Shown here one piece after another: positions 1-64,000 of a stretch of 64,000 bases of DNA (position 1 is its first letter; every line of letters begins with the position of its first letter). The stretch is taken from positions 1-64,000 of the forward strand of contig NZ_MJAP01000033.1 in the NCBI RefSeq assembly GCF_001884735.1, written 5' to 3'. Made by a program: the position numbers and the translations under genes. Below the pieces are notes generated by a model. That model had not been told where the DNA came from. It made no database searches and saw nothing but the letters and a program-made list of their open reading frames with translations. Source of the stretch: Natronohydrobacter thiooxidans (GTDB lineage: Bacteria; Pseudomonadota; Alphaproteobacteria; Rhodobacterales; Rhodobacteraceae).

Positions 1-39
1 GCGGTCAGCGGTCAGCGGTCAGGCAAGGGGGGACAGGGG

Positions 40-1017
40 TTGCGCGTCGCACTAAACGGGTTTGGTCGTATCGGACGGACGGTTTTGCGTGCCTGGCTGC
101 AAGGGGGCTGGCCAGAGGTCGAGATTGTTGCCATCAACGATATCGCATCGCCCGAGGATTGCGCGTATCTTCTGGAATATGACAGTGTTTTCGGGCCTTT
201 GGCGCAGAATGTCGCGCTGCGTGACGGCGCGCTTGTGGTGGGCGGACGCGCGCTGCGCCTGACCCATGCCGCCGATCTGTCCGAGGTGGATCTGTCGGAT
301 ATCGATCTGGTCATGGAATGCACCGGGCGCGCGGATCGTACCGAAGTCGCGCGGCGCGGTATCCGTGCGGGGGCGCGGCGGGTGCTGATTTCCGGCCCGT
401 CCGAGGCGGCGGAAATCACCCTTGTTCTGGGGGCGAATGAAGCGGAACTGCGGCCAGAGCACGAATTGATCTCGAATGCCTCCTGCACCACCAATGCGCT
501 GGCCCCTCTGGCGCGGCTCCTGCATGACCAATGGGGGATCGCCACCGGCTTCATGACCACGGTGCATTGCTACACCGGCAGTCAGCCCACAGTGGATGCG
601 CCGCGCGGCGATCCGGCGCGCTCGCGCGCCGCCGCCTTGTCGATGGTGCCGACGACGACCAGCGCGCAGCGCCTGCTGGAACGTGTCCTGCCGCAGATGG
701 AAGGGCGGCTTCTGGGGGCGGCGGTGCGGGTGCCGACCGCTTCGGTTTCGGCCGTGGATCTGACGGTGCTGCTGGAACGCCGGGCCACAGTCGCGGATGT
801 GAACGCGGCCCTGAGCGGGGCAGGAGGGGTGATCGGCTGGACCGAGCGGCCACTGGTCTCGGTCGATCTGCGGGCGCGGCCAGAGAGCATTGTCATGGCC
901 CTGCCAGAGACACAGATGACCGATGCCGGGCTGCTGCGGGTCTTTGGCTGGTACGACAATGAATGGGGGTTTTCCTGCCGGATGCTGGATATGGCCCGGC
1001 GCATTTCCCGCCTGTAA
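40..1017 (+). CDS. Glyceraldehyde-3-phosphate dehydrogenase-like protein
   Basis: This 325-aa protein has the type I GAPDH layout. An N-terminal Rossmann motif (VALNGFGRIGRT, residues 3-14) is followed by NDI near residue 33, the catalytic cysteine in SNASCTTNALAPL (about residue 149) and the C-terminal WYDNEWGF motif. The family oxidises glyceraldehyde-3-phosphate to 1,3-bisphosphoglycerate with NAD(P). The usual phosphate-binding PTSTGAAKA reads PTTTSAQRL here, so a GapB-like or erythrose-4-phosphate role is possible. The TTG start follows a G-rich ribosome-binding site and gives the family-typical N-terminus. The frame stays open to base 1, so an earlier start outside the window cannot be excluded. 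Confidence 0.85.
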   Translation: MRVALNGFGRIGRTVLRAWLQGGWPEVEIVAINDIASPEDCAYLLEYDSVFGPLAQNVALRDGALVVGGRALRLTHAADLSEVDLSDIDLVMECTGRADRTEVARRGIRAGARRVLISGPSEAAEITLVLGANEAELRPEHELISNASCTTNALAPLARLLHDQWGIATGFMTTVHCYTGSQPTVDAPRGDPARSRAAALSMVPTTTSAQRLLERVLPQMEGRLLGAAVRVPTASVSAVDLTVLLERRATVADVNAALSGAGGVIGWTERPLVSVDLRARPESIVMALPETQMTDAGLLRVFGWYDNEWGFSCRMLDMARRISRL

Positions 1018-1178
1018 GTGCGAATTTTCTTGCAATGCGTGGGCGCAGGGGCCATGTATAGGGCGCGACGTTACCACTATCGACCACTGTTCTCCGTTTC
1101 GGCCACAGTCACTTCGATCTTGCACTGACTGCGCCGGGCTGCCGCAAGGTGTGGGCAGCATTTGACAGGAGACTTCAC

Positions 1179-1385
1179 ATGGCCACTGGCACAGTGAAAT
1201 GGTTCAACGCAACCAAAGGTTTTGGCTTCATTCAACCCGATGGCGGTTCGAAAGATGTGTTCGTGCACATTTCGGCTGTTGAGCGCGCAGGCCTGCGTGG
1301 TCTGGACGACGGTCAGAAAGTGACCTTCGATCTGGAAAAAGGCCGCGACGGCCGCGAATCGGCCAGCAATCTGTCGCTCGCCTGA
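1179..1385 (+). CDS. Cold-shock protein, CspA family
   Basis: A 68-aa single cold-shock domain protein that binds RNA and single-stranded DNA. It carries both nucleic-acid-binding motifs, KGFGFI (residues 15-20, RNP1-type) and VFVHIS (residues 29-34, RNP2-type), after TGTVKWFN. The ATG at 1179 has an AGGAG-type site about eight bases upstream. An in-frame ATG 30 bases earlier would add a non-conserved tail and was not chosen. The 160-base leader after the GAPDH gene may carry cold-responsive RNA structure, as is common for csp mRNAs, but I see no specific fold. A strong terminator follows directly. Confidence 0.95.
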
Positions 1386-1407
1386 TCTCAGGTCGCGATA
1401 CGGATTG

Positions 1408-1437
1408 AAAAAGCCGCCCCTAGGGGCGGCTTTTTTT
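1408..1437. terminator. Rho-independent terminator, usable from both sides
   Basis: A perfect 11-bp stem (AAAGCCGCCCC, 1410-1420, against 1423-1433) with a 2-base loop. Seven T follow it on the plus strand and an A-run precedes it. It lies between the convergent cold-shock gene and mrpG and probably ends both transcripts. Confidence 0.92.
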
Positions 1438-1455
1438 GCTGTCTATAGCTGCGTG

Positions 1456-1758
1456 TCAGGCCCCGGATTTCGGCTTGAGCTTCTGGATCAGCCGCGCATG
1501 GGCGCGTCCGATCATATGCGCAGCGATGGGCGCGGTCAGCAGCAGGAACAGCGCGGTCGCGACGGCCTTGCTGACCACCTCGCCCGTGCCCTGATGAAAG
1601 GCCAACCCGACCAACACCAGAAGCGCGCCCAGGGTGCCCGCCTTGGTCGAGGCATGCATGCGCGTCAGGAGATCAGGCAGGCGGACAATGCCGATGGCGG
1701 CGATCATCACGAAACCGGCGCCTGCCAGCAGAAACAGGCCGGTCAGGATATCAATCAT
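1456..1758 (-). CDS. mrpG: Na+/H+ antiporter subunit MrpG
   Basis: A 100-aa membrane subunit of the multi-subunit Mrp (Mnh/Pha) cation/proton antiporter. It has three predicted transmembrane helices and the family signature around GIVRLPDLLTRMHASTKAGT. The start at 1758 overlaps the mrpF stop by 8 bases; a longer frame upstream runs into mrpF out of phase and was rejected. This is the last gene of mrpABCDEFG. Individual MrpG function is poorly known, but the complex needs all subunits for Na+ extrusion and pH homeostasis. Confidence 0.93.
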   Translation of the reverse strand: MIDILTGLFLLAGAGFVMIAAIGIVRLPDLLTRMHASTKAGTLGALLVLVGLAFHQGTGEVVSKAVATALFLLLTAPIAAHMIGRAHARLIQKLKPKSGA

Positions 1759-2080
1759 TTTCAAGCTCCCCGTCGCTGACCTTGCGTTGCTGTTTGCCGC
1801 TGCGTTCGAACCGGCGTTCGGCATAGCGCGCCAGTGCCACAGTGGCGAGGAACCCCACCAGCGCCAGCACGATGGCCACATCCAGCAGCGAGGGTTCATC
1901 CATGATCACGGCATAGACGCCGCAAAAGGAGATGATCGTGACGGTCATCATGTCGAGTGCCACCACGCGGTCGGCGAGTGACGGCCCTTTGGCCAGCCGG
2001 ACGAAGGCCACGGCCATGCCGATCAGGATCATGACCAGCGCCAGTTGCGCGGCCACTTGCAGAAAACCGGCTGCGGTCAT
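1751..2080 (-). CDS. mrpF: Na+/H+ antiporter subunit MrpF
   Basis: A 109-aa integral membrane subunit of the Mrp antiporter. The motif RLAKGPSLADRVVALDMM (about residues 28-45) is typical of MrpF, and three hydrophobic helices are visible. It overlaps mrpE by 4 bases upstream and mrpG by 8 bases downstream, implying translational coupling. The charged C-terminal tail ends ELEND. Confidence 0.93.
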   Translation of the reverse strand: MTAAGFLQVAAQLALVMILIGMAVAFVRLAKGPSLADRVVALDMMTVTIISFCGVYAVIMDEPSLLDVAIVLALVGFLATVALARYAERRFERSGKQQRKVSDGELEND

Positions 2081-2556
2081 TGTTCGAATACCCCCATGAT
2101 CAGCCGCTCGAAACCGTTCTTGATATCGTCGATCAGCTCCTCGGCATCATCCCCGAACATGGCATGCACGAGAAGCGTTTTGCGATCCTCGGACACGTCC
2201 ACGCTGAGCGTGCCGGGGGTCAGCGAGATCAGATTGGTCAGGAGCAGGATTTCGAAATCGCCCTTCACCGTCAGCGGTATTTCGATCAGGGCGGGTTTGT
2301 TCTGCGGCACCGGGCGGATCACATCCCAGGCGACCTTGATCGAGGACAGCAGCAGTTCCCACAGGAAGAACAGCGCCAGATAGATCGAGCGGCGGAAGCG
2401 CTTGAAATAGAGGTCATCAATGCCGGTCAGCGGCGAGGATATCCAGAGCGCGACGAAGCCCAGCACCGCCCCGGTTGCCAGCGAGGCGAAGCTGAAATCC
2501 GCCGTCATTGCCGCCCAGGCGAAGGCCAGAAGCAGGTTCAGCACAAGTCCGTTCAT
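2077..2556 (-). CDS. mrpE: Na+/H+ antiporter subunit MrpE
   Basis: A 159-aa Mrp subunit with two N-terminal hydrophobic segments and a soluble C-terminal part containing NLISLTPGTLSVDV, the hallmark of MrpE (PhaE/MnhE). Its start overlaps the mrpD stop by 4 bases and its stop overlaps the mrpF start by 4 bases. Its length agrees with the family (about 158-170 aa). Confidence 0.93.
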   Translation of the reverse strand: MNGLVLNLLLAFAWAAMTADFSFASLATGAVLGFVALWISSPLTGIDDLYFKRFRRSIYLALFFLWELLLSSIKVAWDVIRPVPQNKPALIEIPLTVKGDFEILLLTNLISLTPGTLSVDVSEDRKTLLVHAMFGDDAEELIDDIKNGFERLIMGVFEQ

Positions 2557-4052
2557 GGCTGCACCCCCAGAACTGTGGTGACATAATCGGTGGGCTCCAG
2601 AAGCTGCATGGCCGCGGTCTGCGCGAATTGCACGAAGGGTTCGGGGAAGAAGCCGATGATAATGGTCATGGCGGCCAGCCCGGCGATGGGGGTGATCATG
2701 GTCGCCGTCACGCGCGCGGGCGCGCGGTCGGGGGTCGGATCATAACCTTCGGGATGGGGTTTCCAGAAGGCATAGCCCCAGATTTTCGTCATCGAATAGA
2801 TGGTGAGCAGCCCGACCAGCAGCGAGACAAAGGTCACGAACCACATATCGAGTTCGATCGCGGCTTTCACGATCAGGTATTTCGCCCAGAAGCCCGAGAG
2901 CGGCGGGAAGCCTGCGAGCGAGAAGGCCGGGATGATGAAAAGGGCGGCCAGAAGCGGCGCGGATTTATACAAGCCCCCGAGGCGGTTGAGATCCGTGCTG
3001 CCCGCATATTGCTTCGCCAGACCCGCGACGAAGAAGAGGTTTGCCTTCACGATGATATGGTGAACGAGGTAGAACACGCCCCCCATCAGCGCGAGCGGGG
3101 TATAAAGTGCCAGACCCAGCGTCATATAGCCGATCTGGCTGATGATGTGGAAGGACAGGATCTTGCGGAAATCCATCTGCGCCGCAGCGCCGATAACCCC
3201 GGTGAACATGGTCAGAAGCGAGGCCCAGATCAGGATCTCATGGGTGAAGCCCACATCGCCCACGAATACCAGCGTGAACATGCGCATCAGCGCATAGACG
3301 CCCACTTTGGTCAGCAGCCCCGCAAACACCGCCGAGATGGCGAAATAGGGCGTGTGATAGCTGGCAGGCAGCCAGAAGAAGAGCGGGAACATGGCGGCCT
3401 TCACGCCGAAGCCTACCATGAACATCATGGCGATGACGGTGATCAGCCCCTGATTGTCCGATGCCGCCACAGCGCCGCGCAGATCGGCCATGTTCAGTGT
3501 GCCGGTGACCCCGTAGAGAAGCCCGATCCCCGACAGGAAGACCAGTGTCGAGACAAGGTTGAGCGCCACATATTTGATGCCCGCATCCAGCCGCTCCTTG
3601 CCGCCGCCGATGACCAGAAGCGAGAAAGAGGCGATCAGCATCACCTCGAACCAGACATAGAGGTTGAACAGGTCGCCGGTCAGGAAAGCCCCGGTCACAC
3701 CGGCGATCAGCACCTGAAACAGCGCGTAAAAGCCCAGACGCTCGGTTTCCTCGGGCACCTCGCCCAGCGCGTAGATCGCGGTTGCCAGCCCGGTGATGGC
3801 GGTGATGACCACCATCACCGCGCTCAGGTAATCCGAGACCAGCGTGATCCCGAAAGGCGCGTCCCAATTCGACATTTGCGCCGCGACCACGCCTTCGCGC
3901 AGCACCGCGACCATGAGCGCGGCAGAGGCGATCAGCGAGAGCACCGAGCCCGCAAGCGAAATCCAGCGCCCGGCAGGGTAATTGCGCGCAAGATAGACGA
4001 TCACCGCCGTGGCAAACGGCACGGCGATGGGCATGACCAGAACCCAGTTCAT
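2553..4052 (-). CDS. mrpD: Na+/H+ antiporter subunit MrpD (NuoN/NuoM-like)
   Basis: A 499-aa polytopic membrane protein of the proton-translocating NuoL/M/N-MrpA/D superfamily. It shows the family segments NLYVWFEVMLIASF (about residues 123-136) and, further on, MAAMFPLFFWLP-type and FHIISQIGYM-type helices with conserved lysines. It would form one of the two antiporter-like channels of the complex. It overlaps mrpC and mrpE by 4 bases each. A long frame on the opposite strand (2508-4241) is a GC-rich shadow. Confidence 0.95.
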   Translation of the reverse strand: MNWVLVMPIAVPFATAVIVYLARNYPAGRWISLAGSVLSLIASAALMVAVLREGVVAAQMSNWDAPFGITLVSDYLSAVMVVITAITGLATAIYALGEVPEETERLGFYALFQVLIAGVTGAFLTGDLFNLYVWFEVMLIASFSLLVIGGGKERLDAGIKYVALNLVSTLVFLSGIGLLYGVTGTLNMADLRGAVAASDNQGLITVIAMMFMVGFGVKAAMFPLFFWLPASYHTPYFAISAVFAGLLTKVGVYALMRMFTLVFVGDVGFTHEILIWASLLTMFTGVIGAAAQMDFRKILSFHIISQIGYMTLGLALYTPLALMGGVFYLVHHIIVKANLFFVAGLAKQYAGSTDLNRLGGLYKSAPLLAALFIIPAFSLAGFPPLSGFWAKYLIVKAAIELDMWFVTFVSLLVGLLTIYSMTKIWGYAFWKPHPEGYDPTPDRAPARVTATMITPIAGLAAMTIIIGFFPEPFVQFAQTAAMQLLEPTDYVTTVLGVQP

Positions 4053-4414
4053 TGCTGCGTGTCCTCCTTGGGTTCGGCAAAGCGCAGTTCATCCGTCTCG
4101 ATTGTGCCGGTGCGGCGGAAGGTCTCGAAAGCCAGCGCCAGCGCGAAGGCCAGCAGCCCGAAGCCGATCACGATGGCCGTCAGCACCAGCGCCTGCGGCA
4201 GGGCGTTGCCCACCGCCACCAGCGGCGCATCGGCGCCATAGGGCACCAGCGCCGGATGTCCCTTGGTCATGCGCCCCGAAGCGAAGATCGTCAGGTTCAC
4301 GGCATTGGACAGCAGGATCAGCCCGAAGAGGAAGCGCATGAAGGTGCGCGCCAGCATCAGATAGACTGAAGCGGCGGTCAGCACGCCGATGATGAGAGCG
4401 GCGAGGGTTTCCAT
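4049..4414 (-). CDS. mrpC: Na+/H+ antiporter subunit MrpC (NuoK-like)
   Basis: A 121-aa three-helix membrane protein homologous to NuoK. Typical segments are RFLFGLILLSNAVNLTIF in the second helix and DAPLVAVGNALPQALVLTAIVI in the third. It begins one base after the mrpB stop and overlaps mrpD by 4 bases. It contributes to the membrane proton path of the complex. Confidence 0.94.
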   Translation of the reverse strand: METLAALIIGVLTAASVYLMLARTFMRFLFGLILLSNAVNLTIFASGRMTKGHPALVPYGADAPLVAVGNALPQALVLTAIVIGFGLLAFALALAFETFRRTGTIETDELRFAEPKEDTQQ

Positions 4415-4415
4415 C

Positions 4416-4838
4416 TCAGGTCTCCTCCTCGAATGCGAATGTCAGCGACAGGATGCCGCCAAGGACGACCAGATAGACCCCGATATCAAAGACCAGAACC
4501 GAGTTGATCGAGAAGGCTGCGGTCTCGTAGCTGTCGCCGCCGACCCAGTACCATTGCCCGGTGAAGAACGGATCCCCCATGAAGAAGGACACCAGCCCCG
4601 CCAGAAGCGCGATGCCAAGGCCAAGGATGGCGATGACTTCGGGCGAGACGCGCAGCGCGCGGCGGGTTTCCTCGGGTCCACTGGCGAGTGAGTAGATGAT
4701 GAAGGCCACCGCCCCCAGAAGCCCGCCGATGAAGCCGCCGCCGGGCAGGTGATGGCCGCGAAGCAGCATGAAGAGCGAGAAGACAAAGACCAGCGCGACC
4801 AGAATCCGGGCGCCTGCGGTGAAGATGATCGAGTTCAT
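4416..4838 (-). CDS. mrpB: Na+/H+ antiporter subunit MrpB
   Basis: A 140-aa membrane subunit with the MrpB motif RGHHLPGGGFIGGLL (about residues 27-41) and four hydrophobic helices. It is a separate gene here, not fused to mrpA as in some proteobacteria. Its ATG overlaps the mrpA TGA by 4 bases and one base separates it from mrpC. Confidence 0.94.
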   Translation of the reverse strand: MNSIIFTAGARILVALVFVFSLFMLLRGHHLPGGGFIGGLLGAVAFIIYSLASGPEETRRALRVSPEVIAILGLGIALLAGLVSFFMGDPFFTGQWYWVGGDSYETAAFSINSVLVFDIGVYLVVLGGILSLTFAFEEET

Positions 4839-7102
4839 TTCTTCTCCTCCTTGGTGGCGCGCATCCCCTTGAGCAGCACGAAGGCGCCCAGGGCCGCGAT
4901 CAGCACCACGGCAATCTCGCCGAATGTGTCGAGCGTGCGGAAGTCCACAAGGATCACATTGACGATGTTGCGTCCGAAGGCCTGCGTCCAGCTTGCGCCC
5001 TCGAAAAACTCGGTCAGGCGGCGGTCAAAGGGCTGATCGACGACCAAGAGCAGAACCCATGTCGTCAGCGCGCCGACCGCAATCGCGAGAACCGCATTCG
5101 GGAAGCTGTGTTTCTGCACATTGCCCTTGTCGAGATAGGGCATTTTCAGCAGCGCGAGCGCCAGCAGCACCACCACCAGCAATTCGACCAGAAGCTGCGT
5201 GATGGCGACATCCGGGGCCGAATAGGTGATGAAGACCAGCGCCACGCCGATCCCCACGGTCCCGAGCCCCACCAGCGCCGTGATCCGCGATGAGGTCATC
5301 AGCACCAGCACAGTGCCCGCCGTGATCAGCGCCGCGATGCCCCATTCCATGATCCCCAGACCACTGAAACTCACCCGCAAGGGACCGGCCCCGCGCGCGA
5401 CCAGCGTGACAAGCACGGTCACGGCAAAGACCGTGAAGGTCGCGAACATGTACTGGCGCAGCACGCCGGTCTGGATCAGCCCTGTCTGGACCTTGGAGAA
5501 GCGCACGAACCAGTCGAGGAAGCGATCCCAGCTTGCATCGAGATCGGGCGATTTCGCCTCGATCCGCGCAAGGCGTTCGCGCAGGGACTGGTGGCGCAGA
5601 TAGATCAGGAAGCCGAGGGCGAAGGTCACAAGGCTGAGCAGAAGCGCCATGTTGAACCCGGCCCAGAGCTTGACGCGGCCCCCACGATCCGGTGCGCCCA
5701 TGACGGCATGAACCGCAGGCTCGATCAGATAATGGGCGGCGATGCCCGGCATCAGGCCGAACAGCAGGCCCAGCACGCCCAGCACCACCGGCCCCAGCAG
5801 CATGGGCCAGGGGCCTTCATGCGGGGCATGGGGCAACTCGCCCTGCGGGCCGTAGAAGGGTTTGTAGGCCACGATCCCGGCGACCGCGAACATCAGCGCG
5901 AAGGCGATCAGCGCCATCGGCACGACGAAAAGCCACAGATGCATCTCCAGCGCGCCGGAATAGGCGACCTCTTTGGCGATGAAGCCAAGGAAGGGCGGGA
6001 TACCGGCCATGGCAAGGCCCGCGACCGCCGCAGCCATGGCGGTGATCGGCATGGCCTTTTTCAGGCCGCCCAGCAGATTCGCGTCGCGCGTGCCGGTGGC
6101 ATGGTCAATCACGCCGATGGTGAGAAACAGCCCTGCCTTGTAGAGCGAATGCACCAGCAGGAAGGTCATGGCGGCGGTGATTGCATAGCCGGTGCTGCCC
6201 GCAAGGAACATGACCAGCGTGCCGAGCGCCATCAGCGTGGTATAGGCCAGCGTCTGTTTCAGATCGGTCTGGCGCAGCGCCATCAGCGAGGCGAAAACCG
6301 CCGTCACCGCCCCGAAGATCGAGAGGATCCAGATCCACAGATCCGAGCCGGAGAGGGCGGGATGGGTGCGCGCCAGCAGATAGACACCGGCTTTGACCAT
6401 GGTGGCCGAGTGCAGATAGGCCGAGACCGGGGTGGGCGCGGCCATGGCATTGGGCAACCAGAAATGGAACGGCACCTGCGCGGATTTGGTGAAGGCACCC
6501 GCCAACACCAGAAACAGGATCAGCGTGTAGAATTCCTTGCCCACAAGGCTGCCTGCCGCGTTGATCTGCGACATCTCGAAACTGCCCTGCGTGACGCCCA
6601 TCAGGATGAAGCCCGCCAGCAGCGCAAGCCCCCCGGTCGCGGTCAGCAGCAGGGCCTGCAGCGCATTGCGCCGCGATTTCGGGTCGGCATGGCCGAAGCC
6701 GATCAGCAGGTAAGAGGTGAAAGTCGTCAATTCCCAGAACACGAACAGCGCAATCAGGTTATCGGCCAGCACCACGCCCAGCATCGAGAGCATGAAGGCA
6801 AAGAGATAGAGCGCGAAACGGTCATATTGCGGATGGCCCGCGAGATATTTCGCTGCGTAAAGCATCACCAGAGCACCGATCCCGGTGATCAGCAGCGCGA
6901 ACATCAGGCTCAGCCCGTCGATCCAGAAGGACAGATGCACATCGAGCGAGGGGATCCAGGGGATCACCCAGCGCACGGGCTCGCCAGCGGCGACGGTCGG
7001 CAGATATTGAAGGAAAAACAGGAAAAGCGCTGCAGTGATTGCGGTCGTGCCGATGCCGGAAAGGGTTTTCCAGGGGGCGTTGGGGTCCGAATGTTCCGCC
7101 AT
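4835..7102 (-). CDS. mrpA: Na+/H+ antiporter subunit MrpA (NuoL-like)
   Basis: A 755-aa protein and the largest Mrp subunit. The N-terminal two thirds are NuoL-like (FWELTTFTSYLLIGF, the THPALSG region, MKAGVYLLAR-type helix). The C-terminal part carries the DUF4040 segment (APDVAITQLLVELLVVVLL) and the MbhE-like end (FRTLDTFGEIAVVLIAALG). The start MAEHSDPN at 7102 is preceded by AGGAG with a rather long 13-base gap. An upstream in-frame ATG at 7141 has no ribosome-binding site. This is the first gene of the operon, and the 289 bases before it separate it from a divergent pair. Confidence 0.94.
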   Translation of the reverse strand: MAEHSDPNAPWKTLSGIGTTAITAALFLFFLQYLPTVAAGEPVRWVIPWIPSLDVHLSFWIDGLSLMFALLITGIGALVMLYAAKYLAGHPQYDRFALYLFAFMLSMLGVVLADNLIALFVFWELTTFTSYLLIGFGHADPKSRRNALQALLLTATGGLALLAGFILMGVTQGSFEMSQINAAGSLVGKEFYTLILFLVLAGAFTKSAQVPFHFWLPNAMAAPTPVSAYLHSATMVKAGVYLLARTHPALSGSDLWIWILSIFGAVTAVFASLMALRQTDLKQTLAYTTLMALGTLVMFLAGSTGYAITAAMTFLLVHSLYKAGLFLTIGVIDHATGTRDANLLGGLKKAMPITAMAAAVAGLAMAGIPPFLGFIAKEVAYSGALEMHLWLFVVPMALIAFALMFAVAGIVAYKPFYGPQGELPHAPHEGPWPMLLGPVVLGVLGLLFGLMPGIAAHYLIEPAVHAVMGAPDRGGRVKLWAGFNMALLLSLVTFALGFLIYLRHQSLRERLARIEAKSPDLDASWDRFLDWFVRFSKVQTGLIQTGVLRQYMFATFTVFAVTVLVTLVARGAGPLRVSFSGLGIMEWGIAALITAGTVLVLMTSSRITALVGLGTVGIGVALVFITYSAPDVAITQLLVELLVVVLLALALLKMPYLDKGNVQKHSFPNAVLAIAVGALTTWVLLLVVDQPFDRRLTEFFEGASWTQAFGRNIVNVILVDFRTLDTFGEIAVVLIAALGAFVLLKGMRATKEEKK

Positions 7103-7391
7103 GGTCGGGGTCGGGCTCCTTCGTGAAAAGTGCTTACACATGGGCCGGAGGGCAGGACATTCGTCCGTTTTACCCCGGCGTCAAAGTGCTTTTTCACATC
7201 TTGCGTCCCAAGACACAATTCGATTCGGCGCAGTTTATGTCGGTTTTTGCGATGTTTTCGCGCCCTCACCTTGCGAAAGCGACATTTGCCCCCCATAAAT
7301 CCGCACTGACCGGGGCCGGATGCGGCCATATGCGATGATGCGAGGAAGCAACGGTGCGCGTCCGATCCTGCAGATGCACAAGGGCTGATCC

Positions 7392-7721
7392 ATGAGCGGC
7401 GGGCGGCTTGATCAGATGATAGAACGCGCGGTGGCCCGCATCTGCGATACCGGATACGATCTGGCCGGATTGCCGACAGAGCTTGCGACGGCATGGCCCG
7501 AAGCCCCGGCGCTGGAACTGACCGTGGCGCTGGCCTCGGCGGCGGAAGCGGTGCAATCCATGTTCCGCGCCCCCGGATCCTGCGCGGCGCGGGCGCAGGT
7601 GGTCTGGCAACAGGCGGCACTGGTCGCCGCCGAGGTGCATTACCTTGCGGTTTTGGGACGCCCGCATGCGACAACGGGCGATCTCTTCTCGCATTGGGCG
7701 CGCGACGGGGGCGGCGGATGA
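7392..7721 (+). CDS. Unknown 109-aa alpha-helical protein
   Basis: I do not recognise this family. The protein is soluble and rich in Ala, Val and Leu, probably all-helical. It has no signal peptide and no cysteine pair motif, and ends in a Gly run. An AAGGG site precedes the ATG. The stop overlaps the start of the P1 peptidase gene in an ATGA, so the two are almost certainly co-translated and perhaps functionally linked. Codon use (G/C at third positions) matches its neighbours, so the gene is probably real. Confidence 0.7.
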   Translation: MSGGRLDQMIERAVARICDTGYDLAGLPTELATAWPEAPALELTVALASAAEAVQSMFRAPGSCAARAQVVWQQAALVAAEVHYLAVLGRPHATTGDLFSHWARDGGGG

Positions 7722-8707
7722 GCGGCAGACCGGGGGCGCGTAATCTGATCACGGATGTGGCGGGGCTCGCGCTCGGGCATGCACAGGATGCACGTCTGCG
7801 CAGCGGGGTCAGCGTGTTGGTGGCGGAGCAGCCGATGCGCGCGGGCGTGCATGTGATGGGGGGCGCACCGGGCACGCGCGAGACCGAGCTTCTCGCCCCG
7901 GACCGGCTGGTGCAGGAGGTGGACGCACTGGTGCTCTCGGGGGGATCGGCCTTCGGGCTGGATGCGGCCTCAGGCGTGACCGAGGGCTTGCGCGCGATGG
8001 GGCGGGGCTTTGCCGTGGGCGATATGCGCGTGCCCATCGTGCCCGCGGCGATCCTGTTCGATCTGGGCAATGGCGGCGCGAAGGACTGGGCGCATAATCC
8101 CTATGCGGGGCTGGGCCGCGCGGCGCTGGCGGCCGCAGCGCGCGATTTCGCTCTGGGCAGCGCGGGGGCGGGCTATGGCGCAACAACCGCGCGGCTGAAA
8201 GGCGGGTTTGGCTCGGCCTCCTGGGTCTTGCCCGATGGCGTGACGGTCGGGGCGGCGGTCGCAGTCAATCCGGTGGGCTGCGTGACCATGGGGCAGGGGC
8301 CGGAATTCTGGGCTGCCCCCTTCGAGCAGGGCGCAGAATTCGGCGGGCTTGGCATGGGGGTGGCGGATACGGTGCCGGTGACGAAACTCGCGCGCGAGGC
8401 CACGACGATTGCGATTGTGGCGACCGATGCGGCGCTGTCACAGGCGCAGCTGACGCGGATGGCGATTGCGGCGCATGACGGGATCGCCCGGGCGATTGTG
8501 CCGGCGCATACGCCCTTTGACGGGGATCTGGTCTTTGCGGTCTCGACCGGCGAAGGGGCAGCGGTGGAGGCGCCCGCGCTGCTGGATATCGGCCATGCTG
8601 CCGCCTGTTGTCTGGCCCGCGCCATTGCGCGCGGGGTCTATGAGGCACAGACCATGCCCGGCGATCTGCTTCCAAGCTGGCGGGCGCGCTTCGGGCAGGC
8701 GGGGTGA
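7718..8707 (+). CDS. P1 family peptidase (DmpA/L-aminopeptidase-like)
   Basis: A 329-aa member of the self-processing P1 (DmpA/BapA) N-terminal-nucleophile family, which covers D-/L-aminopeptidases and beta-peptidyl aminopeptidases. Seen are NLITDVAGLALGHAQD at the N-terminus, VLSGGSAFGLDAASGV (about residues 70-85) and SAGAGYGATTARLKGGFGSAS. Family members cleave themselves before a Ser or Thr nucleophile; the T-R-(M)-A-I-A-A-H-D segment near residue 248 belongs to the C-terminal subunit. No signal peptide is visible, so it is probably cytoplasmic. The start overlaps the preceding unknown gene by 4 bases. Confidence 0.85.
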   Translation: MSGRPGARNLITDVAGLALGHAQDARLRSGVSVLVAEQPMRAGVHVMGGAPGTRETELLAPDRLVQEVDALVLSGGSAFGLDAASGVTEGLRAMGRGFAVGDMRVPIVPAAILFDLGNGGAKDWAHNPYAGLGRAALAAAARDFALGSAGAGYGATTARLKGGFGSASWVLPDGVTVGAAVAVNPVGCVTMGQGPEFWAAPFEQGAEFGGLGMGVADTVPVTKLAREATTIAIVATDAALSQAQLTRMAIAAHDGIARAIVPAHTPFDGDLVFAVSTGEGAAVEAPALLDIGHAAACCLARAIARGVYEAQTMPGDLLPSWRARFGQAG

Positions 8708-8799
8708 GCGCCCGCTCAGCATGCCCACCCGCCCGCCCTTGCACGCTTCGCGGGCGCTGCCCGATGCCTTGCATCGGGCAGTGAGCATGGGCGGGCAAT
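8708..8799. repeat. Nested inverted-repeat element between convergent genes
   Basis: The core is a perfect 10-bp stem (TGCCCGATGC, 8758-8767, against 8771-8780) with a CTT loop. Outside it, GCATGCCCACCCGCCC (about 8719-8734) is largely complementary to GGGCAGTGAGCATGGGCGGG (8776-8795), so the whole segment can fold into a long hairpin. It resembles a REP-type element. I see no coding potential. Confidence 0.5.
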
Positions 8800-8830
8800 G
8801 AAAAAGGCCGCCCGTTGCGGGGCGGCCTTC
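8800..8830 (-). terminator. Rho-independent terminator of etfBA
   Basis: The stem AAGGCCGCCC (8804-8813) pairs with 8820-8829, and on the minus strand a five-T run follows. It lies 19 bases beyond the etfA stop. Confidence 0.85.
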
Positions 8831-8848
8831 ACGCCTGATCCGGCGGGA

Positions 8849-9775
8849 TCAGAGCTTTTCGGTCAGTTCCGGGACAACCGTGAAGAGATCGCCCACCAGC
8901 CCGTAATCGGCCACCTGGAAGATCGGCGCTTCTTCGTCCTTGTTGATGGCGACGATAACTTTCGAGTCCTTCATCCCCGCAAGGTGCTGGATCGCGCCGG
9001 AAATGCCCACGGCGATATAGAGGTCAGGCGCCACAACCTTGCCGGTCTGGCCCACCTGCCAGTCATTCGGGGCATAGCCCGAATCGACCGCCGCGCGCGA
9101 GGCGCCGACCGCTGCACCCAGCTTGTCGGCCAGCCCTTCGATGATCTTGAAATCCTCTTCCGAGCCGACGCCGCGCCCGCCCGAGACCACGATCCTGGCC
9201 GAGGTCAGTTCGGGCCGGTCGGATTCGGCAACCTTGTCTTCCACCCATTCCGAGAGGCCCGGATTGGCGGGAACCGAGATGCTCTCGACCGCGGCGCTGC
9301 CGCCGGTCCCTGCGGCCTCGAATGTCGAGGTGCGGAAGGAGATGACCTTGGTCGCATCCGAGGATTTCACGGTCTGGATCGCATTGCCCGCATAGATCGG
9401 GCGCTCGAACGTGTCGGCATCGACCACGCCCGAGACATCCGAGATCACCATCACATCCAGAAGGGCGGCCACGCGCGGCAGGATGTTTTTCGCATCCGTG
9501 GTCGCGGGGGCGACGATATGGCTGTAATCGCCCGCCAGCGACAGGATCAGCGCCGCAGTGGGTTCGGCCAGACGGTGGCTGAGCGCGCCATCCTCGGCGC
9601 AGAGCACCTTGGCCACGCCCTCGATGGTGGCCGCCTGTGCAGCCGCATCAGCGGCCTTGGCCCCGGCGCAGAGCACGGTCACATCACCAAGCTGTTTCGC
9701 GGCGGTCACGGCTTTCGAGGTGGCGTCCACATTCAGCACGCCATCGGTGACTTCTGCCAGAAGAAGAACCGCCAT
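8849..9775 (-). CDS. etfA: Electron transfer flavoprotein, alpha subunit
   Basis: A 308-aa FAD-binding alpha subunit of ETF. ETF takes electrons from acyl-CoA and other dehydrogenases and passes them to ETF-ubiquinone oxidoreductase. The FAD-domain signature is clear: [12 protein letters not shown] (about residue 197), [14 protein letters not shown] and [20 protein letters not shown] near the C-terminus. It overlaps etfB by one base (TGATG), so the subunits are made together. A terminator follows. Confidence 0.96.
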
Positions 9776-10536
9776 CAGATCACCCCTGCTTCGTCTTTGA
9801 GTTTCGCCACCAGCTCATCCACCGATCCGACCTTGACGCCAGCCGCGCGCGCCGCCGGTTCTGTGGTCTTGATCACGCTCAGGCGCGGGCTGACATCGAC
9901 GCCGTAATCGGCGGGCGTTTTTTCATCGAGCGGCTTTTTCTTCGCCTTCATGATATTCGGAAGCGAGGCATAGCGCGGCTCGTTCAGGCGCAGATCCACC
10001 GAGATGATCGCGGGCAGCTTGACCTTGATCGTCTGTAGACCGCCATCGACTTCGCGCGTCACGGTGGCGCTGTCGCCATCGATGCTGACGCCGGAAGCAA
10101 AAGTCGCCTGCGCCCAGCCGGTCAGCGCGGCCAGCATCTGGCCGGTCGCGTTCATGTCATTGTCGATCGCCTGCTTGCCGCAGAGCACCAGACCCGGCGC
10201 TTCCGCGTCGATCACCGCTTTCAGCAGCTTGGCGACGGCCAGCGGCTCGATATCGGTATGCACATCATCCGCGGCCACGATCAGGATGGCGCGATCCGCC
10301 CCCATCGCCAGCGCTGTGCGCAGGGTTTCCTGCGCCTGTTTCACGCCGATGGACACTGCCACGATTTCCGACGCGACGCCTTTTTCCTTCAAGCGGATTG
10401 CCTCTTCCACGGCAATCTCGTCAAACGGGTTCATCGACATCTTCACATTCGCCAGATCGACCCCGCTGCCATCCGCTTTCACACGGACTTTCACGTTATA
10501 GTCGATCACGCGCTTGACCGGCACGAGTACCTTCAT
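9775..10536 (-). CDS. etfB: Electron transfer flavoprotein, beta subunit
   Basis: A 253-aa beta subunit of ETF beginning [20 protein letters not shown]. It has the AMP-binding region (GADRAILI) and the [22 protein letters not shown] recognition region used for docking to dehydrogenases. The ATG follows GAGGGAG with a long gap. It is the first gene of etfBA and lies 120 bases downstream of the cobalamin adenosyltransferase gene on the same strand, a neighbourhood common in Rhodobacteraceae. Confidence 0.96.
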
Positions 10537-10656
10537 CAGCGTGTTTCTCCCTCAGAAAACCTATTCCCACAGCTTCTAGCGACCCGACTGCCGGGAAAAC
10601 AGTGCAAAATCGACATATCTTTGGACTGCGACGCCGCGTCTCAGGAAATGTGGGCG

Positions 10657-11229
10657 CTAACGGTTTGCGCCGGGCACCCAGAGAATGTCATCGGCCCCGT
10701 CATTATTGGCGATGCGTCCCGCCACAAAGAACCAGTCCGACAGGCGGTTGAGATATTTCACCGCCGATTCGTTCACCCCCTCGATCGTGGCCAGCGCCAC
10801 GGTTTCGCGCTCCGCCCGGCGCGCGACCGTGCGGCACAGATGCAGATGCGCGGCCAGCGCTGCGCCGCCGGGCAGGATGAAACTGCGCAGCGGCTGGAGT
10901 TTGGCGTTCATCGCGTCGATTTCGCGCTCCAGCCGGTCCACCTGCGCGGGCACGATGCGCAAGGGAGTATATTCGGCCTCGGCGTCGCGTTCCATTTCCG
11001 GGCGGCAGAGATCCGCGCCCAAGTCGAACAGGTCATTCTGGATGCGGGCAAACGCGGCTTCCATCTCGCCCGTGGCATGCAGCCGCGCCAGACCTATCAC
11101 CGCGTTCAACTCGTCCACCGTGCCGTAAGCGGTCACGCGCTGGCTGTGCTTGGCCACGCGCGCGCCATTGCCAAGCGCGGTTTCGCCCGCATCGCCGGTG
11201 CGGGTGTAAATCTTGTTCAGTACGACCAT
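10657..11229 (-). CDS. Cob(I)alamin adenosyltransferase, PduO type
   Basis: A 190-aa enzyme that transfers the adenosyl group of ATP to cob(I)alamin to give adenosylcobalamin. The PduO-type ATP site is at the N-terminus (KIYTRTGDAGETALG, residues 6-20), with TVDELNAVIGLAR and the C-terminal ERETVALA/LNRLSDWFFVAGR motifs. One base separates it from the upstream HIG1 gene. The product would serve the B12-dependent ribonucleotide reductase at 26.9-30.5 kb and other B12 enzymes. Confidence 0.93.
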   Translation of the reverse strand: MVVLNKIYTRTGDAGETALGNGARVAKHSQRVTAYGTVDELNAVIGLARLHATGEMEAAFARIQNDLFDLGADLCRPEMERDAEAEYTPLRIVPAQVDRLEREIDAMNAKLQPLRSFILPGGAALAAHLHLCRTVARRAERETVALATIEGVNESAVKYLNRLSDWFFVAGRIANNDGADDILWVPGANR

Positions 11230-11230
11230 A

Positions 11231-11437
11231 TCAGGCCCCTTTTTGCCGGAAATAGACGAAAATCATGATCAGCACCACCGCAGCGAATTGCGCATAGAGC
11301 CGCCAGCGCATCATGCGGTTGCCATTCTTGCGGTTGAACTCGCCACCGCGTGCGAAGCCGCCGATGCCCACGGCCAGAATGACCAGCACCCCCAGCGCGG
11401 CGGCGGCGGCCAGTAGAAAAAGCGGATCAGAGAGCAT
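11231..11437 (-). CDS. HIG1-domain twin-transmembrane protein
   Basis: A 68-aa protein with two transmembrane helices (about residues 5-27 and 45-63). The linker NRMMRWRLYAQ fits the HIG1 motif R-x-R-x3-Q. Mitochondrial HIG1 proteins associate with cytochrome oxidase and respiratory supercomplexes, and bacterial members sit in the inner membrane, probably with a similar role. AAGGA precedes the ATG at 11437. It is co-transcribed with the adenosyltransferase gene. Confidence 0.85.
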   Translation of the reverse strand: MLSDPLFLLAAAAALGVLVILAVGIGGFARGGEFNRKNGNRMMRWRLYAQFAAVVLIMIFVYFRQKGA

Positions 11438-11517
11438 GGCGGGATCCTTTCGGCTGTGGGGTGACGGGCAATCTGGCGCGACGGGCCGGAATTGCGACCT
11501 GCGGGATACAAGATAGG

Positions 11518-12372
11518 TCAGAATTTCCGCAACAACCAGTCCAGCGCCCGTGTCGGCAGCAGGCGGCGCGCGGTGCCCAGCACCTTTGTCGGCGTGGTGA
11601 CATAATAGCGCGCGCGGGGGCGGCGGGATTCGAGCGCATGGATCAGGCGGCGGGTCACGGCCTCGGGCGGGAGTTCAAAGAAATCCGGTTCGCGCTTATC
11701 ATAAAGCCGCGCCAGCAGCCCGTCGCGATACTCCTGCGCGCGCGGGCTTGCTTCCCAGTCGATCCATTTCTCGAAATGCGGGATCGAGTTCTCGCGGATT
11801 TTCGAGGTCACCGGCCCCGGCTCGATGAGAATGATCTCGATCCCGGTCCCGGTCATTTCCAGCCGCAGCACATCGCTCAGACCTTCGAGCGCGAATTTCG
11901 TGGCCACATAGGCACCGCGCCATTGCAACGCAGCCAGCCCCAGCACCGAGGAATTCTGCACGATCCGGCCATGCCCTTGCGCGCGCATCACCGGCAAAAC
12001 CTGCCGGGTCAGTTCATGCCAGCCGAAAAGATTGGTCTCGAACAGCGCGCGCAGCGCATCGGTCGGCAGATCCTCGGTCGCGCCGGGGATGGCATAGGCC
12101 CCGTTGTTGAACAGCGCATCCAGCCGCCCACCGGTGCGCGCGAGCGCGTCCTGCACAGCGGCGCGGATCGAGGCCGTATCGGTGTAATCCAGCACGAATG
12201 ACTCCAGACCTTCGGCCTGCAGCCGGGCGCAATCCTGCGGCTTGCGGCAGGTGGCCAGAACTTGCCAGCCGCGCGCGGCCAGTGCATGGGCTGCATGATA
12301 GCCGATCCCGGAGGAACAGCCCGTGATCAGAACTGCGCGTCTGTGCTCAGTGAGCGTTTTTTTCCCAGTCAT
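11518..12372 (-). CDS. Short-chain dehydrogenase/reductase
   Basis: A 284-aa classical SDR. The cofactor site is VLITGCSSGIGYHAAHAL, NNGA corresponds to the NNAG motif, and the catalytic set is Ser (QNSSVLG) with YVATK (Tyr and Lys). The lack of an acidic residue after strand 2 with ATCRKP suggests NADP(H). The substrate is unknown. The chosen ATG at 12372 lies inside the end of the response-regulator gene (26-base overlap); the frame extends further upstream but only in the shadow of that gene. Confidence 0.85.
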   Translation of the reverse strand: MTGKKTLTEHRRAVLITGCSSGIGYHAAHALAARGWQVLATCRKPQDCARLQAEGLESFVLDYTDTASIRAAVQDALARTGGRLDALFNNGAYAIPGATEDLPTDALRALFETNLFGWHELTRQVLPVMRAQGHGRIVQNSSVLGLAALQWRGAYVATKFALEGLSDVLRLEMTGTGIEIILIEPGPVTSKIRENSIPHFEKWIDWEASPRAQEYRDGLLARLYDKREPDFFELPPEAVTRRLIHALESRRPRARYYVTTPTKVLGTARRLLPTRALDWLLRKF

Positions 12373-13720
12373 CGCGCTTGCGGTAAATCGTCGAGGGCGC
12401 GATGTCCAGTTCCTGCGCGGCGCGCGGGATCGACCCGCCATTGCGCGCAATTGCCGCACGAATCGCGCGCGCTTCGATTTCGGCCATGGTGAGCCCGGCA
12501 AGCGCCGTATCAAGGTCAAGGATCACCGGCGCGCCGGGTGAGGCGTGATTCGGCTCGCGCGACATATGAGGCAGCATCGCAGGCGTCAGATCCGGGCCAT
12601 CATGCAGCACCACCGCCTGACGCAGCACATTGCGCAATTCGTGCAGGTTGCCTTCCCAGGGCTGGGCCTGCAGCAGGGCCAGCGCCTCTGGCGTGATCCG
12701 CTTGAACTGCTTGCCTTCCTGCTGCGCGATTTCCAGCAGGAACTGCGCTGCGATCACGGGCAAATCCTCGGGCCGGGCGTGCAGCGGGGGCAGGGTCAGG
12801 GGCAGCACGAAGAGCCGGTAATAGAGTGCTTCCTCCATTTCGCCCGCGCGGATCGCTTCCAGCGGGTCGCGTCGAGCAGCGGATATGATCCGGATATCGA
12901 CAGGGGCATCGCCGGGCTGGGATTCCGCGCTTTTGCCGGTATTGAGCACCGACAGCAAACGCGCCTGCAGGAGCGGCGTAAGCTTCTGCGGGTTGCGCAG
13001 GAACAGGGTGCCGCCCTTGGCGCGCTGGATGGCGCTCTGAGATGTGTCGCCTTGCGGGCCGGTGCCGAAGAGCATGGCTTCCAGCGCCTGTGTGTCCGGC
13101 AGTCCGCAATCCACCTGGATCAGCGGCTTGGCCGCGCGCGAGGATCGCAGATGGATCATTTCCGCGCAGGCCGCTTTGCCCGAGCCGCTTGCGCCGATGA
13201 TGAAGACCGGCGCGTTCGAGCGGGCAACGGCGTCGATTACCGTCGTGACCTGCCGCATGGGTTCGGATTGGGCGACAAACGCGTCCTGACGCGATCGAAT
13301 CGCGTGCGACATGCCTTTGCCGGCGCCCTGCGTGATCGACTGATATTCCGTCATCGCATTCGCGACCGCCCCGATCATGCGCAGATCGCCGAGCGGCTTG
13401 ACCAGAAAATCGAAAGCGCCCTTGCGGGTGGCCTGAACCGCTTTCGCGACCGAGCCGTTTGCCGTGATGACGATGACGCGGGTTTCTGGCGCTTCGGCCA
13501 GCATCTCGGTCAGCAGTGTAAGCCCGTCACAATCGGGCAGGACAAGATCCAGCAACACGACCGGGGGGCGCTCTGCGGCAAAGAGCGCCTGCGCCTCTGC
13601 GCCGGTCGAGGCGCAAATGGGGTCGTACCCTGCCTTCTTGAGTACGGTACGATACAGCATCTGCAGCGAGGGTGTGTCCTCGACCAGCATCAGCCCGAGT
13701 TTTGCCTTTGCCGGTTTCAT
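12347..13720 (-). CDS. NtrC/LuxO-like response regulator with degenerate AAA+ domain
   Basis: This 457-aa protein has a receiver domain (about residues 8-125; phospho-acceptor in VLLDLVLPDCDG, Lys in FLVKPLG), a sigma-54 AAA+ region (about 145-380) and a Fis-type helix-turn-helix (SIPRAAQELDIAPSTIYRKRDDW). Walker A is present as GASGSGKAA. The GAFTGA loop that contacts sigma-54 is missing (LFGTGPQGDTSQSAI instead), and the Walker B end GGTLFLDE reads GGTLFLRN. It therefore probably cannot hydrolyse ATP or remodel sigma-54 holoenzyme, and may act as a plain DNA-binding regulator. Its ATG overlaps the Hpt stop by 4 bases. Confidence 0.88.
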   Translation of the reverse strand: MKPAKAKLGLMLVEDTPSLQMLYRTVLKKAGYDPICASTGAEAQALFAAERPPVVLLDLVLPDCDGLTLLTEMLAEAPETRVIVITANGSVAKAVQATRKGAFDFLVKPLGDLRMIGAVANAMTEYQSITQGAGKGMSHAIRSRQDAFVAQSEPMRQVTTVIDAVARSNAPVFIIGASGSGKAACAEMIHLRSSRAAKPLIQVDCGLPDTQALEAMLFGTGPQGDTSQSAIQRAKGGTLFLRNPQKLTPLLQARLLSVLNTGKSAESQPGDAPVDIRIISAARRDPLEAIRAGEMEEALYYRLFVLPLTLPPLHARPEDLPVIAAQFLLEIAQQEGKQFKRITPEALALLQAQPWEGNLHELRNVLRQAVVLHDGPDLTPAMLPHMSREPNHASPGAPVILDLDTALAGLTMAEIEARAIRAAIARNGGSIPRAAQELDIAPSTIYRKRDDWEKNAH

Positions 13721-14076
13721 GCGTCACGATCCGGGCGGTATTCGAGATACGCGCAGACCGATGCGCATTCCTGCACGACAGTCACCAGACTTTGCACAAG
13801 TGTTTCGCGCCCGACGGCGCTGCCCAGTTCTTCCGCCTGCATGCAGTTGCGCACCAGTGCTGTGGCCCCGATGGTCATGGCAAGCCCGCGCAGGGTATGA
13901 AGCACCTGCGCCGCCCCCGACATGGCACCCGGCACGATTTGCTGATCCGAAAAGCACAGCGCTTTCAGCGCAGTTTCGCAATTCTGCAAATCAGCCAGAA
14001 GCTGCGCGCGCAGATCTTCGCCCCCCATCTCCACGAGGGAGTCGAGCAGCGCGGTATCAAGCCGGGGTTCAACCAT
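13717..14076 (-). CDS. Hpt-domain phosphotransfer protein
   Basis: A 119-aa single-domain histidine phosphotransfer protein. The acceptor histidine lies in VLHTLRGLAMTIGA, matching the Hpt pattern H-x-x-K/R-G-x(5)-G. It presumably relays phosphate between a hybrid kinase elsewhere and the response regulator whose start it overlaps (ATGA), an arrangement like LuxU-LuxO. An ATG at 14145 would give 142 aa, but neither start has a clear ribosome-binding site. I prefer 14076 because the domain begins there. Confidence 0.75.
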   Translation of the reverse strand: MVEPRLDTALLDSLVEMGGEDLRAQLLADLQNCETALKALCFSDQQIVPGAMSGAAQVLHTLRGLAMTIGATALVRNCMQAEELGSAVGRETLVQSLVTVVQECASVCAYLEYRPDRDA

Positions 14077-14228
14077 GAAATCAAAACTCGCACATAGGAC
14101 AGGCGTGCTGCCAGTCTTTCGATCGCCATGATCGAATTCAACCATAGCGATTGTACGTTACGATGATTTCTGCTTGAGCTTCAACCCGTTTAGACGCGCA
14201 GAAGGACCACGTTCTGCATTAATCCGGC

Positions 14229-16127
14229 TCAGGCGGACGCGGTGGCATATCCCAGCCTGCGCAACGCCATCGCGATCTCGTCCAGAATGGCCGGATCGTC
14301 GATTGTCGCCGGCATCCTGAAGGGTTTGCTGTCGGCGATGCTGACCATGGTCCCGCGCAGGATCTTGCCCGAGCGGGTCTTGGGCAGGCGGTCCACAACC
14401 ACTGCAAGTTTGAAGGCCGCGACCGGGCCGATCTGATCGCGCACCAGTTGCACGCATTCACGGATCACATCGGCCGTGTCGCGGGTTGCGCCCTTGTTGA
14501 GGCACAGAAAGCCCAGCGGCAACTGGCCCTTGAGATCATCGCTGACCCCGATCACGGCGCATTCGGCCACATCCGGGTGGCTGGCGAGCACTTCTTCCAT
14601 CGCGCCGGTGGACAGCCGATGGCCTGCCACATTGATCACGTCATCGGTGCGGGCCATGATATAGACATAGCCATCCGCGTCGACATAGCCCGCGTCACCC
14701 GTGGCGTAATAGCCGGGGAATTGTTCCAGATAGCTTTTGCGGAATCGCGCCTCTGCGTTCCAGAGCGAGGGCAGGGTGCCCGGCGGCAGCGGCAGTTTCA
14801 CCGCAATCGCGCCAAGCTGACCCGGCCCGACCGGATGGCCACCTTCATCGAGGACATGAATGTCATAGCCCGGCATCGGCACGGCGGGCGAGCCGAGTTT
14901 CACCGGGAGCAATTCGACACCGACCGGATTTGCGGCCATTGGCCAGCCGGTTTCGGTCTGCCACCAATGATCGATCACCGGCACCTTGAGCTGCGCCTCG
15001 GCCCAGAGGATCGTGTCAGGATCGGCGCGTTCGCCTGCCAGATAGACCTGTTTCAGGCAGGACAGGTCATAGTTGCCGACATATTCGCCGGAGGGATCTT
15101 CGCGCTTGACCGCGCGGAATGCTGTGGGCGCGGTGAAAAAGCTTTTCACCCCATGCTCGGAAATCACCCGCCAGAAAGTGCCTGCATCGGGGGTGCCGAC
15201 GGGCTTGCCCTCGAAGACGATGGTCGTATTGCCGGTAATCAGCGGCGCATAGCAGATATAGCTGTGGCCCACGACCCAGCCCACATCCGAGGCCGCCCAG
15301 AACACATCGCCCGGATCGACATTGTAGATATTCTTCATCGTCCAGTGCAGCGCGACCAGATGCCCGGCGGTGGCGCGGATCACGCCCTTGGGCTGGCCGG
15401 TCGTGCCGGAAGTATAGAGCACATAGGCCGGATGATTGCCCGCGACCGGCACGCAATCGGCAGGCGTGGCACCGGCGACGAACTCTGCCCAGTCATGATC
15501 GCGACCGGGGATCAGATCGGCGGCCAGCGCGTCGCGTTGCAGGATCACGGTGAAATCTGGCTTGTGCCGGGCCTCGGCAATCGCGCCATCCAGCAGCGGT
15601 TTATAGGCGACAACGCGCCCCGGCTCGATCCCGCAGGAACCGGCGATGATGCATTTGGGCTGCGCGTCATCAATCCGCACTGCCAGTTCATGCGCGGCAA
15701 AACCGCCGAAGACGACTGAGTGTATCGCCCCCAGCCGCGCGCAGGCCAGCATCGCCATCAGCGCCTCGGGCACCATCGGCATGTAGATGATCACCCGGTC
15801 GCCCTTGGTCACGCCCTTCGCGGCCATGGCCCCCGCCAGCGCCGCCACACGCTCGCGCATCTCGGCATAGGTCAGTTTGGTAATGCTTCCCGTCACCGGG
15901 CTGTCATGGATCACTGCGACCTGATCGCCGCGCCCGGCCTCGACATGACGATCCAGCGCGTTCCAGCAGGTATTCACCTGCGCATCGCTGAACCATTCAT
16001 AGAGCGGCGCAGTCTCGTCGAACAGCGCTTTCGATGGCGGCGTGATCCAGTCAATCGCTTGCGCCTGCTCCATCCAGAAACCATTGGGATCAGTGATCGA
16101 TCTTTCATGCAGATCCGCGTAAGCCAT
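14229..16127 (-). CDS. prpE: Propionate--CoA ligase (propionyl-CoA synthetase)
   Basis: A 632-aa AMP-forming acyl-CoA synthetase of the acetate/propionate type. The phosphate loop is YTSGTTGQPKGV (about residue 242). WWQTETGWPM, YYATGDAGYVDADGY and the catalytic lysine in PKTRSGKILRGT (near residue 590) follow. The pattern SDVGWVVGHSYICYAPL and the total length match PrpE better than Acs. GGAGG lies seven bases before the ATG; 21 extra upstream codons were rejected. It makes propionyl-CoA from propionate. Upstream lies a cluster of TTTGCAAA-type boxes. Confidence 0.9.
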   Translation of the reverse strand: MAYADLHERSITDPNGFWMEQAQAIDWITPPSKALFDETAPLYEWFSDAQVNTCWNALDRHVEAGRGDQVAVIHDSPVTGSITKLTYAEMRERVAALAGAMAAKGVTKGDRVIIYMPMVPEALMAMLACARLGAIHSVVFGGFAAHELAVRIDDAQPKCIIAGSCGIEPGRVVAYKPLLDGAIAEARHKPDFTVILQRDALAADLIPGRDHDWAEFVAGATPADCVPVAGNHPAYVLYTSGTTGQPKGVIRATAGHLVALHWTMKNIYNVDPGDVFWAASDVGWVVGHSYICYAPLITGNTTIVFEGKPVGTPDAGTFWRVISEHGVKSFFTAPTAFRAVKREDPSGEYVGNYDLSCLKQVYLAGERADPDTILWAEAQLKVPVIDHWWQTETGWPMAANPVGVELLPVKLGSPAVPMPGYDIHVLDEGGHPVGPGQLGAIAVKLPLPPGTLPSLWNAEARFRKSYLEQFPGYYATGDAGYVDADGYVYIMARTDDVINVAGHRLSTGAMEEVLASHPDVAECAVIGVSDDLKGQLPLGFLCLNKGATRDTADVIRECVQLVRDQIGPVAAFKLAVVVDRLPKTRSGKILRGTMVSIADSKPFRMPATIDDPAILDEIAMALRRLGYATASA

Positions 16128-16229
16128 GGCTCTGTCCTCCCTCGAAATGCCGCTGGGGAAGGGATAGACGCAAGGCCCGCGCGCGCGCAATGGCTGTTAC
16201 CGGCAACAGGCGCCGCAAGGCGGAAAAAC

Positions 16230-16319
16230 TTTGCAGAAAGCCGCCGCCTGATCTGCAAAAATTTGCAAACTCTTGTGGATCAGGCGGTATTTGCAGGCGT
16301 GGCAAGGCGGATTTGCAAA
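16230..16319 (-). promoter_or_regulatory. Cluster of TTTGCAAA-type boxes upstream of prpE
   Basis: Five copies or near-copies of TTTGCAAA occur in 90 bases: 16230-16237 (TTTGCAGA), 16252-16259 (TCTGCAAA), 16262-16269 (exact), 16290-16297 (TTTGCAGG) and 16312-16319 (exact). A perfect 10-bp inverted repeat (CCGCCTGATC, 16244-16253; GATCAGGCGG, 16278-16287) surrounds the central pair. In Rhodobacter sphaeroides the short-chain acyl-CoA regulator PccR recognises paired TTTGCAAA boxes at propionyl-CoA genes; the spacing here differs. The inverted repeat could alternatively end maeB transcription. Confidence 0.55.
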
Positions 16320-16325
16320 CCCGCC

Positions 16326-18605
16326 CTAGCCGTATTGCGCGACCGGTGTTCCGGCCAGCGCCGTCATGTTCAGCAGCCCGCGCGCGGTGATCGAGGGGGT
16401 CACGATATGCGCGGTATTGCCCATGCCCATCAGGATCGGCCCCACTTCCAGCGCCCCGCCGCGTGTCTTGAGGATGTTGCGCACCCCGCTTGCGGCATCG
16501 GTCGTGGCGAAGATCAGCACATTCGCCGGCCCCTCGAACCGCGAATTGGGCAAAAGCCGCGCCCGCAATTCCTGATCCAGCGCCGCATCGACATGCATTT
16601 CGCCCTCATAGTCGAAATCCACGCCTTTCGCGTCGAGAATTTCCAGCGCCCCGCGCATGTTGCGGCCCGACGGCGTGTCGAGATTGCCGAACTGGCTGTG
16701 CGAGCACAAGGCGATCTTGGGCGCCAGCCCGAAGCGGCGCACATGGCGGGCTGCCCCGATCGCAGTTTCGGCGATCTGTTCGGGCGTCGGATTCGGATGC
16801 ACCTGCGTATCGGCGATGAAGAGGTTGCCCTCTTGCTGGATCATCAGCGACAGCGCGCCCACAGGGTGCCGTCCCTCATTGCCAAGGATCTGCTCGACAT
16901 AGTTCAGATGCCACAGGAACTGCCCGAAAGTGCCGCAGATCAGGCTGTCGGCATCGCCGCGATGCACCATGATCGCGCCGATGGCGGTCGTGTTGGTGCG
17001 CAGGATCGCGCGCGCGAGATCGGGCGTGACCCCGCGCCGCTGCATCAGCGTGTGATAGGCTTGCCAATAATCGCGATAGCGCGGGTCGTCCTGCGGGTTG
17101 ACCAGTTCGAAATCGCGCCCCGGCTTGATCGAGAGCCCGGCGCGTTCAAGCCGCATCTCCACGACATCGGGGCGCCCGATCAGGATCGGCACCTCGGTCG
17201 TTTCTTCCAGCATGGCAGAGGCCGCGCGCAGCACGCGCTCGTCCTCGCCTTCGGCAAAGACGATCCGGCGCGAGGCGACGCGGGCGGCCTCGAACACCGG
17301 GCGCATGATCATGGCGGAGCGGAAGACCGAGGCATCGAGCTTGGCCTTATAGGCCGCCAGATCGGGCAGGGGGCGCTTGGCCACGCCTGATTCCATCGCA
17401 GCCTTGGCCACAGCGCTGGCCACAACCCCCATCAGCCGCGGGTCAAAGGGTTTGGGGATCAGATAATCCGGGCCGAAGCTGAGTTGCTCGCCCTTATAGG
17501 CCGCCGCAGCCTCGGCGCTGGTCGTGGCCCGGGCAAGCGCCGCGATACCTTCGACACAGCCGATCTGCATGGCGTCATTGATCTCGGTCGCGCCCACATC
17601 CAGCGCGCCGCGGAAGATGAAGGGAAAGCACAGGACGTTATTGACCTGATTGGGGAAATCCGACCGCCCCGTGGCCATCAGCGCATCAGGGGCCACTTCG
17701 CGCACCTGATCGGGCAGGATTTCGGGCGTGGGATTGGCCAGCGCAAAGATGATCGGGCGCGCGGCCATGCGCGCGACATGTTCGGGTTTCAGCACACCGG
17801 GGCCGGACAGGCCCAGAAACAGATCGGCGCCATCGACCACTTCGTCCAGCGTGCGCTTGTCGGTCTTCTGCGCGAAAGCGGCCTTTTGCGGGTTCATGTC
17901 GATCTCGCGGCCTTCATAGACCAGCCCGTGCAGATCGCACAGCCAGACATTCTCGCGTTTCACACCCAGTTTCAGCAGCATGTTCAGGCAGGCAATGCCC
18001 GCCGCGCCGCCGCCGGTGCTGACGATCTTGATATCCGCGAATTCCTTGCCCGCGACGCGCAGCGCATTGGTCGCCGCCGCCCCCACAACAATCGCCGTGC
18101 CATGCTGGTCATCGTGGAAGACCGGGATCCCCATGCGCTCGCGGCACAGTTTCTCGACGATGAAGCAATCCGGCGCCTTGATATCCTCCAGATTGATCGC
18201 GCCGAATGTGGGTTCGAGCGCGCAGACGATTTCCGCCAGTTTCACCGGGTCGGATTCATTCACCTCGATATCGAAACAGTCGATATTGGCGAATTTCTTG
18301 AACAGGACGGCCTTGCCCTCCATCACCGGTTTCGAGGCCAGCGCGCCGATATTGCCCAGACCCAGCACGGCGGTGCCATTGGTCACAACTGCCACCAGAT
18401 TGCCCCGCACCGTGTAGCGCGCGGCGTCGTCGGGGTTGGCCTTGATCTCCATACAGGCCTCGGCCACGCCGGGGCTATAAGCGCGCGACAGGTCATAACC
18501 ATTGGCCAAGGGCTTGGTGGGGCGCACTTCCAGCTTACCGGGGCGCGGAAACTCGTGATAGAGCAGGGCCGGGTGGCGGCTGTCCTCGGAGCTGTTTTCT
18601 GGCAT
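16326..18605 (-). CDS. maeB: NADP-dependent malic enzyme with phosphotransacetylase-like C-terminus
   Basis: This 759-aa two-domain protein decarboxylates malate to pyruvate. Malic enzyme region: [20 protein letters not shown] near residue 30, [12 protein letters not shown] (metal and substrate site), and the NAD(P) fold around [16 protein letters not shown]. From about residue 430 a phosphotransacetylase-like domain follows ([25 protein letters not shown]), probably regulatory, since MaeB members respond to acetyl-CoA. The ATG at 18605 is preceded by GAGGGGG. Together with PrpE it could channel C3/C4 carbon to pyruvate. Confidence 0.93.
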
Positions 18606-18768
18606 GTTGTCCCCCTCGCGCGGATTTAGTTTAATATTAAACAACTGTTTTCTATTCGCAGCAAATGCGGCGTTTTGCAAGCCATGTGGCATGAGTGTTA
18701 GCGCAAAGCCTTGTGCTTGCAAAGCGTGGCCGCTCGGGGCTATCGTGACCGAAAAACCGGAGCCTGTC

Positions 18769-19161
18769 ATGCCCCTCTATGACGCCGCCTGCGCGGTGCG
18801 CGAAAATGCCTATGCGCCCTATTCCCGTTTCAAGGTCGGCGCGGCCCTGCGCGCGGCTTCGGGCAAGGTCTATACCGGCTGCAATGTCGAGAATGTCGCC
18901 TATCCCGAAGGCACCTGCGCCGAAGCGGGCGCGATTGCGTCCATGGTCGCGGCGGGCGAGACGGTGATCACCGAAATGCTGGTCGTCGCCGACAGCCCGT
19001 CGCCGGTGCCGCCCTGCGGCGGCTGCCGCCAGAAGATCGCCGAATTCGCGCGTGGCGATGTGCAGGTCACGCTGGTCGCGCTGAACGGGGCGCGGCAGGT
19101 CATGCGCGTTGACGAATTGCTTCCCGGCGCCTTTGGCGCGGGCCATATGGACGGGGTGTGA
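18769..19161 (+). CDS. cdd: Cytidine deaminase
   Basis: A 130-aa homotetrameric-type cytidine deaminase converting (deoxy)cytidine to (deoxy)uridine. The zinc and proton-shuttle motif is CAEAGAI (about residues 53-59), and the second zinc pair is PCGGCR. The substrate-contact segment GCNVENVAYPEG lies just before. The ATG at 18769 has CGGAG seven bases upstream and gives the usual family length. It opens the cdd-deoB-add-upp salvage operon and overlaps deoB by one base. Confidence 0.95.
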   Translation: MPLYDAACAVRENAYAPYSRFKVGAALRAASGKVYTGCNVENVAYPEGTCAEAGAIASMVAAGETVITEMLVVADSPSPVPPCGGCRQKIAEFARGDVQVTLVALNGARQVMRVDELLPGAFGAGHMDGV

Positions 19162-20363
19162 TGGCGCGCGCCTTTCTGGTGGTGCTGGATTCCGTCGGCT
19201 GTGGCGGTGCCCCCGATGCGGCGGAATTCGGGGATCTGGGCGCCAATACGCTAGGCCATATTGCGCAGGCCTGCGCGGCTGGGCAGGCCGAAGACGGGCG
19301 CAGCGGCCCTTTGCGCCTGCCGGTGCTGGACAGTCTGGGGCTTGGGGCGGCGATCCGGCTCGCCTCTGGGGCCGACACACCGGGGCTGGGGGCCGCGCCG
19401 ACCGGGCTCTGGGGCGCCGCGACGGAAGTCTCGCGCGGCAAGGACACGCCTTCGGGGCATTGGGAACTGGCGGGCGTGCCGGTGCCCTGGGACTGGACCT
19501 ATTTCCCGCGCGCCACTCCGGCCTTCCCCGAGGATCTGGTGGCAGAGGTTTGCAGGCTGGCCGGGACCGAGGGGATCTTGGGCAATTGCCATGCGGCGGG
19601 CATTCCCATCGTCAATGATTTGGGGGCCGAACATCTGCGCAGCGGCTGGCCGATCTGCTACACATCCGTGGACAGCGTGTTTCAGATCGCAGCCCATGAG
19701 GAAGCCTTCGGGCTGGAGCGGCTGCACCGGCTCTGCGCCGATCTCGCGCCGGTGCTGCACGAGATGCGGGTGGGACGGGTGATCGCGCGGCCCTTTCTTG
19801 GCTCGGAATCCGAGGGGTTTCAGCGTACCGGCAACCGGCGCGACTATGCCATGCGCCCCCCGGCGCCGACTCTGCTGGATTGGGTGCAGGGCGCGGGCAG
19901 GCGGGTGCATGCGGTCGGCAAAGTGGGCGATATCTTCTCTGGGCAGGGCATTGACCAGATCCATAAGGGCAAGGATGACCTTGCACTTTTCGAACATTTC
20001 TTACGGCTGATTGACGAGGCAGAGCCCGGATCCTTGACCTTTTGCAACTTTGTCGAGTTTGATACGCTTTATGGCCATACCCGCGATGTCGCGGGCTATG
20101 CCCGCGCGCTGGAACGCTTCGATGCGGTGGCCGGGCAGGCGCTGGCGCGGCTGCAGCCCGGCGATATGCTGGTGATCACCGCTGATCACGGCAATGACCC
20201 GACCGCAGCGGGCACGGATCACACGCGCGAGCGGGTGCCGGTGCTGGTCGCGGGGCTTGGCGCGGGCGAAATCGGTCTTTGCGGTTTTGCCGATGTGGCG
20301 GCCAGCATCGCCGCGCATCTGCAAGTGCCCGCGCAGGGGCCGGGGCGGAGTTTTCTGACATGA
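19161..20363 (+). CDS. deoB: Phosphopentomutase
   Basis: A 400-aa alkaline-phosphatase-superfamily mutase interconverting (deoxy)ribose 1- and 5-phosphate. Metal-site motifs are VVLDSVGCGGAPDA at the start, KDTPSGHWE (phosphothreonine region) and VITADHGNDPTAAGTDHTRE near the C-terminus. The ATG at 19161 shares its A with the cdd stop; a GTG three bases earlier is less likely. The stop overlaps add by 4 bases. Confidence 0.95.
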   Translation: MARAFLVVLDSVGCGGAPDAAEFGDLGANTLGHIAQACAAGQAEDGRSGPLRLPVLDSLGLGAAIRLASGADTPGLGAAPTGLWGAATEVSRGKDTPSGHWELAGVPVPWDWTYFPRATPAFPEDLVAEVCRLAGTEGILGNCHAAGIPIVNDLGAEHLRSGWPICYTSVDSVFQIAAHEEAFGLERLHRLCADLAPVLHEMRVGRVIARPFLGSESEGFQRTGNRRDYAMRPPAPTLLDWVQGAGRRVHAVGKVGDIFSGQGIDQIHKGKDDLALFEHFLRLIDEAEPGSLTFCNFVEFDTLYGHTRDVAGYARALERFDAVAGQALARLQPGDMLVITADHGNDPTAAGTDHTRERVPVLVAGLGAGEIGLCGFADVAASIAAHLQVPAQGPGRSFLT

Positions 20364-21334
20364 TCCCGAAACTGGAACTGCATCTGCATCTGGAAGGGGC
20401 GGCGCCGCCCGCCTTCATCCGCGCGCAGGCCAAGCGCAAATCCGTCGATCTGTCGCGGATTTTCGACGAGCACGGCAATTACGCCTATCGCGATTTCACC
20501 GAATTCCTGCGCATCTATGAAGCGGCCTGCACGGTCCTGACCAACCCGCAGGATTTCCACGATCTGACGCTGGCGGTGCTGGAGCAATCGGCGCAAGAGG
20601 GCGTGATCTATACCGAGGCGTTTCTCTCGCCCGATTTCTGCGGTGGCGGTGATCTGCACGCCTGGCGCGATTATCTGGCCGCGATCGAGACGGCTGCGGC
20701 GACAGCCGAGGCGCAGATGGGCATTACCCTGCGCGGTTGCGTGACCTGCATCCGGCATTTCGGCCCCGGTCAGGCGCGACAGATCGCCCGTTGCGCGCAG
20801 GAAACGGCGGGCGATTTCATCACCGGTCTGGGGCTTGCGGGCGATGAGAACATGCTGCACCCCAAGGATTTCGCCTACGCTTTTGATGCCGCGCGCGAGG
20901 CCGGGCTGGGCCTGACCGCGCATGCGGGTGAATGGGGCGGGCCGCAGGCTGTGCGCGACACGCTGGGGCATCTGGGGGTCAGCCGGATCGGGCATGGCGT
21001 GCGCGCGGCGGAAGATCCGCGCCTGATGGAGGAACTGGCCGAAGCGGGCACGGTGCTGGAGGTCTGCCCCGGCTCGAATGTGGCGCTGGGCATCTATCCG
21101 AGCCTGAAGCATCATCCGATTGACCGGCTCTTGCGCGCGGGGGTGAAGGTCACGGTCTCGACCGATGATCCGCCGTTTTTTCACACCACGATGCGCGCGG
21201 AATATGACGCGCTGGCCGATACCTTCGGCTGGGACAGCCCGGAATTTGACGAAATCGCCCGCAATGCGCTTGACGCGGCCTTCTGCGACGCCGACACCCG
21301 CGCGAAGATTGCTGCCAGACTGGAGGCCACATGA
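20360..21334 (+). CDS. add: Adenosine deaminase
   Basis: A 324-aa TIM-barrel deaminase turning adenosine into inosine. Zinc ligands lie in LHLHLEGA (residues 7-14). Later motifs are [15 protein letters not shown] and the catalytic STDDPPFFH. Related enzymes include adenine deaminases, but the motifs fit adenosine deaminase. It is coupled by ATGA overlaps to deoB and upp. Confidence 0.92.
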
Positions 21335-21966
21335 CCCATCCGAAGCTCACCATCGTCGATCACCCTCTGGTGCAGCACAAGCTGTCCCTGATGCGCGATG
21401 CGCGCACGCCGGGGCCGGATTTCCGCAGACTCCTGCGCGAGATCAGCCTGCTTCTGACCTATGAGGCCGCGCGCCATCTGCCGCTGAAGACCGTGCGCGT
21501 TGCCACCCCGCTGGTCGAGATGGACGCGCCGATGCTGGATGGCGCCGATCCGGTGGTGGTGTCGATCCTGCGCGCGGGCAACGGGTTGCTGGACGGGGTG
21601 CTGGATGTGATCCCCACGGCGAAAGTGGGGTTTGTGGGGCTGTACCGCGACGAGGAGACGCTCAAACCGGTGCAGTATTACTGCAAGCTGCCGCCCGAGA
21701 TTTCGGGGCGGCTGGTGATCGCGGTCGATCCGATGCTGGCCACCGGCAATTCCTCTGCCGCCGCCGTGACGCTGCTGAAAGAGGCAGGTGCCACGGATAT
21801 CACATTGATCTGTTTGCTTGCCGCCCCCGAAGGCGTCGCCTGCATGGCGCGCGAACATCCCGATGTGCGGATCGTGACCGCCTCGCTCGACAGCCATCTG
21901 AACGAGAAGGGCTATATCGTGCCGGGACTAGGGGATGCGGGTGATCGCATCTTTGGCACACAATAG
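21331..21966 (+). CDS. upp: Uracil phosphoribosyltransferase
   Basis: A 211-aa enzyme making UMP from uracil and PRPP. The PRPP loop [14 protein letters not shown] (about residues 132-145) and the C-terminal uracil-binding [13 protein letters not shown] are present. It is the last gene of the salvage operon, which recovers pyrimidine and purine bases and pentose phosphate from nucleosides. Confidence 0.96.
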
Positions 21967-21992
21967 AGTAGTCGGCCCCTCGAATCGGCTTT

Positions 21993-22036
21993 ACAAGTCC
22001 CCCCTCTCAGGGTCATTCTGAGGGGGCTGTTTCAGG
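21993..22036 (+). terminator. Probable terminator after upp
   Basis: CCCCCCTCTCAG (about 21999-22010) and CTGAGGGGGCT (22018-22028) form a stem with a small bulge and a 7-base loop. Only three T follow, so this is less certain than the other terminators here. Confidence 0.5.
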
Positions 22037-22044
22037 GGGTTGTT

Positions 22045-22848
22045 ATGAAGCATTTGGCGCTGGCGCTTGGATTTTTCCTGTCCGGTCTGGGGATGGGCCA
22101 TGCCCAGTCAAGCAACGGCCCGGCGGAATTGCCGCCTGCCGGGTTCGAGGGGCGCGAATATACCGACAGTCAGGGCTGCGTCTTTCTGCGCTCGACCTTT
22201 GGCGGGCAGGTGACATGGATCCCGCGCTATGGCCCGGACCGGATGCCGGTCTGTGGCGAGACCCCGACCGAAATCGCGGCCCCCGCGCCCGAGGTCGCGC
22301 CTGAACCCGCGGCCGAACCTGCGCCGACAGCCGCGCCTGTGGCCTCTGCCCCCGTCGCCTCGGCACCCGTGGCCGCGCCCCGCCCGGCAGCGGCGCAACC
22401 CCAGCCCCGCCGTGCGGCCCCCGCCCCGCGCAGCCGCCAGCGCCTGCCGCGCGCCGATGCTTCGGGGCGGCACCCCGATTGCCCGGCCAGCGCGCCCTAT
22501 GGGCAATTGGTGGATACCGCGCTCGGGCGGCCTCTGGTGCGCTGCGTGACCAGCCCGGCGCTGTTTCTGGATGAATATTTCGACAGTTCCGCCCCGACGA
22601 CACTCGCCCCGCGCGCAACCAGCCCCGCCACGCGCGTCGGGCGCGCGGTGCAGGTCGGCAGTTTCGCCGTGCCCTCGAACGCGACCCGGCTGCGCGCGCG
22701 TCTGCAAAATGCCGGAATGCCTGCGCGCATTCATCGCTGGCGCGGGCTGGATGTGGTGACAGTCGGCCCCTTCGCGACGCCCGACAGTGCCCATGCCGCG
22801 CTGTCCTCGGTGCGGCGGATGGGGTTCAGCGACGCTTTCCTGCGTTAA
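22045..22848 (+). CDS. Exported SPOR-domain protein
   Basis: A 267-aa protein with a signal peptide (MKHLALALGFFLSGLGMGHA). A cysteine-containing N-terminal module, an Ala/Pro-rich linker (about residues 75-145) and a C-terminal SPOR domain (AVQVGSFAVPSNATRLRARL onward) follow. SPOR domains bind denuded peptidoglycan at the division site, so a cell-envelope or septal role is likely. It is convergent with the DUF1643 gene, and the two stop codons overlap by 4 bases. Confidence 0.82.
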   Translation: MKHLALALGFFLSGLGMGHAQSSNGPAELPPAGFEGREYTDSQGCVFLRSTFGGQVTWIPRYGPDRMPVCGETPTEIAAPAPEVAPEPAAEPAPTAAPVASAPVASAPVAAPRPAAAQPQPRRAAPAPRSRQRLPRADASGRHPDCPASAPYGQLVDTALGRPLVRCVTSPALFLDEYFDSSAPTTLAPRATSPATRVGRAVQVGSFAVPSNATRLRARLQNAGMPARIHRWRGLDVVTVGPFATPDSAHAALSSVRRMGFSDAFLR

Positions 22849-23366
22849 TCCCAAAGCATCGGCTGCACCGCATAGCCGATATAGAGCGGGTGCTTCGGGT
22901 GGCCCGCCTGCGAGAGCCCCAGATGCCAGAGCGGCAGGCCGGTCGCGCGCAAAAGCGCCTCGACCTGTGGCCCACGCCCCAGATGCGCGCCATGCGTGCC
23001 CCAGGCGCAGATGATCTGATCGGCCCAAGGCGCGCTTTCGCGGATCGCGCGGTCATTCAGTGGCCCGACCGGATCGGCAGCGGCCCGCATCACCCGCGGA
23101 TCAGTGGCGCGATAGGCGAAGATATTGCACACCCGGAAGGCGCCGAAGCCCAGCGCCCGTGCGCGGCGTTCGCAGCGTTCCACCGTGGGGTCATTCTGCA
23201 CCTCGGTCGCGGTCGAGGGGTTGAGCATGACAAACAGCGCCCGCCCCTGATCCGGCGCCCATTCGCGGGTCAGCAGGTAGCGATAGCTCTCGCAGGGCGA
23301 ATAGACCGCGATGGACGGCGCGTCGCCCTTCACATGGCTGCGGGTGAGGGTCTCTGCGCCCACCAT
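22845..23366 (-). CDS. DUF1643 family protein
   Basis: A 173-aa protein of the DUF1643 family, recognised by YLLTREW, LFVMLNPSTATEVQNDPTV and ICAWGTHGAHLGR. The function is not established. It is cytoplasmic by sequence. Its start shares one base with the truB stop, so it is probably the last gene of the rbfA-truB transcript. Confidence 0.85.
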   Translation of the reverse strand: MVGAETLTRSHVKGDAPSIAVYSPCESYRYLLTREWAPDQGRALFVMLNPSTATEVQNDPTVERCERRARALGFGAFRVCNIFAYRATDPRVMRAAADPVGPLNDRAIRESAPWADQIICAWGTHGAHLGRGPQVEALLRATGLPLWHLGLSQAGHPKHPLYIGYAVQPMLWD

Positions 23367-24274
23367 CAGTCGAGGTTGAACACGCGGCTGGGGTGCAACT
23401 CGCCCGCCTTGTAGACGCCCACTGCGACCGCGCGGCCCTGATAGCTGGCCCAGGCCTCATCGCCGTAATCCACATTCGCGGCCAGAACCATGCCGGGATT
23501 GCCATTGCGCATCTTTGCGGCCCCTTCCGGCGTCGCGGGCAGTTCGGGCAGATCGGCCAGCCCCTGTTCCAGCGGGCGCAGATAGCTGTCCAACTCGGGC
23601 GATTGCGCGAGCGCGTCGATCTGTTCCATGCTCAGCCCGTCGCTCGCGTCGAACGGCCCCGACCATATGCGGCGCAACCACGCCACATGACCGTGACAGC
23701 CCAAAGCCGCGCCCAGATCGCGCGCGATGGCGCGCACATAGCCGCCCTTGCCACAGACCATTTCCAGCTCGACATGATCCGCGTCGGGGCGGGCGATCAT
23801 CTCCAGCGATTCGACCCAGAGCGGGCGGGCGGCCAGTTCCATCTCTTCGCCCGCGCGGGCAATGTCATAGGCGCGCTCGCCATCGACCTTCACGGCGGAA
23901 AATTGCGGCGGGATCTGCATGATCTCACCCCGAAACGGGGCGAGCGCTTCCGCGATCGCGGCATCCGTGGGGCGTGCATCGCTCTCGGCGATCACAGCGC
24001 CCTCGGCGTCATCCGTGGTCGTGGCCTGACCCAGCCGCACCATGAAGCGGTAGCATTTCAGCGCGTCCGTGATATAGGGCACGGTCTTGGTGGCCTCGCC
24101 CAAAGCCACGGCCAGCACGCCGGTTGCCGCAGGGTCCAGCGTGCCCGCATGCCCGGCCTTCTGCGCCTGCAACGCCCAGCGCACCTTGTTGACCACGGCG
24201 GTCGAGGTCACGCCTGCAGGCTTGTCCACCACCAGCCAGCCCGAAATCGCGCGGCCCTTGCGCTTGCGTCCCAT
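23366..24274 (-). CDS. truB: tRNA pseudouridine-55 synthase
   Basis: A 302-aa enzyme that forms pseudouridine 55 in the tRNA T-loop. The catalytic Asp is in [15 protein letters not shown] (about residues 37-51); DKPAGVTST and the [19 protein letters not shown] motif are also present. AAGGGG precedes the start. It sits in an operon-like row with rbfA, a pairing widespread in bacteria. Confidence 0.96.
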
Positions 24275-24303
24275 GTCTTGCCCCTTGAATGTAATGGCGC
24301 GTG

Positions 24304-25059
24304 CTAATTCGAGGGGGCGCGGGCGTCAACCACCTTGCCCACGATCGGCCCCAGAAGCGTGCCCCAATCCGAGCGCCGCAAGCCCGGCGCATGCAGCCGC
24401 GAGACATTGCCATCAATATAAAGCGCCTGCGGCAATGCGAGATATTCGCGGAAGAAACGGGCGAATTCGTAGAAATTGACCGGGCCATTGCTGATCACGA
24501 AAAACGCGCGTGTGCCATCGGCGGAGACGCCCACGCCATTGCGGATCAGCCGCGAGTCGGAATCGTGGATGAAGCGGGGGTGATAGCCGCCATCAATCAC
24601 CAGCATCGGCCCGGATTGCGCTGCATAGCGACAATCCGGGCGGTTGGCATCGAAGCGGCGGCTCTCAATCAGGGTGAAACGGCCCTCTTCGATACAGAAC
24701 ACCCCATTGGGCAAGAGGCCGAAATTTCCCGGCCCTTCCGAGGTGACGATGCGCGAGACCTCTTCCCCCTCTTCGATATACAGCCCGACCGGGCTGCGAT
24801 TGGGGTGATACATGCTGCCATTCATGGCGAAGGCAAGCTTCTTGCCGTCGCGGGAAAGCGCCTCGTCGATATTGCGGAAATTGCCATAGACCTGGGTCTC
24901 ATTGGCGAAGAGAAACAGCCGGATGTCATCCGTTGCCCTGGCTTCGCAATAGGTGAAGCTCTGGTCGCGATAGTCAGTGCGCGCGCAATCCGCCTGTGCG
25001 GCACCTGTTCCGAACAGCAGCGCCAGCAGCGCCGCGATTCTAGCGTTCAGCCGTATCAT
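24304..25059 (-). CDS. Exported phosphodiester glycosidase-like protein (DUF2233)
   Basis: A 251-aa protein with a signal peptide ([23 protein letters not shown]). The NAGPA/DUF2233 fold is indicated by [44 protein letters not shown] and [11 protein letters not shown]. Family members hydrolyse sugar phosphodiesters; the bacterial substrate is unknown. The start overlaps the rbfA end by 20 bases. A longer frame from 25143 would lack the signal peptide at its N-terminus. Confidence 0.85.
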
Positions 25060-25462
25060 CCTCTTGCCCTGAAGCGAGATCGCGCTGCACGCGTTCGTCC
25101 TGAAACAGCCGCCGGGTTTCATCCATCCGGTCGAAAGTCTCATCCAGCTGGAAGCGCAGGTCGGGGGCGTATTTCAGCGTCAGCCCGCGCGAGATCAGAT
25201 GGCGCAGCTCGGCCTTGTTGCGGCGCAGGGCGGTCAATGCCTCTTTCTGCCCTTGTCCGCCCAGCGGCATGACATAGGCGGTGGCGATTTTCAGATCGGG
25301 CGAGGTGCGCACCTCGCTGACCGTGATCGGCACCCGCGACAGCTCGGCATCATGCACATCGCCGCGCGCCAGCACATCGGCCAGTTCGCGGCGGATCAGC
25401 TCACCCACGCGCAACTGGCGCTGAGACGGTCCTTGAGTGTTGTCAAATCTGCGATTTCCCAT
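25040..25462 (-). CDS. rbfA: Ribosome-binding factor A
   Basis: A 140-aa KH-like protein needed for late 30S maturation and cold adaptation. Typical are [40 protein letters not shown] and [20 protein letters not shown]. The frame is open far upstream only because it lies opposite dapB; the start MGNRRF at 25462 is the family start. Confidence 0.94.
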
Positions 25463-25570
25463 GGACCTGATGTAAGGGAATCCCCGCCCCCGCGCAACGA
25501 GGCTTTGCCATTTTCCCGCGCGCCCGATAGGACAGACGCGCGAATGTGACCACGCGAGAGGGAGCAGGAT

Positions 25571-26377
25571 ATGCGGATGGCAGTGATGGGCGCTTCGGGG
25601 CGCATGGGGCAGATGCTGGTGCGGCTGATCGACGAGAGCGATCAGGCGACGCTTTCGGCAGTGGTCGAGCGCGCGGGCCATGACTGGATCGGGCGCGATC
25701 TGGGGCAGGTGATGGGCGGCGCCGCGCGTGGGATCGTTGTGACCGATGAGGTCGCGGCGGCGCTCGCGGCCAGCGATGCGATCATTGATTTCACCTCGCC
25801 CGCGGTGAGCGTGGCTCTGGCGCAGGCGGCGGCGGTGGCCGGTGTGGCGCATGTGATCGGCACGACCGGGTTTTCGGAGGTCGATCTGGCCACGATTGCG
25901 GAATCCGGCGAAAGGGGCCGGATCGTGCGCGCGGGCAATATGAGCCTTGGCGTCAATCTCTTGGTCACGCTGACCCGGCAGGTCGCGGCGGCACTGGGCG
26001 CGGAATATGATATCGAGATTGTCGAGGCGCATCACCGCCACAAGGTCGATGCCCCCTCCGGCACGGCGCTGATGCTGGGCGAGGCGGCGGCTGAGGGGCG
26101 TGGTGTGGCGCTTGGCGACGTGGCGGATCGGGGGCGCGACGGGATCACCGGCGCGCGCGAGACCGGTGCCATCGGCTTTCACGCGATCCGGGGCGGGGAT
26201 TTCATCGGCGAGCATGATGTGATCTTCGCGGGCGAGGGCGAGCGGATCACGCTGCGCCATGTCGCCTCGGACCGGGCGCTGTTCGCGCGCGGCGCGTTGA
26301 AGGCCGCGCTCTGGCTCGACGGGAAGGGGCCGGGGGAATATTCCATGCTGGATGTGCTGGGCCTGTCCAGCCGCTGA
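25571..26377 (+). CDS. dapB: 4-Hydroxy-tetrahydrodipicolinate reductase
   Basis: A 268-aa enzyme of the diaminopimelate/lysine pathway. The NAD(P) site is [13 protein letters not shown], the catalytic His region is [17 protein letters not shown] (about residues 153-169), and [20 protein letters not shown] follows. It is transcribed divergently from rbfA. AGGA precedes the ATG closely. Confidence 0.96.
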
Positions 26378-26477
26378 GCGAGAGTTCGCTGAAGTGACCC
26401 CTCTGGCGGGTTTCGCGAGTCATCTGACCGCGCCGCGTGCGCGTAATGCAGATGACAACCGAAAACCGGAGGGGTCC

Positions 26478-26831
26478 ATGAAAGGTCTTGCCGTAATACT
26501 CGCAGCCGGGATCACGCTGGCTGGCCCGGTCTGGGCGGATTTTCAGCCCGTGCGCGAAGAAGCCAGTTTCCGCGCGCTTGTCGAAGGGGCGGAACTGACC
26601 CGTTTTGCCGTGCGCTTGCAGGTGCTGCCCGAGGGGCTGATCAGCGGGCGCGGGTTTGGTCAGACGGTGGGCGGCGTCTGGGAATGGCGCGACGGGTATT
26701 TCTGCCGCACGCTGGAATGGGGCTCGGGGGGAGATCCGTATAATTGCCAACTGGTTCTGCGCAACGGAGACAGGCTGCGCTTCATCTCGGATCAGGGCCG
26801 GGGCGACCGCGCGGATTTCCGCGTCAGATGA
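26478..26831 (+). CDS. Small exported protein of unknown function
   Basis: A 117-aa protein with a clear signal peptide (MKGLAVILAAGITLAGPVWA). The mature part includes FRALVEGAELTR, RGFGQTVGGVWEWRDGYFCRTLEW and a second cysteine in YNCQLVL, so one disulfide is possible. It resembles a short exported family of Rhodobacteraceae sometimes labelled dihydrodipicolinate reductase, perhaps only because it neighbours dapB; it has no reductase motif. GGAGGGG precedes the ATG. Confidence 0.8.
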   Translation: MKGLAVILAAGITLAGPVWADFQPVREEASFRALVEGAELTRFAVRLQVLPEGLISGRGFGQTVGGVWEWRDGYFCRTLEWGSGGDPYNCQLVLRNGDRLRFISDQGRGDRADFRVR

Positions 26832-26852
26832 AACCGGATTTCATGGGATGAA

Positions 26853-26884
26853 AAAAGCCCCCTGCGCGCGACAGGGGGCTTTTC
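26853..26884. terminator. Bidirectional terminator
   Basis: The stem AAGCCCCCTG (26855-26864) pairs with CAGGGGGCTT (26872-26881), flanked by an A-run on one side and T on the other. It sits between the convergent exported-protein gene and nrdJ. Confidence 0.88.
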
Positions 26885-26899
26885 TGGTGGTCGGAGCGG

Positions 26900-29800
26900 T
26901 CAGCTACACCCGCTCGTCCCGCCACAAGTATTGCACTTCATGCAAGTCCCGTTGCGCACCAGCGTGTAGTTGCCGCATTCGCCGCAGGGATCGCCCTCAT
27001 AGCCCTGCATCTTCGCCCTTGCCCGCGCGTCAAGCGGGGCCACGGTCATCGTCTCGCTCTCGACCGCCTGCATGGCGATGGCCGATACCCCGTCCGTGGC
27101 GAAAGAGGTCACGGATTGCCCGCCCTGCAGCACGGTCAGTTCGGTCGGCAGCCGCTTGCGCAGATAGCCGGTCGAGCTGATCTGGCGCAGCACTTCCAGC
27201 GAGCGCGACGCCGCATCGTCCGAGACTTCCGCGACATTGCGCGTGCCCTCATTCTCGCCCGCGCCGAGATCGTCGAAAGCGGTGCCTGCGGGTTTGACAT
27301 GGGCGAGATCGGTGCGGTCCAGATAGCTGACCGCCAGTTCGCGGAAGATATAGTCGAGGATCGAGGTCGCATTCTTGATCGAATCATTGCCCTGCACCAT
27401 CCCTGCCGGTTCAAACCGGGTGAAGGTGAAAGCATCGACGAATTCTTCCAGCGGCACGCCATATTGCAGGCCGACCGAGACCGCGATGGCGAAATTATTC
27501 ATCATCGCCCGGAACCCGGCGCCTTCCTTATGCATGTCGATGAAGATCTCGCCCAGCTTGCCGTCGCCATATTCGCCGGTGCGCAGATAGACCTTGTGGC
27601 CGCCGACAATGGCTTTCTGGGTGTAGCCCTTGCGGCGCTCGGGGAGTTTCTCGCGGTGGCGGCGGATCACTTCCTTGACGATCACCTTCTCGACGATCTT
27701 CTCGGCAATGACCTGCGCCTTCTGCTGGGGCGTGCCGGTTTCCAGTACTTCCTCGGCCTCTTCGTCATCCTCGATCAGCGCGGCGGCCAGCGGTTGCGAC
27801 AGTTTCGAGCCGTCGCGATAGAGCGCATTGGCCTTGATCCCCAGCGACCATGAGAGTTCATAGGCCGCCAGCGTTTCCTCGATCGTGGCTGAATTGGGCA
27901 TGTTGATCGTCTTGGAAATCGCGCCCGAGATGAAGCTCTGCGCCGCCGCCATCATATGGATATGGCTGTCCACCGACAGGTAGCGCGTGCCCTTCTTGCC
28001 GCAGGGATTGGCGCAATCGAAGACGTTGTAATGGTCGAGCTTCAGATGCGGCGCCCCTTCGAGCGTCATCGTGCCGCAGACATGATCATTCGCGGCGTCG
28101 ATCTGTGCGCGGGTGAAGCCCAGATGGCGCAGCAGGTCGAAGGTGGGGTTGTTGAGCTCGGCCGCCGGGATGCCAAGGGTTTCGCGGCAGAAGGTTTCAC
28201 CCAGCGTCCACTGGTTGAACACGAAGCGAATGTCGAAGGCCGAAGGGAGTGCTGCCTCGATCTTTTCGATCTCTTTCGGGCCGAAGCCATGGCCGATCAG
28301 GCTGGTATGGTTGATGCCGGGGGCCTGACCCAGCGAGCCGTGACCGACCGCATAGGCGATGATCTCGCCGATCTCGGATTCGCGATAGCCGAGTTTGCGC
28401 AAAGCCGCAGGCACGGACTGGTTGATGATCTTGAAATAGCCACCCCCGGCCAGTTTCTTGAACTTCACCAGCGCGAAATCGGGCTCGATCCCGGTGGTGT
28501 CGCAATCCATCACCAGACCGATGGTGCCGGTGGGGGCGATCACTGTGGCCTGTGCGTTGCGGAAGCCGTGCTGTTCGCCAAGCGCCAGCGCTTCATCCCA
28601 TGCGGCGCGGGCCAGTTCGATCAGCCGCTGGTCGGGGCAGCCCTTGGCGTCGAGGGCCACGGGGGCGACATTCACCTGCTCATAATCGCTTTCGCCATGC
28701 GCCGCGCGGCGATGGTTGCGGATCACGCGCAGCATATGGTCGGCGTTTTTCTTGTAGCCGGGGAAGGCGCCCAATTCGCCCGCCATTTCCGCCGAGGTTG
28801 CGTAGCTGACACCGGTCATCAGCGCGGTCAGCGCCCCGCAGAGCGCGCGGCCTTCGGTCGAGTCGTAGCCATAGCCCATGTTCATCAGCAGACCGCCGAT
28901 ATTGGCATAGCCCAGACCCAGCGTGCGGAACTCATATGAGCGCTGCGCGATTTCCTTCGACGGGAATTGCGCCATCATCACGCTGACTTCGAGCGTGATC
29001 GTCCAGAGCCGGGTGGCGTGCATATAGGCTTCGGCATTGAAGCGCGTGCCGTCGTAGAATTTCAGCAGGTTCATCGAGGCCAGATTGCAGGCCGTGTCAT
29101 CGAGGAACATATATTCCGAGCAGGGATTCGAGCCACGGATCGCCCCATCGGCGGGGCAGGTATGCCAGGCGTTCACAGTGTCATGGAACTGGATGCCCGG
29201 ATCGGCGCAGGCCCATGCGGCATGACCAACCTGATCCCACAGCTCGCGCGCCTTGACGGTTTTTGCGACCTTGCCATCGGTGCGGCGCAGAAGCTCCCAA
29301 TCGGCGTCATCCTTGACCGCCTGCAGGAAAGCATCGGTCACACGCACCGAGTTGTTCGAGTTCTGGCCCGAGACGGTGATATAGGCTTCCGAATCCCAAT
29401 CCGTGTCATAGGTCGGGAATTCGATGCTGTCATAGCCCTGACGCGCATATTGCAGCACGCGGCCGACATAGGTTTCCGGGATCAGGGCTTTCTTCGCCGC
29501 CTTGATCGCGGATTTCAGCGCGGGGTTCTTGCTGGGGTCGACGGCATCCTCCGTGCTGCCGTCCCACGCCCGGATTGCGCCGAAAATATCATTCAGACGC
29601 GCTTCGTGCGCTTTGGAGCCGGCAACAAGCGAGGCGACCTTTTGTTCTTCGATCACCTTCCAGTTGATGAATTCCTCAATATCGGGATGGTCCATGTCAC
29701 AGATGACCATCTTGGCCGCGCGGCGCGTGGTCCCGCCCGACTTGATCGCGCCAGCGGCCCGATCACCGATCTTGAGAAAGCCCATCAACCCGGAGGATTT

Positions 29801-30547
29801 ACCGCCGCCCGACAGCTTCTCACCTTCACCACGCAGTGAGCTGAAATTGGTCCCGGTGCCGGAACCATATTTGAACAGGCGCGCTTCGCGCACCCAGAGA
29901 TCCATGATGCCGCCGTCATTGACCAGATCATCCGAGACAGACTGGATGAAGCAAGCATGCGGCTGGGGGTGTTCATAGCTTGATTTCGATTTCACCAGCT
30001 TGTGGGTGAAAGGATCGACATAGAAATGGCCCTGCGACGGGCCGTCGATGCCGTAAGCCCAATGCAGGCCGGTGTTGAACCATTGCGGGCTGTTGGGCGC
30101 GGCCATCTGCGCGGCCAGCATGAAGCGCATCTCGTCGAAATAGGCGCGGGCATCCGATTCGGTGGCGAAATAGCCGCCCTTCCAGCCCCAGTAGCACCAT
30201 GTGCCCGCAAGGCGGTCGAAGACCTGCTTGGCCGAGGATTCGCCGACATAGCGTTCGTCCTCGGGCAGGGCGGCGAGGGCTTTTTCATCGGCGACCGAGC
30301 GCCACAGGAATTCCGGCACGCCTTCTTCGGGCACGCGCTTGAGGGCTGCGGGCACACCAGCCTTGCGGAAATATTTCTGCGCGATCACATCCGAGGCGAC
30401 CTGGCTCCAGCTGCCGGGCACTTCAACCTTGTCATTGCGGAACACCACCGTGCCATCGGGGTTGCGGATTTCGGAAACCGTGGTGGTAAAATCCAGCGCC
30501 GCATAGGCGTCTTTTCCGTCCGTGGTGAAATGCCGCTCGATGATCAT
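26900..30547 (-). CDS. nrdJ: Vitamin B12-dependent ribonucleotide reductase (class II)
   Basis: A 1215-aa adenosylcobalamin-dependent reductase making deoxynucleotides with or without oxygen. Seen are [14 protein letters not shown], the active-site region [40 protein letters not shown], and a C-terminal zinc-ribbon tail with CGECGNY and CMKCNTCGG. The length fits the long alphaproteobacterial NrdJ type. It depends on the cofactor made by the adenosyltransferase at 10.7-11.2 kb. I found no cobalamin riboswitch in the leader. Confidence 0.96.
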
Positions 30548-30722
30548 GGTGCCTTGGCCCTTCTTGTCTCTGTCCCGATATCTCGGTGACCCAAATTCCT
30601 GATGGGATCAGATCACGCGCAACCCGCGGCCAAAACGCCGGTTCCATTGGCATGGACTGCTCAATGAGTGGTGATGTCGTTCACTGTATCCCTGTCCCGG
30701 GCGCCACCAGCCTGCTTTTCGC

Positions 30723-30731
30723 ATTATACCA
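30723..30731 (-). promoter_or_regulatory. Extended -10 promoter element, likely for nrdJ
   Basis: The minus strand reads TGGTATAAT, a perfect extended -10 (TGnTATAAT), about 175 bases before the nrdJ start. The -35 position has no good match, which an extended -10 can tolerate. The remaining intergenic sequence shows no ORF or riboswitch that I can support. Confidence 0.5.
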
Positions 30732-30894
30732 GATGTAGTGGTTGCCCTGAGAACCTCCACAATCTGACGTATGAATAGGGGACTCGTCAACGGAAAATTC
30801 ACCCCTTGGGACATGAAAATTCGCTTGACCCTGCCGCAGTCGGGCTAAGCCCTTGGGGCGACTCGAAAGTTAATGAAGCGCGGGGCTGAAAACC

Positions 30895-30926
30895 AAAAAA
30901 CCGCGATCCGAAGATCGCGGTTTTTT
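30895..30926 (-). terminator. Terminator after tRNA-Gly
   Basis: A perfect 14-bp stem (30895-30908 against 30913-30926) with a 4-base loop, A6 on one side and T6 on the other. It ends the tRNA-Gly transcript and separates it from nrdJ. Confidence 0.93.
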
Positions 30927-30929
30927 GAT

Positions 30930-31004
30930 TGGAGCGGGCGATGAGATTCGAACTCACGACCCTAACCTTGGCAAGGTTATGCTCTACCCCTGAGCTACGC
31001 CCGC
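30930..31004 (-). tRNA. tRNA-Gly (GCC)
   Basis: A complete cloverleaf on the minus strand: acceptor GCGGGCG/CGCCCGC, D-stem GCTC/GAGC, anticodon loop TTGCCAA with anticodon GCC, and T-loop TTCGAAT. The 3' CCA is encoded (30930-30932). Confidence 0.96.
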
Positions 31005-31021
31005 CCCGTTGACGTGTCGCG

Positions 31022-31050
31022 GATTTACAAACTCTCCCCACCCCCTGCAA
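31022..31050 (-). promoter_or_regulatory. Possible promoter of tRNA-Gly
   Basis: On the minus strand TTGCAG (31050-31045) and TAAATC (31027-31022) are 17 bases apart, ending 17 bases before the tRNA. Both boxes match the consensus only partly. Confidence 0.35.
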
Positions 31051-31193
31051 GAGGAAAAAGCCATTCTGCGCGTGTTTTTTTCGCGCCCGGTCTGCGGGTC
31101 TAACGCAGGTTTAACGATTGCTGCGCAATCCTTGGCCAGCGCGGCGTGCTATCTGCAGATTCGGTGCCCGCGCTGCAGCGAGCGGGGGAAAGG

Positions 31194-31406
31194 ATGATGC
31201 AAGGACAATCGCAACACTGGCTACGGGCCACCGCACCGCGCGCGACGCTCTCGGAAGATTTGCGCGTCCTGCGCCAGCTTGAAGGCGTGATCGACCGGCT
31301 GGACAGTTTCGAGGTCGAGGCCCCGCAGAAGCGGCTGAGTCTGGGGCAGATGGCGCGGGGGCTGGAGAAGCGGCTTGCGCGATTGCGCGCCCTGCCGCGT
31401 GATTGA
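31194..31406 (+). CDS. Small unknown protein, about 70 aa
   Basis: This ORF starts MMQGQSQHWL (ATG at 31194 or 31197) after a purine-rich GGGGAAAGG and ends LRALPRD. It is predicted to be helical and charged (DLRVLRQLEGVIDRLDSFEV). I do not recognise the family. Third-position GC bias supports coding, but there is no operon context; the tRNA-Gly gene is divergent and the next gene convergent. Confidence 0.55.
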   Translation: MMQGQSQHWLRATAPRATLSEDLRVLRQLEGVIDRLDSFEVEAPQKRLSLGQMARGLEKRLARLRALPRD

Positions 31407-31698
31407 GGGCGGGGCTCTGAGGCCGATTCTGGCTGCGGTCGGGGCGTTCCCGCCTGACGCGCGGCCCGGTTCTGGGGATATGGCCCGGTCTCGGCATATC
31501 CGGCCCAAGCGCCAGTGAGTCCGGTCGCAGGTGAAGTCAGGCGCAGGTGACGCCAGTCGGCGGTGGCCTCGGTCGCCGGTGAACCTGAGCCTTGCTGACC
31601 CCATCCGCGCGTGAGCGGGCTGCCGCGCCGACCAATCACCGGTCGGCTTCAGATCGGGCGGGTTTCGATCAGGCGGGTTCGAGATCCGGCAATGCGCT
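31407..31698. other. Noncoding stretch with imperfect direct repeats
   Basis: No convincing gene is seen. GGTCGCAGGTGAA (31523-31535) recurs as GGTCGCCGGTGAA (31571-31583), each preceded by GCCAGT. Near 31650-31690 there is a short direct repeat, GATCGGGCGGGTTTC / GATCAGGCGGGTTC. It may be remnant repeats downstream of the J-domain gene. Confidence 0.4.
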
Positions 31699-32334
31699 TC
31701 AGTCGCGGAAGTTGCGGCTGTCCTTGATCTGGTCCCAGGCCCAGACCACTTCCTGCAGCCGGTCCTCATCCGTGCGCGCACCGGCATTGCGGTCGGGATG
31801 CAGGTCTTTGACCAGGCTCTTGTATTGCTTGCGAATCTCGCCGCGCGACCAGCTGTCGCGCGCATCAAGGATCTCCAGCGCCTTGCGCTCGGTCGGGGGT
31901 AGTTTGCGGGTGCCGCCCATGGGCGAGGTGCGACCGGGATTCTGTGTGGCCTTCTCGCCCAGCACCTGATGCGGATCCTCGATCCCCAGCCGCTGCCATG
32001 CCAGCCGCTCGTCATCGCGCCCCAGCGGTTTGGTGGCCCGGCCCCAGACGCGATCACGCTCCATTTCGTCCAGCATCTCCGATTCGGTCTGGCCTTCGAA
32101 ATAGTTCCATTTCAGATTGTATTCGCGCGCGTGATCCTTGCAGAACCACAGATATTCATTCAGCGCATCCGAGGATTTCGGACAGCGGTATTTGCCATCC
32201 TCGGTGCAGCCCGGATGCTCGCATTGACGCACCGATGTTTCCCATGCCCCCGACATGCCGCGACGTCCGCGCGCGCGCTTCTTCTTGTCACTCGATGCGC
32301 GAATGTCGAAATCAAAGAGCGGTTTGCGGTCCAT
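31699..32334 (-). CDS. J-domain (DnaJ-like) molecular chaperone
   Basis: A 211-aa protein with a C-terminal J domain (about residues 145-205) containing the HPD motif (KDLHPDRNAG), which stimulates Hsp70 ATPase. The N-terminal half carries a conserved cysteine cluster (CEHPGCTEDGKYRCP and FCKDHA) that may bind zinc. This layout is common in alphaproteobacteria, and the partner is probably DnaK. It is divergent from bolA. Confidence 0.88.
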   Translation of the reverse strand: MDRKPLFDFDIRASSDKKKRARGRRGMSGAWETSVRQCEHPGCTEDGKYRCPKSSDALNEYLWFCKDHAREYNLKWNYFEGQTESEMLDEMERDRVWGRATKPLGRDDERLAWQRLGIEDPHQVLGEKATQNPGRTSPMGGTRKLPPTERKALEILDARDSWSRGEIRKQYKSLVKDLHPDRNAGARTDEDRLQEVVWAWDQIKDSRNFRD

Positions 32335-32455
32335 GCGTCGTCCTGTCTGGTCTTGTGCCCTGCGCGTCCGAGTGAAAGCGGTCCGGGGACTTTCCGACTC
32401 GGAGGCAGCAGTCTATGTATCTTTTGCAAAGGTTTGAAGGCCCAAGGGAAAGCAG

Positions 32456-32713
32456 ATGCGTATTTGTGATGAAATTGAAAACCGGCTGCGCGCGGCCTTT
32501 TCGCCCGAGATGCTGCAGGTCGAGGATGACAGCGAAAGCCATCGCGGGCATGGCGGCTGGCGCGAGGGCGGCGAGACGCATTTCAACGTTCTGATCCGTG
32601 CGCCCCAATTCGCCGAGATGAGTCGCGTTGCGCGCCATCGCGCCGTGCATGCCGCACTCGGGGCCGATCTGGTGGGCCGGATCCATGCGCTCGCGCTTGA
32701 TATCCGGGGCTGA
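32456..32713 (+). CDS. bolA: BolA-family protein
   Basis: An 85-aa BolA-like protein with the class II KH-like fold; ETHFNVLIRAPQFAEMSRVARHRAVHAAL holds the family motif. BolA proteins pair with monothiol glutaredoxins in iron-sulfur trafficking and stress regulation. An AAGGGA site precedes the ATG. The 121 bases to the divergent J-domain gene should hold both promoters. Confidence 0.9.
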   Translation: MRICDEIENRLRAAFSPEMLQVEDDSESHRGHGGWREGGETHFNVLIRAPQFAEMSRVARHRAVHAALGADLVGRIHALALDIRG

Positions 32714-32722
32714 GAAGCCCGC

Positions 32723-33145
32723 TTAGCGGGCGTCCTCGGAACCGGTGGCCTGCGGGCGGAACATCGGCTCGCGGCGGCTGTCATGCACCGGTTTTTCAGC
32801 GTTGGGGCGGTCCAGCAGCACCGGGTCGACCCGTTCCGCGCGGGCAGGCGGTGCGATGCTGGGCGTGGCAGGGGCCGCGTCGCGTTCGCTCAGATGCTCG
32901 GCCAGTGTTTCGGCGCTGGGGCGGCGGAAGATCATCAGGTGGTTTTCCACCACGACCGAGCCGCGAAAGCCCTTGCGTTCATCGCTGGGCAGGGTTTCGC
33001 TGCGCCAGAATTCCCAGCCTTCGGCCGCGAGTTCGTTCATCAGCTCGGTGACGGCATGGGCGAAACGCTCTGCGGGCGTTTTCAGGCTCTTGACCTTGCT
33101 GCCCTTTCGCGGGGCGGGCAGGGCGAGATACTCATACATCTGCAT
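32723..33145 (-). CDS. DUF4177 domain protein
   Basis: A 140-aa protein with an N-terminal DUF4177-like segment (MYEYLALPAP, then ELMNELAAEGWEFWRSETL). A proline-rich, probably disordered tail follows. AGGA lies six bases before the ATG at 33145. Function unknown. It is convergent with bolA, 9 bases apart. Confidence 0.8.
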   Translation of the reverse strand: MQMYEYLALPAPRKGSKVKSLKTPAERFAHAVTELMNELAAEGWEFWRSETLPSDERKGFRGSVVVENHLMIFRRPSAETLAEHLSERDAAPATPSIAPPARAERVDPVLLDRPNAEKPVHDSRREPMFRPQATGSEDAR

Positions 33146-33286
33146 CGGCTGTCCTGTGTCTCTGTCCGGGTCATATGGTGCAAGGTTCCGGAGCCTTAGA
33201 ACAGAACCCCCCGGCGCGCAACCGCCGCCGGTGCACATTCGCGACAGCCGGGTGTCAGCAGGGGAATGCGTGATTTCGGGAGAGGC

Positions 33287-33360
33287 TGGAGGCGAGTACC
33301 GGAATCGAACCGGTGTTCACGGATTTGCAATCCGCTGCGTAACCACTCCGCCAACTCGCC
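33287..33360 (-). tRNA. tRNA-Cys (GCA)
   Basis: A full cloverleaf on the minus strand: acceptor GGCGAGT/ACTCGCC, anticodon loop TTGCAAA with anticodon GCA, T-arm CCGGT-TCGATTC, and encoded CCA (33287-33289). Confidence 0.96.
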
Positions 33361-33397
33361 AGCCTGCGCGCCTGATTAGAGGCGCGCGGGATGCGCG

Positions 33398-33781
33398 TCA
33401 AGGGCGCATCAGCACCATCGGGCCGATATTGCGCCCGGCCAGAATATGCACATGCAGATGCGGCACTTCCTGCACCCCGTCATTGCCCGCATTGGCGATC
33501 ATCCGGTAGCCATTGCCCCCGGTGCCCGGTGCCACGCCCAGTTCGTCGCAGACGGCCCCGATGGCGCGGGTGTAATCGAGGATCTCGGCATCGGTGGCCG
33601 TGCGGGCGAAATGGTCGTAGCAGACATAGGGCCCTTTGGGGATCACCAGCACATGATGCGGCGCTTTGGGCGCGATATCGCTGAAGGCAAGGCTGTGCTC
33701 GGATTCGTAGAGTTTCTTGCAGGGGATTTCGCCGCGCAGGATTTTCGCAAAGATGTTCTGGTCGTCATACTGATACTCCAT
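33398..33781 (-). CDS. HIT-family nucleotide-binding protein
   Basis: A 127-aa histidine-triad protein of the HINT branch. The triad is HLHVHILAG near residue 111; IFAKILRGEIPCKKLYE and HHVLVIPKGPY precede it. Such enzymes hydrolyse nucleoside phosphoramidates or similar AMP conjugates. It lies 4 bases after the aldehyde dehydrogenase stop and is probably co-transcribed. Confidence 0.92.
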   Translation of the reverse strand: MEYQYDDQNIFAKILRGEIPCKKLYESEHSLAFSDIAPKAPHHVLVIPKGPYVCYDHFARTATDAEILDYTRAIGAVCDELGVAPGTGGNGYRMIANAGNDGVQEVPHLHVHILAGRNIGPMVLMRP

Positions 33782-33785
33782 TGCC

Positions 33786-35231
33786 TTACTCCGCGTCATT
33801 CGCCCAGCCTGCGACGGCTTTGACTTCCAGAAAATCCTCGATCCCCCAGACACCGCCTTCGCGCCCGTTGCCCGATTGCTTCATGCCGCCAAAGGGGGCA
33901 CCGGCCCCACGCGACTTGCCGTTCATCTCGATCATGCCCGCGCGCAACTGCCGCGCCAGCCGGTTGCGCCGCGCGCCATCCTGCGACTGGACATAATTGG
34001 TCAGGCCATAGACTGTGTCATTGGCGATGCGCAGGGCTTCTTCCTCGGTGTCAAATGGCAGGATCGACAGGACCGGGCCGAAGATTTCCTCGCGCGCGAT
34101 GGTCATGTCATTGGTCACATCGGCAAAGACGGTGGGGCGGACGAAATAGCCGCGATTGAGCCCCTCGGGGCGACCCAGACCCCCGGCGACGAGCCTTGCG
34201 CCCTCGCTCATGCCCTTCTGGATCAGATCCTGAATCTTGTCGAATTGCATCTGGCTGACCACCGGGCCGATATGCTTGCCGCTTTCGCTGGCCGGGCCGA
34301 CGCTTGTGGCTTCGGCGAGTTCGCGGACCTGTTCGACGGTCTGGTCGTAGATCGCGCGTTCCACCAGCATACGGGTGGGGGCGTTGCAGGACTGGCCCGA
34401 ATTCTGGAAGCAATGCGCGACGCTGCGTTTCACCGCCTTCTCGTCGGCATCGGCAAAGACCAGATTCGCGCCCTTGCCGCCCAGTTCCAGATGCACGCGC
34501 TTGAGCGTCTCGGCGGCATTTTTGGAAATCGCGATGCCGGCGCGGGTGGAGCCGGTGAAGCTGACCATATCGACGTCGGGGTGGCCGGAAAGCTGCGAAC
34601 CGACGCCCGGACCGTCACCATTGACCATGTTATAGACGCCCTTGGGGGTTCCGGCCTCATGCATGATCTCGGTCCAGACCATCGAGGAGAGCGGCGCGAT
34701 TTCGGAGGGTTTCAGCACCATCGTGCAGCCCGCAAGCAGCGCCGGGATCACCTTGAGCGTGACCTGATTCATCGGCCAGTTCCAGGGCGTGATCAGGGCG
34801 CAGACGCCCACGGCCTCGCGGATGATCCGGTCCTCGGGGGCGTGATCGCCCAAGGGGGCGATGAATTCGATCTTCTCGAAGGCCGTGATGAAATTCGTGA
34901 TATGCCAAGTGCCGGAGGTGAACTGGGACTCGCGTGCCAGATCAATCGGTGCGCCCATCTCGGTGCTGATGGCCTGCGACATATCCTCGGCGCGGGATTC
35001 GTAGATCTCCAGGATGCGCTTGACCAATTCGAGCCGCTCGCGCGGGTCGCTATGCATCCAGCCGGGAAGGGCGGCTTTCGCTGCCGCCACGGCCAGATCG
35101 GTATCTGCGGCGCCGCCCAGCGAGATAACCGCGCAGGGCTCTTCGGTGGAAGGGTCGATCACTTCCAGCGATTGCCCGGCGATGGGGTCGCACCATGTGC
35201 CGTTGATATAGAATTGCCGCTTGTCCAGCAT
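33786..35231 (-). CDS. Aldehyde dehydrogenase family protein
   Basis: A 481-aa NAD(P)-dependent aldehyde dehydrogenase. Landmarks are ITPWNWPMNQ, VSFTGSTRAG, the general base in LELGGKGANLV and the catalytic cysteine in NSGQSCNAPTR (about residue 281). The substrate cannot be read from sequence. AGGGAG precedes the ATG. Confidence 0.93.
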   Translation of the reverse strand: MLDKRQFYINGTWCDPIAGQSLEVIDPSTEEPCAVISLGGAADTDLAVAAAKAALPGWMHSDPRERLELVKRILEIYESRAEDMSQAISTEMGAPIDLARESQFTSGTWHITNFITAFEKIEFIAPLGDHAPEDRIIREAVGVCALITPWNWPMNQVTLKVIPALLAGCTMVLKPSEIAPLSSMVWTEIMHEAGTPKGVYNMVNGDGPGVGSQLSGHPDVDMVSFTGSTRAGIAISKNAAETLKRVHLELGGKGANLVFADADEKAVKRSVAHCFQNSGQSCNAPTRMLVERAIYDQTVEQVRELAEATSVGPASESGKHIGPVVSQMQFDKIQDLIQKGMSEGARLVAGGLGRPEGLNRGYFVRPTVFADVTNDMTIAREEIFGPVLSILPFDTEEEALRIANDTVYGLTNYVQSQDGARRNRLARQLRAGMIEMNGKSRGAGAPFGGMKQSGNGREGGVWGIEDFLEVKAVAGWANDAE

Positions 35232-35297
35232 GGTCTTGCTCCCTGTTCACTTGTGCAACATTTGCACCGGGGCGCGGCATGTGCAAGGGCGGGCGCA

Positions 35298-36002
35298 TCA
35301 GCGCAGGCTGATCACCTTGGCGTCTATCGCCAGCATATAGCCCTGCCGCGCGATATTCTTGACCAGCACTTCGGAAATCAACTGATTGCCCAGCGTGTCG
35401 CGCAGCCGCTTGATGCGGGTCGCGCCCGCGGCTTCGTCGCAATCGGCCTCGCTGCGGCCCGATATCACCGCCTCGATGGCCGCGCCCGAGAGCACGTCAT
35501 CGTCGATCCGGGCTTCGGCCAGAACAGCGAGCGTTTCGACAGCGGCGGGGGTGAGCTTGAATTCCATGTCATTGATCGCGACCGAATTCGTGGCCCGGTC
35601 GATCACCAGCTGCGAGATCTGCAGCCCCTGTTTCTCGACCATCGCCATGCGCCGGTTCAGCGTGATCAGGATCACGATCACCACGAAAGACGTGACCAGA
35701 AGCCCGGTGGCAAAGACCAGCAGCACGAAGATCACGATGCGGTAAGAGACCAGCGTTTCGGAAAATGCCGTGCCCGATTGCGCAAGGATTTCCAGCAGTT
35801 TGATTTCCGCCTGCGAGGTCAGATCGGCGTTTTCCACGAAAACCCGTTCCACCCGGTCATTGAAGGCCCCGGCATCGGGCAGGTTGAGAAACAGCAGCAC
35901 AGCGGTCAGCGCCAGTACCGCGACAATCGCGACAATGCCCCAGATGACCGCCCGGCTGCCCAGCCGGATCAGGTCGCTAGCGACGATGGATGACCCCTGC
36001 AT
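35298..36002 (-). CDS. Membrane-anchored winged-helix transcriptional regulator
   Basis: A 234-aa protein with TM1 at about residues 17-39, an external loop of about 45 residues, TM2 at about 87-112 and a cytoplasmic C-terminal OmpR/PhoB-type winged helix. The DNA-binding part is read from FKLTPAAVETLAVLA, VLSGAAIEAVISG, TRIKRLRDTLGN and VKNIARQGYML. ToxR/CadC regulators have the reverse order (DNA-binding domain first). The start at 36002 has AGGAG six bases upstream, within the end of the preceding gene (26-base overlap). It probably senses an envelope signal. Confidence 0.8.
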   Translation of the reverse strand: MQGSSIVASDLIRLGSRAVIWGIVAIVAVLALTAVLLFLNLPDAGAFNDRVERVFVENADLTSQAEIKLLEILAQSGTAFSETLVSYRIVIFVLLVFATGLLVTSFVVIVILITLNRRMAMVEKQGLQISQLVIDRATNSVAINDMEFKLTPAAVETLAVLAEARIDDDVLSGAAIEAVISGRSEADCDEAAGATRIKRLRDTLGNQLISEVLVKNIARQGYMLAIDAKVISLR

Positions 36003-36267
36003 TGGCGCTCCTGCGCTGAAACTCGGATGCGTCAAAAATGGACTCGATTTGCAAGAGCGTCCAGCCGGAACCTGCGATTACAGCTCTGGCGTAGTCCGTG
36101 GCCGCCTGCCGCGAGCCACAGGCCGAGGCAGGCAGTTCGACAATCCCGTATTGCAGGCGCAACGGGTTGTCCTGTTTTGCTTTGAAATCCGCGTAGCACT
36201 GGGCCGAGGCTTGCGTCGCAAGCGCCAGACCAGCCAGAAGCGCGAAGAGGCGGAGGGCGTGTTTCAT
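35977..36267 (-). CDS. Small exported protein upstream of the membrane regulator
   Basis: A 96-aa protein with a signal peptide (MKHALRLFALLAGLALATQASA). Its mature part is QCYADFKAKQDNPLRLQYG... with a second cysteine in PASACGS, so one disulfide is possible. The end overlaps the membrane winged-helix gene by 26 bases, so the two are translated as a pair. By analogy with ToxR-ToxS it could be the periplasmic partner of that regulator; this is inference. Confidence 0.75.
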   Translation of the reverse strand: MKHALRLFALLAGLALATQASAQCYADFKAKQDNPLRLQYGIVELPASACGSRQAATDYARAVIAGSGWTLLQIESIFDASEFQRRSANAGVIHRR

Positions 36268-36300
36268 AGGCGAAGATCTGCCAGTTCGCGGGGCGCTATT

Positions 36301-36355
36301 CAATATCAGGGGCAGTGTTTTGCCCATGTTATCCGATAGCAGCCCCCCGATATTG
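36301..36355. promoter_or_regulatory. Inverted repeat in a divergent promoter region
   Basis: CAATATC (36301-36307) followed by GGGGC (36309-36313) is mirrored by GCCCC (36342-36346) and GATATTG (36349-36355). It sits in the 150 bases between the minus-strand exported-protein/regulator pair and the plus-strand cysteine-repeat gene, a plausible operator for both directions. Confidence 0.4.
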
Positions 36356-36417
36356 CCTGTCGGGGCGTATCGCGGCGAAGCTTGGGGCATGATCTTTGTC
36401 TTGAAAGGACCAGTCCC

Positions 36418-37032
36418 ATGCTTTCCTGTTTCTCGAAAGTCAGGCAGCGGACGACCAGCCTGCTTGCGGCTTCCGCACTGGCCGTCGCGGCCATCGGCGC
36501 GGCCCCGACCCCGGCCTCTGCCTCGGATGACCAGTTGCTGAAATTCCTGCTGGGGGCGACGGCGGTGGCGATCATCGTGCATTCGGCGTCGCGCTCGCAG
36601 GGGCGCGCGCAGGCAGCGCCCGCCCGAGGCTTGCCGCAGCATTGCCGCGAGACCCTGAGTATCCGTGGTCGCCATGTTGTCGTCTATAACGCGCAATGCA
36701 TGCATCGCGCCGGGCTGCGCAATCTGCCCGCGCAGTGCCATGAAACCATCCGCACCAATCGCGGCATGCGCAGCGTCTATCGCGCGCGCTGTCTGGAAGC
36801 ACAGTCACCGCGCCGGGGCCCGCCATCGCATGCGCGTGGCCGGGGGCCGGGGCTGCCCGGCTGGTGCTCGACCAGCTATCAGTATCGCGGGCGCTGGCAT
36901 GACGGATATTCCGCCTCCTGCCTGCAGCAGGCCGGTGTGAGGAACCTGCCCTCAACCTGTCTGGTGGCCGGCAGCGGTGGGAAGGTCTATGCAGCGCAAT
37001 GCCTGCGCAGCGAAGGCCATGGCCGTCGGTGA
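36418..37032 (+). CDS. Exported cysteine-pair repeat protein
   Basis: A 204-aa protein with a signal peptide of about 35 residues ending near PASASD, a hydrophobic stretch (LLKFLLGATAVAIIV), then four related units each with two cysteines. Examples are LPQHCRETLSIRG...YNAQCMHRAGLRN, LPAQCHETIRTNRG...YRARCLE, WCSTSYQYRG...YSASCLQQAGVRN and LPSTCLVAGSGG...YAAQCLRSEG. The pattern suggests one disulfide per unit in the periplasm. I do not recognise the family. AAGGA precedes the ATG. Confidence 0.78.
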   Translation: MLSCFSKVRQRTTSLLAASALAVAAIGAAPTPASASDDQLLKFLLGATAVAIIVHSASRSQGRAQAAPARGLPQHCRETLSIRGRHVVVYNAQCMHRAGLRNLPAQCHETIRTNRGMRSVYRARCLEAQSPRRGPPSHARGRGPGLPGWCSTSYQYRGRWHDGYSASCLQQAGVRNLPSTCLVAGSGGKVYAAQCLRSEGHGRR

Positions 37033-37165
37033 CGCTGATCCGGCGCGGGGGGATCTCCGCGCCAGTTTCCCGCGCGACGGCAGGCATGACCGAAACCGGA
37101 GTTCGGCGAATCGCGGGCTTGTGGTAGGCTGATGGCACTATCTTGCTGCCAACAGGAGGTTTCAC

Positions 37166-37414
37166 ATGACTGGATTGTTGACGCGCCTTGCGGCGCGCGG
37201 GGCCGCGAGCCTGAGTATCTGTGCGCTTGTCGGGGCGCTTGTGGTAACGACGCCCACGCAGGTGAAAGCATCTGAATGGCTGGCCGTCGCGGTGGGGGCG
37301 GCGATGCTCGGGATCGTCCTGGGGGGCGGCGCGAAGGCGCCGAAGAAACCCGAATACAAGGTCATTGCGCGGCTTTGCGAAAACCCCAAGACCGGCCTCT
37401 ATCACAAGTGCTGA
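37166..37414 (+). CDS. Small membrane or exported protein, 82 aa
   Basis: A strong AGGAGG site precedes the ATG. The protein has two hydrophobic stretches (residues about 12-30 and 38-55) with [16 protein letters not shown] between them, and a C-terminal tail with two cysteines ([13 protein letters not shown]). The N-terminal layout (signal-like segment, SDDQ/SEW, then a GA-rich helix) resembles that of the cysteine-repeat protein upstream, suggesting a shared origin. Unknown function. Confidence 0.65.
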
Positions 37415-37490
37415 ACATCCGTGTCGAAAGGCGTTCGGTTTTTGCGCGGTCGGGGCTTGCCCCGGCCGTTTTTCGTGGCAGAAGGGCTGT

Positions 37491-38120
37491 ATGAGCCTGC
37501 AGCGTCCCGATTTCAGCCATGAGAGCCAGCTTGCCCTGACTGGCGCGTCCTGCATCGTCGGGGTCGATGAGGCCGGGCGCGGGCCGCTGGCGGGGCCGGT
37601 CACGGCGGCAGCGGTCCGGCTGAATCCCGGGGATCTGCCGCAGGGGCTGCAGGATTCGAAACGGCTGAGTGCCACCGCGCGCGAAGCGCTTTTCGCGCAG
37701 ATCATGGCGCGGGCCGAGGTCGGGATCGGCCATGCCAGCCCCGCCGAGATCGACGCGATCAACATTCTTCAGGCGACATATCTGGCGATGATGCGCGCGA
37801 TCGCGGCGCTGCCCCGCGCGCCGGACCGGCTGCTGATCGACGGCAATCGCCTGCCGCGCGATCTGCCCTGTCCGGCGCAGGCGGTGGTCAAGGGCGATGG
37901 CAAGGTGATGTCCATCGCCGCGGCAAGCATCATCGCCAAGGTGACACGCGACCGGATCATGGCGGATCTGGACCGCAGATACCCCGGCTATGGCTGGGCC
38001 GGGAATGCCGGATATCCGACGAAGCGTCACATAAATGCCATAGCGGATCTGGGCGTGACCCCCGAGCATAGACGCTCTTTCGCGCCGATACGCAAAATCT
38101 TGTGTCCAGATCTTACATGA
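37491..38120 (+). CDS. rnhB: Ribonuclease HII
   Basis: A 209-aa enzyme that cleaves RNA in RNA-DNA hybrids and at single ribonucleotides. Catalytic acidic residues are in [15 protein letters not shown] (Asp-Glu), with LLIDGN and [13 protein letters not shown] further on. The start MSLQRPDF at 37491 is chosen; the frame extends upstream without conserved sequence. ccrM follows after 106 bases. Confidence 0.95.
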
Positions 38121-38140
38121 AGAAAAGATTTTAAAACCCT

Positions 38141-39330
<1,190 letters not shown>

Positions 39331-39373
39331 AGTTTACCGCCGGTGTCCCGTGTTACCCGCCGGGATGCCTACT

Positions 39374-39402
39374 GACCCCGCCTTCATGGCGGGGTTTTTT
39401 TG
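39374..39402 (+). terminator. Terminator of ccrM
   Basis: The stem ACCCCGCC (39375-39382) pairs with GGCGGGGT (39388-39395) around a 5-base loop, and T7 follows. Confidence 0.92.
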
Positions 39403-39424
39403 TCATTTTCTTGCTTCAAATACT

Positions 39425-39448
39425 CAAAACCGCCCCCGTCAGGGGGCG
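39425..39448 (-). terminator. Probable terminator of the AhpD-like gene
   Basis: CGCCCCC (39431-39437) pairs with GGGGGCG (39442-39448); on the minus strand GTTTT follows. It lies 38 bases beyond the stop codon. Confidence 0.65.
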
Positions 39449-39485
39449 AATGCAAAAAACCTGCGGCGCCAGCCGCTCCGCTGGA

Positions 39486-39824
39486 TCACGCGACTGACAA
39501 CTGGTCCCAGCAATCGAGCGCCTTGCCTGCATACATTACCGCAGGCCCGCCGCCCATCTGGATCGCCATGGCCAGAACATCGCCCAGTTCCGCGCGGCTG
39601 GCCCCGGCCTTGATCAGCGCTTCGACATGAAAGGCGATACAGGGCTCGCAGCGGATCGCAATCGCGATGCCCAGCGCCACGAATTCCTTTTCCTTATAGC
39701 CCAGCGCGCCCTCCTGCTTGACCGCCATGGAGAGTGTGCCGAAGCCTTTCATGGCCTCAGGGGCCAGTTTCGCAAGGTTGCGGCTTTTCGCGCGGGTCTC
39801 GGAGATGAAGGCGGGGTAATCCAT
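39486..39824 (-). CDS. Carboxymuconolactone decarboxylase / AhpD-like protein
   Basis: A 112-aa all-helical protein of the CMD/AhpD family. The redox motif CEPCIAFHVEALIKAGAS contains CxxC and a conserved His, pointing to peroxidase or disulfide-reductase activity rather than decarboxylation. GAGGA precedes the ATG at 39824. It is on the same strand as and 67 bases downstream of chrR, so it may belong to the same oxidative-stress transcript. Confidence 0.88.
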   Translation of the reverse strand: MDYPAFISETRAKSRNLAKLAPEAMKGFGTLSMAVKQEGALGYKEKEFVALGIAIAIRCEPCIAFHVEALIKAGASRAELGDVLAMAIQMGGGPAVMYAGKALDCWDQLSVA

Positions 39825-39891
39825 TCTGTCCTCACATGCCTGAATTTGCATGTGATCTGGACCGCGCCGCGTGCGCCTGCCTTGATCTGCG

Positions 39892-40542
39892 TCAAATCCG
39901 CAGGAAAGGCTGGGCAAGCCGGGGCAGGAGCGCGCGGAATTTCAGCGGGGCATCGGTCACGGCCAGACAGATGCAATCCTCGCCCGGTTCCGCGATGGGC
40001 TGATGGTCCAGATCCTCATCCGCGATCTCGATATCGCCGCGCCCGAAGCGCGCGGTTGCATCGGCAAAGGCGCCCTGCAGCACCAGCGTCATTTCCAGCC
40101 CGTTATGGCCATGATCGGGCACCGCCTTGCCCGCCGGAATGAAAAGCATCCGTGCCGTGGCCGCTTTCGAGGTCGGCAGGATCGCTTGCCGCACGCCGCC
40201 GCCAATGCCGCGCCAGCGGATTGCGTCGATATCGCCGCCGACATAGCTGGCCAGCGGTTCGGGCAAGACCCTGCTCTGCGCGGGGCGCGGGGCCGGTTTT
40301 GCAGCGACAGGCGTGGTCTTGATCCGTGCCAATGTGGCCGCAAGCGCGCTGTCGGGCAGCGCCTGACCCGTTTCCGGCATCTGCTCCAGCATCGCGCCGC
40401 CGATGGCGTCGAAACTCGCCAGTCTTGCGCGGCATTCGTCGCAGAGCGCGATATGGCTGGCGATCACCAGATTGAACGCCTCGGGCAGGTTGCCTGCCGA
40501 ATAGGCCATCAACAATCTGTCGCTCAGGTGGTGGGTGATCAT
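39892..40542 (-). CDS. chrR: ChrR-type anti-sigma factor (ZAS domain plus cupin)
   Basis: A 216-aa zinc anti-sigma factor. The N-terminal ZAS domain has His residues at 4-5 and H30-x3-C34-x2-C37 (HIALCDEC). The C-terminal cupin carries HGHNGLE. In Rhodobacter sphaeroides ChrR holds RpoE inactive until singlet oxygen appears, and the cupin is needed for that response. A TTG codon at 40560 overlapping the rpoE stop would add six residues; the ATG at 40542 is preferred. Confidence 0.92.
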   Translation of the reverse strand: MITHHLSDRLLMAYSAGNLPEAFNLVIASHIALCDECRARLASFDAIGGAMLEQMPETGQALPDSALAATLARIKTTPVAAKPAPRPAQSRVLPEPLASYVGGDIDAIRWRGIGGGVRQAILPTSKAATARMLFIPAGKAVPDHGHNGLEMTLVLQGAFADATARFGRGDIEIADEDLDHQPIAEPGEDCICLAVTDAPLKFRALLPRLAQPFLRI

Positions 40543-40556
40543 GGTCGTGGTCTTTC

Positions 40557-41099
40557 TCAACTCAGGGAGTGGCGCAGGCGCTCAAGTGCCAGTCTGATGC
40601 GCGATTTGATGGTGCCGAGCGGCAGGCCGGTTTCTTCCGCGATTTCGCTATGCGACAGATCGCTGAAATAGGCCCGCTCGATCATGACCCGTTGCTTTTC
40701 GGGCAGATCGGCGATGGCGGCGATCAACTGGTCGCTTTCCTGCTGGAGCGCGAGAAGTTGCAGCTGGTCGGGTTCTTCTTCCGGTCCCCAGAAGAGTTCC
40801 TCGGGTTCGGGGCGGCGGTCGCGGCGCAGCATGTCGATGCGGCGGTTGCGCGCGATGGTGAAGATCCAGGTGGCCACGCTGGCGCGTGAGGGATCGAATT
40901 GTGCGGCCTTGTTCCAGACTGTGACCATGACGTCCTGCGCAACCTCTTCGGCCATGGCCGGATCGGCCCCGGATTTCACCAGAAAGGCTTTGATGCGCGG
41001 GGCGAAATGTTGAAACAACGCGGTGAAGGCCTCTGTATCCTGTGCCTCGGCCACCTGTTTCAGCAGGGCAATCCATTCGGCTCCGTTTCTTGTCTGCAC
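40557..41099 (-). CDS. rpoE: ECF sigma factor RpoE (singlet-oxygen response type)
   Basis: About 180 aa with the group IV sigma regions: sigma-2 (FDPSRASVATWIFTIARNRRIDMLRRDRRPEPEEL in part) and sigma-4 (LSHSEIAEETGLPLGTIKSRIRLALERLRHSL). It resembles R. sphaeroides RpoE closely and is coupled to chrR. The frame is open to an ATG at 41207, but the predicted RpoE-type promoter has its -10 at 41217-41212, putting the transcript start at about that ATG. I therefore choose the GTG at 41099, which also gives the family-length N-terminus. Confidence 0.9.
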   Translation of the reverse strand: MQTRNGAEWIALLKQVAEAQDTEAFTALFQHFAPRIKAFLVKSGADPAMAEEVAQDVMVTVWNKAAQFDPSRASVATWIFTIARNRRIDMLRRDRRPEPEELFWGPEEEPDQLQLLALQQESDQLIAAIADLPEKQRVMIERAYFSDLSHSEIAEETGLPLGTIKSRIRLALERLRHSLS

Positions 41100-41211
41100 G
41101 CGTCTCTGCCCTTTCTCATGGTGCAAGAAATCTTGCCCTGCGAGGAGCTTATCCTCGGGGAAGGCCGCTTGTCGAGGCGCGAGAGACGAGCGAGACATAT
41201 CAAACATGCCA

Positions 41212-41241
41212 GCATTACGCGCAGGGCGCCGGATCGGATCA
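41212..41241 (-). promoter_or_regulatory. RpoE-type promoter for rpoE-chrR
   Basis: The minus strand reads TGATCC (41241-41236), an 18-base spacer, then TAATGC (41217-41212). TGATC as the -35 and TA at an 18-base distance are the known features of RpoE promoters in Rhodobacter, implying autoregulation. Confidence 0.75.
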
Positions 41242-41288
41242 TTCTGCTGCGGGCGCGAGAAGAAATCGCCATCGCCTGCGTTGCGAAA

Positions 41289-41318
41289 TGATCCGCTGCG
41301 CCGCGGAAGACGTAGATC
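41289..41318 (+). promoter_or_regulatory. RpoE-type promoter for the divergent operon
   Basis: The plus strand reads TGATCC (41289-41294), an 18-base spacer, then TAGATC (41313-41318), 36 bases before the oxidoreductase ATG. It has the same box and spacing as the promoter facing rpoE. Confidence 0.75.
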
Positions 41319-41353
41319 TGCTGTTTGCCAGCGACAGAAAAGGACCGGCGCGC

Positions 41354-42655
41354 ATGCCCTTTGAAATGATCGATACCCCCGCCCGCAGGATTGCCGTGAT
41401 CGGCGGGGGTATCTCGGGGCTGGCGGCGGCCTATCTGATGTCCGGTCGCCACCGAGTGACCCTGTTCGAGGCCGCGCCGCGCCTTGGCGGTCATGCCCGC
41501 ACCGTGATGGCCGGAAGGCGCGGGGATCAGCCGGTGGATACCGGCTTCATCGTGTTCAACCATGTGAACTACCCGCATCTGACGGCGATGTTCGAGAAGC
41601 TGAATGTGCCCGTCGCCAAGTCGAACATGTCTTTCGGCGTGTCGATGGACGGGGGGCGCTATGAATATGCGCTGTCAGGGCTGGACGGGATTTTCGCGAC
41701 GCGGGCCAACCTGCTGGATCCGCGCCATCTGGGCATGATCCGCGATATACTGCGCTTCAACAAGCATGGGCTGGCGGTGGCGCAGGCTGATCCGTCGCTG
41801 ACCATCGGCGGGCTTTTGCAGCGGCTGGGGACCGGGGAGTGGTTTCGCGACCGCTATCTGCTGCCCTTTTCCGGCGCGATCTGGTCGACACCGACCGCGA
41901 AGATCCTTGATTTTCCGGCCCATGCGCTGATGGCGTTTTTCCGCAATCATGCGCTGCTGGGCTATGCGGGGCAGCATCAATGGTACACGGTCGCGGGCGG
42001 ATCGGTCGAATATGTCAGCCGCCTGAGCACCTATCTGGCCCGCGCAGGGGTCAGTCTGCGCGCGGCCACCCCGGTTCAGGTGGTGCGGCGCGGGCCGATG
42101 GGGGTCCGGGTCAGGGCGCAGGGGGGCGAGGAGGAACAGTTCGATGAGGTGATCTTCGCGACGCATTCGGATGTGACGCTGCGCCTGCTCGCGGATCCGA
42201 CCGGGGCCGAGAGGAAATATCTTGGCGCGGTGAGATACCAGCCCAATGAGGCGATCCTGCATTGCGACGCGGCGGTCATGCCGAAGCGGCGCAAATGCTG
42301 GTCAAGCTGGGTCTATACCGAGCGCGGGCCGCAGGATCGCGACCGGATTTCGCTGAGTTACTGGATGAATTCGCTGCAATCCATTCCGCAGGATGATCCG
42401 ATCTTCGTGACGCTGAACGCGAACCATCCGCTGCGGGAGGACTGCATCTACGACAGCTACAGCTTTGATCACCCGGTCTATGACATGGCCGCGCTGGAGG
42501 CTCAGGCCGCGATCCGGGGCTTTAACGGCGCCAACCGGACATGGTTCTGCGGCGCATGGATGCGCAATGGCTTCCATGAGGATGGATTCGCCAGCGCGCT
42601 CGACGTGGTTCGCGCGATGGAAGCCCCGGCGCGCAAGCTGGCGCCGGTGGCATGA
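41354..42655 (+). CDS. FAD-dependent oxidoreductase (amine-oxidase fold)
   Basis: A 433-aa flavoprotein with the dinucleotide motif IAVIGGGISGLAAAYLM and the following LFEAAPRLGGHARTV. The C-terminal CGAWMRNGFHEDGFASALDV closes the FAD site. It belongs to the NAD/FAD oxidoreductase family found beside DUF1365 and often cyclopropane-fatty-acid synthase genes, so lipid modification is likely. It is the first gene of the RpoE-dependent five-gene operon, as in R. sphaeroides (RSP_1091-1087 region, from memory). Confidence 0.88.
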   Translation: MPFEMIDTPARRIAVIGGGISGLAAAYLMSGRHRVTLFEAAPRLGGHARTVMAGRRGDQPVDTGFIVFNHVNYPHLTAMFEKLNVPVAKSNMSFGVSMDGGRYEYALSGLDGIFATRANLLDPRHLGMIRDILRFNKHGLAVAQADPSLTIGGLLQRLGTGEWFRDRYLLPFSGAIWSTPTAKILDFPAHALMAFFRNHALLGYAGQHQWYTVAGGSVEYVSRLSTYLARAGVSLRAATPVQVVRRGPMGVRVRAQGGEEEQFDEVIFATHSDVTLRLLADPTGAERKYLGAVRYQPNEAILHCDAAVMPKRRKCWSSWVYTERGPQDRDRISLSYWMNSLQSIPQDDPIFVTLNANHPLREDCIYDSYSFDHPVYDMAALEAQAAIRGFNGANRTWFCGAWMRNGFHEDGFASALDVVRAMEAPARKLAPVA

Positions 42656-43422
42656 GCGGGGTTGAGCATATCGCAGGCCGGACCTTTCACGGGCGGCGCG
42701 GGCCAGTGGCGAACCGCTTCAGCTATGGGGTGGATTATGTGATCTTTGATGCCGAGGCCGCGGTCACGACCCCGTGGCTGATGTCGCGCAACGGGCGCAA
42801 TATCGCCTCGCTGCGCGACTGTGATCATGGCGGCGCACCGGGGCGGGGCAGGGGCGCGGTCTGGGTGCGCGAGGTTCTGGCGGCGCATCAGCTTGAGGGC
42901 GTGACGAATGGCCCGGTGCAGTTGCTGACCCAGCCGCGCGTCTTGGGGCACCTGTTCAACCCGGTCAGTTTCTGGCTCTGCCATGACCACGCGGGCGGGC
43001 TGCGCGCGGTGATCGCCGAGGTGAACAACACCTATGGCGACCGGCATTCCTATCTCTGCGTCAAGCCTGACCGGTCGGTGATTTCCCCTGCGGATGAATT
43101 GCGCGCGCAGAAGATTTTTCATGTTTCGCCGTTTCAGCCGGTGGATGGCGAGTATTGTTTTCATTTCGCGATCACGCCCGAGAAAGTGAGTATCCGCATC
43201 CTTTACCGGCAGGATCATGAGGCTCCGGATGCCGGGCTGGTTGCCACATTGACCGGCGCGCGCGAACCGCTGACCAACCGCGCGATCCTGGCGGCGATGG
43301 CGGGGCGGATGGGCTCGCGCCGGGTCCTGGCGCTGATCCACTGGCAGGCGCTCAAACTCTGGTGGCGGGGGGCGACCTTCCGCCCGCGTCCCAAGCCACC
43401 CGCGCAAGAGGTCAGCCAGTGA
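42652..43422 (+). CDS. DUF1365 family protein
   Basis: A 256-aa protein of DUF1365, recognised by LLTQPRVLGHLFNPVSFWLCHD, EVNNTYGDRHSYL and KIFHVSPFQPVDGEYCFHF. The function is unproven; its constant pairing with FAD oxidoreductases suggests fatty-acid modification. It is coupled by ATGA to the gene before and by GTGA to the MFS gene after. Confidence 0.9.
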   Translation: MSGVEHIAGRTFHGRRGPVANRFSYGVDYVIFDAEAAVTTPWLMSRNGRNIASLRDCDHGGAPGRGRGAVWVREVLAAHQLEGVTNGPVQLLTQPRVLGHLFNPVSFWLCHDHAGGLRAVIAEVNNTYGDRHSYLCVKPDRSVISPADELRAQKIFHVSPFQPVDGEYCFHFAITPEKVSIRILYRQDHEAPDAGLVATLTGAREPLTNRAILAAMAGRMGSRRVLALIHWQALKLWWRGATFRPRPKPPAQEVSQ

Positions 43423-44675
43423 CACAGGCGGTTTTCACAAGCACCCCTGCGCCCCGGCTTTGGGGCTATACGCTCTTTGGCGCAGTGCTCGCGATGGCGG
43501 GGCTACCGATCTATATTCACGCCCCCTACGTCTATGTGGAGCGCTACGGAGTGTCCTTGGCCGCGCTTGGAACGCTCCTTTTCGCGCTGCGCGGGCTTGA
43601 TTTCGTGCAGGATCCGGCGCTGGGCTGGCTCTCGGCGCGGCTGGCGGCCCATCGCGGGCGGGCTGTCGCCGGGACAACGGCGCTGATGGCCGGGGCGATG
43701 GTGATGCTTTTTGCCATCCCGCCACTGTTTGCGCCGCTCCTGTGGTTTGCCGTCGCGCTGACGGTGCTGTTTTCCTGCTATTCCTTCCTGACGATCAGCT
43801 TATACGCCACGGGCGTTGCGCGCGGCGAAACTCTTGGGCAGGGCGGGCATCTGCGCCTTGCGGGTTGGCGCGAAGCCGGGGCGCTGATGGGCGTGTGCCT
43901 TGCTGCCGCGGCCCCGGTCGTGCTGGAGGCAGTGATGCCCGCGCCTTTCGCCGGCTTCGCGCTGGGTTTTGCGATGATTGCAGCCCTCGCTGTGGTCGCG
44001 ATGCGCAGCGAGTGGTCGGCGTTCCACGCGGCCCCCGCCTCGCATGGGTCGTCCATGCGCGCGGTTTTCGCTGATCCTATAGCGCGGCGGCTCTTGCTCA
44101 TTGCGCTGGTGAATGCGACGCCGGTGGCGATCACCTCGACGCTGTTTCTGTTCTACGCCGAAGCCGTGTTGCAGACCGGAGGGATGGAAGGTGCCTTCCT
44201 GATCCTGCTGTTTCTGTCTGCGGCTGTCTCGGCCCCGCTCTGGTCGCGGCTGGCGCGCCGGATCGGGGCGAAACCGGCGCTTTTGGGGGGTATGGCTGTG
44301 GCCGCTTTCAGCTTTGCCTTTGTCACCACTCTTGGCCCCGGCGATCTGGCGATGTTCGCGCTGATCTGTGTGATTTCAGGCGCGGGGATCGGGGCGGATC
44401 TGACGCTCTTGCCCGCGATCTTCGCACAGCGCATGGCGAGGCTCTCGTCCGAGGCGGCACCGGGCTTCGGCCTTTGGGCCTTTGTCACCAAGGCCACGCT
44501 GGCGCTGGCCGCGCTGATGGTCTTTCCCGTCCTCGAAATTGCAGGGTTTGACGCAGGTGGCGGGAACAGCCCCGCTGCATTGCAGACGCTGATCCTGCTC
44601 TATGCGGCCCTGCCTTCGGCCCTGAAGGCCATTGCCATCGCGCTTCTGGCGCTGACCCCTTTGAAGGAGACTTGA
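43419..44675 (+). CDS. MFS transporter (GPH-like)
   Basis: A 418-aa polytopic membrane protein with about 12 helices. The cytoplasmic loop between helices 2 and 3 (DFVQDPALGWLSARLAAHRGR) is typical of the glycoside-pentoside-hexuronide branch of MFS. The substrate is unknown; in this operon a lipid precursor or flipping role is possible. The GTG start overlaps the DUF1365 stop in GTGA. Confidence 0.85.
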   Translation: MTQAVFTSTPAPRLWGYTLFGAVLAMAGLPIYIHAPYVYVERYGVSLAALGTLLFALRGLDFVQDPALGWLSARLAAHRGRAVAGTTALMAGAMVMLFAIPPLFAPLLWFAVALTVLFSCYSFLTISLYATGVARGETLGQGGHLRLAGWREAGALMGVCLAAAAPVVLEAVMPAPFAGFALGFAMIAALAVVAMRSEWSAFHAAPASHGSSMRAVFADPIARRLLLIALVNATPVAITSTLFLFYAEAVLQTGGMEGAFLILLFLSAAVSAPLWSRLARRIGAKPALLGGMAVAAFSFAFVTTLGPGDLAMFALICVISGAGIGADLTLLPAIFAQRMARLSSEAAPGFGLWAFVTKATLALAALMVFPVLEIAGFDAGGGNSPAALQTLILLYAALPSALKAIAIALLALTPLKET

Positions 44676-44677
44676 CG

Positions 44678-45238
44678 GTGAGCAGTTTTCTGACCTTCGC
44701 GACGGGCGCGGCCCTGAGCCTTGGCCTTTTGGCGCTTGCACAGCGGTTGCGCGGTTTTCAGGCGCAGAGCGCGCAGGATTACGCGGGGCTGGAACCGCGT
44801 CTGGATATCCGCAAGCATCTGTCGGGGCCGATCCGGTGCGAGGGTGTGATCTATGGGCCGCTCGGGCGGGTCACATCGCGTTTCGTGGCGGATATGGAGG
44901 GGCGTTGGGAGGGCAATCGCGGCGTGCTCGCCGAACATTTCACCTATGACAGCGGCACGACACAGGCGCGGGAATGGCGGCTGAGCGTGGGCAATGACGG
45001 GCGTATTCTGGCCGAGGCCGAGGATCTGCTGGGCGAGGGCATTGGCCAGCAAGAGGGCGCGGCGCTGCATCTGCGCTACCGGATCCGGCTGCCCGACAGT
45101 GCCGGGGGGCATGCGCTGGATGTGACGGACTGGATGTATCTGGTCGATGACCGGACCATCGTCAATCGCAGCCAGTTCCGCAAATTCGGCATCAAGGTCG
45201 CGGAACTGGTGGCGACGATGCGCCGGATCGATGCATGA
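44678..45238 (+). CDS. DUF3833 family protein
   Basis: A 186-aa protein with an N-terminal hydrophobic anchor (LTFATGAALSLGLLALA). A beta-rich domain typical of DUF3833 follows (LSGPIRCEGVIYGPLGRVTSRF, TDWMYLVDDRTIVNRSQFRKFGIKVAELVATMRR). AAGGAG lies eight bases before the GTG at 44678; a TTG at 44672 would be too close. It is fourth in the RpoE operon. Confidence 0.85.
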   Translation: MSSFLTFATGAALSLGLLALAQRLRGFQAQSAQDYAGLEPRLDIRKHLSGPIRCEGVIYGPLGRVTSRFVADMEGRWEGNRGVLAEHFTYDSGTTQAREWRLSVGNDGRILAEAEDLLGEGIGQQEGAALHLRYRIRLPDSAGGHALDVTDWMYLVDDRTIVNRSQFRKFGIKVAELVATMRRIDA

Positions 45239-45972
45239 GAACGCTCTCAGGCAAGACCTATTGGCTGGTGGGCGCGTCCGAAGGGCTGGGGCGGGCACTG
45301 GCTTTGATGCTGTCAAAAGCGGGCTGCCGCCTGATCCTGAGCGCGCGCAACATGGTGCGGTTGCAGGAACTGGCCGCGACCCTGCCGGGGCCTGCGCGCT
45401 GTGTGGCCTGTGATGTGGCGGACCGCGCCTCGGTCATGGCGGCAGTGCAAGAGGCAGGCGAGATCGACGGGCTGGTGTTTCTGGCGGGCCTCTACTGGCC
45501 GTTTTCGGCGCGGGACTGGCAGGCGGATCAGGCCGAGGCGATGTTCGATGTGAACCTGACCGGGGCTGCGCGGGTGCTGGGGCAGGTCGTGCCGGGCATG
45601 GTCGCGCGGGGGGCGGGACATATTGTCATCACCGGCTCACTGTCGGGCTATCGCGGTTTGCCCGGTTCCATCGGCTATGGTTCCAGCAAGGCGGGGCTGA
45701 TGCATCTGGCCGAGTCCATGCATGCCGATCTGCGCGGCTCTGGCGTGGATGTACAACTGGCCAATCCGGGCTTCATCCGCACGCGACTGACGGAAAAGAA
45801 CACATTTTCCATGCCCTTCCTGATGGAGCCTGAGCAGGCCGCAGAGGAAATGCTGCGCCTGATGCGCTCGCGGAAATTTCAGCGCGCCTTTCCCGGCCTG
45901 TTCGCGCTCCTCTTCCGGGGGGCTAATCTTCTGCCGGATCGGGCCTATTTCCGCGTTTTCGGGGGGAAGTAA
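45235..45972 (+). CDS. Short-chain dehydrogenase/reductase
   Basis: A 245-aa SDR with the cofactor motif YWLVGASEGLGRALA, an ITGSLSG Ser region and catalytic YGSSKAG (Tyr and Lys). The usual NNAG is replaced by FLAGLYWP. It is the last gene of the five-gene RpoE operon; the other SDR in the window (11.5 kb) is unrelated in context. Confidence 0.9.
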   Translation: MRTLSGKTYWLVGASEGLGRALALMLSKAGCRLILSARNMVRLQELAATLPGPARCVACDVADRASVMAAVQEAGEIDGLVFLAGLYWPFSARDWQADQAEAMFDVNLTGAARVLGQVVPGMVARGAGHIVITGSLSGYRGLPGSIGYGSSKAGLMHLAESMHADLRGSGVDVQLANPGFIRTRLTEKNTFSMPFLMEPEQAAEEMLRLMRSRKFQRAFPGLFALLFRGANLLPDRAYFRVFGGK

Positions 45973-45996
45973 GGTGCGTGGTGACCACGCACCTTA
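45970..45996. repeat. Perfect 12-bp palindrome overlapping a stop codon
   Basis: TAAGGTGCGTGG (45970-45981) and CCACGCACCTTA (45985-45996) flank a TGA loop. The first three bases are the SDR stop. No T-run follows, so it could be a Rho-assisted stop, an mRNA-end stabiliser or an operator for the next gene. Confidence 0.6.
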
Positions 45997-46056
45997 CGAT
46001 AAACCCGTTGCGCCGCAATCGAGTTTGCGCGACACTTTCGCTGTCAGGAGGATGTC

Positions 46057-46386
46057 ATGCTCTCAATCAGCCCGCGCAAGATCGTCCATATCATCTATCT
46101 CGCTCGCGAAGGGCATGCCGCCAGCGCCGAGGTCCATGCCTTCATCGACGGGCTGAACGAGGATGAACAGGCCAGCCTGACCGCCGTGGCCTGGATCGGG
46201 CGCGGTGCCTTCGAGCCCGAGGATTACGATGAGGCCGTGGCCACCGTGCTGACCGAGGCCACGATTCCGGCGGCTGACTACCTGCTTGGCATGCCGCATC
46301 TGCCGGAGAATCTGGAAAACGGGCTCGATGCGCTTGGCATTGACGTGGCGGGCGAGGAAGAGGATTTCCTGCGTCAGGGATCGTGA
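46057..46386 (+). CDS. DUF3775 family protein
   Basis: A 109-aa acidic cytoplasmic protein of DUF3775, recognised from LNEDEQASLTAVAWIGRGAFEPEDYDEA and the LPENLENGLDALGIDV end. Function unknown. AGGAGG precedes the ATG. It is convergent with the holin-like gene, 7 bases apart. Confidence 0.85.
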   Translation: MLSISPRKIVHIIYLAREGHAASAEVHAFIDGLNEDEQASLTAVAWIGRGAFEPEDYDEAVATVLTEATIPAADYLLGMPHLPENLENGLDALGIDVAGEEEDFLRQGS

Positions 46387-46393
46387 TCTGCCG

Positions 46394-46909
46394 CTAGGAT
46401 CTGCCGGTTTTCCATTCCGCCAGCGCCGGGTTGTCATCCCCTCCTGCGGCCTGCGCTGCCTCCGGCGCGACCACGGGCTGCGCGGCAGCTTGCGGCAGCG
46501 GCAGTTTCGTCACCCGCAGGTGATGCGCCTCGCGCGCGCCGAAATAGAAGGCGACCACCGCGCCCAGAAGCCACCAGAGCGGTTCCGGCACATGTGCCAG
46601 CGCCTGCATCCGCAGGGCAAAACCTGCCGGATCATGCATCGCATAGCCAAACAGCCCCAGAGTGCCCAGCGCCAGCAACGGGCGCGGCAGGCGGTTCAGC
46701 CCGTTCACCAGACTGTCGAACCAGCCGCCGCGCCCATATTGAAACTCGGCCGTATGGCTGGCATGGGCGGCCTTATAGGCGTCATGGCCCAGTTCCAGCG
46801 CGCGGGTGGCATTGGGGCGGAACACTTCCGCGACCGAGGTCACAGTCTGGCCCAGCGCGGTTGCATTGCGCGCGCCCCCGAAGAGAAATCCGAAAACCGA
46901 TCTGATCAT
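46394..46909 (-). CDS. Holin-like membrane protein
   Basis: A 171-aa protein with hydrophobic helices around residues 76-96 (LLALGTLGLFGYAMHD) and 110-126 (WWLLGAVVAFYFGAREAHH). Its FPNATRALELGHDAY-type N-terminal part and Ala/Pro-rich tail are typical of the three-helix holin family of Rhodobacteraceae. It overlaps the endolysin gene by 4 bases. In R. capsulatus a similar pair outside the main gene-transfer-agent cluster releases particles by lysis; that role here is inference. Confidence 0.75.
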   Translation of the reverse strand: MIRSVFGFLFGGARNATALGQTVTSVAEVFRPNATRALELGHDAYKAAHASHTAEFQYGRGGWFDSLVNGLNRLPRPLLALGTLGLFGYAMHDPAGFALRMQALAHVPEPLWWLLGAVVAFYFGAREAHHLRVTKLPLPQAAAQPVVAPEAAQAAGGDDNPALAEWKTGRS

Positions 46910-47505
46910 GCCCAGCCCCTTATGCGTGCGCGATGCTCGGCATCGCTGAGGTGAAAGCGGGGCGAGATGAATTCTTCGGCCCGCGTGATCCAGCCACCCT
47001 TGCCCCCGTCACGACGGCGCGCGAATTTGCGGCTGGCGGGGCGCTGATCGGCGAGGCGGTAGTAATAGTCGCGCCGCGCGATCCCATAGGCATCGACCAG
47101 ATGTGCAGGCGCCATCTCCTGCGCGCGATGCGCCGCCGCAATCGTCTGCGGCCCGATCACCCCGTCAGCGGCGATCTGAAGTCCCATCTCTATGAACAAC
47201 CGTTGCAGGATACGCACGGCATTGGCCCCGGCATTCACATACATGTCAAAAACCGTGGGCCAGAGCGGTTCGGGCAAATCGGCAATCCGCGGGCGGCGGA
47301 AATAATGCTCGATATAGATCCCGATGGCATCTTCGCGCGTGAGTGCGCGCACCTCATTCACCCCGATCTGCTGGCCGGGGCGCAGGCGACGCAATGTGTG
47401 GATGGTCACGCCGAAATTCGTGGCCCCGCCCGGATCATCGGGGTCATTCACGAAGCCGCCTTCGCGGGCGACGATCTCGGTGGCAAGCTCGCGGACGGAT
47501 TTCAT
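46906..47505 (-). CDS. GH108-type endolysin (N-acetylmuramidase-like)
   Basis: A 199-aa peptidoglycan hydrolase. The catalytic Glu lies in IVAREGGFVNDPDDPGGATN (residues 11-30), the signature of glycoside hydrolase family 108. A C-terminal peptidoglycan-binding-like segment (LQIAADGVIGPQTIAAA) follows. No signal peptide is seen, so export through a holin fits its neighbour. GAGGGG precedes the ATG at 47505. Confidence 0.88.
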   Translation of the reverse strand: MKSVRELATEIVAREGGFVNDPDDPGGATNFGVTIHTLRRLRPGQQIGVNEVRALTREDAIGIYIEHYFRRPRIADLPEPLWPTVFDMYVNAGANAVRILQRLFIEMGLQIAADGVIGPQTIAAAHRAQEMAPAHLVDAYGIARRDYYYRLADQRPASRKFARRRDGGKGGWITRAEEFISPRFHLSDAEHRARIRGWA

Positions 47506-47665
47506 GGCAGACCCCTCATGGCAGCGACAGCCCGTTACTGTGCCGCGCGGGCCGGAAGATCGCGTAACCAGAGCGTGCGCTTGGTGCGGCCGCGCCGATT
47601 GCCCCCCTTTCCCCGCCGGACCCTTTGGGCTATGTGCGAAAGCCAGACCACCAAGGATGCGCGCA

Positions 47666-48793
47666 ATGCAGTACGAACAGCCCGGCGATGTCGAGAAGAA
47701 CTGGCGGGATGCCATCTCCGGCACGGAAGAGATCATCGAGGAAGCCCGCAAGGGCCGCATGTTCATTCTGGTCGATCACGAGGATCGCGAGAATGAAGGC
47801 GATCTGGTGATCCCCGCCCAGATGGCGACGCCGGAAGTGGTGAATTTCATGGCCACGCATGGCAAGGGGCTGATTTGCCTGACGCTCTCGGGCGAACGCA
47901 TCGACCAGCTTGGCCTGCCGTTGATGGCATCTTCCAATTCCTCGCGCCATGAAACCGCCTTCACCGTCTCGATCGAGGCGCGCGAGGGGGTGTCGACCGG
48001 GATTTCCGCGCATGACCGCGCCCGCACGATTGCCGTGGCCATCGACGCGGGCAAGGGGGCTGCCGATATCGCGACGCCCGGCCATGTCTTTCCGCTGCGC
48101 GCGCGCGACGGCGGCGTGCTGGTGCGCGCGGGCCATACCGAAGCGGCGGTCGATATTTCACGGCTGGCAGGGCTGAACCCGTCGGGCGTGATCTGCGAGA
48201 TCATGAAGGAAGACGGCTCGATGGCGCGTCTGCCCGATCTGGTGGCGTTCGCGCAGCGGCACGGGCTGAAGATCGGCACGATTTCCGACCTGATCGCCTA
48301 TCGCCGTCGTCATGACAATCTGGTGCGGGTGATGAGCGAGAGCCAGATCACCTCTGCTTATGGGGGCGACTGGACGATGCGTGTCTATTCCGACACGACG
48401 CAGGGCGCCGAACATGTCGTGCTGATCAAGGGCGATATCACGACCCCGGAGCCGGTCATGGTGCGGATGCATGCGTTTGACCCGCTGCTGGACATGGTGG
48501 GAACGGCGGGGGCTGTCCGGTCTGATGAATTCGCCGATGCAATGCATCTGATCGGCGAAGAGGGGCGCGGGGTGGTCGTGCTGTTGCGCGACACGCATAT
48601 GAAAATGGCTACTTCCGATGCCTCGCCGCAAACCTTGCGGCAATACGGGCTTGGGGCGCAGATCCTGTCCTCGCTGGGATTGCATGATCTGATCCTGCTC
48701 ACCAATTCCGGCACACCGCGCATTGTCGGGCTCGATGGCTACGGGCTGTCGATCACCGGTACGCGCAAGATCCCTGCAAGACGAGGGGCATGA
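47666..48793 (+). CDS. ribB: 3,4-Dihydroxy-2-butanone-4-phosphate synthase with degenerate RibA-like domain
   Basis: A 375-aa protein of the riboflavin pathway. The N-terminal RibB domain (to about residue 215) is intact: FILVDHEDRENEGDLVI, THGKGLICL, DRARTI and GHTEAAVDI. The C-terminal part aligns with GTP cyclohydrolase II but lacks the zinc cysteines: after VRMHAFDPLLDMVG there is no SECLTGD or RCDCG. It should make the four-carbon precursor only. AAGGA lies eight bases before the ATG. No FMN riboswitch was seen upstream. Confidence 0.92.
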   Translation: MQYEQPGDVEKNWRDAISGTEEIIEEARKGRMFILVDHEDRENEGDLVIPAQMATPEVVNFMATHGKGLICLTLSGERIDQLGLPLMASSNSSRHETAFTVSIEAREGVSTGISAHDRARTIAVAIDAGKGAADIATPGHVFPLRARDGGVLVRAGHTEAAVDISRLAGLNPSGVICEIMKEDGSMARLPDLVAFAQRHGLKIGTISDLIAYRRRHDNLVRVMSESQITSAYGGDWTMRVYSDTTQGAEHVVLIKGDITTPEPVMVRMHAFDPLLDMVGTAGAVRSDEFADAMHLIGEEGRGVVVLLRDTHMKMATSDASPQTLRQYGLGAQILSSLGLHDLILLTNSGTPRIVGLDGYGLSITGTRKIPARRGA

Positions 48794-48794
48794 G

Positions 48795-49340
48795 ATGGCT
48801 GCGAATGAGACACATTACACGCTTCCCCTGCCGAGCTTTGAACAGGCGCCGAAACTCCTGATCGTGGTCGCGCCCTATTACAAGGACATTGCCGATCAGC
48901 TTGTGGCGGGCGCGCGCGCCGAGATCGAGAAGGTCGGGGGCACGCATGAAACCATCGAGGTGCCCGGCGCGCTGGAAGTGCCGACCGCCATCGGGCAGGC
49001 CTTCCGCATGGCGCATTTCGACGGATTCGTGGCACTTGGCTGCGTGATCCGGGGCGAGACCACGCATTATGACACCGTGTGCAATGACAGCTCGCGTGCG
49101 ATCACGCTATTGGGCTTGCAAGGCGCCTGTATCGGCAATGGTATCCTGACCGTGGAGAACCGCACGCAGGCCGAAGTGCGTGCCGAAGCGGCGGGCCAGA
49201 ACAAGGGCGGCGGGGCTGCAGCGGCGGCATTGCATCTGATCGCGCTGTCGCGGCGCTGGGGCGGCGCGAAACGCTCGGTGGGCTTTCTGCCGGAGCGCGA
49301 CGAGATCCAGATCGCCAGCACCAAAGGGCCCATCGCATGA
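48795..49340 (+). CDS. ribH: 6,7-Dimethyl-8-ribityllumazine synthase
   Basis: A 181-aa lumazine synthase that joins the RibB product to the pyrimidine precursor. Seen are PGALEVPTAIGQAF, ALGCVIRGETTHYDTVCNDSSRA and GNGILTVENRTQAEVRA. It starts 1 base after the ribB stop and overlaps nusB by 4 bases, the classic ribH-nusB coupling. Confidence 0.96.
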   Translation: MAANETHYTLPLPSFEQAPKLLIVVAPYYKDIADQLVAGARAEIEKVGGTHETIEVPGALEVPTAIGQAFRMAHFDGFVALGCVIRGETTHYDTVCNDSSRAITLLGLQGACIGNGILTVENRTQAEVRAEAAGQNKGGGAAAAALHLIALSRRWGGAKRSVGFLPERDEIQIASTKGPIA

Positions 49341-49828
49341 CTGAGACACCTCCGCGCAAGAAACGCCCCACGCAGGATGAGAGGCGCGAACGCAAGGCGG
49401 CGGCGCGGTTCTACGCGGTGCAGGCGCTGTTTCAGATGGAAGCCTCGGATGTGCCGATCGGCGAGATCACGCGCCAGTTCGAGACCCATCGCATCGGGGT
49501 GGAAACGCCCGAGGAAACCTGGGTCGAGGCCGATCTCGCGCATTTCCGCCGCCTGATCGAGATCACGGTGGACCGGCAGGCCGCGATTGACCAGTTGACG
49601 GACCGGGCGCTGGTGGCGAAATGGCCGATTGCCCGGATTGACCCGACCCTGCGCGCGCTCTTCCGTGCAGCGGGCGCCGAGATGCTGGGAGCAGAGACCC
49701 CGGCGCGGGTCGTCATCTCGCAATTCGTCGATATCACGCGCGCGTTCTTTCCCGAAGGCCGCGAGGCGAATTTCGTCAATGCGGTTCTGGACCATATGGC
49801 GCGCGAGGCCCGTGCGGCCGAGTTCTGA
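49337..49828 (+). CDS. nusB: Transcription antitermination factor NusB
   Basis: A 163-aa all-helical RNA-binding factor for rRNA antitermination. Typical are RRERKAAARFYAVQALFQME, WPIARIDPTLRALFRAAGAEML and PEGREANFVNAVLDHMARE. Its lysine-rich N-terminal tail is common in alphaproteobacteria. Confidence 0.95.
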   Translation: MTETPPRKKRPTQDERRERKAAARFYAVQALFQMEASDVPIGEITRQFETHRIGVETPEETWVEADLAHFRRLIEITVDRQAAIDQLTDRALVAKWPIARIDPTLRALFRAAGAEMLGAETPARVVISQFVDITRAFFPEGREANFVNAVLDHMAREARAAEF

Positions 49829-49837
49829 GCCGGGCCG

Positions 49838-50476
49838 ATGCGGCTTGCTCTGACGCCCGAGATCTTGCTGCAAGCCTATCGGCAGGGCGTGTTTCCCATG
49901 GCCGAAAGCGCGGGGGAGGATACGCTCTATTGGTTCGACCCGTTGCAGCGCGGGATCCTGCCGCTGGACGGGTTCCGGCTGTCACGATCCCTGCGCCGAC
50001 GGATACTGGCCGCGCCTTTCCGCCTGAGCCTGAACGAGGATTTCGCGGGCGTGCTGGCGGGCTGTGCGGATCGTCCCTCGACCTGGATCAATGCCGAGAT
50101 TGCCGCGCAGTTCAACCTGCTGCACGCACAGGGCCATGCCCATTCGATCGAGGTCTGGGACGGCGCGGCGCTGGTCGGGGGCGTCTATGGTCTGGCGCTG
50201 GGCGGGGTGTTTTGCGGCGAAAGCATGTTCTCGCGCCGCCGCGATGCATCAAAAATCGCGCTGGCAACACTGGTCACGCATCTGCGCGGCTGCGGCTTCA
50301 CGCTGTTTGATACGCAATATCTGACCGATCATCTGGCCAGCCTTGGCGGGATCGAGATCCCGCGCGCGCAGTATCGCGCCCTGCTGGAGCAGGCTCTGCG
50401 GGCGGATGCGGCCTTTGACCGCTGCCCGTTGCCGACCCCTCAGGAGGTGGTGCAGCGCAATACCCACAGATCATAG
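49838..50476 (+). CDS. aat: Leucyl/phenylalanyl-tRNA--protein transferase
   Basis: A 212-aa enzyme of the N-end rule that adds Leu or Phe to N-terminal Lys/Arg for ClpS-ClpAP degradation. Motifs: LLQAYRQGVFPMAES, YWFDPLQRGILPLD, GVYGLALGGVFCGESMFSR and DTQYLTDHLASLGG. Its 3' end overlaps the convergent DUF2155 gene by 37 bases. Confidence 0.95.
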   Translation: MRLALTPEILLQAYRQGVFPMAESAGEDTLYWFDPLQRGILPLDGFRLSRSLRRRILAAPFRLSLNEDFAGVLAGCADRPSTWINAEIAAQFNLLHAQGHAHSIEVWDGAALVGGVYGLALGGVFCGESMFSRRRDASKIALATLVTHLRGCGFTLFDTQYLTDHLASLGGIEIPRAQYRALLEQALRADAAFDRCPLPTPQEVVQRNTHRS

Positions 50477-50829
50477 CGCGCGTGATCGAGGGCATTCAGC
50501 GCCGGGCTGGAAGCGACCATCCAGCCAGAAAAGATCATCTCATCGGCGCGCGTGTCGAAAATATCGATCCAGGCATAGGCTTCGCCTGCGGGGTTTTCGA
50601 CCGGGTAGCGGCATTCTTCCAGCATGACGACCAGATGGCCGACCCGTGCTTCGCCCCCGCGCGCAAGCGTGATATCCTCGCTGGTGCCCGCGACGCGATC
50701 CAGCCCGCGCAGCACGGCACCATCGGCATTCGCGATACGGTCCGAGGCGGTGGGCACCTCTTCATCCTGTGCAAGTGCCGCGAGGCCGTTCACGCAGATC
50801 AGGGCGCAGGCCAGAAACAATCTGCGCAT
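50440..50829 (-). CDS. Exported DUF2155 protein
   Basis: A 129-aa protein with a signal peptide (MRRLFLACALICVNGLAALA). The DUF2155 core RVGHLVVMLEECRYPVENPAGEAYAWIDI...FSGWMVASSPALNALDHARYDLWVLRC follows. Conserved cysteines may form a disulfide. It regularly neighbours aat and the NDUFA12-like gene in alphaproteobacteria; function unknown. Confidence 0.88.
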   Translation of the reverse strand: MRRLFLACALICVNGLAALAQDEEVPTASDRIANADGAVLRGLDRVAGTSEDITLARGGEARVGHLVVMLEECRYPVENPAGEAYAWIDIFDTRADEMIFSGWMVASSPALNALDHARYDLWVLRCTTS

Positions 50830-50832
50830 CGG

Positions 50833-50916
50833 CTATTTCCGGCGGTTGCGGCGCTGATTGCGCTGCTGAATGCGCAAGAGCTTCAGCAAAAGGCGGATCA
50901 TCCGGTTCAGGTTCAT
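50833..50916 (-). CDS. Possible 27-aa basic microprotein
   Basis: The reading frame [20 protein letters not shown] (continuing to RRK) is very basic and amphipathic. Its ATG overlaps the NDUFA12-like stop in ATGA and GGAG lies six bases upstream. The DUF2155 gene starts 3 bases after its stop, so it would bridge two genes of one transcript. Too short to judge by codon bias. Confidence 0.35.
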
Positions 50917-51287
50917 TCCGGGCTCCAGGCCTCGTAATCCTTGCGCGGGGCAGGGTTTACGCGGCGGATCGAGCCTTCGGGCGCATAGGCGAGCGGCGTG
51001 CCGGTCAGGTTCTCCTGATGCGGCTTTTCCCAGGACTTGCGCGCCAGCGGGCGATCATCGGGCGTCTCGTTCCAGGTGTGATGCAGCCAGCCATGCCAGT
51101 CGGGGGAAATGCGGCTCGCCTCGGATTCGCCATTATAGATCACCCAGCGCTTCTTGCCGTCGCGCGAGCGGTAATAGACATTGCCCTGCACATCCTCGCC
51201 GACCTTGACGCCGTTGCGCCAGGTGAAGAAGGCGGTGTTCAGGGTGGAGAAATTCCACCATGTGAGAAAACGCAGCAGGAATTTCAT
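50913..51287 (-). CDS. NDUFA12-like NADH:ubiquinone oxidoreductase accessory subunit
   Basis: A 124-aa homologue of the mitochondrial complex I subunit NDUFA12 (B17.2). Seen are [29 protein letters not shown] and [15 protein letters not shown]. Alphaproteobacterial complex I carries this supernumerary subunit. GAGGGAG precedes the ATG at 51287. Confidence 0.93.
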
Positions 51288-51435
51288 CGCGGACTCCCTC
51301 GGGACAGCAGGCTTGGCGGGGTTATGCCGCAAGGCGCGCGCAGAATCCAGAGCCAAGGGCCGCTGTTACGGGACATTGCATGGAAAAGTGATGCAATGCG
51401 ACTATCTGCACAGAAGAGTAGTCAGGAGATCCGTC

Positions 51436-51879
51436 ATGTCCCGTTTCGAACGCCGTCCCGAGGTTATCGCGGCGCTTGACCCGATCCAGTATTATGTCAC
51501 GCAAGAAAATGGCACCGAACGCCCATGGACCGGCGCGTTGAACGAGAACAAGCGCGCAGGCATCTATGTCGATATCGTCTCGGGCGAGCCGCTTTTTGCC
51601 TCTGGCGACAAATACGACTCGGGCTGTGGCTGGCCGAGTTTCACCAAACCCCTGATCGCGGAACATGTCGTCGAGAAAACCGACACCACGCATGGGATGG
51701 TGCGGGTCGAGGTGCGTTCGCGCCATGGCGACAGCCATCTGGGCCATGTTTTTCCCGACGGGCCGCCGGACCGGGGCGGGATGCGCTATTGCATCAATTC
51801 CGCCAGCCTCCGCTTCATCCCGCGCGAGGATATGGAGGCCGAGGGCTATGGCGACTGGCTGGATCAGGTCGAGGGGTGA
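51436..51879 (+). CDS. msrB: Peptide-methionine (R)-S-oxide reductase
   Basis: A 147-aa MsrB. The catalytic cysteine is in [11 protein letters not shown] (near residue 119) and the substrate motif SGCGWPSF supplies a candidate resolving cysteine. The two CxxC pairs that bind structural zinc in many MsrB are absent (DIVSGEPLF and [13 protein letters not shown]). It repairs oxidised methionine in proteins. AGGAG precedes the ATG. Confidence 0.94.
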
Positions 51880-51943
51880 GGCTGGACCCCACCGGGGTCA
51901 GGGCTTAGATCCTGACCGGGCAAAGCCATGAAGGAGCCACGCC

Positions 51944-53401
51944 ATGTCGGTCGCGATCCGGTTTGAAAACAGCTATGCCGAGGAATTGCAGGGGCTTTAC
52001 CTGCCCTGGCAGGGTCAGGACTGGCCCGATCCGCAGGTGCTGCTGCTGAACACGGCTCTTGCCGAACGCCTCGGCCTTGATGCGCAGGCGTTGCAGGGCG
52101 ATGCAGGTGCGCAGTTGCTGACCGGGCAGGGGCTTCCCGCAAGCGCGCGCCCGCTGGCGCAAGCCTATGCGGGCCATCAGTTCGGCGGCTTCTCACCCCA
52201 GCTTGGGGATGGGCGCGCGCTGCTGCTGGGCGAGATTGTTGATCCGCAGGGCCAGCGCCACGACCTGCATCTGAAAGGCTCTGGCCGCACGCCCTTTGCA
52301 CGCGGCGGCGACGGCCGGGCCGTGCTGGGGCCGGTGCTGCGCGAATACCTGATCTCAGAGGCGATGCACGCGCTGGGCGTGCCCACCACCCGCGCGCTGG
52401 CGGTCTGCACCACGGGCGACCGGGTGCTGCGCCAGAACGGGCTGGAGCCCGGCGCCGTGCTGGCGCGCACGGCCGCCAGCCATCTGCGGGTCGGCACCTT
52501 CCAGTTCTTCGCGGCGCGCGGCGAGGGCGACAAGTTGCGCCTGTTGCTGGAGTACGCGATTGCGCGCCATGACCCGGATTTGAGCGGGGCCGATGATGCG
52601 GCATTACGCTTTCTGGAGCGTGTGGGCGCGCGTCAGGCGCGGCTGGTGGCGCAATGGATGGGGCTGGGCTTTGTCCATGGGGTGATGAACACCGACAATA
52701 TGACGATTTCGGGCGAAACCATCGATTATGGCCCCTGCGCTTTCATGGAGGGCTATGATCCTGCGACCGTGTTCAGTTCCATCGACCATCAGGGCCGCTA
52801 TGCCTATGGCAACCAGCCCGCGATCCTCTTGTGGAACCTTGCGCGGCTGGCCGAGGCTTTGCTGGGGCTGATTGATGCGGATGAGACGCGCGCCATCGCA
52901 AGGGCAAGCGAGGTGATCGAGGCCACGCGCGCGCGCTACCGCGAGGAATGGCTGGGGGTTTTCGCGGCCAAACTGGGGTTGCGTGACCCCGATGCCGGTC
53001 TGATCGAGGCGATGCACGCGCTCTGGACCGGGCAGGGGGTGGATTTCACCTCGTTTTTCCGCGCTTTGCCGCAGGTCTTGGGGGGTGATGACAGCGCTGT
53101 GGCGGCGCTTTTCCAAGCGCCTGATCAGGCGCTGGCTGACTGGCTCAGGGACTATCGCGCGGCCTTTCTGGCGCAGGCTGGGGATGTGGCGCAGCTTGAT
53201 GCGGTGAACCCGCTCTATATCCCGCGCAATCATCTGGTCGAAGCGGCGCTAGCCGCCGCCTCGGATCAGGGTGATATGGCCCCTTTCCTTGCGCTTCTGG
53301 AGCGGGTTCAGGCCCCGTTCACCGAGGTTTCGGGGGCAGATGACTATGCCCGCCCCGCCCCCGGGGATGCGCCGAAAATCGTGACCTTTTGCGGGACATG
53401 A
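51944..53401 (+). CDS. selO: Protein adenylyltransferase SelO
   Basis: A 485-aa pseudokinase-fold enzyme of the SelO/YdiU family, which AMPylates proteins in redox stress. Seen are YAGHQFGGFSPQLGDGRA, LHLKGSGRTPFARGGDGRA, GVMNTDNMTISGETIDYGPCAF and the C-terminal cysteine in VTFCGT that replaces selenocysteine. AGGAG precedes the ATG. Placed after msrB, it fits an oxidative-damage theme. Confidence 0.94.
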   Translation: MSVAIRFENSYAEELQGLYLPWQGQDWPDPQVLLLNTALAERLGLDAQALQGDAGAQLLTGQGLPASARPLAQAYAGHQFGGFSPQLGDGRALLLGEIVDPQGQRHDLHLKGSGRTPFARGGDGRAVLGPVLREYLISEAMHALGVPTTRALAVCTTGDRVLRQNGLEPGAVLARTAASHLRVGTFQFFAARGEGDKLRLLLEYAIARHDPDLSGADDAALRFLERVGARQARLVAQWMGLGFVHGVMNTDNMTISGETIDYGPCAFMEGYDPATVFSSIDHQGRYAYGNQPAILLWNLARLAEALLGLIDADETRAIARASEVIEATRARYREEWLGVFAAKLGLRDPDAGLIEAMHALWTGQGVDFTSFFRALPQVLGGDDSAVAALFQAPDQALADWLRDYRAAFLAQAGDVAQLDAVNPLYIPRNHLVEAALAAASDQGDMAPFLALLERVQAPFTEVSGADDYARPAPGDAPKIVTFCGT

Positions 53402-53446
53402 CCGGGCGGCGACCGGGGCGGAAGGCTCGGGGGGGCCACGCCGTTG

Positions 53447-53834
53447 AATCGCCCCCCCGCGCGTGCGGGAGTGAATGGCGAAACCACTCAAGCCTGACGA
53501 TGCGCAGCGCCCCCGTGCGCGCGGGTAGGCCACTGACCGCACAATCGTCCCGTCAGCCCGCACATGATCGCGCCCGCGCGCGCGGGCACGCCATGCTGTA
53601 GCGCCGCGCTATAGATCGCGTGGGATCGCCCCTGCGCGCGTGCGGGGCACACCCAACACGCCATTCGGAAAGGACAAGCCATGAGATTGCTCCCGCGCGT
53701 GCGGGACACGAGGTCTGCCAGTGGCGCAGGGACTGCATGAAGCGGTGCGCCCCCCGCGCGCGCGGGGCGCACCGGAGTCGTTCCCCTCTGCGCAGCTTAC
53801 GCATGGCTCGCCCCTCGCGCGTGCGGGGCGCACC
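53447..53834 (-). CRISPR. Degenerate type I-E-like CRISPR array, seven diverged repeats
   Basis: Seven copies of a 29-30-base GC-rich palindromic unit begin near 53447, 53503, 53564, 53624, 53683, 53744 and 53805; spacings are 56, 61, 60, 59, 61 and 61. The best copies (6 and 7) read GGTGCGCCCC...GCGGGGCGCACC and GGCTCGCCCC...GCGGGGCGCACC, much like the reverse complement of type I-E repeats. Intervening 30-32-base stretches are all different. Copies decay toward 53447, so the old end would be there. No leader or cas gene is seen; the array sits 26 bases from rpoH. Confidence 0.6.
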
Positions 53835-53860
53835 CGAAAACCCGGGTTGCGCCTTGCCCG

Positions 53861-54757
53861 TCAGTTGACCGGCACCACCATGCCCTTTTCGCGCGCCAAT
53901 GTGCGCATCCGGCCCTGCAGCTTCTCGAAGGCGCGGACCTCGATCTGGCGGATCCGCTCGCGGCTCACATCATAGCGCTGCGACAGATCTTCCAGCGTCA
54001 CTGGCTCGTCGCTCAGGCGGCGCTGGGTCAGCACGTCGCGCTCGCGCTCATTGAGCACATCCATCGCTTCCATCAGCAATTCGCGGCGCAGTTCCAGCTC
54101 GTCGCGTTCGGCGTAATCGGCGGCCTGATCGGCATCCTCGTCTTCGAGCCAGTCCTGCCAGCTTGACGCGCCTTCCTCGCTGCCCATCGTGGCATTGAGC
54201 GAGGAATCGCTGCCCGAGAGGCGGCGGTTCATCGAGATGACCTCATCCTCGGTCACATTCAGATCCCGTGCGATCCGGGCCACATTTTCCGGGCGCATAT
54301 CGCCCTCTTCCAGCGCGCCAAGCTTGGATTTCGCCTTGCGCAGGTTGAAGAACAGCTTTTTCTGCGCGCTGGTCGTGCCCAGTTTCACCAGAGACCAGGA
54401 CCGCAGGATATATTCCTGAATCGATGCCCGGATCCACCACATCGCATAGGTGGCCAGCCGGAATCCCTTGTCCGGGTCAAAGCGTTTGACCGCCTGCATC
54501 AGCCCGACATTGGCTTCCGAGATCACCTCGGCCTGCGGCAGGCCGTAGCCGCGATAGCCCATCGCGATCTTGGCGGCGAGGCGCAGATGCGATGTCACCA
54601 GCTTATGCGCGGCATCCGTGTCCTGATGGTCGACCCAGCGCTTGGCCAGCATGAATTCCTCTTCCGGTTCCAGCATGGGGAAGCGGCGGATTTCCTGCAT
54701 ATAGCGGTTCAGACCCTGTTCGGGGCTGGGGGCTGGAAGATTGGCATAGCTGCTCAT
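53861..54757 (-). CDS. rpoH: Heat-shock sigma factor RpoH (RpoHI type)
   Basis: A 298-aa sigma-32. Region 2 contains KRWVDHQDTDAAHKLVTSHLRLAAKIA and ATYAMWWIRASIQEYILRSWSLVK. The RpoH box (TSAQKKLFFNLR) and region 4 (LSDEPVTLEDLSQRYDVSRERIRQIEVRAFEKL) follow. The sequence is closer to RpoHI than RpoHII of Rhodobacter. The ATG at 54757 is preceded by AGGA; a longer frame was rejected. Confidence 0.95.
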   Translation of the reverse strand: MSSYANLPAPSPEQGLNRYMQEIRRFPMLEPEEEFMLAKRWVDHQDTDAAHKLVTSHLRLAAKIAMGYRGYGLPQAEVISEANVGLMQAVKRFDPDKGFRLATYAMWWIRASIQEYILRSWSLVKLGTTSAQKKLFFNLRKAKSKLGALEEGDMRPENVARIARDLNVTEDEVISMNRRLSGSDSSLNATMGSEEGASSWQDWLEDEDADQAADYAERDELELRRELLMEAMDVLNERERDVLTQRRLSDEPVTLEDLSQRYDVSRERIRQIEVRAFEKLQGRMRTLAREKGMVVPVN

Positions 54758-54788
54758 AAAAACATCCTGTCCAAAGGGCCGACATTTG

Positions 54789-54817
54789 CAGATAGGAACG
54801 CGATCCTGCGCCTGCAA
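54789..54817 (-). promoter_or_regulatory. Possible promoter of rpoH
   Basis: On the minus strand TTGCAG (54817-54812) and TATCTG (54794-54789) lie 17 bases apart, about 30 bases before the rpoH start. Both match the consensus only partly. Confidence 0.35.
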
Positions 54818-54882
54818 CCCTGCCTTAGCATTGTTTTCCTAACACTCTCTATACGCAGAGCATCGGGTTTCCGCCGCAGGCC

Positions 54883-55938
54883 TCACTCGATTGTGTCGCG
54901 CTGTGATCCGCGCAGACTGTCCACCAGCCCGGCCATATCCGTGGGCAGGGGGGCTGCGAAATCGAGCGCCGCGCCCGTCACCGGATGGACAAAACCCAGC
55001 GTCGCCGCATGCAGCGCCTGCCGCGTGAAACCCGCGCAGGCGGCCACGCCTGCGGCCCCGAGCGCGCGTTCCGAAAGTTTCCGCCGCCCGCCATAGACCG
55101 GATCACCGACCAGCCCATGGCCTGCATGCGCCAGATGCACCCGGATCTGATGCGTGCGCCCGGTCTCCAGCCAGCATTCCAGCAGCGCCACGGCAGGGGG
55201 CGTGCCGAAAGCCTCGATCACCCGCGCGCGGGTCACGGCATGGCGGCCATTTTGCCAGACCACCGCCTGTTTCTGCCGGTCGCTTTTGCTGCGGGCCAGC
55301 TGGCTCTGGATTTTCAGGATATTGCCCTGCTCGAAACTCGTGCCCTTCACGCCGCGCAGGCGCGGGTCATTGGCGTCCGGCACCCCGTAGCAGACCGCCA
55401 AATAACGGCGCATGACGCTATGGGCCTCGAATTGCGCGGCCAGCCCCTGATGCGCGCGATCCGATTTCGCCACCACCAGCAGCCCCGAGGTTTCCTTGTC
55501 GATCCGGTGCACGATGCCGGGGCGTTTCTCGCCGCCAATGCCTGACAGGCTGTCGCCGCAATGGTGCAACAGCGCATTGACCAGCGTCTGATCGGGGCTG
55601 CCGGGGGCCGGGTGCACGACCATGCCCGCAGGCTTGTTCAGCACGATCAGATCCGCATCCTCCCAGACGATTTCGAGCGCGATCTCCTGCGCGCGGGTCT
55701 CGACCGGGGCCGCTTCGCGTATGCGGATCACCAGCGCATCGCCTTCGGCGACTTTCGCGCGCGGGTCAGTCAGTGCCGCGCCCGCGCGCAGGACCGCGCC
55801 TTCCTCGATCAGCCTCGACAGGCGCGAGCGGGACAGGCCCAGCCCCTCTGGCACATCGCGCGCAAGCGCCTTATCAAGCCGGGCAGGGGGCTCTGGCCCG
55901 ATGATGACCGTGATTTCGCTGAAAGGTGCCTCAGACAT
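54883..55938 (-). CDS. rluD: RluD-family 23S rRNA pseudouridine synthase
   Basis: A 351-aa enzyme with an N-terminal S4 RNA-binding domain (LSRSRLSRLIEEGAVLRAG) and a catalytic domain with the active Asp in VHRIDKETSGLLVVAKS (about residue 155). GRTHQIRVHLAHAGHGLVGDPVYG is also present. It probably modifies helix 69 of 23S rRNA. Its ATG shares two bases with the ATG of the divergent DUF6476 gene. Confidence 0.92.
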   Translation of the reverse strand: MSEAPFSEITVIIGPEPPARLDKALARDVPEGLGLSRSRLSRLIEEGAVLRAGAALTDPRAKVAEGDALVIRIREAAPVETRAQEIALEIVWEDADLIVLNKPAGMVVHPAPGSPDQTLVNALLHHCGDSLSGIGGEKRPGIVHRIDKETSGLLVVAKSDRAHQGLAAQFEAHSVMRRYLAVCYGVPDANDPRLRGVKGTSFEQGNILKIQSQLARSKSDRQKQAVVWQNGRHAVTRARVIEAFGTPPAVALLECWLETGRTHQIRVHLAHAGHGLVGDPVYGGRRKLSERALGAAGVAACAGFTRQALHAATLGFVHPVTGAALDFAAPLPTDMAGLVDSLRGSQRDTIE

Positions 55939-56239
55939 GACGATGCCCCCGGATCTGCCGCCCCCCGAAGTCCGCCTGATCAAGCGGCTGGTCGTGGTGC
56001 TGACAAGCGTGATGATTCTGGGCCTGATAGTCATTGTCGGCCTGCTTGTCACCCGTCTGGGGCTGGCACCGGCTCCACTGGCGCTGCCCGACAGCGTGTC
56101 CTTGCCCGAAGGGGCGCGGGTCGAGGCGATGACCCTCTCCGAGCGCTGGGTCATCGTGGTGACGCAGGAAGGGGAGGCGCTGTTTTATGACCGTGCCAGC
56201 GGCAGGCTGCGTCATCGCATCACGCTTGCGGTGGAGTGA
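55937..56239 (+). CDS. DUF6476-like single-pass membrane protein
   Basis: A 100-aa protein with one transmembrane helix (about residues 18-42, LVVVLTSVMILGLIVIVGLLV) and a small soluble C-terminal domain (WVIVVTQEGEALFYDRASGRLRHRITL). The family is conserved beside rluD in Rhodobacteraceae and has no known function. The two start codons overlap head to head (CATG at 55936-55939). AAAGG is ten bases before this ATG. Confidence 0.78.
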   Translation: MTMPPDLPPPEVRLIKRLVVVLTSVMILGLIVIVGLLVTRLGLAPAPLALPDSVSLPEGARVEAMTLSERWVIVVTQEGEALFYDRASGRLRHRITLAVE

Positions 56240-56388
56240 GGGCGCGGCATCGCGACCGGATGCGGGGCAGGGCCGCAACCCTTGCGTGCTGCAGGGCCAT
56301 TATAACATCTTCTTGATTGTGCCATGCGCTTCTGTCACCTAGCGCGGCGAGATTTCGAATCTTTTCATTGCAAAGCAAGGACTAGGAC

Positions 56389-57444
56389 ATGGACAAAACC
56401 CAATTTCCCGTAAAGTTTCACGGCACGGCCAGAGAGTATTTTGGCATCTGGATTGTCAATCTGCTGCTGTCGATTGTCACCCTGGGCATCTACTCGGCCT
56501 GGGCCAAGGTGCGCACCAACAAGTATTTCTACCAGAATACCGAGATTGGCGGGCGGCGGTTTGACTATCACGCCACGGGCGGGCAGATCCTGATCGGACG
56601 CATCATCATCGTCCTTGGCTTTATTGCCGTGCAGATCCTGGCGCTGGTTCCCATCGCGCTGGCCGTGGTCATGGTAGCGTTTATCTTTGTCTTTCCCTGG
56701 CTTCTGGTGCGCTCGCTGCGTTTCAATGCGCGGGTTACATCCTGGTCGAATGTGCGCTTCAATTTCCATGGCAAGACCGGGGGCGCGTTTCTGGTCTATC
56801 TGCTCTATCCGTTTCTGGTGATCTTCACGCTGTTTCTGGCCTGGCCTTTCGTGGATCGCGCGCGGCGCAAATATGCCATCGGCCATCACAGCCTTGGCCA
56901 GTCGCGCTTCACGCTGGATGCCGGGATCGGACAATTTTACGGCGCCTTTTTCGCCTTTCTCGGGATCGTGCTGATCGTGCTGGCGCTGAGCCTTGCCAGC
57001 GCGCTGCCGGTCCTGCTGGCGCTGGTCAGTGACATTCGCCTGCTGGAGAATGACGCCTTTCTTCTGGGCAATATGATGCTGATCGTGCAGGCCTATATCG
57101 GGGTGATTGCGGCTTTCGTCATCGCGGGGATCGTCTATGCCGCGATCATCCGCAATATCCTGTTCGGGGCGACATGGATCGAGGGCGGGCACCGGTTGCG
57201 CTCGACAGTCTCTATTCCGCGCTATGTCTGGATTTCCCTGACCAATGCGCTGGCGATCATCCTGACGCTGGGGCTGATGCTGCCCTGGGCCAAGGTGCGC
57301 ATGGCGCGCTATCTGGCGGATCAGACTGAAGTGATCGTGAATGGTGATCTGGATGATTTCATCGGAGATATCATTCCCGAAGGTGGCGCATTCGGCGATG
57401 CCTATACGGATCTGGAGGCCATCGACGTCGGGCTGCCAGTTTGA
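56389..57444 (+). CDS. DUF898 (YjgN-like) membrane protein
   Basis: A 351-aa polytopic protein with about eight helices. The duplicated DUF898 motif is seen near the N-terminus (LLLSIVTLGIYSAWAKVRTNKYFYQNTEIGG in part) and again near the C-terminus (ILTLGLMLPWAKVRMARYLADQT). Function unknown. AAGGA precedes the ATG. The M48 peptidase follows within 13 bases and is probably a partner. Confidence 0.9.
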   Translation: MDKTQFPVKFHGTAREYFGIWIVNLLLSIVTLGIYSAWAKVRTNKYFYQNTEIGGRRFDYHATGGQILIGRIIIVLGFIAVQILALVPIALAVVMVAFIFVFPWLLVRSLRFNARVTSWSNVRFNFHGKTGGAFLVYLLYPFLVIFTLFLAWPFVDRARRKYAIGHHSLGQSRFTLDAGIGQFYGAFFAFLGIVLIVLALSLASALPVLLALVSDIRLLENDAFLLGNMMLIVQAYIGVIAAFVIAGIVYAAIIRNILFGATWIEGGHRLRSTVSIPRYVWISLTNALAIILTLGLMLPWAKVRMARYLADQTEVIVNGDLDDFIGDIIPEGGAFGDAYTDLEAIDVGLPV

Positions 57445-57457
57445 ACGGGATGTGCTT

Positions 57458-58516
57458 TTGTCCAGAGATCTGACACTCCCCGCGCGCGCAAGGATTTCCG
57501 GCAAGCTGATGCTGCCGGGAAGCTCGCGCATGATCGACGCGGTGCTGTACACGGCACCGGGGCAGTTCACGGTGACAGATGACAGCGAGACGGTGCGGGC
57601 CTCGGGCGATCTGGCGCAACTGCGCTTCGAGACCCCGATCGGGCGCGCGCCGCGTCGGGTCACCTTGCCCGATGGCGCGCTCTTCGAGACCAGCGAGCAT
57701 GCCGCGCTGGATGCGCTCAACCCCTCGCGCGGCGCCAAGGGGTTGCACGGGGCCGAAGCTTTCCGCCCGCGTTTGATCGGTTTTGTCGCCCTGACACTGC
57801 TGGCCGCTTTCGTGGTCTGGCGCTACGGGCTGGCGCTGCTGGTCAGTGCTGCGGTCTGGATCACGCCGCCGCAATTCGCCCGTGTGATTGATGATCAGAC
57901 ATTGGCGGTGTTCGACCGTGTGATGTTGCAGCCGACGACGCTGGACGCGGCCGAGCAAGCCCGGCTGCAGGCGGATTTCGTCCGTCTTGCCGAGGCTCTC
58001 GCCGCTTCCGAGGCGCATACCCCCCTGCGGCTGGAATTCCGCTCTGGCCCGATCGGACCGAACGCTTTCGCCATGCCCGGCGGCACGGTCATCCTGACCG
58101 ATGATCTGGTGCGGCTAGCCGATGATCCCGACATGGTGGCGGGCGTCATGGGCCATGAGATCGGCCATGTCACCCATCGTCACAGCCTGCGTCAGATCTA
58201 CCGCGCGCTGGGGATTGCCACGCTGGTGGGGTTTCTGGCGGGCGAAACCGGCCCGGTCCTTGAAGCGATCCTGCTCGAAGGCAACCTGCTGCTGCAACTG
58301 GCCTATTCGCGCGAGCATGAATTCGAGGCCGATGCTTTTGCCGTCGAGATCACCCATCGCGCGGGCTTTGACCCCGAAGGCATGATCCGGTTTTTCGAGC
58401 ATCTGACCGAGATGGGGCTGGTGGATCCGATGCCGTCCTGGGGCAGCACCCATCCGCCGCATGATGAACGCGTGGCAGCGATTCGGGCGCAGATTGCGGC
58501 GCTTCCCGCCCGGTAG
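57458..58516 (+). CDS. M48-family zinc metallopeptidase
   Basis: A 352-aa protease. The zinc motif HEIGHVTHRH (about residue 229) and downstream ligand EHEFEADAFAVE are present. One transmembrane helix (about residues 108-130) is followed by the catalytic domain with MPGGTVILTDDLV. The start is uncertain: TTG at 57458 with GGGA upstream is preferred, and GTG at 57452 is the alternative. The frame is open further into the DUF898 gene but cannot be used. The pairing with DUF898 suggests membrane-protein quality control. Confidence 0.88.
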   Translation: MSRDLTLPARARISGKLMLPGSSRMIDAVLYTAPGQFTVTDDSETVRASGDLAQLRFETPIGRAPRRVTLPDGALFETSEHAALDALNPSRGAKGLHGAEAFRPRLIGFVALTLLAAFVVWRYGLALLVSAAVWITPPQFARVIDDQTLAVFDRVMLQPTTLDAAEQARLQADFVRLAEALAASEAHTPLRLEFRSGPIGPNAFAMPGGTVILTDDLVRLADDPDMVAGVMGHEIGHVTHRHSLRQIYRALGIATLVGFLAGETGPVLEAILLEGNLLLQLAYSREHEFEADAFAVEITHRAGFDPEGMIRFFEHLTEMGLVDPMPSWGSTHPPHDERVAAIRAQIAALPAR

Positions 58517-58915
58517 CCGGGGGGCTGTCTGCGCAGGAGCGAGGACATCCAGTGACCGGTTTGAGCGCATTGCTGGTGATCATTCAGAAGCCCCGCGCGG
58601 AATCAAGGCCGCAGGCCGCCGCGCAGCGCCCGACCGCCCCACTGGGCGGGCGCTTTTCACCGTCGCGCGTCTCGATACCGCCCGAATTTGCCGCACCATA
58701 AACTGCCAGCCAGAACCGGCAGGAGCGCCCACCCGCGGTTGGGCGCCGCGCGGCGGTGCAATCCCGGACCGAACCTGCGCCCGCTGGGGGTGTATTCAGG
58801 GCCGTCCCCTTTGTCCCATTCCGCAGCCCTCATCCCCAATGACTTATTGCGCAGTGGAAGGTTGTGTCTGGGGGCGAAAACTGGCTTTCTTGCACCCAAA
58901 CAGGGAGGATCGCCT
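58517..58915. repeat. Noncoding region with two hairpins (REP-like)
   Basis: No gene is supported here. AGCGCCC (58625-58631) pairs with GGGCGCT (58648-58654), with an inner GCCC/GGGC stem and a TTTT tail; preceded by CAAGGCCGCAGGCCGCCGCG it looks like a dispersed repeat I associate with Rhodobacteraceae. A second hairpin is GCGCCCA (58725-58731) with TGGGCGC (58740-58746). The first may end the M48 transcript. The promoter of the next gene should lie in the last 100 bases. Confidence 0.45.
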
Positions 58916-59743
58916 ATGGCACGCACAGTCACCACAACACTCGGCACCGCGCAGGTCAGCATCATCACGGATGGGGCGGTGACCTTTACCCCCGATCTGT
59001 TTCCTGAAACCTCCGAATCCCATATCGACGCCCTGCGCGGCGATGCGCCCATCGAGACGAATTTCAACGCGGTCCTGATCCGCAACGGGGGGCGCGTGAT
59101 CCTCGCCGATGCAGGGCCACGCGATCTCTTCGGCCCGACTTGCGGCTTTCTGCCCGAGGGGCTGGCGGAACTGGGCGTCAAACCCGAAGAGGTGGACACG
59201 CTTCTGGCCACCCATCTGCACCCGGACCATGTGGCGGGCATGATCACTTCTGACGGGCAGGCGGTCTTTCCCAATGCCACGCTGCATGTGGCGCAGGCGG
59301 ACCGCGCCTTCTGGTCGGAAGATGCGAATTTTACCGGGGCGCTCTCGGGCATCGCCGATTGGGCGAAACTGGCGCAGGCGGTGCTGGCCGCCTATGGCGA
59401 CCGGCTGGAGATCCTGTCGGAGGGGCAGGAGGCCGCGCCGGGGCTGAGCGGCTTCGCGTTGCCGGGGCACACGCCGGGGCATTCCGGCTGGCGGCTGGAC
59501 AGTGACGGCGCGAGCCTGATCCATGTCGGCGATATCGTCCACGCCCCCGCGCTGCAGATCCCCGACCCCGAAGTGGGGATCAGCTTCGATATCGACATGG
59601 CAACCGCCCGCCTCACCCGCAAGCGCCTGCTGGATCAACTGGCCAGCGACGGCACGCTCTTCACCGGCGGGCATTTCCTGCAGCCGGCCTTCAACCGGGT
59701 GACGCGCAAGGGCGCGGGCTACGCGCTGGAGCCGGGCCGTTAA
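58916..59743 (+). CDS. MBL-fold metallo-hydrolase
   Basis: A 275-aa metallo-beta-lactamase-fold protein. The metal motif THLHPDHVAGM (about residues 99-109), LPGHTPGHSGW, LIHVGDIVH and the late FTGGHFL are present. It has no signal peptide. Substrates in this branch include lactones and thioesters; none can be named here. GGGAGGA precedes the ATG. Confidence 0.9.
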   Translation: MARTVTTTLGTAQVSIITDGAVTFTPDLFPETSESHIDALRGDAPIETNFNAVLIRNGGRVILADAGPRDLFGPTCGFLPEGLAELGVKPEEVDTLLATHLHPDHVAGMITSDGQAVFPNATLHVAQADRAFWSEDANFTGALSGIADWAKLAQAVLAAYGDRLEILSEGQEAAPGLSGFALPGHTPGHSGWRLDSDGASLIHVGDIVHAPALQIPDPEVGISFDIDMATARLTRKRLLDQLASDGTLFTGGHFLQPAFNRVTRKGAGYALEPGR

Positions 59744-59868
59744 TCGCCCGGCATCCAGATCCCATCGGGGGAAAGGGGGATCAGTCACAGGTCGGTCAAA
59801 GCAACGCGCCTGACGAGGCTCCGCTTATCCTACGCCCGACTGCGGCGCCTCATTCCAGCCGCCCGCGT

Positions 59869-60078
59869 TCAGAAATCGACCGCGATGCCCTTCTTTTCCC
59901 AATCGCCATAGCGCACAGGTTCCGGCCCCTTGCGCCCGCCAAGCTCGACCGGGCGCGGCTCTTGCCCCTCTGCCGCGCGGCGCGCATCGGCCTCTTCCAG
60001 CGCCCGGCGGGCCGCGGCGGGCAGGGCGGCGCGGCGGGTCTCTTCGCTTTGGGGCGGGGTGTCTGATGGCTCACTCAT
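59869..60078 (-). CDS. DUF1674 protein (SDHAF4 homologue)
   Basis: A 69-aa protein ending GGRKGPEPVRYGDWEKKGIAVDF in part, the hallmark of DUF1674, whose mitochondrial member SDHAF4 helps assemble the flavinylated SdhA of succinate dehydrogenase. The N-terminal half is charged and Ala-rich. It is divergent from rsmB with 66 bases between. The frame is open far upstream only as a shadow of rsmB. Confidence 0.85.
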   Translation of the reverse strand: MSEPSDTPPQSEETRRAALPAAARRALEEADARRAAEGQEPRPVELGGRKGPEPVRYGDWEKKGIAVDF

Positions 60079-60144
60079 GGCGCTTTTCCTTGCCTCTGGC
60101 TGGTCCGTGATATACCGCGCCAGCACCACAGGACAAGAACTGCA

Positions 60145-61416
60145 ATGCCCAAAAGCCCCTCTCTCGCGCCGCGCATGGCGGCCATAGACCTGATCGCCAG
60201 CGTGATCGGCACGCGCATGGGGCTTGGCGAAGTGCTGCCACGTCCGCCCGAAAGCTTCCGCGACCTGCCCCCCGAGGCCCGCGCCCGCGCGCAGCGTCTG
60301 GCCGTCGAGACATTCCGCCAGCATGGCCGGGCCGATACGCTGCTGCGCCGTGCCATGCGCAAGACCCCGCCCGAGCCGGTCCTCTGGGTGCTGCGGCTGG
60401 CGGTGGTCGAGATGCTGGGTCTTGGTGCCCCGGCGCATGGGGTGATCAATGACGCTGTGGAACTGGTGCGGCGCGAGGAATTTCCGAAACTCGCCGGGCT
60501 GGTGAACGCCGTTTTGCGGCAGGTTGCCGAGGTGGGGGGCTGGGACGCCACCCCGGTGCCGCGTCTGCCCGACTGGCTGCGCGGCGCGTTGCAGAACGCC
60601 TATGGCGCGAAACTCACGCAGGCGATTGAAGCGGCGCATCAGCACCCCGCTCCGGTCGATCTGACGCTGAAAGCTGGAATCCCTGCAGGGCTGGAGGGCG
60701 AGATGCTGCCGACCGGCAGCCTGCGTCTGCACGATCCCCGGCAGATTTCGGCGCTGCCCGGATACACTGACGGCGCATTCTGGGTGCAGGACGCCGCCGC
60801 CGCAATGCCGGTGCAATTGCTGGGGGATGTGGCCGGGTTGCGCGTGCTCGACCTTTGCGCGGCACCCGGCGGCAAGACGATGCAGCTTGCGGCACGGGGG
60901 GCGCAGGTGACGGCGCTCGATATTTCGGCGGCGCGTATGGCGCGGCTGCGCGAGAACCTGACCCGCACCGGCCTTGCGGCGGATCTTGTGACCGAGGATG
61001 CGCTGACATGGCAGCCGGATCAGCCCTTTGACGCGATCCTGCTGGACGCGCCCTGTTCGGCCACTGGCACAATCCGCCGCCACCCCGAATTGCCGCTGAT
61101 CCGCGCGCGCGACGAGGTGAAGGCGCTGCAATCCCTGCAAGCCGCGCTTCTGGACCGCGTGCTGGACCCGGCACAGGGCCTGCTCAGACCCGGCGGGCGC
61201 GTGGTCTATTGCACCTGCTCGCTTCTCCCCTCCGAGGGGGAAGAGCAGATCGCAAGCGCCCTTGAGCGCCACAGCGCGCGGCTTTTGCCCCTTGACCTGC
61301 CCGGCCTGCCCCCCGAGGCGCAGGTGCAGGGCGGATTGCGCACAAGGCCCGATTTCTGGGCAGAGCGCGGCGGAATGGACGGGTTTTTCATGGCCATGCT
61401 CGCGCATGTGGCCTGA
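60145..61416 (+). CDS. rsmB: RsmB-family rRNA cytosine-5 methyltransferase
   Basis: A 423-aa enzyme with an N-terminal NusB-like RNA-binding domain (to about residue 130). A Rossmann methyltransferase follows: LDLCAAPGGKTMQLA, DAPCSATGTIRRHPE (conserved Cys) and VYCTCSLLPSEGEEQ (catalytic Cys). It probably makes m5C967 in 16S rRNA. Confidence 0.93.
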   Translation: MPKSPSLAPRMAAIDLIASVIGTRMGLGEVLPRPPESFRDLPPEARARAQRLAVETFRQHGRADTLLRRAMRKTPPEPVLWVLRLAVVEMLGLGAPAHGVINDAVELVRREEFPKLAGLVNAVLRQVAEVGGWDATPVPRLPDWLRGALQNAYGAKLTQAIEAAHQHPAPVDLTLKAGIPAGLEGEMLPTGSLRLHDPRQISALPGYTDGAFWVQDAAAAMPVQLLGDVAGLRVLDLCAAPGGKTMQLAARGAQVTALDISAARMARLRENLTRTGLAADLVTEDALTWQPDQPFDAILLDAPCSATGTIRRHPELPLIRARDEVKALQSLQAALLDRVLDPAQGLLRPGGRVVYCTCSLLPSEGEEQIASALERHSARLLPLDLPGLPPEAQVQGGLRTRPDFWAERGGMDGFFMAMLAHVA

Positions 61417-61539
61417 GTGCCGCGCCTGATCCGCTACGCGCGCCGAATCCTTGCCCGGCTGGCCAGATATAGGTATCTGGAATGCACCGACCGCAAGATG
61501 AACGCGGTCTCATCTCTGCGAGAGGCGCCGCCTAAGTGA
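61417..61539 (+). CDS. Possible 40-aa basic protein or leader
   Basis: A frame beginning GTG directly after the rsmB stop runs to a stop overlapping the heparinase-like GTG start (GTGA). It encodes MPRLIRYARRILARLARYRY and continues to EAPPK. It is very basic. It could be a real small gene or only a translational bridge between its neighbours. Confidence 0.3.
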   Translation: MPRLIRYARRILARLARYRYLECTDRKMNAVSSLREAPPK

Positions 61540-63281
61540 CCGAGCCAAGCTCCAGCGGAACCACACCTGTCCGGCTGATCGACCGGCTTCTGGTGCGCTG
61601 GCGCGCGGTACGGATTGCGCCCTCGGTGCTGGTCTCGAATCCCGAGCCGCGCATGGTCGGGCATTATGCGCGTGGGCGGCAGATGATCGCGGGGAATTTC
61701 CTGATCGCGGGTGAGTTGATCGAGGCGCCGGGCCGCATACCCTTCAGCGCGCGGAGCGCGGAAGCCGTGGATGCCTTGCACGGGTTTGAATGGCTGGACC
61801 ATCTGGCGGTTGTGGGCGATGCCAGGGCACGCGCACTGGCGCAATCGGGCGTGCTGGACTGGATCACACGTTATGGGCGCGGGGCCGGGCCGGGCTGGGT
61901 GCCGGGGCTTGCCGGGCGGCGGGTGATCCGCATGATCGCGCATGCGCTGTTTCTGCTGCAAGGGATGGCGGCCCAGGACCAGACGCGCCTGTTGCACAGT
62001 ATCGGGCTGCATGCCGATTATCTTGCCCGCCGCGCCGCGCGCGCAGCACCCGGTCTGCCCCGGATCGAGGCGCAGGTGGGCCATCTCTATGCCGCGCTGG
62101 CGTTGGAGGGGCTGTCGGGCACCGTGCCTTTCGTCACCCGCCATATGGTCGCGGCCAGCGAGGCGCTGATCGACAAGGATGGCGGTATCGCCACGCGCAA
62201 CCCCGAAGAATTGCTGCAGGTTTTCGAACTGCTTGGCTGGGCGGCACAGGCGCTGGCCGATCAGGGCCAGACGCCCCCCAAGGCGCTGCTGGACCAGCTT
62301 GACCGGATCGCGGGCAGCCTGCGGGTGCTGCGCCATGCCGATGGCGGGCTTGCGCGCTTTCACGGCGGCGGGCGCGGCACCGAGGGCGCGCTGGCCGAAG
62401 CGCTGGTCATCCATGACCGCCTTTGCACGCAGCGGCTTGGCCCGGTGGGGGAGCGCGCGATGGGCTATCTGCGTCTGGCCGCAGGGCGCTGCACGGTGAT
62501 CATAGATGCGGCGCCCCCGCCGATCCGCGCGGCGGCCGGGTCGGCCCATGCCTCGACCCTGGCGTTTGAACTGAGTTCGAATCGCCGCCCGGTGATCGTG
62601 TCCTGCGGCGACGGGCGCAGTTTCGGGGCGGATTGGCACCGCGCCAGCCGTGCCACTGCCTCGCATTCCACTCTGGCCTTCGAGGGCTATTCCTCGTCGC
62701 GTTTCGCGGCCCGGTCCAAGGCGCGGCCCGAACTGGCCGAAGGCCCGCGCCATGTTGGCGTCGAGTTGCGCCATGCGCCCCACAAGCGCGCGGTTGCGCT
62801 GTCGCATGACGGCTATCTCGCCAGCCACGGGCTGGAGCATCTGCGCTATCTCGATCTCTCTGCGGACGGGCGGGTGCTGAGTGGCGCCGATACGCTGGTC
62901 GCCATGACCAAGGCCGACAAGCACCGGTTCCGTGACGTGCTGGCGCGCAGCGGCGGGGCAGGGGTGCCCTTCGCGCTGCGTTTTCATCTGCATCCCGAGG
63001 CCGAAGCCTCGCTCGACATGAATGGCACCGCCGTGTCGGTGGCCCTGCGTTCGGGTGAGATCTGGGTGTTCCGCGCCGAAGGGCTGGATCTGACGCTGGC
63101 CCCGTCGGTCTATCTGGAAAAAGGCCGCCTGAAACCGCGCCCCAGCCAACAGATCGTGTTGTCCTTGCGCGCGCTGGAGGATACGACGCAGATCAACTGG
63201 AGCATGGCCAAGGCGCAGGAGACACCGACCGCGCTGCGCGATCTGGAACAGGACAACCCGCTGGCCGTGCCGCAACTCTAA
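61536..63281 (+). CDS. Heparinase II/III-like protein
   Basis: A 581-aa protein with an N-terminal alpha-helical barrel (RMIAHALFLLQGMAAQDQ..., HADGGLARFHGGGRG). A C-terminal heparinase II/III beta domain follows (SSNRRPVIVSCGDGRSFG, ATASHSTLAFEGYSSSRF, HDGYLASHGLEHLRYLDLS). It lacks a signal peptide. The family comprises polysaccharide lyases, but the conserved chromosomal member beside rsmB and purH in Rhodobacteraceae has no known substrate. GTG start. Confidence 0.85.
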   Translation: MTEPSSSGTTPVRLIDRLLVRWRAVRIAPSVLVSNPEPRMVGHYARGRQMIAGNFLIAGELIEAPGRIPFSARSAEAVDALHGFEWLDHLAVVGDARARALAQSGVLDWITRYGRGAGPGWVPGLAGRRVIRMIAHALFLLQGMAAQDQTRLLHSIGLHADYLARRAARAAPGLPRIEAQVGHLYAALALEGLSGTVPFVTRHMVAASEALIDKDGGIATRNPEELLQVFELLGWAAQALADQGQTPPKALLDQLDRIAGSLRVLRHADGGLARFHGGGRGTEGALAEALVIHDRLCTQRLGPVGERAMGYLRLAAGRCTVIIDAAPPPIRAAAGSAHASTLAFELSSNRRPVIVSCGDGRSFGADWHRASRATASHSTLAFEGYSSSRFAARSKARPELAEGPRHVGVELRHAPHKRAVALSHDGYLASHGLEHLRYLDLSADGRVLSGADTLVAMTKADKHRFRDVLARSGGAGVPFALRFHLHPEAEASLDMNGTAVSVALRSGEIWVFRAEGLDLTLAPSVYLEKGRLKPRPSQQIVLSLRALEDTTQINWSMAKAQETPTALRDLEQDNPLAVPQL

Positions 63282-63299
63282 ATGATCCGAGGATGACCC

Positions 63300-64000
63300 A
63301 TGACTGACCTTGCCCCCTTGCGCCGCGCGTTGCTGTCCGTGTCCGACAAGACCGGCCTGATCGATCTGGCCAAGGCACTGGCCGCGCGCAAGGTCGAGCT
63401 TGTCTCGACCGGTGGCACTGCCCGCGCGCTGCGCGAAGCCGGGCTGCGCGTGCAGGATGTGTCGGATCTGACAGGTTTTCCTGAAATGATGGATGGCCGC
63501 GTCAAGACGCTGCATCCGGGTGTACATGGCGGGCTGCTGGCGCTGCGCGATGACGAGGCGCATATGGGCGCGATGCAGGCGCATGAGATCAAGGCGATCG
63601 ATCTGCTGGTGGTGAACCTCTATCCGTTCGAGGCGACGGTCGCGCGCGGCGCGGATTATGCCGAGGCCATCGAGAATATCGACATTGGCGGACCTGCGAT
63701 GATTCGCGCCGCCGCCAAGAACCATGCTTTCGTTACCGTGGTCACGGATCCCGAGGATTACCTGCCGCTACTGTCGGAACTTGATGCGCAGGACGGCAAG
63801 ACGCGGCTGGCTTTCCGCCAGCGTCAGGCGCAGCGCGCCTATGCGCGCACGGCGGCCTATGATGCGGCGGTCTCGACCTGGATGGCGGGCGCGATTTCCG
63901 AAGCGGCCCCGCGCAGACGGGCCTTTGCCGGAACGATTGCCCAGACCCTGCGCTATGGTGAGAACCCGCATCAGGCCGCGGCCTTCTACCGCGATGGCTC
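63300..64000 (+). CDS. purH: Bifunctional AICAR formyltransferase/IMP cyclohydrolase, 5' part
   Basis: The first 233 or so codons of PurH are present and the gene runs off the window. The N-terminal IMP cyclohydrolase (MGS-like) domain shows [48 protein letters not shown] and [14 protein letters not shown]. The formyltransferase domain is just beginning ([14 protein letters not shown]). It catalyses the last two steps of IMP synthesis. AGGA lies eight bases before the ATG. Confidence 0.95.

Follow-up and report, generated by a model that had tools for sequence, protein, structure and literature searches.

The gap between two convergent genes of Natronohydrobacter thiooxidans, selO and rpoH, contains seven GC-rich hairpin units that are regularly spaced and separated by stretches of unrelated sequence. 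We consider these units to be, more likely than not, the remains of a dead, orphan CRISPR array of I-E-like build, the palindromes of which would have persisted via template-switch repair or weak selection. In its present state, the array is probably a relic that no longer works.

Layout of the seven units

The cores of the units start at 53462, 53518, 53579, 53639, 53698, 53759, and 53820 of the window, which is the whole 64,000-nt stretch of DNA analyzed here. The steps from core to core measure 56, 61, 60, 59, 61, and 61 nt, in agreement with the initial annotation, which had described seven palindromic units at 56-61-base steps, four of the six being 60-61. The distance of 26 bases that it gave between the array and rpoH was also confirmed (end of unit 7, ~53834, to the rpoH stop, 53861), and ~46 nt lie between the array and the selO stop. 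As unit 7 adjoins rpoH, it would be the first unit if the array were read on the minus strand. The features of the region are as follows.

51944..53401, plus strand: selO (protein adenylyltransferase SelO), convergent neighbor
53448..53478, minus strand: unit 1, the 14-nt core of which equals part of one I-E repeat (L054); top I-E model score among the units, 17.9 bits
53479..53505, unstranded: spacer-like stretch 1, shortened (step 56)
53506..53534, minus strand: unit 2, weak, with one stem mismatch
53535..53567, unstranded: spacer-like stretch 2; by eye, its edge shows CTGAC...GTCAG as an inverted repeat (53530-53560)
53568..53596, minus strand: unit 3, the own flanks of which lengthen the stem to ~13 pairs
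53597..53625, unstranded: spacer-like stretch 3
53626..53656, minus strand: unit 4, with a 2-nt insertion within the 3' arm
53657..53686, unstranded: spacer-like stretch 4, reading GAAAGGACAAGCCATG on the plus strand, like a ribosome site plus a start codon (by eye)
53687..53715, minus strand: unit 5, the 14-nt core of which equals part of one I-E repeat (L054)
53716..53745, unstranded: spacer-like stretch 5
53746..53776, minus strand: unit 6, an extended near-perfect palindrome, GGTGCGCC...GGCGCACC
53777..53807, unstranded: spacer-like stretch 6
53808..53838, minus strand: unit 7, GTGCGC-CCCGC-ACGC-GCGAGGGGCGAGCC, closest to rpoH
53861..54817, minus strand: sigma-70-family gene (regions 1.2, 2, and 4), the rpoH of the initial annotation; convergent neighbor, the transcript of which would head towards the array

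On the minus strand, the unit core reads CCCGC-RCGC-GCGGG, and 11 columns are invariant in the alignment of the units (A1). Such an arrangement is rare in random sequence of like composition: when the intergenic region was copied 20,000 times under a first-order Markov model and searched with a core pattern picked from these same units, a copy had 0.29 cores on average and 4 at most, and neither seven cores nor four steps of 59-61 occurred in any copy. The region shows the regular spacing and the non-repetitive stretches of like length that are typical of a CRISPR array (steps 56-61). The stretches between the units are unrelated, as the initial annotation had stated, with a mutual similarity no higher than that of their own shuffles (258/1000 shuffles as high). 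A tandem 60-bp duplication followed by divergence was rejected because these stretches are unrelated, and a repeated-peptide gene was rejected by inspection because the steps keep no reading frame. Outside the cores, the 3' flank near GGGCGATC.CATG is common to the units beyond chance (as high in 0/1000 shuffles and 3/1000 genomic draws), and the 5' flank shows no sharing beyond chance (246/1000 shuffles and 392/1000 genomic draws as high). A search against known Rfam RNAs gave eight matches at E<=10, the best at E 0.14 and none at the gathering score.

The near-identity among repeats that is expected of a CRISPR array was not found, the mean column identity in alignment A1 being 68%. The decay is uneven across the repeat, with the cores kept and the ends lost. 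Deviating cells make up 7/98 of the cores versus 43/98 of the flanks (Fisher p 2.6e-9, a value inflated because counts anchored on the core favor the core and single-base shifts inflate the flank deviations). This low identity resembles that of the degenerate arrays treated by CRISPRDetect, for which the quoted part of the source gives a default trimming cut-off of 66% (PMC4869251), close to the 68% here; going by that same part, the present case differs in that the degeneration hits all of the units and spares the cores.

Similarity to type I-E repeats

For comparison, 13 Cse1 loci of the 15 hits in other genera of the family were fetched, with the surroundings of G384 and of the sub-threshold G071 left out, and an array was visible at 11 of the 13. 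In these 11 I-E arrays, the modal step is 61 and the 29-nt repeats follow the pattern [CG][TC]GTTCCCCG....CGGGGATGA.CCG; two congeneric I-E arrays, with repeats GCGTTCCCCGCCCCCGCGGGGATGAACCG and mostly CTGTTCCCCGCCCACGCGGGGATGATCCG, also have a prevailing step of 61. In the region between selO and rpoH, the I-E step of 61 (29 + 32 nt) appears in three of the six steps, with 59-60 in two and 56 in one. The units share with the family and genus arrays (L054, L055, G018, and G033) the step of ~61 nt, the 29-nt size class of the repeat, a core of the CCCGC-N4-GCGGG kind, and unrelated spacers. They differ from these arrays in that the repeats are unlike one another, the GTTC and ATGA.CCG ends are undetectable, and Cse1 and Cas7e were not found.

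One of the congeneric arrays (G018; L183, ~base 6247, reverse strand) ends on one side in a worn repeat, an instance of natural end decay within the genus.

A covariance model, R2, was made from the 11 I-E repeats with the window excluded from the building. On the 64-kb window, its four best hits fell on unit 1, on both strands of unit 6, and on unit 5; all but one of the seven units appeared at E<=10, but the non-unit places 53350, 34777, and 42381 outscored units 3, 4, and 7. All seven units were reached on the local 651 bases with the filters off. R2 ranked them in the order 1 (17.9 bits), 6, 5, 3, 4, 2, and 7 (8.5 bits), and its matches were restricted to the cores, except in unit 4, the sole unit that aligned with the model across all 29 positions (10.2 bits). 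Genome-wide, with 150 of 13787 candidates scored, the best unit had an E of 1.3 and ranked third behind two unrelated places, so each unit alone stands at chance level; the hairpin core is that of the family's I-E repeats, but it is not significant genome-wide unit by unit.

Taken together, the units align with I-E repeats better than with shuffled versions of those repeats (sum 100 versus 64.5, sd 3.1; 0/300 shuffles as good), where the shuffles are not palindromic and the I-E score is the best of 12 repeats. The 14-nt cores of two of the seven units, 1 and 5, occur unchanged within the L054 I-E repeat, compared with 0.29% of random GC hairpins. Beyond the cores, the likeness ends: the unit flanks are no closer to the I-E flanks than shuffles are (237/1000 and 942/1000 as good), leaving the GTTC and ATGA.CCG ends undetectable, and an ungapped I-E matrix did not single out the units, the best of which scored 9.5, below an unrelated place at 13.2. 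A hand-made consensus found nothing at <=3 mismatches in 398 Pseudomonadota genomes and nothing in the own genome, indicating that no unit lies within three mismatches of it. The type I-E label of the initial annotation is therefore only partly supported: it holds for the period and the hairpin core, which match the family and genus I-E arrays, and fails for the repeat ends, and a close match to I-E repeats is not supported. Judged on these sequence comparisons, the array may be called I-E-like by step and core, and not a member of I-E.

The same measurements do not reproduce the gradient described in the initial annotation, which held copies 6 and 7 to be well kept and copies 1 and 2 to be eroded at a leader-distal end. 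Under R1, a second covariance model that was made from the seven units and so ranks the very sequences it was trained on, the units come in the order 7, 1, 4, 5, 3, 6, and 2 (32.6 to 27.7 bits). Unit 1 is the best with R2 and the second with R1, unit 7 is the lowest with R2 and the best with R1, and unit 2 is weak in both; no gradient appears with either model, and unit 1 is not weak.

cas genes and the resident type I-C system

Neither Cse1 nor Cas7e was matched in the own genome by models whose reach is not universal, as neither gave a match in the E. coli control. The I-E cas search covered Cse1, Cas7e, and Cas1. Cse1 passed the cut-off in two of 37 genus genomes and 14 of 295 family genomes, which makes an I-E ancestor or donor plausible. 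The claim that the array is CRISPR-like and orphan agrees with these results and with the lack of any such cluster in the congeners.

The genome has a single Cas1, of type I-C. It belongs to a locus on contig C32 (L034, G000:C32:15262-35261) that encodes Cas1c, Cas4, Cas7/Csd2, Cas8c/Csd1, Cas5c, and Cas3, beside which stands an array of 30 repeats of 32 nt with a step of 65-68 nt and the repeat GTTTCAATCCGCGCCCCCGGGTGGGGGGCGAC; the copy at 9826 is a variant. The seven units do not belong to this array, since the repeat differs and the step is 56-61 versus 65-68 nt. It is accordingly very improbable that the units descend from an I-C array akin to that of the resident locus. The resident repeat is also a GC-rich hairpin, and the units align with it better than with its shuffles (72 versus 48.4, 0/300), and the end of unit 1, GGGGCGATTCAACG, is faintly like GCGGATTGAAAC (by eye), but that score, from a single I-C repeat and against shuffles that are not palindromic, is below the I-E score of 100, and the step is not 65-68.

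The resident locus also bears on whether the array could still be alive, with the I-C system, or an I-E system of outside origin, serving its crRNAs in trans, as the suggestion of immune memory served in trans in the initial annotation would have it. An I-C locus with 30 repeats is indeed present in the genome, and orphan arrays acting in trans are known from the anti-cas I-F arrays of E. coli, as far as the available part of that source describes them (PMC8616872). However, the resident system has a repeat unlike that of the units and a different step, Cse1 and Cas7e matches are absent, the repeats are too dissimilar for one handle, and the spacer matches to 16 cas loci are no better than those of shuffles; we give a live array almost no credence.

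A regulatory role under Cascade for ectopic degenerate repeats, as in the CreTA toxin-antitoxin modules, is just as improbable. Degenerate repeats are common in modules of this type, which, in the excerpted account (PMC9458426), carry in most cases no more than one or two repeats and act specifically with the CRISPR-Cas locus to which they are linked. Here there are seven units, and Cse1 was not found in the genome.

Spacer-like stretches

No protospacers were found for the six spacer-like stretches. They gave no match to plasmids at E<=0.1, and among phages the best match was to a single phage, present in two records, at E 0.5. Exact 20-mers from the six matched none of the IMG/VR viral contigs (0/6), a search that worn spacers would escape. 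Spacers directed against cas genes were rejected, as the best matches in the 16 cas loci (I-E and resident I-C) were 10-14 exact bases, within the range of shuffles. From its ribosome-site-like sequence and start codon, stretch 4 may stem from the beginning of a foreign gene.

Folding of the units and the transcript ends

On the minus strand, the units fold at -124.5 versus -100.3 kcal/mol with shuffled flanks (0/300 as good; 14/300 on the plus strand), which we count in favor of the relic reading. Besides the CRISPR reading, the units might be plain stem-loops at the place where the convergent selO and rpoH transcripts meet, stopping or protecting the mRNA 3' ends, with the even spacing due to accident or to duplication and divergence. 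We regard this as unlikely, although several observations favor it. The stems are kept and the ends vary. Taken over all units, the native flanks pair somewhat better than flanks swapped among the units (121/5040 permutations as good). The minus strand of 53402-53870 folds better than its shuffles (z -2.33, 1/100). Six-pair GC hairpins number three in the region versus 0-2 in 26 relatives (26 loci of 29, three having been dropped for a match near a contig end), and a lone CCCCCGCGCGTGCGGGGG hairpin occurs in a congener (L154).

Against such stem-loops, the flank-swap result leans on units 3 and 6 (82/720 as good without unit 3 and 57/720 without unit 6); units 4 and 7 gain too, but for units 1, 2, and 5 the flanks of other units give a better fold than the native ones. 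Folded alone, the single units are unremarkable (z from -1.96 to 0.79). Five-pair hairpins do not set the region apart, with five here, 0-5 in the 26 relatives, and 21 of 277 window stretches reaching five. No intrinsic terminator site, a hairpin followed by a T-run, was found in the region, which also tells against the role as a transcript end proposed in the initial annotation, and stem-loops of this kind leave both the 61-nt step and the I-E core unexplained. No sigma-70 promoter-like site was found in the region either.

The idea that relatives conserve a hairpin-rich 3' end of rpoH was rejected on the five-pair hairpin counts.

An intermediate reading combines both origins, in which a dead array has turned into a structural 3' end, the palindromes being kept for the RNA hairpins they form, which would block or protect the two convergent transcripts, rpoH and selO, and units 3 and 6 having been lengthened by unit-specific pairing. 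We think this quite improbable.

Occurrence in the genome and its relatives

With 150 of 4232 candidates scored in the own genome, the seven units are the seven best hits of R1, and the other eight listed are scattered, with E >=1.06. Dispersed REP elements, which the initial annotation had named as an outcome against a CRISPR array, were rejected, as many scattered copies were not seen and the seven best R1 hits all lie in this single cluster. REP/BIME-type palindromes are GC-rich, intergenic, and near transcript ends; the units are alike in these respects and differ in forming one cluster instead of being dispersed.

The congeners belong to Natronohydrobacter and Roseinatronobacter. Across the 37 genus genomes, where 150 of thousands of candidates were scored per genome, R1 gave one or two weak hits in 14 genomes besides the own (16 in total, E 0.09-0.44), the pairs being on separate contigs. 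In the 295 family genomes, with 25 candidates scored per genome and stricter filters, single hits at E<=0.1 came from three others; of the seven units themselves, three pass at this setting. A pattern scan of 168 loci found chains of at least three units in this region, where the chain is 5, not 7, and otherwise only in I-E arrays. The papers listed on CRISPR in Roseinatronobacter mention no such array in their titles and abstract openings.

Among the matches listed, four relatives have selO beside rpoH, with gaps of ~450, 260, 160, and <20 nt, and neither inspection by eye nor the pattern revealed such units in these gaps. The gaps of G023, G026, and G003 showed no homology to the region (38/200, 125/200, and 96/200 shuffles as good, respectively). 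Conservation of the region as unique sequence in relatives, the other outcome that the initial annotation had set against an array, was thus not observed: four gaps lack the units, and the three longer ones do not align.

The selO-rpoH gap itself (here 53402-53860, ~460 nt; L004-L007) varies in length and sequence though the rpoH ends of the congeners are 88-91% identical to that of the window, marking it as a fast-changing spot.

Proposed origin and decay of the array

The dead-array reading begins with a short CRISPR array of I-E-like build, which would have had seven repeats of ~29 nt and spacers of ~32 nt and would have been stranded without its Cascade between the convergent selO and rpoH. 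Its function as immune memory would then have been lost; that the array does not work as such is suggested by repeats too unlike one another for a uniform crRNA handle, scant room for a leader, and the failure to find I-E Cse1 and Cas7e. The DNA between the repeats would have drifted. Kept cores with lost ends are not predicted by uniform neutral decay, which counts against the relic reading. Near-palindromes may have been mended towards perfection by template switching in replication, a process that can create and mend hairpins according to the part of the source at hand (PMC8794818), so that the cores would persist without selection. Alternatively, a hairpin-rich 3' end may have been mildly useful to the convergent transcripts, and the cores would have been kept by weak selection.

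Arrays that are remnants of a working system, or that stand separate from one, have counterparts in the vestigial locus of Haloquadratum walsbyi and in orphan arrays, as portrayed in the parts of those sources drawn on here (PMC3404096 and PMC8616872, respectively). The vestigial CRISPR locus of H. walsbyi, in the portion of the report concerned, has a homologous locus in a related strain (PMC3404096), whereas none was found here.

Knowledge of CRISPR immunity is unchanged by such a relic, and relic arrays are already known. If the structural 3'-end reading were true, CRISPR repeats would be a source from which new regulatory RNA can arise outside immunity. If the favored relic reading is right, the region would offer an example of how an array decays after the loss of cas genes, with the repeat ends and spacers going first and the palindromes last, and it would bear on the share of old arrays among the short, CRISPR-like clusters of palindromes that genomes contain.
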